37,698 bases of DNA from an uncultured Saprospiraceae bacterium. Its GTDB lineage: Bacteria; Bacteroidota; Bacteroidia; Chitinophagales; Saprospiraceae. Below the pieces are notes generated by a model that saw only the letters and a program-made list of their open reading frames with translations, was not told the DNA's origin and made no database searches. Position numbers and translations under genes: made by a program. Where the stretch lies: the NCBI GenBank assembly GCA_938015925.1, contig CALLVY010000537.1:1-37698 (forward strand), given 5' to 3'. Shown in pieces: positions 1 to 37,698 of the stretch (its first letter is position 1; every line of letters begins with the position of its first letter).

Positions 1-819
1 TTCAATGACCAATTGATTCAATTCCCGCTGTCTTTGAATTTCCAAATCTTTTAAATCTTGTTGTTTTTCCAGCTCCGCCCGGGCCATTAATTTTCTTTTT
101 TCTGCTTCCGCAGCTACTTTGAGTTTTTCTACTTGGGTTTGCGTTTCCGCTTTAGCTAATTCGCTCTTTCTACGACTTTCTTCCATCTTGGCATTGATCA
201 TTTGTAAGCGACCATTGGCTTCTGCCTGAGCAATGGCGACTTTGCTTTGAGCTTCGGCTTTTAATTTGTCTGCTGCGGATTGCTCGACGTCTACGATGTT
301 TTGCAAGCGAATGCGTTCTAGTTCTCTTTGTTTCAAACTGGCTTGCTCCATGGCTTTGGTATAGCTTGGAGGAAAGCCAACATCTGCTAGGATAATTTCA
401 TTGATGCTAACTCCTGGTTCGCCCAAGCCTTCTTCGAGGCTTCCTTTAATCGCATCGATATAGTCATTTCTTTGAGTAGAAAAAACAGAATCAATACTGG
501 TAAATTCATTAGAGACCATCTTGGAAAGTTCCAGCGCACGAGGTCTTAAAATCAATTCGTTAAAAGCGTTGATCGAATTAAACTGTTGGGTAAAATTGTC
601 TTCATCCGTAACTCTCCAACGGATAGAAACATCTAAGTTCAATGGAACCCCATCTCCAAGGCGAATGTCTTCTAAAAGGTGTTGTTTGACTTGCACCATT
701 AGGATAGGGGAAAGTTCTTCTTCTAAGACTACTTCTTCCTCTTGCTGTTTGCAAGCGACAAAAGAAAGTAAGCAGCAAAGGATTAGTAGACCGGTTGATT
801 TTGCGATTCTATTTTTCAT
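1..819 (-). CDS. SPFH/band-7 (prohibitin-like) lipoprotein, C-terminus outside the window
   Basis: Reverse strand is open from ATG at 819 to the window edge: MKNRIAKSTGLLILCCLLSFVACKQQEEE... (lipobox-like signal), then NLDVSIRWRVTDEDNFTQQFNSINAFNELILRPRALELSKMVSNEFTSIDSVFSTQRNDY and an Ala/Glu/Lys-rich coiled coil, typical of SPFH proteins. Confidence 0.8.
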   Translation of the reverse strand, partial: MKNRIAKSTGLLILCCLLSFVACKQQEEEVVLEEELSPILMVQVKQHLLEDIRLGDGVPLNLDVSIRWRVTDEDNFTQQFNSINAFNELILRPRALELSKMVSNEFTSIDSVFSTQRNDYIDAIKGSLEEGLGEPGVSINEIILADVGFPPSYTKAMEQASLKQRELERIRLQNIVDVEQSAADKLKAEAQSKVAIAQAEANGRLQMINAKMEESRRKSELAKAETQTQVEKLKVAAEAEKRKLMARAELEKQQDLKDLEIQRQRELNQLVIE

Positions 820-1047
820 TGTTGAATTGATTTTGTAGTAAATAATTTTGATTGCCTCCACAATATAGCGGCCTTGGTGGCGCCTTAGATTAGAGGATGA
901 CTATTCGGGTACTCCACTTTAGTATTCGTAAACTTTGGTCAAGAATCTGTTTGGAGCTATAATTGGAACCTTCATAGAAATAAGCATCAACTTAGTCTAA
1001 GGAATAGGGCTAGCTTTTCAAGACTTGTGTATTTTTACGCTTCGCCA

Positions 1048-1992
1048 ATGAAGAAATACCATTTATATACCACGATCCGATTAAAACAAGCTTTCCGAAT
1101 GCTGCAGAGCGTCGGTTGGATTTATGTCTGCTTGTTTGTGCCAATCTTAATGATTGGCATCCTGGGTTTATTAGAAAGGAGTTTGACTGGAAATTATCCG
1201 ATGACGGCCTTGGCTTTTCTCTTCGTAGTTACTAGTTTTCATTTTCAACGAAAGGACCATGATTTTCTGGACGGCCTAGGTGCTTCCCCGATGATCTATC
1301 GTTTGCTGGATTATCTTTTAATCTTTCTTCCACTTTTAGTGGGCTTGTTGATGATTGCTTGTTCTTTGGATGTTTTGTTGGTTTTCTTAATCCTTCCGAT
1401 CATAGCCGCTATCCGTCCTCCTCAGAAAAGTATTGGAGATTATATGCCTACTTTTCCCGTTTCTTTTATCCCACTAATGGCATTTGAATGGCGTTCTGGG
1501 TTTCGAAGGTACGGGTGGGGTTTGATGCTCTTGTATATTCTGGCACTTGTTGGAAGTTATCAAATGGGAGTTGGGATTGGCTTTACGATTTTATTGGCTT
1601 TGTTGTCTATAGGCTTCTTTGATGAGTTGGAGGAAAAGACTTTGTTGGAAGTATTTAAACCCTTTGATCGCTTTTTTCAACGAAAAATATATTGGCAAGC
1701 TTTGTTCTTTCATGGCTTGATGCTTCCTCATTATATCTTGTCATTAGTGTTTCATGGTCAGTTTTGGTATCTGCTATTGGTGGCTATTTTGATTGCAGAA
1801 TCTATCCTTTTATTTTGTTTGTTTTTCAAATATGCGCATTGGCATCCCAATCGGAGAAAAGCTTACAACCAGGTTACCATGGGACTTTATATTGGAAGTT
1901 TAATTGTTCCTTTTTTGGCTCCGGCAGGTTTGTTTTATTGTTGGGTCTATTATAAAAAAGCGAAAAAAAACCTAGCTTACTATTATGGATAA
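1048..1992 (+). CDS. ABC-2-like multi-pass membrane permease
   Basis: Hydrophobic ORF with several TM segments; 3' end overlaps the start of an ABC ATPase (ATGgaTAA). ATG at 1048 preferred over the upstream GTG at 1027. Confidence 0.7.
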   Translation: MKKYHLYTTIRLKQAFRMLQSVGWIYVCLFVPILMIGILGLLERSLTGNYPMTALAFLFVVTSFHFQRKDHDFLDGLGASPMIYRLLDYLLIFLPLLVGLLMIACSLDVLLVFLILPIIAAIRPPQKSIGDYMPTFPVSFIPLMAFEWRSGFRRYGWGLMLLYILALVGSYQMGVGIGFTILLALLSIGFFDELEEKTLLEVFKPFDRFFQRKIYWQALFFHGLMLPHYILSLVFHGQFWYLLLVAILIAESILLFCLFFKYAHWHPNRRKAYNQVTMGLYIGSLIVPFLAPAGLFYCWVYYKKAKKNLAYYYG

Positions 1993-2680
1993 TGCGCTAC
2001 AGTTATCAAATATTCATTTTTCCTATGGAAAGGAAAAAGTACTTAGTGGTCTTTCTATGTCGATGGCGGCTGGCCAGATTCATGGCGTTTTAGGGCGAAA
2101 TGGAGCTGGAAAAACGACCCTTTTTAATATCTTGTATTCGCGTTTGCATGCAGGAATCGGCACTTGTACCTGGCAAGGGAATCCGCTTTCCTTTGAGCAT
2201 ATTGCTTTTCAAGAAACACAAAGTTATTTTTATCCCTACCTCACCGGCAGAGAGTACCTGCAACTGGTGACTCAAAACAATCCTGATTTTGCTATTGACC
2301 CTTGGAATCGGATTTTTGGATTGCCCTTGGATCGTTTTGTGGAAGACTATTCTACAGGGATGAAGAAGAAGTTAGCCTTCCTGGGAACGCTGGCCATGGA
2401 TCGCCCGATCATGCTGCTAGACGAACCCTTCAATGGCGTTGATGTAGAAAGCAATGAAAAAATATTCCAGATCCTCATGCGCCTCCGCGACAAAGGAAAA
2501 CTCATCATCCTTTCTTCCCATATTATCCATTCCCTCACGGGAACCGCGGATCAAATCCATTACCTCCAAGGAGGAAAAATTCAAGAAACTTACCTCCCCG
2601 ATTCCTTCCCACAACTAGAAAATCAACTCAAAGAATGGATCCGTCAGGAGATTCAAGGCGACCTTGAAAGTTTACTCTAA
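1985..2680 (+). CDS. ABC transporter ATP-binding protein
   Basis: Walker A GRNGAGKTT, signature-like DYSTGMKKKLAFLGTLA, Walker B IMLLDEPFNGVD, H-loop ILSSH. Confidence 0.93.
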   Translation: MDNALQLSNIHFSYGKEKVLSGLSMSMAAGQIHGVLGRNGAGKTTLFNILYSRLHAGIGTCTWQGNPLSFEHIAFQETQSYFYPYLTGREYLQLVTQNNPDFAIDPWNRIFGLPLDRFVEDYSTGMKKKLAFLGTLAMDRPIMLLDEPFNGVDVESNEKIFQILMRLRDKGKLIILSSHIIHSLTGTADQIHYLQGGKIQETYLPDSFPQLENQLKEWIRQEIQGDLESLL

Positions 2681-3329
2681 TAGCCTTTTATTTGACTTGT
2701 TAACAGCATCCCGCCATAGTGTCACAATTTAAGGACGCCCAGCCCGTAAAAACAAGAAGCCTTTATTTTTATTGTTTGCAAAATGTATCTATTTATATCA
2801 TATGAGATATTTGTATACTGTCACAAACCTTTGTTTTTTTTAGTGCTGTTTGCAACTATTTATGTCGTTTTTTTTATAGCGAATTAAAAGCCAAAAGTAT
2901 TGATATTACTAGGTTTCTGGCTCTTTTTATCAATTTCTTTTAGCGCCTTATTTTGAGACTAAATAACTTATTTATATGGCATAGTATTAGCAAGTCTTAA
3001 CTTGGTAATCTTCTCCTACTTTCCCCTAAGTAGATCATTTAGAAGGAACCTATTTTTTGGAGGATAATGGTTTGTCGGATGTTGATTTTATCTCCTGCCT
3101 AAAAAGACCTATCCTAAAGACATCAGCGTTTTATAATGCTTTTTCTCGAGAATTAAATGTCTTTCCAAAATCAAAAAACCCAATATTAAAAAAATCAAAA
3201 TACACCTCTGCCAAAAAGCTAGGAGTATTTACTGGTGTGGATTTGATCGAAGAATACAAGCTCAAGTATATTGTATTTTACCTGTAGCGTAAAATAAATG
3301 CATTGAGCGTTTTATAAAATTACTTGTAC

Positions 3330-5654
3330 ATGAAGACCTTCTTAAAAAAAATAATATTCCTACTCGGAATTTTTGCAAGTAGTGTTTTACCCGCTCAACG
3401 AGTAATAACCATCGCTGGTGTATTGGAAACCGCAGGGCATTTAGATGGAGAACCTTATTCTGCCTTATTCAATAATCCACATGGTATCGCTAATGATTCA
3501 TTAGGCAACTTATTCATCGTAGATCGTTTTGGAAATTATATACGTAAAATTGCCGCAGATGGAACAGTGACGACCATTGCTGGAACGGGCGAATCTGGAA
3601 GTGCCGACGGTCCGGGCGATCAAGCTACCTTTAATGAACCCTGGGGAATTTGTGTAGGACAAAACGGAGATATCTTTGTAGCAGATACACGAAATAATCT
3701 CATTCGAAAAATAGATGCCAATGGAGAGGTCAGTACTTTTGCCGGCTCCGGAAATTTTGGTTCCGGAAACGGACAAGGGCAATCCTCCACTTTTGGAAAT
3801 CCCACCGGATTGGTCATGGACAAACAAGGCAACCTTTATGTAGCCGATCACCTTACTCATATCATTCGCAAAATTAGTCCGACAGGTTTTGTCAGTACCA
3901 TTGCTGGAAAGCCTTATACCCCTGGAGCCGAAGATGGCACAGGTAGTAATGCTCGTTTTTATCGACCCTATGGAATCACTTTGGATCTGGATGAAAATAT
4001 TATCGTAGCGGATGAATGGAATCATTTGATTCGCAAGGTATCTCCTCAGGGAGAAGTATCTACGGTGGCGGGAATCGGGATTGTAGGAAGCCAAGATGGA
4101 CAGGCTACTCAAGCTAGTTTTAATTATCCCTGGGATGTAACCGTCGATAAAAATGGAGACATCTTCGTAACAGATGGATATAATAATGTAATTCGAAAAA
4201 TAGAAACAACAGGCATTGTCAGTACCTATGTAGGCACCGCTGGTGAAACAGGAGGAACGGATGGCGATGGGCCCGCCGCTACTTTTAGCGGAGCAGTAGG
4301 CTTGACTTACTATTCTCAATTGGACGAAATTTTTGTAGCAGATACTTATAATAATTTGATCCGAAAAATTATTAACCTCAATGAAGAGTCTTTAGGAATC
4401 CAATTTGTAAATCCAGTAGATGGAAGGCTTTGCGAAGGAGAGTCCTTGACCGTAAATGCTTTTCCTGATATTTTTGATGCTTATACTTTCTGGATAGATG
4501 GAGTGGAAGTAGGGCAAAGTAATGATCCTGGTTTTACGATCAATGATATTCCGGCAGGTAGTCATACCATTCAGGTGCTTGGGCAAAATGGAGGCAGCGT
4601 AGTTAGTTCGATTAGTTATCCTTTTACCGTTCTTCCTGCTCCTGTACCAACGATAAGTGTGGTCGGAGATTTGGAGTTTTTTCAAGGAGACTCGGTAACT
4701 TTGATCTCTAGTTTTGGAGAATCTTATTTGTGGAATAATGGATCTATTACAGCGCTGATTCGCGTTTTTGATTCGGGTATTTACAGCGTAGAAATCGAAG
4801 ATGAATTTGGTTGTATAGGAGAATCTCTTCCGGTAGAAGTGAACGTTATTCCACCGGTAGAAGAACCGGTCATTACTTTCTTAGAAGGGAGTGCCCTTGT
4901 CTGTCCGAATGAAAAAGTAATCCTCCAATCCAACTATGAGGACAACAACCAATGGTTCCTAGATGGTTGGGCCATCAATGGAGCGACCCAGAATACTTTT
5001 GAAGTAGAAGAAGATGGAATTTACCAACTACAGGTCAACGATACTTCTGGTCTTATTCTGTTTTCCGAAGAAGAAGAAGTGACTTTTTTACCTAAACAAA
5101 TTATAGATTTTACAACGAATAGAACGGTCGCAGCAGTAGGAGATGGAGCGATAGTTTTTACACCTGAGGTACTAGGAGTTATTTCTTTTTACTGGGATTT
5201 TGGCGATGGAAGTACTTCTATTGAACAATCACCCACTCATAATTATTTGTCTGCCGGGAAATATTCCCCCATGTTGATCACCGAAGATAATAATGCTTGT
5301 CACGATACCTTGGTTAAGACTAATCTGATTGAAATTCGAGCACAAGGCAATGGCGGACCAACGCAACCGATTGTAGACTCTACAGATATTTATATTCCTT
5401 CTGCATTCACACCAGATGGAGATCAAATCAATGATGTGTTTTTCGTACGAGGAGAAGATGTCCAAGGACTCAATCTAAGTGTTTTTAACCAATGGGGAGA
5501 GGTCGTTTTTCAAAGTAATAATAAAGAGCAAGGTTGGGAGGGAAACTTTAGAGGTAAAGACGCGCAAGCATCGACCTATACCTATGTTGCTCAAATTACT
5601 TTATACTCCGGAGTGATCGAAAAAAGAGTAGGGCACATTACCCTAATCCGTTGA
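3330..5654 (+). CDS. Secreted NHL-repeat (six-bladed propeller) protein with Ig-like/PKD domains and a gliding motility-associated (type B) C-terminal domain
   Basis: Signal peptide; six repeats of T-x-AG...NGDIFVADxxNNLIRKI; PKD-like FYWDFGDGSTSIEQSPTHNY; CTD YIPSAFTPDGDQINDVFFV...FNQWGEVVFQS...GWEGNFRG...GHITLIR. Confidence 0.9.
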   Translation: MKTFLKKIIFLLGIFASSVLPAQRVITIAGVLETAGHLDGEPYSALFNNPHGIANDSLGNLFIVDRFGNYIRKIAADGTVTTIAGTGESGSADGPGDQATFNEPWGICVGQNGDIFVADTRNNLIRKIDANGEVSTFAGSGNFGSGNGQGQSSTFGNPTGLVMDKQGNLYVADHLTHIIRKISPTGFVSTIAGKPYTPGAEDGTGSNARFYRPYGITLDLDENIIVADEWNHLIRKVSPQGEVSTVAGIGIVGSQDGQATQASFNYPWDVTVDKNGDIFVTDGYNNVIRKIETTGIVSTYVGTAGETGGTDGDGPAATFSGAVGLTYYSQLDEIFVADTYNNLIRKIINLNEESLGIQFVNPVDGRLCEGESLTVNAFPDIFDAYTFWIDGVEVGQSNDPGFTINDIPAGSHTIQVLGQNGGSVVSSISYPFTVLPAPVPTISVVGDLEFFQGDSVTLISSFGESYLWNNGSITALIRVFDSGIYSVEIEDEFGCIGESLPVEVNVIPPVEEPVITFLEGSALVCPNEKVILQSNYEDNNQWFLDGWAINGATQNTFEVEEDGIYQLQVNDTSGLILFSEEEEVTFLPKQIIDFTTNRTVAAVGDGAIVFTPEVLGVISFYWDFGDGSTSIEQSPTHNYLSAGKYSPMLITEDNNACHDTLVKTNLIEIRAQGNGGPTQPIVDSTDIYIPSAFTPDGDQINDVFFVRGEDVQGLNLSVFNQWGEVVFQSNNKEQGWEGNFRGKDAQASTYTYVAQITLYSGVIEKRVGHITLIR

Positions 5655-5697
5655 GGATAATACCACTTTAGGATAAAGCCTAATAACCTAAGAGAAA

Positions 5698-7494
5698 ATG
5701 AAAAAAATATTTACCCTTCTGAGTTTTCTGTTTTTCAGTGGATTGTTGCTGGCGCAAGATGGCCATTACTCAAGGTATCAAGATGCACCTATGTTTACCA
5801 ATCCTGCCAATACAGGAGAAGGAGAGCCACAAGATATCCGAATAGGAATAAATTATCGAAACCAAGGTGCGCAAGGAGCAAGTCCTTATCGACATTTTGG
5901 TGCTTTTTTGGATTATCGTTTAAAGAATTTAGGAATCGGTGTTTTAGTCAATCAAAATGATACCGGAGAAGCTAGTTTTAAACGAAACCAAGTGAATTTG
6001 TCTTTGGGTTTTCACAAGAAATTATCAGGAGGAAAAAATGAATTGGCTTTAGGCGTAGGCTTAGGTTTTGTGCAACAACAATTCAACCAAGATGCTTTTA
6101 ATTATGACAACCAATACGGAGTCGATGGTTTTAATTCATTGGCGGGTTCTGGAGAGACCTTTGAGACCACGAATAAAATGTTACCCGATTTTTCTGTAGG
6201 AGGAAATTATCGTTTCCAACTATCCCCAACCAATCAAGGTTTTGGAGGAATGGTCGGTTTATCTTTTGCTCATATCAATCGACCAGAAGGTTCTTTCTAT
6301 AATGACCTGGTCAGCTTTCCAATGCGAACCAGCATTCAGGCGGGCTTGTTTTTTCAAATCAATTCTGAGTTGAGGCTAAATCCTCAAGTACAATGGATGA
6401 GCCAACAGGAAGCCCGAGAGTTACTAATCAGTGCACAAGCAAATTATCAAATGGACGAGCAAACAGAATTAGAGTTTGGCTTGGGCATTAGAAAAGGAGA
6501 TGCTTTTATTTTATATGGTGGCTTGGGGAAGAAAAACTGGAAAGTTGGACTTAGCTATGACAGTAATATCTCCGCTCGAAAGGTGGTGAGAAGTAGTGGA
6601 AGTGCTATCGAATTGTCAGTAATGGTCTACTTGAGAAAGAAAAAATCAAATAGAATACCTGATCCGAAAGAAAGAGATTTGGATCGGGATGGCGTTTTGG
6701 ATAAAGATGATTTGTGTCCAACCATTCCTGGAGAAATCGATCTGGAGGGTTGTCCACGAGAAGAAAATTTAGCAAAAGGAATTAGAGATATTGATGGGGA
6801 TGGAGTGTCTGATGATAATGACCTTTGTCCGTATCAACCAGGGCTGGTGCGTTATCAGGGCTGCAATGATCGAGATGGCGATAGCGTATGGGATCACCTG
6901 GATGCTTGTCCGAGTTTGTCTGGAAGTGCCGATAATTATGGTTGTCCCGCCAATCATTCAAGTCAGGAAATAGACAGTGATGGCGATGGGGTAGTCGATC
7001 AGTTGGACAAATGTGTATACACTCCGGGCGAACCCAAATTACTGGGATGTCCAGATTCTGATCATGATGGAATCTCTGATATCATGGATCATTGTCCTTA
7101 TATCTATGGAGTCAAAACGAAAAATGGCTGCCCAATGGAAGTAGGAGAAGCTCGAAGAATTTCTGTAGAAGTGATCGAATTTGATACAGGAGCTTCGACG
7201 ATTCGGTCAAGATATTTTCCGATGTTAGATCGCTTGGCTTATGAATTGAGATTTAATGAAAATTTTCATTTGCAACTAGAAGGACATACCGATGCAGAAG
7301 GCAATGATTTACTCAATTATCAATTGAGTCAACGGAGGGCTTTCGCTGTGCAGAAATACTTGATGGAAAGAGGTTTGGAGAAAGGCCGAATGTCGATTAC
7401 TTATTATGGAGAATCAAGACCCAAAGCAACCAATTCTCAAGAAGATGGAAAGCAAAGAAATCGTCGGACAGAACTAGTCTTGATCAATAGATAA
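5698..7494 (+). CDS. PorP/SprF-family membrane protein fused to thrombospondin type 3 repeats and an OmpA C-terminal domain
   Basis: N-terminus QDGHYSRYQDAPMFTNPANTGEGEPQDIRIGINYRNQG is PorP/SprF-like; several DxDxDGxxDxxDxCP TSP3 repeats; OmpA EGHTDAEGNDLLNYQLSQRRAFAVQKYL...NRRTELVL. Confidence 0.88.
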   Translation: MKKIFTLLSFLFFSGLLLAQDGHYSRYQDAPMFTNPANTGEGEPQDIRIGINYRNQGAQGASPYRHFGAFLDYRLKNLGIGVLVNQNDTGEASFKRNQVNLSLGFHKKLSGGKNELALGVGLGFVQQQFNQDAFNYDNQYGVDGFNSLAGSGETFETTNKMLPDFSVGGNYRFQLSPTNQGFGGMVGLSFAHINRPEGSFYNDLVSFPMRTSIQAGLFFQINSELRLNPQVQWMSQQEARELLISAQANYQMDEQTELEFGLGIRKGDAFILYGGLGKKNWKVGLSYDSNISARKVVRSSGSAIELSVMVYLRKKKSNRIPDPKERDLDRDGVLDKDDLCPTIPGEIDLEGCPREENLAKGIRDIDGDGVSDDNDLCPYQPGLVRYQGCNDRDGDSVWDHLDACPSLSGSADNYGCPANHSSQEIDSDGDGVVDQLDKCVYTPGEPKLLGCPDSDHDGISDIMDHCPYIYGVKTKNGCPMEVGEARRISVEVIEFDTGASTIRSRYFPMLDRLAYELRFNENFHLQLEGHTDAEGNDLLNYQLSQRRAFAVQKYLMERGLEKGRMSITYYGESRPKATNSQEDGKQRNRRTELVLINR

Positions 7495-7516
7495 GCAGCT
7501 GTCCAATAAAATTGAT

Positions 7517-8059
7517 TTAAACAAATTGATACATTCGGATTTCATCGAAATAATCATCTGGTCCTTTTTTGATCGCCTTCACCAGGCGACCTTCTTCTAC
7601 AAATCCCATACTCTGATAAAGATGTACAGCAGCTTTGTTTTGCGGATAAACACCCAGGCAGATCTTTTCAAGATCCGTTTGTTGTTTGGCCCATTCCAAT
7701 AATTCCTGCAATAAAATTCGTCCCATTCCCAATCCTCTAAATGCAGGCCGCATTCCCATTCCAAACTCTCCCCAATGGCGATTCCGTATTTTAGTATTGC
7801 GTTTGAAATCTAAAGAACCAACCAACTGATTGCCGAGCTCTGCCAAAAAAATAACCGATCCCTCTTCTTTTTGAAATTGATCAATTCGATTGGCCTGGGC
7901 ATTGGTGTCGAGTTTTAATTCGGCAGGAGTAGTGAGGGTGTATGGGCTGGTACTGATGATACATTCAATCAGGGCATTAAGCGCTGCGGCATCTGGTGGA
8001 AAAGCTTCTCTGATCTGAATGATTTGGCCATCCTTGAGTTGGGCAGAATTTATGTTCAT
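7517..8059 (-). CDS. GNAT family N-acetyltransferase (RimI-like)
   Basis: GMGMRPAFRGLGMGRILLQELLEWAKQ...LGVYPQNKAAVHLYQSMGFVEEGRL acetyl-CoA binding motifs. Confidence 0.87.
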   Translation of the reverse strand: MNINSAQLKDGQIIQIREAFPPDAAALNALIECIISTSPYTLTTPAELKLDTNAQANRIDQFQKEEGSVIFLAELGNQLVGSLDFKRNTKIRNRHWGEFGMGMRPAFRGLGMGRILLQELLEWAKQQTDLEKICLGVYPQNKAAVHLYQSMGFVEEGRLVKAIKKGPDDYFDEIRMYQFV

Positions 8060-8730
8060 GAGAAGTAGGTGTTAGGTCTGGTTTCGCAAGGTTTATGATT
8101 GCTGAGCAATGTTCGAACGATCTCGTTCTGCTCCTGATTTTTATTCTTCTTATCCTTTCTTAACGCATGCTTTTCTTTTTGCTGTGCTGCCCTGTATTCT
8201 TTTAAGGCTGCTGCTGATAAATCCCGAGTTGCTTTCTTCGATTTAAAATCACCAATCTTTTGCAGTCGATGGGTTTGAGGATCTACGTAGAAAGGAAGGA
8301 ACCTATAATTTCTTTTAAAAACAAAAGGCGCTTCGGTATTCGTTTGGATGAAATTTTGGTTTCTCAAATTCCACAATTGCCCTGCACGAAATTCCACCTT
8401 ATCCGCGACATACCAATAGATCAGATCTTTGTATTCCAATAGTTTGTTCGGGATACGTGCCAGGACTTCCGCATAGACTACATCCCACTCCCTGTCAATT
8501 TGAGTCGCTAAAAATCGTTTGAGTAAATCGGTGTTGATCTTTCCATTGTAAAATTCAAGAGACTTCGACATCGACTCATGACTAGGTAAAGATTCAAAGG
8601 ATTGATTTTTCTTAGCGTTTCTGGTGTCTGAATAATCTTTTGAATAAACATATCTTCGTTTGCTCCCAGAAGTTTTCATTCTAGAGATCAACCATTTTTT
8701 TGATGTTTTATTTTTATTCTTCTCACTCAT
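8056..8730 (-). CDS. Hypothetical basic protein between two GNATs
   Basis: ORF with ATG at 8730 (MSEKNKNKTSKK...); stop overlaps the start of the 7517..8059 GNAT as ATGA; motifs LLKRFLATQIDREWDVVYAEV and FYVDPQTHRLQKI. Confidence 0.75.
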   Translation of the reverse strand: MSEKNKNKTSKKWLISRMKTSGSKRRYVYSKDYSDTRNAKKNQSFESLPSHESMSKSLEFYNGKINTDLLKRFLATQIDREWDVVYAEVLARIPNKLLEYKDLIYWYVADKVEFRAGQLWNLRNQNFIQTNTEAPFVFKRNYRFLPFYVDPQTHRLQKIGDFKSKKATRDLSAAALKEYRAAQQKEKHALRKDKKNKNQEQNEIVRTLLSNHKPCETRPNTYFS

Positions 8731-8743
8731 TTTGTTATCCTGA

Positions 8744-9259
8744 TTACTGCTTCCAAATGGCATAATAATGTTCATCCAAAAAGACGCCATTTTTAAAGAC
8801 TCCTTTTTTTAGAATGGCTTCCTTCACGAATCCTGCTTTTTCCAAAACCCGCATAGATCCAATATTAGGAGCGAATACACCCGCAAATATTTTCTCAAAA
8901 CCCAATTCTTCAAATCCATATGCTACCAACAAAGCTACTGCTTCGCTGACGATCCCTTGGCCCCAATAATCCTCCCCAAGCCAATAACCAATCTCCGCAT
9001 TCTTGCTAAAAATATCTGTACCAGGGGTCAATCCTATTCCTCCTACTGCCAAACCTTCTTTCTCAATCGCAAAATTATTCAATTTCCCTGCATTCTCCTG
9101 CAAGTGGATCCAACTCTCCGCATCCTCCTGTGTATAAGGATGTGGAAAATAGTCCCGCAAATTATTCCATATTCTTTTATTGTTGGCATTTTTTATCAGA
9201 GATTTTTCATCTCCTCTTTGCCAGGGACGCAGGTGAAAGGATTGGGCTTCTAAATGCAT
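8744..9259 (-). CDS. GNAT family N-acetyltransferase (RimJ/RimL-like)
   Basis: FHLRPWQRGDEKSLIKNANNKRIWNNL...IGYWLGEDYWGQGIVSEAVALLVAYGFEELGFEKIFAGVFAPNIGSMRVLEKAGF. Confidence 0.9.
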   Translation of the reverse strand: MHLEAQSFHLRPWQRGDEKSLIKNANNKRIWNNLRDYFPHPYTQEDAESWIHLQENAGKLNNFAIEKEGLAVGGIGLTPGTDIFSKNAEIGYWLGEDYWGQGIVSEAVALLVAYGFEELGFEKIFAGVFAPNIGSMRVLEKAGFVKEAILKKGVFKNGVFLDEHYYAIWKQ

Positions 9260-9276
9260 AAGGAAGGTTTTTCTGT

Positions 9277-9459
9277 ATGGATCAATTTCATTATTACAGC
9301 AAGGAAAAAAAGAAAGTTCCTAAAAAAGATTTTGCAAGCGATAAATCACAAAAGAGTAAGAATCCGAAAGGACTATATAACATTACTCCTGGGAATTTGA
9401 TAATGGGGCAGAAAAAGAAAGACACAAATGGCAAAGGTAGGAAGAGCAACTACTTGTAG
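9277..9459 (+). CDS. Possible small Lys-rich protein (60 aa)
   Basis: ATG-initiated ORF; Lys-rich, no recognised domain and only 17 bp from a divergent start codon, so may be spurious. Confidence 0.2.
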   Translation: MDQFHYYSKEKKKVPKKDFASDKSQKSKNPKGLYNITPGNLIMGQKKKDTNGKGRKSNYL

Positions 9460-9963
9460 CTTCGCTTGCAGAAAATGAATTTTTTGCTTGTAAAATGGAG
9501 CTTTTGCTGTAGTGGATGCTTTTGACAATGTAAATTTATTTCGGGCTTGATGTCACAGAATAGTTCTCAATGGATTGTAAATGAGATATTTAGGATTTTT
9601 TTTTTGAAAAAAATGGCTTTAGTGTAACATTCAAAATCGAAAAGTTCAAATTTAGGCACAAAAAAATGCCATAAGTTGCTTGTTTATAGTGTTTTGTAGT
9701 GTTTTATTTACTTTATCCTTGTCACTTAATGTTTGAATTCCAAGGCTTCATCAACCATTGTAGGCACGTATTTCGTAGTGGATAAGGCATAACAACTCAG
9801 AGAATCCACTCCCCCCGTACTAAATTTCACCCATACCTCCCAACTGTAAAGGAATGGTCTAGATTAATTGATGAATTTTCCCTCAATCGTGACGTGAACT
9901 TTGCAAGTGTATGTATCCAACTGGTACATAGATGATTTCAATATTTATAAAATAAACCATGCT

Positions 9964-12900
9964 ATGCGGGTAATGATTAATCGAATTTCTTCTTTGAGTG
10001 CATTTGGTTCTTTTTCTAAAGAAAATTTTCACAAGATTCTTAGGCTAAAACACTTTTGGAGTTTTGGTCTTTTGTGTTTGACTTTGCTTGGGCAGTTAAG
10101 TGCGAATACCTGTGTAGATCTTCCTCAGATAAGTGGCCCTAGTTGCTATTCCTGCTATCCTGTTGGATGGAGTCCCGTCAATGGACAAGGAACACCAGAT
10201 ATGATTCAGGGAGATGGAGTACACCCATTTGGATCAGACTATGTGGTATCTAATATCGGAGGTGCTTCTGTAGATGGAGGTGCAATGGGTTTATTTTTAG
10301 ATTCCAGTAATTCCACTAATGAAGGTTGGACGACTACCTTGTCTGGATTGTCTTCCGGTACCACCTATGCTATAACTTTACAATGGCAACAAGCAACAAT
10401 GGTATACACCAGAAACAATGGCAGAACTTTTTCTTTTATTGGTGGTGGATTAGAAATAATTGTAGATGGACAAATTTCAGAATTTTTTGGAAATGGAACA
10501 GCTGCCGGAGATGACTGGCAAGTTGCCGAAGTGGTTTTTGTGGCCAATGGGTCTACTGCAACGATTGCAGCCAACCTTATTGACAATTCTGGAACAGGGA
10601 CTACCACGACCAACAATCAAAATTGGGGAAATGGAGGAGCAATAGTAATTGATGCAGGAAGTACTTGTGTACTTACCGCTTGCGACTTGTCGGATGTGAA
10701 TGCAGATTGCGATGATGATGGTATTATCAACGGAGAAGATTGTGATCCTTCCGATCCAAACGAACAATCCGATATTGATAAAGATGGTATTTGCGATGGG
10801 CATGATTTAGACAATGATAATGATGGAATTCTGGACGTAGAAGAATGTCCAAACTTAGCAGGCATAACTTTACCAGAGCCTGATGCCGTTCATTGGACTA
10901 CCGGAGCTTTTGATTTATATGCGATTGGAAATAATACCACTGGAAATGGTGCGAAAGAATCTGGTTTTGAAAGAGCCATTCTTTTTGAAGGACATGAGAT
11001 TTCCATTTCTGATAATGACTGGGGCGTTTCGGGAAACATTGCTTCTTTTAATGGAGGCTCCATTACATTGGATGATGCCGCATGGGAAGGAGGAGTTGTC
11101 ATGAGCCTATCAACTTCTGATTTTTATCAATCAGGTAACAATGGAAATGCTGTTCGAATGACTCCGAATGCTCCGGTGGAATCTGGAAATTCTTATAAAT
11201 TTGACTTTACATTTGATAATCCTGTTGAATACTTTAGCTTTGATTGGGTGGATATTTTTGATTTTGGAAATGAAGGTTCAACGGAGGAAGTACAGTATTC
11301 TGTTTTTGCAGAAAATCAACTTATTGCCAAGTTAAAAGGTAGAGTGATAGGAGCAGGAAATCAAGGGGCGGTGAGTTTCTATGATGAAAATAATGTCCTA
11401 AGAGGCACATTGGATGCTGGCCACAATTTGGAAACAACTATCGGATTTTATACCACTAGTCCTGTACAAACCGTAACAGTCGTTTATGAGAGTTTGACAA
11501 GAATCACTGCCCGTGATTTTCACGGAATAGACCGGATTACCTTTAAAGGAGTGGTAGCATGCGATACCGATAATGATGGTACTCCCGATCATTTGGATTT
11601 GAATAGTGATGGAGATAATTGTATCGATGCGATTGAAGGTGGTGGAACGTTTAGAGGAACACAAGCATCCAATGATATTGAAAACGAAATGCTTTCTGGA
11701 CCGGTAGATGCCGACGGTGTTCCTGTTTCCGCAGGAGTGGCTGGGCAAGGAGCAGGAGATAGTAAAAATGCTGCTGTTCAATCGGAAGATTGTGCTTGTT
11801 ATTTAGTGTCTCAATTTGGTGTTTTTGAAACACCACAAAACATCGGTTTGTCAGAGATCGAAAATACCTGGTCCGCAAGTTGGGGGGATTTTAATAATGA
11901 TGGTTTGGTCGATTTATTTACCACCAATTATGATGTAGACAAACCGAATACCCTTTATAGAAATGAAGGAAACAATACTTTCGTTAAAGTAAACAGTGAA
12001 GCAATAACGACAGACCTGGCAAGTTCTCTTGCCTCTAGTTGGGGAGATTTTAATAACGATGGCTTGCTCGATTTATATGTAGCCAACAACATTGGTTTTG
12101 TCAATTTCTTATACCGAAATGAAGGCAATGGCGTTTTTACTCGTATCCAAAATGATCCTTCCGTTATTGACAAAGGATATGCTCACAGTACTTCCTGGAT
12201 AGACTACGACAATGATGGCTTTCTGGATATCTTTGTCGCCGATTTCTTTGCGACTCGTTTCAATCAACTCTATCACAATAACGGAGACGGTACTTTTGAA
12301 AAAGTTACGGGTGCCGCACCAGTATTAGAAGCTACTTCTTCCGTCAGTGGAGCTTGGGGCGATTACAACAACGATGGTTATCCCGATCTTTTTGTAAGCA
12401 ATACCAATCTTGAAAATAACAGTTTATACAAAAACCTTGGAGCCGGACGATTCGAAAAAATCACAACGGGAGCTATCGTAAATGATGGTGGACAATCCGT
12501 AGGTGCCAGTTGGGGGGATTATAATAATGACGGTCACCTGGACCTTTTTGTATCCAACGCTGGTAATCAAAATAATTTTCTCTATACCAATGATGGAAAT
12601 GGAAGATTTATCAAAGAAACTAGCGGAAGTATCGTAAGCGATGGCGGCCACTCTCACGGAAGCGCCTGGGCGGATTATGACAATGATGGAGATTTGGATT
12701 TGTATGTTTCCAATGATTCAGGAAATGATAATTTTCTTTATAGAAATGATGACGGAAAAACATTCACTCGGGTAAATAATGAAATGACAAATGATAGTGG
12801 CAATTCCTTCGGAGCAGCCTGGGCAGATTATGACAATGATGGAGACGTCGACTTGTATGTGGCCAACCATGATGATGGTGCCAACTTTTTGTATGAAAAC

Positions 12901-14553
12901 TTAAATGGAGAATGCCAAGCGAATTTATGTGTCAGTTTGGTCGGTACCAATTCTAATGCTTCAGGTATTGGTGCAAAAATAAAAGTCAAAGCAAATGTTT
13001 TTGGAATGGATACCTGGCAGACCAGAGAGGTTACTTCACAGACCGGTGGAGGAGTCGGAGGGCAGAGTGAATTAAAAGCCCTTTTTGGTTTGGGGAATGC
13101 TGCGGTTGTTGATTCTATTTTGGTTATTTGGCCTTCGGGATATCGCCAGGTTGTAGAAGGACAAGCAGTAGATGATTGTATTACGATCCGAGAAGAAAGT
13201 GGCAGCGAGGTTTGTGGAACTGCTTTTTACGATGAAAACAACAATTGTGTAAAAGACGAAGGAGAAGTTGGTTTGCCCAATATAGAATTGGAAATTCAGC
13301 CTGGAGGTTTGACGGTTTTTACGGATGAAAATGGAGATTATACGATTCCATTGGGAATAGGGTCTTATGTGATTTCACAGGTAGAAGGAGGCAATTGGAG
13401 GCCTTCTTGTCCAACCGGACAGATCACTCATGATGTGAACGTAACCAGTCTTGGTGGAGAATATTGTGGATTCAATTTTAGCGAATCTCCAACTTGTTCT
13501 GATCCTGATTTAACAGTCGAAGTGTCTGCTACTGCGCATCGTATTGGCTTTGAGAATATGATCGCAGTTCATTATGAAAACCTTGGAGGAGAAATGGCTC
13601 GAGATATAGATTTGACTGTAATACTAGATGAGAAAATTAAGGCATTAGAAGCTTCTATACCCTGGGACTCTAATAACGGAAATGAATTTGTGTGGAAAAT
13701 AAAATCTTTAGATATTGGTGGTTCTGGGACGATTTATATTGTGGATTTCGTTGCCAACGATGCGATCCTAGGTAGCAATTTGAGTTTGCAATCTAAAATC
13801 TCTCATCTTGGGAATGACTGTGATTTAAGCAATAATCAAATGGAAAATTTAAGTCAAGCCATTGGTGCTTTAGATCCGAATGACATCTTGGTTTCGCCAG
13901 AAGGAGAAGTGAGAAATGAGGAAGTATTGACTTATAAAATTAGATTTCAAAATGTAGGTAACTCCGTGGTGAACCAAGTAGTCGTAGAAGACCAATTGCC
14001 AGATGCCCTGGATGTGAGTACCTTGGAGATGGGAAGTGCAAGCGATCCTTATCGATTGACCGTTTCGGAAAATGGTCTGTTGAGATGGACCTTCGACAAT
14101 ATTCTTTTGCCAGACAGTACCGCCAATGAACCAATGAGCCACGGTTATTTGACTTATCGAATAAAAATGAAACCGAATCAACGCATAGGAACGCGAGTAG
14201 AAAATCAAGCGAATATTTTCTTTGATAATAATCCACCAATCATCACCAACACGGTACTCAATATCATTGTGGATAAAAATCAAAAACCATTGAATGATGG
14301 CCTGATGGTAACTCCTAATCCAGTTGTAGATGACGCCAAAATAATGATTCGACCAGATGCAGGAAAAAATCCTGAGAAAATTTATTCGATTCGATTGTTT
14401 AATTCAAGTGGCCAGAAAGTTTTAGAAGTCTTTGATGTGGATAAGCATGAATATTATTTCTCCATAGAAGATAGTATCCCGGGAATGTATACCGTCTTGG
14501 TCCGAGATATAAATGGAAAAGAGTATGCTGAAAAAATAATCGTGTTAAAATAA
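9964..14553 (+). CDS. Secreted mosaic protein: seven VCBS/FG-GAP repeats, ASPIC/UnbV, SdrD-B-like, DUF11-like domain, type A T9SS sorting domain
   Basis: Seven copies of SWGDYNNDGxxDLFVxN...NxLYxNxGxGxF; GIGAKIKVK...VDSILVIWPSGYRQVV; CGTAFYDENNNCVKDEGEVGLPNIELE; C-term VTPNPVVDDAKIMI...SIRLFNSSGQKVLE...PGMYTVLVRDINGKEYAEKIIVLK. Start 9964 or 9973 preferred over TTG 9901. Confidence 0.9.
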   Translation: MRVMINRISSLSAFGSFSKENFHKILRLKHFWSFGLLCLTLLGQLSANTCVDLPQISGPSCYSCYPVGWSPVNGQGTPDMIQGDGVHPFGSDYVVSNIGGASVDGGAMGLFLDSSNSTNEGWTTTLSGLSSGTTYAITLQWQQATMVYTRNNGRTFSFIGGGLEIIVDGQISEFFGNGTAAGDDWQVAEVVFVANGSTATIAANLIDNSGTGTTTTNNQNWGNGGAIVIDAGSTCVLTACDLSDVNADCDDDGIINGEDCDPSDPNEQSDIDKDGICDGHDLDNDNDGILDVEECPNLAGITLPEPDAVHWTTGAFDLYAIGNNTTGNGAKESGFERAILFEGHEISISDNDWGVSGNIASFNGGSITLDDAAWEGGVVMSLSTSDFYQSGNNGNAVRMTPNAPVESGNSYKFDFTFDNPVEYFSFDWVDIFDFGNEGSTEEVQYSVFAENQLIAKLKGRVIGAGNQGAVSFYDENNVLRGTLDAGHNLETTIGFYTTSPVQTVTVVYESLTRITARDFHGIDRITFKGVVACDTDNDGTPDHLDLNSDGDNCIDAIEGGGTFRGTQASNDIENEMLSGPVDADGVPVSAGVAGQGAGDSKNAAVQSEDCACYLVSQFGVFETPQNIGLSEIENTWSASWGDFNNDGLVDLFTTNYDVDKPNTLYRNEGNNTFVKVNSEAITTDLASSLASSWGDFNNDGLLDLYVANNIGFVNFLYRNEGNGVFTRIQNDPSVIDKGYAHSTSWIDYDNDGFLDIFVADFFATRFNQLYHNNGDGTFEKVTGAAPVLEATSSVSGAWGDYNNDGYPDLFVSNTNLENNSLYKNLGAGRFEKITTGAIVNDGGQSVGASWGDYNNDGHLDLFVSNAGNQNNFLYTNDGNGRFIKETSGSIVSDGGHSHGSAWADYDNDGDLDLYVSNDSGNDNFLYRNDDGKTFTRVNNEMTNDSGNSFGAAWADYDNDGDVDLYVANHDDGANFLYENLNGECQANLCVSLVGTNSNASGIGAKIKVKANVFGMDTWQTREVTSQTGGGVGGQSELKALFGLGNAAVVDSILVIWPSGYRQVVEGQAVDDCITIREESGSEVCGTAFYDENNNCVKDEGEVGLPNIELEIQPGGLTVFTDENGDYTIPLGIGSYVISQVEGGNWRPSCPTGQITHDVNVTSLGGEYCGFNFSESPTCSDPDLTVEVSATAHRIGFENMIAVHYENLGGEMARDIDLTVILDEKIKALEASIPWDSNNGNEFVWKIKSLDIGGSGTIYIVDFVANDAILGSNLSLQSKISHLGNDCDLSNNQMENLSQAIGALDPNDILVSPEGEVRNEEVLTYKIRFQNVGNSVVNQVVVEDQLPDALDVSTLEMGSASDPYRLTVSENGLLRWTFDNILLPDSTANEPMSHGYLTYRIKMKPNQRIGTRVENQANIFFDNNPPIITNTVLNIIVDKNQKPLNDGLMVTPNPVVDDAKIMIRPDAGKNPEKIYSIRLFNSSGQKVLEVFDVDKHEYYFSIEDSIPGMYTVLVRDINGKEYAEKIIVLK

Positions 14554-14585
14554 AAATACTTACTTGTATAGATCAATCATTCTTT

Positions 14586-14627
14586 AAAGATAGGCTCTAG
14601 CTTCACGTTAGGGCCTATCTTTTTTTG
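14586..14627 (+). terminator. Intrinsic terminator after the VCBS gene
   Basis: AAAGATAGGC ... GCCTATCTTT stem followed by a T-run. Confidence 0.8.
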
Positions 14628-14734
14628 TAAAAAAAATCCTAGCGCAAGCCGTTTTGGATTGATTAAACAAATCTTTTTGTAACTTCGAAACATCAAATTA
14701 GTAACTTATTTTAAACAGAGACTTAATTGTAAAA

Positions 14735-15478
14735 ATGGCCAACTATATCAATGAAAATTTTGCTTTAAACTTCAAAGGCGATTCCTTTTTAGTCATTCGA
14801 AAATTTCAAGCATTTCGACAGATTGAAAATGGCTTTTCCATGGGCGCTTGGATCAAATGGCAGCAACCAACCTTGCAAGAAGAAAGGTGTACCCTGAAAA
14901 AAGAAAACGGCGATTCAGAACTGACGACTTCCGCCCAATCCGCTTATATCTTTTCTTACAATAAACCAGAAGAAACCACCTCGCAAACGGGATCCTTTTT
15001 TACGCTTTCCTGTCCTGCTAATTTAAAGATCAGTACCACAGCAGGAAGTGTCGAAACGGGCATACAATTGGAAGAAAAAAAATGGTGTTTTCTGATGTTG
15101 ACTTTTTATCCAACAGGTTCTGGTTCTTATACGGTCAAAACTTATGTAGATGGAATCGCTCCAGAAAAAGCCATCGATATTTCCTTCGGACCAGATGGTT
15201 TGGCCAATGAGCAATCAATGGGTATTGCCTGTCCTTTTTCTAGTGGAGGAAAACAAAATAGATGGAGAGGAGGAATCGCAGAATTACAGGTTTGGGAAGA
15301 AGTCTTATCGCCCGAAAAAATAGCTCAAGTCATGCTAACTATGCCTACCGTAAAATCCGAACCCAAGCTGTCTTTTTTTCTTCCATTGTCTATGACCGAA
15401 AATAATGGTGCTTTTAATGATCCCTTTAACAACAGAGTGACCGACGCTTCCATTGGCTTAAGGATTTTTGGGTTTTAA
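14735..15478 (+). CDS. LamG/concanavalin A-like lectin-domain protein without an obvious signal peptide
   Basis: NFKGDSFLVIRKFQAF...FSMGAWIKW...KKWCFLMLTFY...VKTYVDG...RWRGGIAELQVWEEVLSPEKIAQVM matches LamG-like organisation; N-terminus MANYINENFALNFK is not hydrophobic. Confidence 0.72.
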   Translation: MANYINENFALNFKGDSFLVIRKFQAFRQIENGFSMGAWIKWQQPTLQEERCTLKKENGDSELTTSAQSAYIFSYNKPEETTSQTGSFFTLSCPANLKISTTAGSVETGIQLEEKKWCFLMLTFYPTGSGSYTVKTYVDGIAPEKAIDISFGPDGLANEQSMGIACPFSSGGKQNRWRGGIAELQVWEEVLSPEKIAQVMLTMPTVKSEPKLSFFLPLSMTENNGAFNDPFNNRVTDASIGLRIFGF

Positions 15479-15513
15479 ACAGCACTAAGCAATAAAAAAA
15501 ACTTTAATCAGAG

Positions 15514-16485
15514 ATGCGAACGATGATAAAATATTTCTTCTTGTGTTTAACCTTGCTGACCTTCAGCGCTTGTACACCTTCAGAAGAAAGCTCTGTAGAA
15601 GCATCAATCCTAGCCCCTGATAATAGTCCTTATCTAGTCGTGCTGGGGATTGCTCAGGATGCAGGCTATCCGCAGGCGGGTTGTCAGAAAAATTGTTGTC
15701 GCGATCTTTGGGCACAAAAAGTACAACGCAAGATGGTGACCTGTCTGGGCTTAGTAGATCCGCAAAGCAAAGAAACCTGGTTGTTTGAAGCAACACCAGA
15801 TTTTCCAGATCAATTGCAATTGCTCAATCAAGAATTAGGTCAGGATGCAGGCGTTTTACCCAAGGGTATTTTTATAAGCCACGCTCACATGGGGCATTAC
15901 ACGGGTTTGATGAATTTGGGGAGAGAAGCGATGGGGGCAAAAAATGCAGCGGTATGGACGATGCCTCGGATGACCAGTTATTTGACGGACAATGGTCCGT
16001 GGAGTCAGTTAGTAGCCCTGCAAAATATTCAATTGCAAAAACTAAAAGCAGACTCGACTTTCCAACTGAATGAACGTTTAAAACTTACTCCATTTTTGGT
16101 CCCACATCGAGATGAATTTTCCGAAACGGTCGGTTTTAAAATAGAAGGGACCAAAGCCTCTGCTTTATTTATTCCGGATATTGATAAATGGGAACGTTGG
16201 GATTTAGATATCCGAGAGGAATTGGCCAAAGTAGATTTTGCGTTTATTGATGGTACTTTTTTTGAGAACGGAGAAATCCCCGGACGGGACATGGCATTAA
16301 TTCCGCACCCCTTTATCGAAGAAAGTAGAGCGCTTTTTGCAGAGCTTCCGCTTGTTGAAAAAAACAAAATCCATTTTATTCATTTCAATCATACCAATCC
16401 AGTTCTAAAGATGGGAAAAGAAAGAGCGCTTTTAAAACAAGAAGGATTTGGACAGTGTGAAGAAGGAGATTATTTCGCTTTATAA
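15514..16485 (+). CDS. PqqB-like MBL-fold hydrolase, lipoprotein
   Basis: Lipobox-like LLTFSACTPS; VVLGIAQDAGYPQAGCQKNCCRDLWA; HAHMGHYTGLMNLGREAMGA; FIDGTFF; HFIHFNHTNP. Confidence 0.82.
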   Translation: MRTMIKYFFLCLTLLTFSACTPSEESSVEASILAPDNSPYLVVLGIAQDAGYPQAGCQKNCCRDLWAQKVQRKMVTCLGLVDPQSKETWLFEATPDFPDQLQLLNQELGQDAGVLPKGIFISHAHMGHYTGLMNLGREAMGAKNAAVWTMPRMTSYLTDNGPWSQLVALQNIQLQKLKADSTFQLNERLKLTPFLVPHRDEFSETVGFKIEGTKASALFIPDIDKWERWDLDIREELAKVDFAFIDGTFFENGEIPGRDMALIPHPFIEESRALFAELPLVEKNKIHFIHFNHTNPVLKMGKERALLKQEGFGQCEEGDYFAL

Positions 16486-17406
16486 TTGACTATAAGCTAC
16501 CGCCAATTCTCCAGCTAAACGGGCATTATTATACACCAACTGAATATTAGATTTCAAACTTGATCCTTTAGTCAATTGTTCCACTTTCGCCAATAGAAAG
16601 GGAGTGATGGCTTTTCCCCGAATATTTTTTTCCGCTGCTTCCTGCAAAGCCGCCTCAATGGCCTGATCAATCGCCGCTTTCTCCATCGAATGAATCTCCG
16701 GAATCGGATTGGCAATCAGTGCACCTCCTTTCATTCCTATCGCCCATTTGATATGCAAAGCTTCGGCAAGTTGTGCCGGATCACTGATTTTATAATCTAC
16801 GGATAAACCGCTTTGGCGCGTATAAAAAGCAGGAAACTCCTCGGTGTCAAAACCAATCACCGGAACGCCATGTGTTTCCAGGTATTCTAAAGTTCGTTCA
16901 AGATCAAGAATAGATTTAACGCCAGCAGAAATGACCGCGACCGGAGTCTGCGCCAATTCTTGTAAGTCTGCCGAAACATCCATAGAGTCCGCTCCTCCTC
17001 GATGCACACCACCAATACCACCCGTTGCAAAAAAACGAATCTCAGCCATAGCCGCCACAATCATCGTCGCCGCTACTGTTGTCGCACCCGTCTTTTTTTG
17101 TTGGAGGATAAAGGGCAAATCCCGCCGACTACATTTCGTCACCTTCTGTCCTTCCCGACCAATCAAATCGATTTCGGATTCGGTTAGTCCAACCTTTAGA
17201 CGACCATCAATTAAAGCAATCGTCGCAGGAATCGCTCCGGTTTTTCTGACAATTTGTTCCACACTTAGGGCCGTTTCCACGTTCTTAGGATAAGGCATTC
17301 CGTGAGCAATAATGGTAGATTCTAAAGCGACCAAAGGAAGTTTTTTGGCAATAGCGTCGGCTACTTCTGGAGAGTAGGAGAGGTATGGAGAACGTTTATT
17401 TTTCAT
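16480..17406 (-). CDS. psuG: Pseudouridine-5'-phosphate glycosidase
   Basis: LVALESTIIAHGMPYPKNVETALSVE...GAIPATIALIDGRLKVGL...RDLPFILQQKKTGATTVAATMIVAAMAEIRFFATGGIGGVHRGG...DLQELAQTPVAVISAGVKSILDLERTLEYLETHGVPVIGF. Confidence 0.96.
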   Translation of the reverse strand: MKNKRSPYLSYSPEVADAIAKKLPLVALESTIIAHGMPYPKNVETALSVEQIVRKTGAIPATIALIDGRLKVGLTESEIDLIGREGQKVTKCSRRDLPFILQQKKTGATTVAATMIVAAMAEIRFFATGGIGGVHRGGADSMDVSADLQELAQTPVAVISAGVKSILDLERTLEYLETHGVPVIGFDTEEFPAFYTRQSGLSVDYKISDPAQLAEALHIKWAIGMKGGALIANPIPEIHSMEKAAIDQAIEAALQEAAEKNIRGKAITPFLLAKVEQLTKGSSLKSNIQLVYNNARLAGELAVAYSQL

Positions 17407-17526
17407 GCAATTGCAATAATAAGGAATGCTGATCGATAAATGTCAATTCTATAGCAATTATCAGCACTATGGAAAAAGGAATATTAGATGTTTGAAGATG
17501 AAAAACCTTTATCGTACTTTGTTACT

Positions 17527-18342
17527 ATGACGGATAAATTTAAAAAGATATTTCAGGCACCAACGTCGATCATAGGAATGATTCATGTACCTGCCTTGCC
17601 GGGAACTCCGGGTTACGGTGGTTCTGTACAAGCGATCATAGACCAGGTCATGGAAGAGCAGGAAATATATCTACGCGCAGGGATAGATGCCCTGATGATT
17701 GAAAACATGCACGATATTCCCTATCTTCATAGAAAGGTAGGTCCAGAAATAACGGCTCTGATGGCGGTGATCGCCAAGGGCTTAAAAGACGCAACGGTTT
17801 TGCCTTGTGGTATTCAGATTTTGGCTGGTGCCAATGAAGAAGCTTTGGCTGCTGCGCAGGCGGGAGGTTTGGATTTTATCCGGGCAGAGGGTTTTGTTTT
17901 TGCTCATGTGGCCGATGAAGGCTTGATGGAATCAGATGCGGGGACCTTGCTGCGCTATCGCAAGGCCATTGATGCGGCAGGGATTGCCGTTTTTACAGAT
18001 CTAAAGAAGAAGCATAGTTCTCATGCCATTACTCAGGATGTAGACTTATTGGAAACGGCCGAAGCGGCTGCTTTTTTTCGCAGCGATGCTTTGATTATCA
18101 CCGGAACTTCCACAGGAAAACCTGCAAAATTGGAAGACTTTCAGAAGCTGAGAGAAAAAATTAAACTCCCCTTATTAGCGGGCTCAGGGGTGAATCTGGA
18201 AAATGCTGAAAATTATTTCCCTGTTTGTGATGCCTTGATTGTTGGTTCTTGGTTTAAGAAGGAGGGCTATTGGGAAAATGACCTGGAATATGACCGCGTC
18301 GCGGCATTTATGTCAATGGTGAGAGATAAAGATGGGAGATGA
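17527..18342 (+). CDS. BtpA/SgcQ family TIM-barrel protein
   Basis: IGMIHVPALPGTPGYGGSVQAIIDQVMEEQEIYLRAGIDALMIENMHDIPYL...GIQILAGANEEALAAAQAGGLDFIRAEGFVFAHVADEGLMESDAGTLLRYRK; ATG at 17527 preferred. Confidence 0.92.
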   Translation: MTDKFKKIFQAPTSIIGMIHVPALPGTPGYGGSVQAIIDQVMEEQEIYLRAGIDALMIENMHDIPYLHRKVGPEITALMAVIAKGLKDATVLPCGIQILAGANEEALAAAQAGGLDFIRAEGFVFAHVADEGLMESDAGTLLRYRKAIDAAGIAVFTDLKKKHSSHAITQDVDLLETAEAAAFFRSDALIITGTSTGKPAKLEDFQKLREKIKLPLLAGSGVNLENAENYFPVCDALIVGSWFKKEGYWENDLEYDRVAAFMSMVRDKDGR

Positions 18343-18396
18343 CCGTTCTTTTAACTAGCTTTAGATAAATTCATTAATTTATTAAAATGAAAAAGT

Positions 18397-19077
18397 ATGC
18401 GAGTATTTTCCCTAATTCTTCTTTTGGTATTTCTTAGTTCCAGTACGATTGATGCTCAAAAAAGACATAGAAAAAAGAAAACTAATGATAGTCGATTTAG
18501 GGTGAGTATGCTGCTTGGAACCTATGGTGCTCAGGTAGATGGCGATAATTTCAATGGCTTTAATAAAGCGGCGCTGAGCAGCGGATTGAGAGCGACCATT
18601 CTTTTGCGAGAACATATTGATTTTAATATTGAATTATTATACCAACAAAAGGGGAGTGTCTTTGAACTCTTTCCGATGGGGGATAAGGATAGAGCATTGA
18701 ATTTGACTTACATCGAAGTGCCTTTAATTTTGCGTTATTTTCCATTGGAAGAAAAGAAAGGTGTAAACATAGACGTAGGAATAGCTTACGGTCGACTAAT
18801 TAATACCAAGGTTGTCGAAGTACAATCGGAATTGGCAGTCGAGTATGAAGAACTTGCATTGGATTTTAAAAGTAATGAATTGAGTTTGATTTTAGGTCTT
18901 GGGTATCAGTTTACTCCGAATTTTAGTATCGGTGGCAGATACTCTTTTAGCTTAACCCCTTTCTACGATAATTCTGAGAACATTAATCTTACTCCCTTTG
19001 AACTCGGTCTAGGTAAAGAAGTCGTTAGGTACTTGCGGAATTACCTCATTGGAGCATATGTTGCTTATACTTTTTGA
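18397..19077 (+). CDS. Outer-membrane beta-barrel (PorT-like) protein
   Basis: Signal peptide; alternating beta-strand pattern; FNIELLYQQKG...LTYIEVPLILRYF; C-term LIGAYVAYTF ending in F. Confidence 0.78.
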   Translation: MRVFSLILLLVFLSSSTIDAQKRHRKKKTNDSRFRVSMLLGTYGAQVDGDNFNGFNKAALSSGLRATILLREHIDFNIELLYQQKGSVFELFPMGDKDRALNLTYIEVPLILRYFPLEEKKGVNIDVGIAYGRLINTKVVEVQSELAVEYEELALDFKSNELSLILGLGYQFTPNFSIGGRYSFSLTPFYDNSENINLTPFELGLGKEVVRYLRNYLIGAYVAYTF

Positions 19078-20252
19078 AGTACTTGAATCAATTGATCAAC
19101 TTCCGAAGTGGTGTTGTAATAATGGATAGAAGCTCGATTCAAGGTTTCTATATTTCGCTTTTTCAAATCCAATAAAGTAGAACGCTGTACACTTACAGAA
19201 GTATTGATTTTGCTTTCCAATAACAAAGCCTGGAGTTCAAAAGGCGCCATTTTTTGATGCCGAAAAGTAACGATCCCTCCGAGGTGTTTTCCTCGATCCA
19301 AAATTTCTACCTGCTTCAATTCTGACAAAGCCGCTCGGCAATAATTGGCCAGGTATTGAATCTGTTTCCAGATATTTTCCATTCCGATTTCTTGGGCATA
19401 TTGCACCGCACTAGAAAGCCCGAGTTGCAAAGCTTTATTGTTTTCCCAGTTTTCAAAACGTTGGGCTCCAGGATGCATTTGGTATTGGTCTTCCTTTTGC
19501 CATACTGCCGCATGTTGGTCTAGAAAAGGCGGGGATAATTGATCAATGATATTGGCGTTGACATATAGGAAACCGGTTCCTCTGGGCGCTCGCAAAAATT
19601 TTCGACCTGTAGCAGTTAGAAAAGAACATTTTAATTGCTGCACATCCATCGGCAACTGCCCAATCGATTGACAACTATCAAGCAAATAAAGAATACCATG
19701 CTTCGCTGCCAATTCGCCAATTTCCTTGGCTGGATTGACGATTCCGCCACTAGTAGGCATATGCGTGACGGAGATCAGGCGAACACGATCATGGATCATC
19801 TTCTCCAGGGCAAGGAGGTCGATATTCCCCTGTTCATCTTCAGGAATGATTTGTAGAACGACGCCCTTTTCTTTTTTAGCTTTTAGGTAGTTGATAAAAT
19901 TAGAACCATACTCCACCTCTGTCGTTAAGATAATATCTCCTGCCTTAAACGGAATGGAACTAAAGGCCATGTTCCAGGCGACCGTCGCATTTTCTAGCAA
20001 AGCTATTTCGGAAGATTTGGCATTGATAAATTGGGCGATATGCTCATAGCTTGCTTGTAATTCCTCGTGATGTTTGGCGGCCGATTCATAGCCTCCTTGC
20101 AAAGCTTCTTCCTTTAAGTAATCCAAGACACGGTCTCTGACTTTATTAGGGGTCAGCGCGGCTCCGGCATTATTGAGATGGTTGACGTGTTGTACGCCAT
20201 CGGTTTCTGCACGGAAGCGGGCAATGGTGGAAGGGGAAAAGATATCAGACAT
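19065..20252 (-). CDS. Class V aminotransferase (PLP-dependent)
   Basis: HLNNAGAALTP...LLENATVAWNMAFSS...ISVTHMPTSGGIVNPAKEIGELAAKHGILYLLDSCQSIGQLPMDVQQL...LTATGRKFLRAPRGTGFLYV. Confidence 0.93.
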   Translation of the reverse strand: MSDIFSPSTIARFRAETDGVQHVNHLNNAGAALTPNKVRDRVLDYLKEEALQGGYESAAKHHEELQASYEHIAQFINAKSSEIALLENATVAWNMAFSSIPFKAGDIILTTEVEYGSNFINYLKAKKEKGVVLQIIPEDEQGNIDLLALEKMIHDRVRLISVTHMPTSGGIVNPAKEIGELAAKHGILYLLDSCQSIGQLPMDVQQLKCSFLTATGRKFLRAPRGTGFLYVNANIIDQLSPPFLDQHAAVWQKEDQYQMHPGAQRFENWENNKALQLGLSSAVQYAQEIGMENIWKQIQYLANYCRAALSELKQVEILDRGKHLGGIVTFRHQKMAPFELQALLLESKINTSVSVQRSTLLDLKKRNIETLNRASIHYYNTTSEVDQLIQVLQKV

Positions 20253-20362
20253 GGTGCTTTGATTTAATTTTTATCAATCAGCCTGTAAAGTAGCTAAAAA
20301 AATATTTACTTTAGCTGATCCGTAAATTTACAAAGCCAAGTTTAGTAATAAAAAATCCATCC

Positions 20363-21304
20363 ATGAGTGAGCTACAAAAGCAAATAAAAAAAACCTTGGA
20401 AGAGGTTAGGCAAATTGATAAAGTCAAAAAGCACCTGGAAAGTCTGGAAGTGCGATTGACGACGGCTTATACGGCACAAAGTAAGTTGGTGAAAATATTG
20501 GAACAGGAATATGAGGACTTGGATCAATTAGAAAAATTGAGTTTGAAATCTCTTTTTCATAAAGTGCTCGGCAGTAAGAAAGAGCAGATGGAAAAAGAAC
20601 GCCAGGAATATTTGCAAGCATCTCTTAAGTATGATGAGCATCAGAAAACGGTAGAGTTATTGGAATACGAGAAAAAAGTATTAGAAGAAAAGTTAACGGA
20701 CAAAGGGGATCTGGGGGCTGGCTTAGAGAAATTGTTGAAAAAACGAGAACGCGAAATCATCAAAGGCAATGCTCGGGGAGGAAAAAAATTGTTGAAAATT
20801 CAGCAAAAGATAGAACGCCAGGACTTTATTATCAGAGAAGTTAGAGAAGCGATGAAAGTAGGAAAAGAAGCTTTCAATGTGTTGGAACAGATGCTCGGAT
20901 TTTTGCGAACTGCCCGAAACTGGGGACGTTGGGATATGGGAAAAGGTGGAGCGCGTACTGCTCATTTTAAACATTCTAATATTGACCGCGCCCGAGAAAG
21001 AGCTTATCTGGCTCAACAATTACTCAATCGTTTTGAAGGAGAGCTACGCGATGTTTACGATCATGTTGAACGATTAAATTTAAATATAGAGTTGGATTCT
21101 TTTAGTCGTTTTATGGATGTGTTTTTTGACAATCTTATTTCAGATTGGGTCATCCAACAGAAAATCCAAAATGCCCTGTCCAATGTAAATGGCGTACGAG
21201 ATCGAGTCTTGCGTATGCTGCAAGGATTGAATACCGAAGAGGCGAACAGCCAGGCACTTATTCGGAAAATGCGAAAAGAACGCAAAAAAATTTTGAGTGA
21301 ATAA
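20363..21304 (+). CDS. Coiled-coil hypothetical protein
   Basis: Heptad-rich 313-aa ORF starting at ATG, no signal peptide. Confidence 0.7.
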   Translation: MSELQKQIKKTLEEVRQIDKVKKHLESLEVRLTTAYTAQSKLVKILEQEYEDLDQLEKLSLKSLFHKVLGSKKEQMEKERQEYLQASLKYDEHQKTVELLEYEKKVLEEKLTDKGDLGAGLEKLLKKREREIIKGNARGGKKLLKIQQKIERQDFIIREVREAMKVGKEAFNVLEQMLGFLRTARNWGRWDMGKGGARTAHFKHSNIDRARERAYLAQQLLNRFEGELRDVYDHVERLNLNIELDSFSRFMDVFFDNLISDWVIQQKIQNALSNVNGVRDRVLRMLQGLNTEEANSQALIRKMRKERKKILSE

Positions 21305-21646
21305 GCCAAAATCCCTTTTTTAGTTTTTTTTATTTAAACAACTGCCTTTTAGTTTTTTATATAGTTGATCTATTTTTTATTTGTAAAAGATAGCCTGTCC
21401 CTTCTTTTGGAAAAATATTTTTTTTAGTATCTGAACTATTGCTTTAGCGATAAAAAGAAAGTAAATTAAGTAAGAACTTGGTCGGAAAGGTCGTCAATAA
21501 TTTCTTAAGAAGTCATTGACAATCAAGATCCTCCCGTCCGCTTATGCGCTTCCTTCACCTGATGTATTAGTTCGCTGGAACTCATAAATCTCTGTCATAC
21601 ATCATCTTGTAGGATCGTTCCCTTATCCCTCCTTTTAAGTCTATAT

Positions 21647-21666
21647 CTTTTGGTAAATACCAAAGG
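21647..21666. promoter_or_regulatory. Operator-like palindrome upstream of the small ORF at 21715
   Basis: CTTTTGGTA-AA-TACCAAAGG: perfect TTTGGTA/TACCAAA dyad with a 2-nt centre. Confidence 0.4.
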
Positions 21667-21714
21667 TATATGCTCTCCTCCCTTATACTTATTGCTCACA
21701 CTAAAAACAAGACT

Positions 21715-21930
21715 ATGAAAAAGCAAAAGTACATTATAGAAGGAATGGCCGGAGGCCATCGCAGCAAAAAAGATTATCGATTATTGGTACTGCAAGCAGG
21801 AACAGTAGTTTACGAAGAAAGATCCATTACCACTTTTCAAGCCAAAGCTTTGGCCTATTGGTGGAATTCCACAACCGCCTATGGCGTACAGATTTGTAAG
21901 AATAAAATGAAGCGACTTCGTCGTAAATAA
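21715..21930 (+). CDS. Small hypothetical protein (71 aa)
   Basis: MKKQKYIIEGMAGGHRSKKDYRLLVLQAGTVVYEERSITTFQAKALAYWWNSTTAYGVQICKNKMKRLRRK; ATG at 21715 in the 21670 ORF. Confidence 0.5.
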   Translation: MKKQKYIIEGMAGGHRSKKDYRLLVLQAGTVVYEERSITTFQAKALAYWWNSTTAYGVQICKNKMKRLRRK

Positions 21931-22117
21931 AAAGAAGACAGAAAGAAAATTTCGGTCGAGGCGAACCCATTTTACTAAAAGTTATCTGGGGCCAAGATCT
22001 TATTTTTTAAACACCAGGAACTATGCTTTTTTGCCTTTGCCTTTACTTCGTCGTAAAAAAAATAGGAATAATCGTAAAATAATAATTTATATCCCTCAGA
22101 TTATTTAGCTTGGGTTT

Positions 22118-22765
22118 ATGTTATCCTGGCTATACCAATTACTCAAAATTATTCTGCTACTAGCACTACCTTTCATCTTGTTGATAAGAGGTGCGGTGTT
22201 TTGTTATTTACATTACGAATGGCCGCCTTGGCTCGCCCTGTTGGGTGGTGCGCTTGGCGCAATGGTCGTGCTCTTTGTTTATCTTAGTTTTCTACACGGA
22301 AAAGTTACCGGAAAAATGTCTGGCGGCGGAGCGATGAAACGACGTACGATGATCGTTTTGCTTCTGGTAGGCGGCTACTGTATTCATGGTTTATTGTTTC
22401 TTTCAGGAACCAATGCCAAAGGCCAGGAAGTGCAAAGTGAATTTACCAAATTACACCCCATACTACGTCTTGGCGTCAGTACCTTGATTTTTGTCGACCC
22501 GGATTTGATGATCACAGATGCCAGTCGGCAACCGGAAGATTACAAAAAAATGGGACTACCCAGCAAAGGCCGATCCCTGCATTACAAACAAGGCAGTGGC
22601 TTTGTACATGCGCTTGATATCAGAACCAATGGCCGAGGAGAAATCCGCAACCAACTCCTTTCCATCTATTTTCGCATGATGGGATTTAATACCCTTCGAC
22701 ATGTCGGTACTGCCGATCACTTACATATTTCTTTATCCAACCCAGCGGTCCCTGGTGCGATTTGA
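22118..22765 (+). CDS. Membrane protein with C-terminal M15-like (D-Ala-D-Ala carboxypeptidase fold) domain
   Basis: Three N-terminal hydrophobic segments, then SLHYKQGSGFVHALDIRTNG ... ADHLHISL, resembling the M15 H..D..HxH metal-ligand arrangement. Confidence 0.65.
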   Translation: MLSWLYQLLKIILLLALPFILLIRGAVFCYLHYEWPPWLALLGGALGAMVVLFVYLSFLHGKVTGKMSGGGAMKRRTMIVLLLVGGYCIHGLLFLSGTNAKGQEVQSEFTKLHPILRLGVSTLIFVDPDLMITDASRQPEDYKKMGLPSKGRSLHYKQGSGFVHALDIRTNGRGEIRNQLLSIYFRMMGFNTLRHVGTADHLHISLSNPAVPGAI

Positions 22766-22782
22766 TACTTGCTTTAAGGCAT

Positions 22783-22820
22783 AAAAAAAAGAGGCGCGAT
22801 TTTCATCGCGCCTCTTTTTT
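22783..22820. terminator. Bidirectional intrinsic terminator between convergent genes
   Basis: AAAAAAGAGGCGCGAT-TTTC-ATCGCGCCTCTTTTTT perfect hairpin with A- and T-tracts. Confidence 0.92.
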
Positions 22821-22845
22821 GTGGGTTTGTTTCTTAAAAGAATTG

Positions 22846-25800
22846 TTACCTAAGCAAAGTGACGTTTCCAGTAAAGTTATCAGATGGACAACCATCAAAT
22901 GCTGTTTCTATATTGTAAATATAAACATCAGATGCGGCAGGTTTTCCATTCTGCATTCCATCCCAACCCGTTGCTGGAGTATCATTGTCATAAACCTTTT
23001 GTCCCCAACGATTGAAGATCTCAAACTTGGTAATCGTCAAGTCTTCTAAGTTGGTCGTTGAATTAGGTACAACATTGAAATAATTAGTTGCTCCACTTAC
23101 ACTTGGGATAAAAGCATTTGGCAATTTGTAGGCCCCTTCAGGAACACTAAAGTCGAAAGTGTATTCTTTATCAAAACAACCATTACCGAAGCGGTCTGTT
23201 ACTTCGAGCGTATATTTTACCCTTTCATTGATGGTAGCTATAGGAGCATTACAATCGGTACAGCTAAGGTTCAAAGGAGGAGGTACGTCACCGTCCCCTT
23301 CCGTTTTCCATGTCAAAACATGGTAATCTTGTACGCCCGTAATGTTAAGTACGACTGGGTCGCCTGCACATACCAACTGTTCTACCTCCACGACTTGGAT
23401 GCTATCAATGATGTATAAGTTTTGACTATCAGCATCCGTACAATCTGCTATGTTGTCGTTAGAAACATTGAGGTTAACCGTATAGACACCTCCTGTTGGA
23501 TAGAGGATTGTTCCAGCTCTTGTATTAGAAGTATTTCCATCTCCAAATTCCCAAAGTACTGTATTGTCAGGATTGAAAGAGAGGATATCATAATCAATAG
23601 GTTGACCGAGGCAATAGACAGAATCCGCAATTTCAATATCTGCTTTCGTTTCTGCAACGTTGAACACTAGAGAATCAAGGAAGGTACAAGCACTACTAGC
23701 TCCTTCTAAGAGTATCTTGATTTGATCTTGACCACCAGCTGGTGGCGGAGAAATATCATAAGGATAAACAATGGTTAAACCACCTTCTTGGGTTTCTCCG
23801 TTTGGTAAAAACCAAGTCCATTTAGATACGTCGATCGTATCGCTTAAGGTAAAAGAAATCTCATCATCTACGCAGATGGCGCCAGGGTTTAAGCTTACGG
23901 TTCCTTCAGGACCTTCTACAACAAAAGTTTCTGTGTGGGTATCTGAACATCCATTTGCGGTGGAAACTGCTAGAGTAAATTCAAAAGTACCTTTACCAAA
24001 AGTAAGCGTTGGATTGGGTACACCAGGGCTGATTGGAATAGTAGGGTTAGAAGTCCATACATAGTTTAGTGGAGCCCAATTGGTTACACTTGTATTGGTA
24101 AATGAAATATCTTGATTGTAGCAAAGCAAAGGATTATTATCTACATCAGTAGAAAAATCAGCGACGGGATAGTCATGTACCGAGACCTCGAGCATTTGAG
24201 GATCTCCTGGACAATTTGTTCCGATTTCTACATAATTTAAAGTGACGGTATAAAGTCCTTCCGCCATATATTCTACGGTTTCCATTTGATTACTACCGAC
24301 AGTCGACATGTCTCCAAAATCCCAATCCCAAACGAGGGAAGATCCTTGGCTGGTAAAATCAGTAGCGCTAAAATTAATCACATCTCCCAAGCAAATATCA
24401 GGACTTGGTAAAGCCGTTATGGTACTTGTAGGCTCGTAGAGTGGGATACTGATAGTGGTCATTCCGTTACAACCTAAAGTATCGGTTACACTAAGAGTAA
24501 CGGTAAACATATTTGGATCAAGAGAAGACATGAATGTTTGAGTGGGATCTTTGTCTTCTGAAGTAGAACCATCATCAAAGAACCATTCGTAGGTGCTGAT
24601 CGTGGTATCTGCCATACTAAGGTCTGTGAAACTAATCGTTTGCCCTATACAAATATTCCCATCAAGATCATCGAAGGTAAAAGCAGGGTATACTCCAAAA
24701 ACTTCTACCTGTTGGTCGAAAGTATCTAAACAGCCATTGATGTCTCTGGCGATCAAGCGAACATCATTGGTACCTGGTGATTCAAAAACATGTTCCACCA
24801 AAGTGTCAGAAGTCGTTATTGGCCGATCATTTGGATCGCTAAAATACCAAGTATATCCTCTCCAACATCGATCATCTACATCGATCGAAGGGCTAGAGTT
24901 TAATTCATACATATTTCCTAAACATAAAATAGTATCCAAAGGAATTACATCTGCTTTTAAATCTCGAATATTGATAACCGCAGAATCTACAGAAGCCGGA
25001 CATCCCGTACCTGGATTAAAGGCAGTAAGATAAACGGTGTAAGATCCTGTATTGGCATAAGTATAAGTCAAGTCTGCCAAGGTGGTATCTACACCATCTC
25101 CAAAATCCCAAAGTACATTAGTCGCATCATGGCTACTATCTGCAAAGATCACGGTATAAGTAGTATCGGCACAATCAATAAAATAATCAATCTCTGCGAT
25201 CGGTCCTCTTACATTGATGAAATCAGTTTTGGTGATGGAAGAAAAGCATCCATTGTATTCTACTGTAAGCGTAACATCAAACATTCCCGTTTCACTTACA
25301 AAAGCCCATTTCATTTCATCCGTTTGGAAACAGTGGAAAGAACGAGAATCATCTGTTTCAAAATGCCAGGCATCTACGTTTTCAATTCCTGGAAAATTGG
25401 TTGGAGAGAAAAAGATAGTATCTCCAGGACAGACATCCGTTTGATCTGCTGTAAAATCAGGATTAAGTTCTTCTCCAACATTGATCACAATAGTATAAGA
25501 GGTATCCTTACAACCCGTGGCATCTGTCACGATCAATTGAACTGGATATTCTCCGGGATCAGTATAGAGGTGTACAGGGTCTTCGGTTACGGTATTATTA
25601 GAAGTCGTTCCGTCTCCATAATCCCATTCCCATAAAACGATATCAACATCATTAGAGCTTTGGTCTTCGAAGGTAACTTCTAGAGGCGCACAACCTTCTA
25701 CTGCGTCTGGTGCAAAGAGTGCATTGGGTTGCCAGATGGTATCAACAAGTGAAAAAGTGTCTATACATCCAGAAGCACTAATCACGGTAAGTAAGGTGAT

Positions 25801-27054
25801 ATAAGTATTGAGTCCATTGATAGAATGGATCGTAATGTCATCATTGGTTATGGTTTGCACTGGTGGATTCACCATAGTAGACGTTGATCCATCGTGAAAG
25901 AGCCATAGATAAGCTTCATGATTTGGATCATTAGGTGTGAAAGTCGTTACTAGTTCTTTGGTACAAGAGTAAGTGGGGTTAGAAGTAAAAGTAGGATCTG
26001 GAGCGTCTACAAAAACAGTTCCCATAGCGGTACTACTACAGCCATTGGCAGAAACGGTTAAAGTGATATCGATTAGTCCGCCTTCATTGAATTGAACCAA
26101 TGGATTTTGCTGTACCGAAGTTGATGGAAAAGCACCATTACCAAAAGTCCAGTTATAAGTACCTAGATCAGAAGTATTAAGCATTTCAATAACTTCCCCA
26201 ACACAGATGGTATCTTTTTCAGGTTCGAATTCTGCTATTGGTGGACCTACTCTTACGATTTGAGTGGTCTGAGCCATACAGCCGGTTGCATCTTCTGCGG
26301 TTAAGGTTACGGTATAAGTACCATCGGCAGTATACGTTTGGGCTGGAGGATTGATTTCAGAAGAAGTCATTCCATTTCCTAAATCCCATAAGAAGGTATA
26401 AGCACCTAAGCCTGGTGTAGTATTGGTGAAATTAACGGTTAGTGGACCAACACAAGCAACAGCAGGCGAAGGGTCTGTTGTAAAACTAACATCAAAAGCC
26501 GCAGCAGTAGAAACAATGTCTTCAAAAAGGAGAGTATTGTCACAGCCAGGTAGTCCTGTGGTAAGTATGAGTCCGAGATCGAAAGTTCCAATCGTATTGT
26601 AGGTATGACTGACCGGCGCGTCGCTCGTTGTAGCAGTCGTACTCCCATCACCAAAAGTCCAGTCAAGGCTATTGATATTGATATTAGGGTCAATGTTGAT
26701 TGTAGGAGTGAATAGAACATCCAGTGGACTACAACCACTGGAAGGTTCGGCTTCTACGGTGATTTCTGGAACGGCATAAACCATAATGTCCGTTGTCCAA
26801 TCAGGAGTTCCACCTGCAGTTGCTCTAAATTCCACGGTATAGGTACCAGGGCTAGAATAAGCATTGGAAGGATTTGCAATGGTAGAGGTGTTAGAATCTC
26901 CAAAATCCCAGAAAAAAGTAGTGGCGCCAGCAGGAGGAGTAAAATTAACAACCAAATTCACACAACCTTCGGTAGGGCTGGCGGTTTGGGCTTGAGAATT
27001 TACAACGAAAAGGGCAAGTAAAAGACAAATACTGAATAGATTCTTTATTTTCAT
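22846..27054 (-). CDS. Giant PKD-repeat surface protein with type B (gliding motility-associated) C-terminal domain
   Basis: ATG at 27054 plus signal peptide MKIKNLFSICLLLALFVVNSQA; about 14 PKD-like modules (WDFGDGxTS...Y); CTD YKLPNAFIPSVSGATNYFNVV...FEIFNRWGQKVYDN...GWDGMQNGKPAASDVYIY...GNVTLLR. Confidence 0.92.
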   Translation of the reverse strand: MKIKNLFSICLLLALFVVNSQAQTASPTEGCVNLVVNFTPPAGATTFFWDFGDSNTSTIANPSNAYSSPGTYTVEFRATAGGTPDWTTDIMVYAVPEITVEAEPSSGCSPLDVLFTPTINIDPNININSLDWTFGDGSTTATTSDAPVSHTYNTIGTFDLGLILTTGLPGCDNTLLFEDIVSTAAAFDVSFTTDPSPAVACVGPLTVNFTNTTPGLGAYTFLWDLGNGMTSSEINPPAQTYTADGTYTVTLTAEDATGCMAQTTQIVRVGPPIAEFEPEKDTICVGEVIEMLNTSDLGTYNWTFGNGAFPSTSVQQNPLVQFNEGGLIDITLTVSANGCSSTAMGTVFVDAPDPTFTSNPTYSCTKELVTTFTPNDPNHEAYLWLFHDGSTSTMVNPPVQTITNDDITIHSINGLNTYITLLTVISASGCIDTFSLVDTIWQPNALFAPDAVEGCAPLEVTFEDQSSNDVDIVLWEWDYGDGTTSNNTVTEDPVHLYTDPGEYPVQLIVTDATGCKDTSYTIVINVGEELNPDFTADQTDVCPGDTIFFSPTNFPGIENVDAWHFETDDSRSFHCFQTDEMKWAFVSETGMFDVTLTVEYNGCFSSITKTDFINVRGPIAEIDYFIDCADTTYTVIFADSSHDATNVLWDFGDGVDTTLADLTYTYANTGSYTVYLTAFNPGTGCPASVDSAVINIRDLKADVIPLDTILCLGNMYELNSSPSIDVDDRCWRGYTWYFSDPNDRPITTSDTLVEHVFESPGTNDVRLIARDINGCLDTFDQQVEVFGVYPAFTFDDLDGNICIGQTISFTDLSMADTTISTYEWFFDDGSTSEDKDPTQTFMSSLDPNMFTVTLSVTDTLGCNGMTTISIPLYEPTSTITALPSPDICLGDVINFSATDFTSQGSSLVWDWDFGDMSTVGSNQMETVEYMAEGLYTVTLNYVEIGTNCPGDPQMLEVSVHDYPVADFSTDVDNNPLLCYNQDISFTNTSVTNWAPLNYVWTSNPTIPISPGVPNPTLTFGKGTFEFTLAVSTANGCSDTHTETFVVEGPEGTVSLNPGAICVDDEISFTLSDTIDVSKWTWFLPNGETQEGGLTIVYPYDISPPPAGGQDQIKILLEGASSACTFLDSLVFNVAETKADIEIADSVYCLGQPIDYDILSFNPDNTVLWEFGDGNTSNTRAGTILYPTGGVYTVNLNVSNDNIADCTDADSQNLYIIDSIQVVEVEQLVCAGDPVVLNITGVQDYHVLTWKTEGDGDVPPPLNLSCTDCNAPIATINERVKYTLEVTDRFGNGCFDKEYTFDFSVPEGAYKLPNAFIPSVSGATNYFNVVPNSTTNLEDLTITKFEIFNRWGQKVYDNDTPATGWDGMQNGKPAASDVYIYNIETAFDGCPSDNFTGNVTLLR

Positions 27055-27311
27055 AACCTTGAATTGGTAAAATATCAAATATACAATTATTTTGGTATTA
27101 GAGTTCTATTGCAAACATAGCCTAAATAATGTATGTTTGTGAGTCGCTATATTACATTTTTTAAGGAAAATTAGGCTAAAATCAGACATTTAACATTTTT
27201 CTCATTCAACAAAGGGTAGCTTATCCTATCTTTAGCGGGTTATTTTAGCCTTTTTTAGTAGCGAAATATTGTTTTTTGCTTTCGTTACCTTGATTTTGAA
27301 ATACAATACGC

Positions 27312-28139
27312 ATGAAAATTATTACTCGTACTTTTCTTTTTTTGGCCATTCTACTTTCTCAGTTTTCTGTAAATGCCCAATCCTTATTGACTACACAAGC
27401 ACCTTTGCCTTGTCTCGATAAGAAATTTACCATTGTGGCACATATTGTACGGGATACTTTTGGAGAAGCGAATATCGACGAAGCGGACATTCTTCAGAGT
27501 ATGGATACCTTAAATATCTTCTTTTCTCCAATTTGTGCTTCCTTCGAAATTTGTGAATTCAACTACATCGACAATTTTCAATACGATGTACTTCAGGATG
27601 ATCGACCAGAGTTTGAGGAAATGATGACCAAATACAATCGAGAAAGAAGAATCAACATGTACTTTATTACCGAGCAGGAAGGAAATCCACTCTGTGGCTT
27701 TGCTACCTTAAATGGAATTGGACTACATTCTACCACAGACGTTGGAATTGTAATCTTAAAATCTTGTGTCGGACCTGGCCAGCAAACGATACCCCATGAA
27801 CTGGGACACTTTTTTAATTTATTACACACCTTTGAAGGAGCGGATGACCCGCTTAATGCAGAATTAGTGGATGGCAGCAACTGTACAACCGCTGGTGATG
27901 AAATCTGTGATACACCAGCCGATCCTTATGTACCTGGAGATGCGGTAACGGATTATGTCGATGTAGATCAAGGATGTCGTTTTATCAATAGAAAAAGAGA
28001 TGGCAATGGAGAATACTTTGTGCCAGATGTGGGAAATGTGATGTCTTATTATCCAGGATCTTGTAGCTGTGGATTTACTTACGGACAATATGTTAGAATG
28101 GCGGAAGCTTATCTAAATTCACCACAGAAAGTCTGGTAA
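27312..28139 (+). CDS. M43-type (pappalysin-like) zinc metalloprotease, secreted
   Basis: Signal peptide; HELGHFFNLLHTFEG; CDTPADPYVPG; NVMSYYPGSCSCGFTYGQYVRM (Met-turn region). Confidence 0.87.
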   Translation: MKIITRTFLFLAILLSQFSVNAQSLLTTQAPLPCLDKKFTIVAHIVRDTFGEANIDEADILQSMDTLNIFFSPICASFEICEFNYIDNFQYDVLQDDRPEFEEMMTKYNRERRINMYFITEQEGNPLCGFATLNGIGLHSTTDVGIVILKSCVGPGQQTIPHELGHFFNLLHTFEGADDPLNAELVDGSNCTTAGDEICDTPADPYVPGDAVTDYVDVDQGCRFINRKRDGNGEYFVPDVGNVMSYYPGSCSCGFTYGQYVRMAEAYLNSPQKVW

Positions 28140-28175
28140 GGCCGTCTTGCAAAAATCGCTTCAATTGATTGGAGC

Positions 28176-28219
28176 AAAATGACCGAATGAATAATACATT
28201 TCATTCGGTCATTTTTTTT
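28176..28219 (+). terminator. Intrinsic terminator after the M43 gene
   Basis: AAAATGACCGAATGAA - TAATACAT - TTCATTCGGTCATTTT followed by T-run. Confidence 0.9.
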
Positions 28220-28767
28220 CAAACCAAGGGGACAGATTATCTGCTCTTTTCGTTGTAAATTTATATCCTACCGTGAACCGAAGGCAAGGGAGCGTTTTTT
28301 TAATAAAAGCTTCCAATAATCTTCAAGGCTTTCGATCCTAAAAAATATTTTGCCGATATCAAAAAAATGATAAGTCCATTGCTGATGGTGTTCCTTGTGA
28401 TCCCAAAACGTCAAGATGGCCTTATAAGTCTTCCAAGATTTTGGATGGCCGGGCAAGTGCAAAATATTAACAGGATCTTAAGTGTTTTTACTCTTTTTAC
28501 CTCCCATGACATCTCTCTAATACGGAGCCTGATTATCAGAATACAATATCGGAATATACCTGCCGTTTGTATCATGGCATTCAAAGGCTAACTAACGGAA
28601 AAACAAGTAAAATAAAGGCTTTTTGATCCTTTATTATCCAAAATTCCTGGCAATGCTGAATATTTAAGCTTTCTGATATTCTAGAAGGCACGTTAAATTT
28701 TGCTTAAAATTTCTAGCCAATTTAACGATTTTTTTTACCGAGAAAACTTGCAAATAATAGAGACAAA

Positions 28768-31700
28768 ATGAACCCATTCTCCCCTTTCCTTAAACCGTTT
28801 TACACCGCACTATTTTTATTAGTCTGCTTCTCTGCGACTATCGCTCAACCTTTTCCAACGCCAGGTGATGATCACCTAAGCGCTCCGATAATATCCTGTA
28901 TCGATGGCTACACTTTTACGCTTGGTCCGGTCGAATATAATATCAATTTTCCAGGCTACTGCGGAGATATGCAGAATACCGATTGGTTAGCTTTTATTGC
29001 AGAGGCACCCGATATGGTGCTCAGCGCAGAAGTCTTTAATTGCCAAGCACCTGGTGGGCCTTATGGAATACAACTGGGTGTGCTTGGAGTTGGAAATGAT
29101 TGTATGCCATCTGAATTTTACAGAGTCGCTTGTGAAGGCGACGGATACTGGAGTCAAAAAGACATTCCGCTAAGTGGATTGGTACCCGGAAGTATTTATT
29201 ATATCGCAGTGGATGGTTATGCCAATGATCGATGTGATTATAGGCTGACTTTAGATACTCCATTGCAAGGGCCACCACCACCGGTTAATTCAGCGCTTAC
29301 TGGTCCTTCTGTTGTTCAATCTGGAAGCATCAGTAGTTACAATCTCGACTTAGTCATCGAACCTTATATCGATCACAATCCATGCGGCAATGAATATGTC
29401 AATTGCGATGGTAATCCTGGTCCCTGCGATTGGGAATACTCTTTTATCTGGTCTGCACCTCCCGGCTCCGTAGTCGTCCCCGGAACACCAGCAACCGATG
29501 CGATTATAACCTGGGGCCCCATAAGCGGACAAGTTTGTGTAGAGATTTCCAATACTTGTTTTAATTCTATTACGCTGTGTCTGGATGTAGAAGTGGTTAA
29601 TGTAAATCCTGGGCCTTGTACACCTGGTTCCCCAACGGTTCCCGGCGATTCTTGTGCCGATGCGCCCTTCCTTTGCGGAACAGCCTTGAATGGCTTTTGT
29701 GGAAACAACACTGGTGTTTCTGCTGATGTTCCTGGCAATTTAGCTGGAGAGCTTTCTTGCGCTATCGATAATAATCAATGGATTCGTTTTACCCCATGTG
29801 CAACAGATGTTCACCTGGCTATCGAAACTTCTGGATGCCAATTGGGAAGCAATCTGGAAATATCCGTTTTAGAAGTGGATGACTGCATCGACTTTAGTAG
29901 TGTGCTGGATTGTCAATTATTACCCGCTTCTTTTACTTCTTCTTTTGAGGTCCAAGGTTTGGTTCCAGGAGAGGTTTATTATTTGATGATAGATGGCGTA
30001 AATGGTATTGGCTGTGATTATCAGATTTATGTTTTGGATGGAATCAGTATGGAAGCTCCAGAATTTCAAGAAGTAACGGCAGGATTTATTTCTGGGCCCT
30101 CGGAAGTTTGTCCAGAAGAACAACCCATTTATACGCTTACTCCTCCAGATTGTATACCTGTATTTGCAGACGGCTGTGCATTTCCAGACGAATTGGCTGC
30201 TGACCTCAGACTGGTTTGGCATTTGCCGCCGAGTATGGAGTTTGTCGGAGATAGTGTCGACGTATTGAGTATCCAGGTCGCAATGACTGATACCGTAGAT
30301 GGTTCTATATATGTCACTTACGAAACAGTAGATGGAGCGGATGTTTATTGTACATTCGGAATCGGAGATTGTGGGAATGTTCCTGCTTTTCCAGTCACCA
30401 TTAATTATTTGATTACGAATTTGCCAACGGCCTTTATTTGCGAAGACGAAACCTTTGATTTCTGCGGACAAAGTTATAACCAGTCTCAGAGTTTAGTTTG
30501 CCCGGAATATTGTGGAGAGATTCGCCAAGAGTTGGTTGTCGTACCTTTCGATACGATTCCATTGCAGGTGGTAGAGATCTGTGAAGGGGAGTGTTTTGAT
30601 TATTGTGGCATCAATTATTGTGGAACACAAAGTACAGTTTTGTACTGCCGACAAGGTTGCGATTTTTTCGCGCAGGAAATTATTGTGCATCCCAAGGTCG
30701 TCAATGATTTTGGGGTAGTTGATATTTGTGTAGGCGATTGCCTTGATTTTCAAGGACAAGAATTTTGTAGCGATGGAACTTTTGAAGTAGAGAAACCTGG
30801 CGCTTTTGGTTGCGATGAAACTTTTCGAATTACAATTCAATATTACACGCCACCCGCATTATTAACTTCTGCTCCCAATACCGATTGTGAGGTAAATAGC
30901 AATGCTTATCAAGTACAATTTAATATCATCAACGGAGTTCCTCCTTTCACCATAAACGGCACACCAATCACCGGAAATTCTTTTACCTCCGATTGGATTC
31001 CTAATGGAGTTGCCTACGATTTTCAAATTTCCGATAGCGATTTTTGCGCAGCGACTACTGCTGTTCAAGGCGTCTTCGATTGTACGAGTTTGTGTACTAC
31101 GGATGCCGGAACTTTACAAGGATTAAATTTGACTGCCTGTGGAAATGAGTCGGTTGCTGTAGCCATTGGAACCGATGCCGTGATTGATATTAATGATACC
31201 TATTCCTATGTATTACATAATGGAAGTACCAATAGTGTCGGAACCATTTTGGCGAATAATACAAACGGTATTTTTAATTTTGATCCAGGAATAATGTCCT
31301 ATAGTCAAACTTATGTGCTTAGTGTCATTGTTGGAAATGGAGTAAATGGACTTGTAGATATGGACGATGCCTGTCATTCGATAAGCGATGGTTTGGAAAT
31401 TACCTTCTCCGAATTACCGCTGGCCAGTGCCACGGCTCAAGGCGTCATTACTTGTACGGAATTGGAGTCTTTGGTAAGTGCTGGCCCAGCGATTACAGGA
31501 GCCACTTATCTGTGGAATGGCCCCGGAGGTTTTACTTCTAGTGATTCTGAATTTACGACATCCATTCCTGGGGATTATAATTTAGTATTGACCAATGCAG
31601 ATGGTTGTACCATTAGTTCTAATGCAATGGTGGAAGAAAATAGAAATGCGCCAGTATTAGATGCAGGAGCCACGGTAGAATTAAACTGTACCGATCTGGA

Positions 31701-32679
31701 ATTACAATTGCGTGCCAGCTTAACTTTTGAAGGAAGTGATATTGATTATTTCTGGGAAACGAATACCGGAAATTTTGTAGAAGGAAAAGAAACATTAAGC
31801 CCTTGGGTCGATGCGCCTGGTTGGTATTATTTGTCTGCCTATAATCGGGAAAACGGTTGCAATAGTCAAGACAGTGTATTGGTGACTTTGAACGCCAATT
31901 ATCCGGAGGCGGTAGAGCTTTCGATTATTCACCCTTCTTGTTTTGGAGCCTCTAGTGGAAAGGTGGAAATTATTTCCGTTACGGGAGGAGAGACACCGTA
32001 TTTGTATGCGTTGAATGAAGAACCTTTTGGACAAAATCCAGTGTTGACGAATCTGGAGCCCGGAGCTTATGATCTAATCGTTCAAGATGCAAATGGTTGT
32101 GAATTTGTAGAACAGATCGTCTTGAATCAACCGAAAGAATTGGTCGTAGATTTAGGAGAAGATTTATATTTGGACTTAGGGGATCAAGTTTATTTAGATG
32201 CGATCAGCAACTTTGATGTGGATTCGGTTAGCTGGACCGTATTTAATGGAGATGATTTTACCGATACGATTACGGGTTTAAGTCATTCTTTTCAAGCGAT
32301 GTATACTCAAGGAATTCGCTTAGAAGCTTTTGAAAAAGGCGGCTGTACCACGACGGATGTTATTAATATTTATGTCGATCAACGGGAAAAAGTTTTTATT
32401 CCCAATGCTTTTTCCCCCAATGGTGATGGCGACAATGATTTCTTTACTGTGTTCTCTGGCGATGCAGTAGACGTGGTTAGTTCGATGACTATCTACGGAC
32501 GTTGGGGAGATGTCGTTTATCAACGAACCAACTTTGAACCCAATGATCTTGATCTTGGCTGGGATGGAACTTTTGGTGGAAAAAATCTCAATGATGGCGT
32601 TTACATTTACAAGATCGAATTGCTTTTGGTCAATGGAAGAAAGGAAACGTATGCGGGAGATTTGGCATTGATTAAATAA
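28768..32679 (+). CDS. Large surface adhesin with Cys-rich repeats, a SprB-type repeat and type B C-terminal domain
   Basis: Signal peptide; NTDWLAFIAEAPDM-type N-terminal modules; Cys-rich repeats; SprB-like VELSIIHPSCFGASSGKVEIISVTGGETPYLYALN...GAYDLIVQDANGCEF; CTD VFIPNAFSPNGDGDNDFFTVF...IYGRWGDVVYQ...GWDGTFGGKNLNDGVYIYKIEL...GDLALIK. Confidence 0.9.
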   Translation: MNPFSPFLKPFYTALFLLVCFSATIAQPFPTPGDDHLSAPIISCIDGYTFTLGPVEYNINFPGYCGDMQNTDWLAFIAEAPDMVLSAEVFNCQAPGGPYGIQLGVLGVGNDCMPSEFYRVACEGDGYWSQKDIPLSGLVPGSIYYIAVDGYANDRCDYRLTLDTPLQGPPPPVNSALTGPSVVQSGSISSYNLDLVIEPYIDHNPCGNEYVNCDGNPGPCDWEYSFIWSAPPGSVVVPGTPATDAIITWGPISGQVCVEISNTCFNSITLCLDVEVVNVNPGPCTPGSPTVPGDSCADAPFLCGTALNGFCGNNTGVSADVPGNLAGELSCAIDNNQWIRFTPCATDVHLAIETSGCQLGSNLEISVLEVDDCIDFSSVLDCQLLPASFTSSFEVQGLVPGEVYYLMIDGVNGIGCDYQIYVLDGISMEAPEFQEVTAGFISGPSEVCPEEQPIYTLTPPDCIPVFADGCAFPDELAADLRLVWHLPPSMEFVGDSVDVLSIQVAMTDTVDGSIYVTYETVDGADVYCTFGIGDCGNVPAFPVTINYLITNLPTAFICEDETFDFCGQSYNQSQSLVCPEYCGEIRQELVVVPFDTIPLQVVEICEGECFDYCGINYCGTQSTVLYCRQGCDFFAQEIIVHPKVVNDFGVVDICVGDCLDFQGQEFCSDGTFEVEKPGAFGCDETFRITIQYYTPPALLTSAPNTDCEVNSNAYQVQFNIINGVPPFTINGTPITGNSFTSDWIPNGVAYDFQISDSDFCAATTAVQGVFDCTSLCTTDAGTLQGLNLTACGNESVAVAIGTDAVIDINDTYSYVLHNGSTNSVGTILANNTNGIFNFDPGIMSYSQTYVLSVIVGNGVNGLVDMDDACHSISDGLEITFSELPLASATAQGVITCTELESLVSAGPAITGATYLWNGPGGFTSSDSEFTTSIPGDYNLVLTNADGCTISSNAMVEENRNAPVLDAGATVELNCTDLELQLRASLTFEGSDIDYFWETNTGNFVEGKETLSPWVDAPGWYYLSAYNRENGCNSQDSVLVTLNANYPEAVELSIIHPSCFGASSGKVEIISVTGGETPYLYALNEEPFGQNPVLTNLEPGAYDLIVQDANGCEFVEQIVLNQPKELVVDLGEDLYLDLGDQVYLDAISNFDVDSVSWTVFNGDDFTDTITGLSHSFQAMYTQGIRLEAFEKGGCTTTDVINIYVDQREKVFIPNAFSPNGDGDNDFFTVFSGDAVDVVSSMTIYGRWGDVVYQRTNFEPNDLDLGWDGTFGGKNLNDGVYIYKIELLLVNGRKETYAGDLALIK

Positions 32680-32724
32680 GTCTATTAGAGATAGAAAGTT
32701 TTATAAAGCACTTAGGATTAATGC

Positions 32725-32764
32725 AAAAAAAGGATTCGATAGTTATGATCGAATCCTTTTTTGA
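32725..32764. terminator. Bidirectional terminator between convergent genes
   Basis: AAAAAAGGATTCGAT-AGTTATG-ATCGAATCCTTTTTT. Confidence 0.9.
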
Positions 32765-32783
32765 TGTTCCAGATTGAAGCATT

Positions 32784-33287
32784 TTATTGCATCACTTTTT
32801 CCAATAAACTTTCCGGCGACACCAACTTGGTAACCTTAGAAAGAAAAGTAAAAGTCTGAATTCGTCGCTTGACTTTTCTTTGGAATTTTGGAATCAACTG
32901 AATGAGTTGTCTGCCATAAGGCTTGGTCGCTAATCTGCCCGCAAATAGCAATTGCTCTCCAGCAGAAAGATTGCCCGACCAGGCACCAATTTCATTAAAA
33001 AGAGCATTCAGGTTTTTGTCATTTTGTTTGGAAAAAGTATCAACGTGCTTGATGGCTTTTTTGGCACTACCATAGCGCAGTGCTTCTTCCAATACCTGGA
33101 CATAAGTTTCGGCAACCATGTCAAATTTCTTAGGCGTCGGAGCTCGACTCTTGGCGGCATTACTAATAGTTTGCTGGTGTAAACTCAAAGCAGTAGCCAT
33201 TTTTTTGGCAAGACAAGAACTAAAAAGTAGGGGAGTCAAGGCTAAAAGAAAGAGTACAAATGGACGAGGATAATTTGTGTTTTTCAT
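32784..33287 (-). CDS. Hypothetical lipoprotein
   Basis: Signal with lipobox LLFSSCLAKK; no further domain recognised. Confidence 0.7.
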   Translation of the reverse strand: MKNTNYPRPFVLFLLALTPLLFSSCLAKKMATALSLHQQTISNAAKSRAPTPKKFDMVAETYVQVLEEALRYGSAKKAIKHVDTFSKQNDKNLNALFNEIGAWSGNLSAGEQLLFAGRLATKPYGRQLIQLIPKFQRKVKRRIQTFTFLSKVTKLVSPESLLEKVMQ

Positions 33288-33393
33288 GAAAGCAGTATTT
33301 GTTTGTGGTGAAAGTACTGCGAATTTTGGAAATTTGTTCTAAAAGTGAAAAGTGTTTCGGACAAAATTATTTAGAATAAGGTCTAACCAAGCC

Positions 33394-34623
33394 CTAAAAC
33401 AAAGACATCTGTTTTAAACTTTCTTTTTGCTTTTTTAAAAAACGCTCTCGTTTGCTTTGTGCATCAAAAACCGTTCGCCCGCCATGCTTGGGGGAATCCT
33501 TCCATTCTTTAGCAATCAAATCATCATAGCGATCATTTGGGATAAAATTTTTCTCAATAGACTTGGCCATGGAGTGAAGACTCTTGAGGGCTTGCTGCTT
33601 ATCGGTCAAGCCAATTTTAGCACGTTGTACCGTTTGATCCAAAGCATCAATGACTTCGTCATAAACCCGAGTTGGAACCGGAAAAGGATGACCATCTTTT
33701 CCACCGTGGGCGAAAGAGAAACGTGCCGGGTCTTTAAAGCGAGAAGGCGTTCCATGAATGACCTCACTCACCAAAGTCAGGCTTTGCAAAGTTCTTGGCC
33801 CCAGCCCTTCCGTCAATAAAAGCGATTCAAAATTTTGTAAATCTTTTTCATAAGCCAAAGCGATTACACTGCCCAGTCTTTTGAGGTCTATATTTTCCAG
33901 TCGGACATCGTGATGGGCAGGCATATACAATTTTCGAATTTCCTTCATCATCCGTTCTGGATGTTCTTTGGAGATCGAGAAAATCCCTTGGCGGGTATCC
34001 TCCGAAACTGGATCTGTAAGATTGAGAATCAAACCTTGTGATTGGCCACAAACGGAAGTGTGCGGATCATTTAAAAAGGAAGTCAATTGATTGGAATGCC
34101 AATGGTAACGACGCGCAAATCCACTTTTGTCATTCATCCCTTGTTGAACGACAATCCATTCTCCGTCGTCACTTACGATAAAATTATGCAGGTAAATTTG
34201 AAAGCCATCCTGAATCGCGGTATTGTCGATTTTGGCACTGAGGCGACTGGCGCGTACCAAGGCCATCCCGTCGAGTCCGGTCTTACTGGCGACCTGCATG
34301 AGTTCGCGTGGTGTATTTCGAGAGTGCTTGCCTCGGCCTCCGCAGACATAGAGTCCGAGTTCTCTGGAGATGGGTTGTAAACCTCTTTTTAAGGCACCCA
34401 TTACCGAAGTCGTTATTCCCGAAGAGTGCCAATCCATACCTAGCACACAACCAAAAGATTGAAACCACAAGGGATCACTAAGGCGGAGCATGACTTCTCC
34501 TTTTCCGTATTCTTGCGCGATAGATTCTATGATCGCTCTTCCCAATTTGCTCATGCGCGTAGCGAGCCAAGATGGAACTTTTCCGTAATGTAATGGAAGA
34601 TCAGCGTGACCGGATTTTTGCAT
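33394..34623 (-). CDS. DUF763 domain-containing protein
   Basis: SGHADLPLHYGKVPSWLATRMSKLGRAI...LRLSDPLWFQSFGCVLGMDWHSSGITTSVMGALKRGL...GLGPRTLQSLTLVSEVIHGTPSRFKDPARFSFAHGGKDGHPFPVP. Confidence 0.88.
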   Translation of the reverse strand: MQKSGHADLPLHYGKVPSWLATRMSKLGRAIIESIAQEYGKGEVMLRLSDPLWFQSFGCVLGMDWHSSGITTSVMGALKRGLQPISRELGLYVCGGRGKHSRNTPRELMQVASKTGLDGMALVRASRLSAKIDNTAIQDGFQIYLHNFIVSDDGEWIVVQQGMNDKSGFARRYHWHSNQLTSFLNDPHTSVCGQSQGLILNLTDPVSEDTRQGIFSISKEHPERMMKEIRKLYMPAHHDVRLENIDLKRLGSVIALAYEKDLQNFESLLLTEGLGPRTLQSLTLVSEVIHGTPSRFKDPARFSFAHGGKDGHPFPVPTRVYDEVIDALDQTVQRAKIGLTDKQQALKSLHSMAKSIEKNFIPNDRYDDLIAKEWKDSPKHGGRTVFDAQSKRERFLKKQKESLKQMSLF

Positions 34624-34717
34624 TTTAAATAAAAAGTTTTAATTATTTAAATAAAAATACAAAATGTTTTTAACTAATGTTGTGATTTGCCTTTTTAATT
34701 CAATATCTCCCCAATGT

Positions 34718-35284
34718 TTATTGCCCCAACCATTCTCGAAACCCCTTGGTCTTTGCACGACTAATCTGTAGTGCCATCACCGGTCCTTGTTTTAGGTTGA
34801 CTTGAATTCGGCCTTTGGAGTAGGTTTGGATTTTTTCAATGGCATCGATGTGAACGAGGTATTTGCGGTTGATGCGGAAAAAAGAATCAGGGTTTAAAAC
34901 TTTCTCCAGATCATCAAGGGTAAAGTCGATTACAAAATTGCGCCCTTGGGAATTGGTCATAAGGGTATTAGAATCTGCGCTATAAAAAAAGTTGATTTCC
35001 TTGGTGGGAATAGAATGAATGGTGTTGTTGATTTTTATAAAGAAGCGAGATTTATAATTGGGCTTTAGTAAATTAAGTAAAGCTTTTAGTGTTTCGGGAT
35101 CGAGATAGGGAGTCGTTGTGACCTTTGTCTGTGGTTGGAGGTTTAGAAGTTTTTGCATCGCAAAACTCAAGTCCCTTTGGGAGAGTGGTTTGAGGATATA
35201 ATCGAGGCTATTGAACTTAAAAGCCTGGATCGCAAATTTGTCGAAAGCGGTAACAAAGATTACGGGGCAAGAGATTAAATTCTC
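34718..35284 (-). pseudogene. 5'-truncated LytTR-family response regulator (C-terminal part of REC plus intact LytTR domain)
   Basis: In-frame reading beyond the listed ORF: *(35285-35287) ENLISCPVIFVTAFDKFAIQAFKFNSLDYILKPLSQRDLSFAMQKLLNLQPQTK..., then LytTR KINNTIHSIPTKEINFFYSADSNTLMTNSQGRNFVIDFTLDDLEKVLNPDSFFRINRKYLVHIDAIEKIQTYSKGRIQVNLKQG. The REC part carrying the phospho-acceptor Asp is missing. Confidence 0.85.
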
Positions 35285-35412
35285 TTAATTATTCTTAAGC
35301 TATTGTTAAAAGATGGCAAGTACTAAAATAATTGACTAGGTTGATTAAAAGAACCTAATATTTTAAAGTTTTACGCAAGTTAGTATTCCGTAAACCACCA
35401 AAATTAGCCGCC

Positions 35413-35598
35413 ATGAAAAAGATTAAATTTGACAGCCGACTGGAAGCTATAGACTGGATTGCTCAGCAAGTAGAAGAGGAGGGACAATTTGAGGTCTTGA
35501 GAGAACAATTGAATTTCAATTTTATCTATACCGAAACTTATTATCTGGACTTAAAGGGCGAACTCGAGGAAGTCGTTTTACTTCGAGATGAAAAATAA
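35413..35598 (+). CDS. Small acidic hypothetical protein (61 aa)
   Basis: ATG-initiated ORF MKKIKFDSRLEAIDWIAQQVEEEGQFEVLREQLNFNFIYTETYYLDLKGELEEVVLLRDEK followed by a clear terminator. Confidence 0.6.
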   Translation: MKKIKFDSRLEAIDWIAQQVEEEGQFEVLREQLNFNFIYTETYYLDLKGELEEVVLLRDEK

Positions 35599-35645
35599 AA
35601 GATCATCATTGTTTAAATAAAGGAAACCAGATTTATGGTTCCCAC

Positions 35646-35684
35646 AGCTTTTAAGGTGTATTATGCATCTTAAAAGCTTTTTTT
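35646..35684 (+). terminator. Intrinsic terminator after the 61-aa ORF
   Basis: AGCTTTTAAGGTG ... CATCTTAAAAGCT stem (one G.T) followed by TTTTTT. Confidence 0.88.
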
Positions 35685-35815
35685 GTTTAGGGCATATTTA
35701 AAATTTATTTTAGGCAATAGCATTTTAAACATAGCATCTATTCAGCCTTTAAGGCTGCGGGAAGCAGGTTCCAAAATCAGAGGCATTGTTTGTAGTGTTG
35801 ATAGTACTTGGTAGT

Positions 35816-35844
35816 GGCCAGAGGCCTAATGTCATCAACTTAGG
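35816..35844 (+). repeat. Left copy of inverted repeat GGCCAGAGGCC-TAATG-TCATCAACTTAGG
   Basis: Imperfect inverted counterpart of 35952..35980 (TAAGTTGAT, CATT and GGCC blocks conserved). Confidence 0.7.
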
Positions 35845-35901
35845 AAGCACACTACTTTTTTACTTTCATCAAGAATGAATAAGACAAAGCATTTATGGGT
35901 G

Positions 35902-35934
35902 ACCCAGGATGCCGCTTTGAGCGGCTTCCTGGGT
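35902..35934. repeat. Near-perfect hairpin ACCCAGGA-T-GCCGCT-TTG-AGCGGC-T-TCCTGGGT
   Basis: 14 base pairs with a single T/T internal mismatch and a 3-nt loop. Confidence 0.85.
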
Positions 35935-35951
35935 TTTCAAAGAAAACAACG

Positions 35952-35980
35952 CTTAAGTTGATACCATTCGGCCAGAGGCC
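35952..35980 (+). repeat. Right copy of inverted repeat CTTAAGTTGAT-ACCATTC-GGCCAGAGGCC
   Basis: See 35816..35844; also contains the GGCC-AGA-GGCC mini-palindrome. Confidence 0.7.
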
Positions 35981-35999
35981 AGGAATCCGATTCGGTTAA

Positions 36000-36068
36000 A
36001 ATGCAATAGCATTTACCGAGCATCCGCAGATTTTTTTTTACCCTTGGCTCGGTGAATGTTATTGCATT
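36000..36068 (+). repeat. 22-bp inverted repeat with a 25-nt loop
   Basis: AATGCAATAGCATTTACCGAGC (36000-36021) vs GCTCGGTGAATGTTATTGCATT (36047-36068); 20 Watson-Crick pairs plus 2 G.U pairs in + strand RNA. Confidence 0.85.
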
Positions 36069-36169
36069 CCATCCGGGATGGCTATCGGCACCATTTCCCT
36101 TCCCGCTATTTACAAAGCTTTCATTCGTGCTGAATGCTTACAGATGCTTTTTAGAAAGGCGACATAAAA

Positions 36170-36267
36170 AAAGGGCTTTACCGCAGGTAAAACCCCTTTA
36201 AAAAGGTATGGTTATGGCTGGACTCGAGAAACGTATGGCGATTCCTGATGAGCCCAGATTTTTTTTT
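36170..36267 (+). other. Two further serial hairpins, the second terminator-like
   Basis: AAAGGGCTTTACC-GCA-GGTAAAACCCCTTT (36170-36199), then CTGGACTC...GAGCCCAG (36218-36257, one mismatch) followed by ATTTTTTTTTC. Confidence 0.5.
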
Positions 36268-36505
36268 CGTTATTTATAACTGTAAGATAGATAGAAAGCA
36301 ATTCGCGGCCCTTTTTTTTCGACGAGTACCCATCATTTGACCGATTAATAAAAAGACGATCCATCTACTGCTAATGTTACAGGCGTGTCTTGAAGTATTT
36401 TGCCAATTCGAAAATTAGAGCATTCTACCAACAGCTACGCAAAGGAACTCATTGTTCCTTCATTAATAAAGAGGCATTTTGGGTGAAAAGGTTGCCTGCT
36501 CTGAT

Positions 36506-37420
36506 TTATTTTTCTTTGGTAATTTTTTGGAGGGCTCGGGTGAGGTCTTCCTGCCGCGTTTGGATGATGAATTCTATCCGTCGATTTTGACCTTGGCCTT
36601 CTCGGGTTTCATTAGAAGCGCGTGGCGCAAATTCCCCCTTCCCGGCTGCGAGTACTTGATTGGATCCAAGGCCATGGTCTTCGGTGAGTAATCTGGAGAT
36701 TAAAGCGGCGCGGACTGCGCTGACGGTCCAGTTGTCTTTATAACCTTTATTGCGAGGTGGTTTATTATCGGTATGACCAAGGACCATTACATTCATACTG
36801 GGATACTTTTGTAAAGTATTGGCAATGCCGCCAAGTACCTGTTGCGATCGGGTGGTGACAGAGGTAGTTGTTTTAGCTTTAAAAAGAAGACTTTCTGATA
36901 CAATAACTTTTACATGTAAGTTGCTGGTATTGATCGTGTATTGATCGGTCGGTAAGGTGCCTAAAGCAATGCGAAGGTCATTGGCCAAAGTTCCCAAAGT
37001 GGTGAGGTCTTTTTCTAGCTTGGCATCTACCTGACTGAGTAGATTTTGCAACCTGGAAACTTCTTGCTTTAGGGAAGACAATTCCTGGCTGAGGCTTTGA
37101 GAAGTTGTTTGAGATTTCAAGCCCTGGTTTTTCATTTGCTGCTTTAAATCTTCAATCCTGCCTTCGAGTTTGTCTTGCATCGCGACTAAGGCATTATTTT
37201 CTCCTTTGCGTTCGGCCACATTTAGTCGCAGATTGATATTGCTATCTCGGCATTCTTGCAATGCGCTAGTCCAGTAAAGCGTTTTGTCTTGCAATTCCGC
37301 TTGATAAGTTGCGCTTGTTTTTTGCAAAGCTTCAATGTGCTTTTTTTTGCTGACGCAGGAAGAAAGTAGAAAGAGGAAAAAAAATATAAAATAGGTTTGT
37401 GGTAGTTTCAGTAATTGCAT
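36506..37420 (-). CDS. OmpA-family lipoprotein with coiled-coil spacer
   Basis: Lipobox LLSSCVSKKK; long coiled coil; OmpA motif NVMVLGHTDNKPPRNKGYKDNWTVSAVRAALISRLLTEDHGLGSNQVLAAGKGEFAPRASNETREGQGQNRRIEFII. Confidence 0.92.
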   Translation of the reverse strand: MQLLKLPQTYFIFFFLFLLSSCVSKKKHIEALQKTSATYQAELQDKTLYWTSALQECRDSNINLRLNVAERKGENNALVAMQDKLEGRIEDLKQQMKNQGLKSQTTSQSLSQELSSLKQEVSRLQNLLSQVDAKLEKDLTTLGTLANDLRIALGTLPTDQYTINTSNLHVKVIVSESLLFKAKTTTSVTTRSQQVLGGIANTLQKYPSMNVMVLGHTDNKPPRNKGYKDNWTVSAVRAALISRLLTEDHGLGSNQVLAAGKGEFAPRASNETREGQGQNRRIEFIIQTRQEDLTRALQKITKEK

Positions 37421-37518
37421 GAGTTATAGGTTGTTGTAATCGGATTGCAATTTACAATAAGTTCGAGGTGTATTTTAATACAAGTCATTTTTTTTCCAAG
37501 CATTTTTTTCCAAAAGAA

Positions 37519-37553
37519 AAGTGTCTGAAAAACATTACGTTTTCCAGACACTT
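37519..37553 (-). terminator. Intrinsic terminator of the partial minus-strand gene
   Basis: AAGTGTCTGAAAAAC-ATTAC-GTTTTCCAGACACTT, one mismatch; minus-strand T-rich tract follows. Confidence 0.75.
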
Positions 37554-37604
37554 AGGTAGAGGGCGTGTTATTTATCAGTTTTATAGGAGGGTCTGCGAAG
37601 CAGA

Positions 37605-37698
37605 TTATCTCAAACGGAAACTAGTTGCTCCCAACAATCCGATGTCTGTATAAACAGCAACTCGGTAATAGCCAGCATTTAATTTGGTCGCCAATTCG
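37605..37698 (-). CDS. C-terminal end of an unidentified CDS, 5' part outside the window
   Basis: Reverse frame reads ...ELATKLNAGYYRVAVYTDIGLLGATSFRLR* to the TAA at 37605-37607, followed by a hairpin terminator. Confidence 0.5.
   Translation of the reverse strand, partial: ELATKLNAGYYRVAVYTDIGLLGATSFRLR

Follow-up and report, generated by a model that had tools for sequence, protein, structure and literature searches.

Pairings of REPINs with RAYT transposases are already known (PMC3733652, PMC6006769), and Bacteroidetes have been placed in a GT[AG]G-REP subclass (PMC6006769). Two families of insertion sequences provide further points of reference. Within the IS4 family, the IS4 subgroup is defined by -AATR--------WTW ends and 10-13-bp duplications (PMC2266710, Table 1). 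For IS66 elements, 8-bp duplications have been described as characteristic (PMC11946415), and ISDge4, a member of the ISBst12 group of this family, combines GTGACTACTCAGCA / GTAACTGCTCAGCA ends with a duplication of 8 bp (PMC12898284). Insertion of an IS4-family element at REP axes also has a precedent, in the ISRm22 copies found in Sinorhizobium REPs (Tobes and Pareja 2006; PMC1525189), while the BOX, RUP and SPRITE repeats of Streptococcus pneumoniae are small, in some cases terminator-like, and inserted into each other (PMC10969869).

Here we analyzed an intergenic, hairpin-dense interval (35740-36270) within a 37,698-nucleotide stretch of DNA from an uncultured Saprospiraceae bacterium, hereafter the window. 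An earlier note, made from the sequence alone, had offered two readings: a composite repeat of the REP/BIME/MITE class, or a multi-stem ncRNA with its own terminator. Our results favor the former, in a specific form: a REPIN with a putative cognate RAYT in the same genome (element B) lies within one MITE (element C) and is split by another (element A). We assign a probability of roughly 0.9 to the interval being three nested, intergenic mobile repeats without genes, rather than a structured RNA gene.

Layout of the interval

Own-genome searches covered assembly G000 (7.5 Mb in 905 contigs, 78% complete); the copy numbers given below for A and B are lower bounds, and the scored copies are part of the candidate matches. 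Searching with the interval returned dozens of matches that resolved into two distinct families, one spanning 35823-35973 (A) and the other consisting of 35738-35826 fused straight to 35970-36145 (B plus the arms outside it). Because copies of the second family join these two segments directly, A must interrupt B in the window; elsewhere in the genome, A and B occur as separate dispersed families, with B uninterrupted. Many REPINs lie within C and A splits B, and the nesting order is thus C, then B, then A. A second locus with the identical combined layout of all layers was not found, and positions 36146-36270 fall outside every repeat when own-genome copies are compared.

In the copy count proposed in the earlier note, approximately 25 A loci and >35 B loci were present in the own genome, and no copy of either in 59 relatives, the same genus included. 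Matches in relatives were restricted to the small ORF at 35413-35598 (in G001, G017 and G021) and a 36-base stretch (in G045), a distribution on which A and B look lineage-specific. No similar phage DNA was found for the interval, and tRNA/tmRNA and tandem-array searches returned nothing relevant.

The absence of a convincing ORF was borne out, as no ORF of ≥80 aa covers the interval. Copies of A and B are placed downstream of genes, as with REPs and many MITEs; among copies with genes on both sides, none lies between divergent genes (0/14 for A, 0/12 for B), and only one A/B copy overlaps an ORF of ≥100 aa. The whole of 35740-36270 folds 4.1 sd below shuffles, and the most stable 80-nt segment of the entire 37.7-kb window falls within it. 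Greater stability than shuffled sequence holds for four individual hairpins as well as for the whole stretch, but not for the last hairpin. Two hairpins had been described in 36170-36267; the first (36169-36199, z -2.9) withstands this comparison, but the second (36205-36270, z +1.2) is no more stable than shuffled sequence, with 183 of 200 shuffles folding equally well.

Three nested elements

The outermost element, C (35734-36141, plus strand), was delimited by alignment of own-genome copies and by 8-bp duplications in other copies, and measures ~254 nt when A and a single target duplication are left out of the count. By copy alignment, its left arm outside the REPIN spans 35735-35810 and contains the CAGCCTTTAAGGCTG hairpin, previously reported as CAGCCTT-T-AAGGCTG at 35743-35757 and indeed present (z -2.8); the right arm, supported by copy alignment and duplications, spans 36095-36141. 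Many B copies have these arms in common, ending in the family motif GTAA(C/G)TATTCAG, and the window copy ends in GCATCTATTCAG... / ...CTGAATGCTTAC. Exact 8-bp duplications are found at the predicted ends of C in L041 (TAGATTTC), L049 (GTCTTTTT) and L066 (AAATAAAA), and two further ones, in L004 and L051, lie within 2-3 nt of the predicted ends; the chance of an 8-bp duplication is ~2e-5 per fixed site. Given GTAA-type ends and 8-bp duplications like those of ISDge4 and IS66 elements, C is best read as a putative IS66/ISBst12-type MITE carrying the REPIN. It would presumably have been moved by a transposase of this type; a search of the 78% complete own-genome assembly for an IS66 transposase (PF03050) found none. 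In the window, C has degenerate ends and lacks a clear target duplication, while the duplication around A is perfect, indicating that C is older than the A insertion. Own-genome matches never included C arms without the REPIN core, and so C and the REPIN may have amplified as one unit.

Element B (35811-36094, plus strand) comprises two inverted GTAG-tagged REPs with inner stems, now split by A, and was identified through its copies and a RAYT gene on contig C860 of G000. The 5' REP (35811-35826) consists of GTAG (35811-35814) followed by the TGGCCAGAGGCC palindrome, and the 3' REP arm is mostly deleted in the window, with GGCACC in place of GGCCTCTGGCCACTACC. Full copies read GTAG-TGGCCAGAGGCC ... 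GGCCTCTGGCCA-CTAC, and CGGTTAAAATGCAATAGCATTTACCGAGC / GCTCGGTGAATGCTATTGCATTCC form their inner stem. The 22-bp hairpin already recognized at 36000-36068 is real (z -6.2) and is the inner REPIN stem, AATGCAATAGCATTTACCGAGC / GCTCGGTGAATGTTATTGCATT, seen in full B copies; the adjoining CCATCC-G-GGATGG palindrome (36069-36081) is likewise present. B occupies >35 intergenic loci in its own genome, a lower bound, from which 18 full inverted REP pairs were extracted, and the tetranucleotide preceding the REPs is GTAG in 28/43 cases and GCAG in 4 more. Internal changes in individual REPINs comprise a triplication (L062) and deletions (L066, L051 and L058), and the REPIN of L058 also lies between direct repeats of ~39 bp.

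The search for RAYT/Y1 transposases suggested in the earlier note was productive. The sole Y1 transposase found in the genome (C860:7221-7949, minus strand) is an open frame of 243 aa with an MSNHLHLIA motif, is classified as a RAYT by NCBIfam NF047646 (92.3 bits, cut-off 80), and lies between matching REPs: identical GGCCAGAGGCC REPs and whole REPINs flank it on both sides. We consider it the likely cognate of B; the gene is present and its activity is presumed. A PDB sequence search with this RAYT gave no meaningful match. The REPINs beside this gene are more diverged and have no C arms. Related genomes hold other RAYT genes (L291, L295, L297 and L298), which have their own, different GTAG REP families on their flanks, and RAYT-associated REPs in such genomes, for example GTAGCGGCGGCCTTTAGCCGCC and its variants, reach nine copies around one RAYT.

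These data bear on the alternative that fares best, in which C and B are a single palindromic MITE moved by an IS66-type transposase alone, with the RAYT locus capturing the core later. It would account for the failure to find C arms lacking the REPIN core and for the presence of that core in all long copies with exact duplications. However, paired hairpins and a GTAG tetranucleotide are characteristic of RAYTs (PMC3733652, PMC6006769), the REPINs beside the RAYT are diverged and free of C arms, and some RAYTs in related genomes have flanking GTAG REPs of their own, such that we regard a single element as unlikely and a REPIN within a distinct MITE as the preferred reading.

Element A (35827-35969, plus strand) is a candidate non-autonomous IS4-type MITE of 143 nt, TAATGTCATCAACTTAGG...GCTTAAGTTGATACCATTC, defined by its copies, boundaries and duplications. 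It lacks a transposase gene and occurs in multiple near-identical copies, with at least ~25 loci in the own genome and a closest copy that is 97% identical. Copy and flank alignment revealed sharp ends, (G/T)AATGTCATYAACTTAGG...GCTTAAGTTGATACCATTC, and flanking 11-mers that agree at 9-11 of 11 positions in 15/16 complete copies, with a mean of 9.9/11 as against 5.3/11 in a control pairing left and right flanks from different copies. In the window the target duplication, GGCCAGAGGCC (35816-35826 and 35970-35980), is perfect at 11/11, and the 5' REP palindrome is split by A precisely at its axis. An outer inverted repeat had been described at 35816-35844 / 35952-35980, and the pairing exists, but not as a single inverted repeat: it combines the terminal inverted repeats of A (35827-35844 / 35952-35969) with an 11-bp self-complementary direct repeat, GGCCAGAGGCC, whose near self-complementarity is all that makes it look inverted. 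The outer stem thus exists because the ends of a transposon form it. The hairpin that it encloses (35902-35934), ACCCAGGATGCCGCTTTGAGCGGCTTCCTGGGT followed by TTTT, is real (z -7.2), terminator-like and kept in all aligned A copies.

The 11-mers duplicated by A are mostly palindromic (for example GGCTTCGAGCC, AGCTTGAAGCT and ATCTTGAAGGT), and rejoining the flanks of A produces strong hairpins at the five clearest sites (L003, L006, L008, L020 and L022; z -5 to -8). Several of these hairpins are terminator-like, and the remaining sites are weaker. About half of the targets fall in terminator-like hairpins and about half in just weak palindromes. Elsewhere in the genome, L016 (G000:C729, ~1460-1645) appears to hold a tandem of two A elements with one 11-bp duplication in common (TACCATTC-AGCTCGAAGCC-GAATGTC), and a second MITE family of ~110 bp with the same IS4-type ends (L076, L105, L114 and L125) has palindromic or duplicated targets.

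The ends of A, GAATG-TCATCAAC-TTA (= GAATGTCATCAACTTA), match the IS4-subgroup consensus, and its 11-bp duplication falls within the 10-13 bp of that subgroup. Ends of the form AATGTCATCAACTTAAG also bound full elements of 1.6-1.9 kb in Clostridium hydrogenum (L192), C. sartagoforme (L204) and L230, which encode transposases of ~450 aa. The one from L192 reaches 158 bits with NF033592, the model for the IS4 family (cut-off 115), and the full Clostridium IS4 element with A-type ends measures 1589 bp. An autonomous partner with A ends was not found in the own genome by ends, PF01609 or NF033592 (assembly 78% complete, 905 contigs), and an NF033592 search of 99 genomes of the bacterial family recovered no IS4 elements other than ones whose inner ends differ; L255, for instance, has AATGTCGTTTAGTTAAG. 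Small MITEs with AATGTCATCAACTTAAG ends occur in Clostridia, methanogen MAGs and other Saprospiraceae members, mostly in palindromes; judged by ends and insertion sites, this is a very widespread and apparently hairpin-targeting family. Examples from Clostridia and methanogen (Methanovirga) MAGs include L133, L140, L148, L179, L181, L185 and L226, among others.

Collectively, these observations suggest a history in which C, the outermost MITE, carried B, whose two inverse GTAG palindromes could fold, when single-stranded, into hairpins cut by the RAYT. A inserted later into the palindrome axis of the 5' REP, duplicating 11 bp, as the perfect duplication and the A-free REPINs at other loci show. 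A appears to favor hairpin loops, many of them terminator-like, and the terminator-like hairpin it brings may replace the one it splits. A more elaborate proposal, which we hold tentatively and as somewhat less probable than its contrary, is that the locus represents a dual-system repeat: a REPIN within an IS66-type MITE could be amplified by the transposase of the latter and still be recognized by the RAYT, with a hairpin-seeking IS4-type MITE landing in REP and terminator hairpins and supplying a replacement terminator.

RNA and terminator readings, and the neighboring genes

The reading of the interval as a multi-stem ncRNA with its own terminator, kept for an RNA function, draws on its pronounced folding, on a nearby T-run at its end, and on the fact that such repeats can be transcribed. 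However, the interval splits into independently dispersed repeats whose combined layout recurs at no other locus found, and its last hairpin is at chance level. Rfam searches at gathering and relaxed thresholds yielded only chance-level matches, for example to mir-458 with a score far short of the one required for gathering. Covariation analysis of aligned copies, proposed in the earlier note, revealed almost no compensatory change, with 0/43 pairs covarying in A and 3/45 in B, where the covariation term was unfavorable; conserved pairs in both elements reflect recent copying. We consider an RNA gene highly improbable, and on the nested mobile-repeat reading the hairpins are therefore transposase recognition and target structures. 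Equally improbable is an origin as ordinary intergenic terminators or attenuators, repeated through recombination and not transposition, for although copies lie downstream of genes, with 0/26 classifiable copies between divergent genes, and A has a terminator-like hairpin, the defined ends, the duplications fixed at two different lengths (11 and 8 bp) and the agreement with element families argue for transposition, and the target duplications already contradict it.

The hairpin at 36169-36199 is unique sequence, not repeat. Read on the minus strand, it has the form of an intrinsic terminator, and it probably ends transcription of the OmpA-family gene at 36506-37420 (minus strand). At 34718-35279 (minus strand) lies a LytTR response-regulator gene that is missing most of the receiver domain; receiver likeness ends near 35280, and the gene is probably truncated. 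A 61-aa ORF at 35413-35598 (plus strand) has its own strong terminator (35646-35678), DNA that is 70-74% identical in G001, G017 and G021, and no Pfam match; it is a predicted conserved small protein.

Comparison with known systems

The locus brings three unrelated transposition systems (IS66-type, RAYT and IS4-type) together at one site, where the order of events can be read from target duplications, and adds a GTAG REPIN/RAYT pair for this Bacteroidota lineage. The hairpin-loop MITE family could be used to ask whether its transposase reads DNA hairpins or just GGC-N5-GCC sequence. For annotation, the locus serves as a warning that dense hairpins in intergenic DNA need not mean an RNA gene.

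As in described REPIN/RAYT systems (GTAG REPs; REPtrons), B has short GTAG palindromes in inverse pairs, at high copy and in intergenic positions, together with one RAYT gene that has the same REPs on both flanks. Unlike those systems, its spacer is long and contains inner AATGC...GCATT stems, many of its copies lie inside a MITE, and its host belongs to Bacteroidota, for which PMC3733652 lists no GTAG repeats. A shares with the IS4 subgroup and its MITEs the -AATR--------WTW ends, 11-bp duplications and palindromic targets, but has neither a transposase gene of its own nor a partner found in the assembly. C resembles ISDge4 of the ISBst12 group in its GTAACTxxTCAGC-like ends and 8-bp duplications; unlike IS66/ISBst12 elements, it has no transposase gene and a REPIN as its interior, and PF03050 was not found in the assembly. 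In placing an IS4-family element at a REP palindrome axis, A parallels ISRm22, which, however, is a complete IS4Sa-subgroup IS, whereas A is a 143-nt IS4-subgroup MITE in an unrelated REP. The pneumococcal BOX, RUP and SPRITE repeats, with which the likeness is drawn from the published description, differ in sequence and layout. Each layer is of a known kind; less usual is their combination, a REPIN within an IS66-type MITE with a putative hairpin-seeking IS4-type MITE inside.
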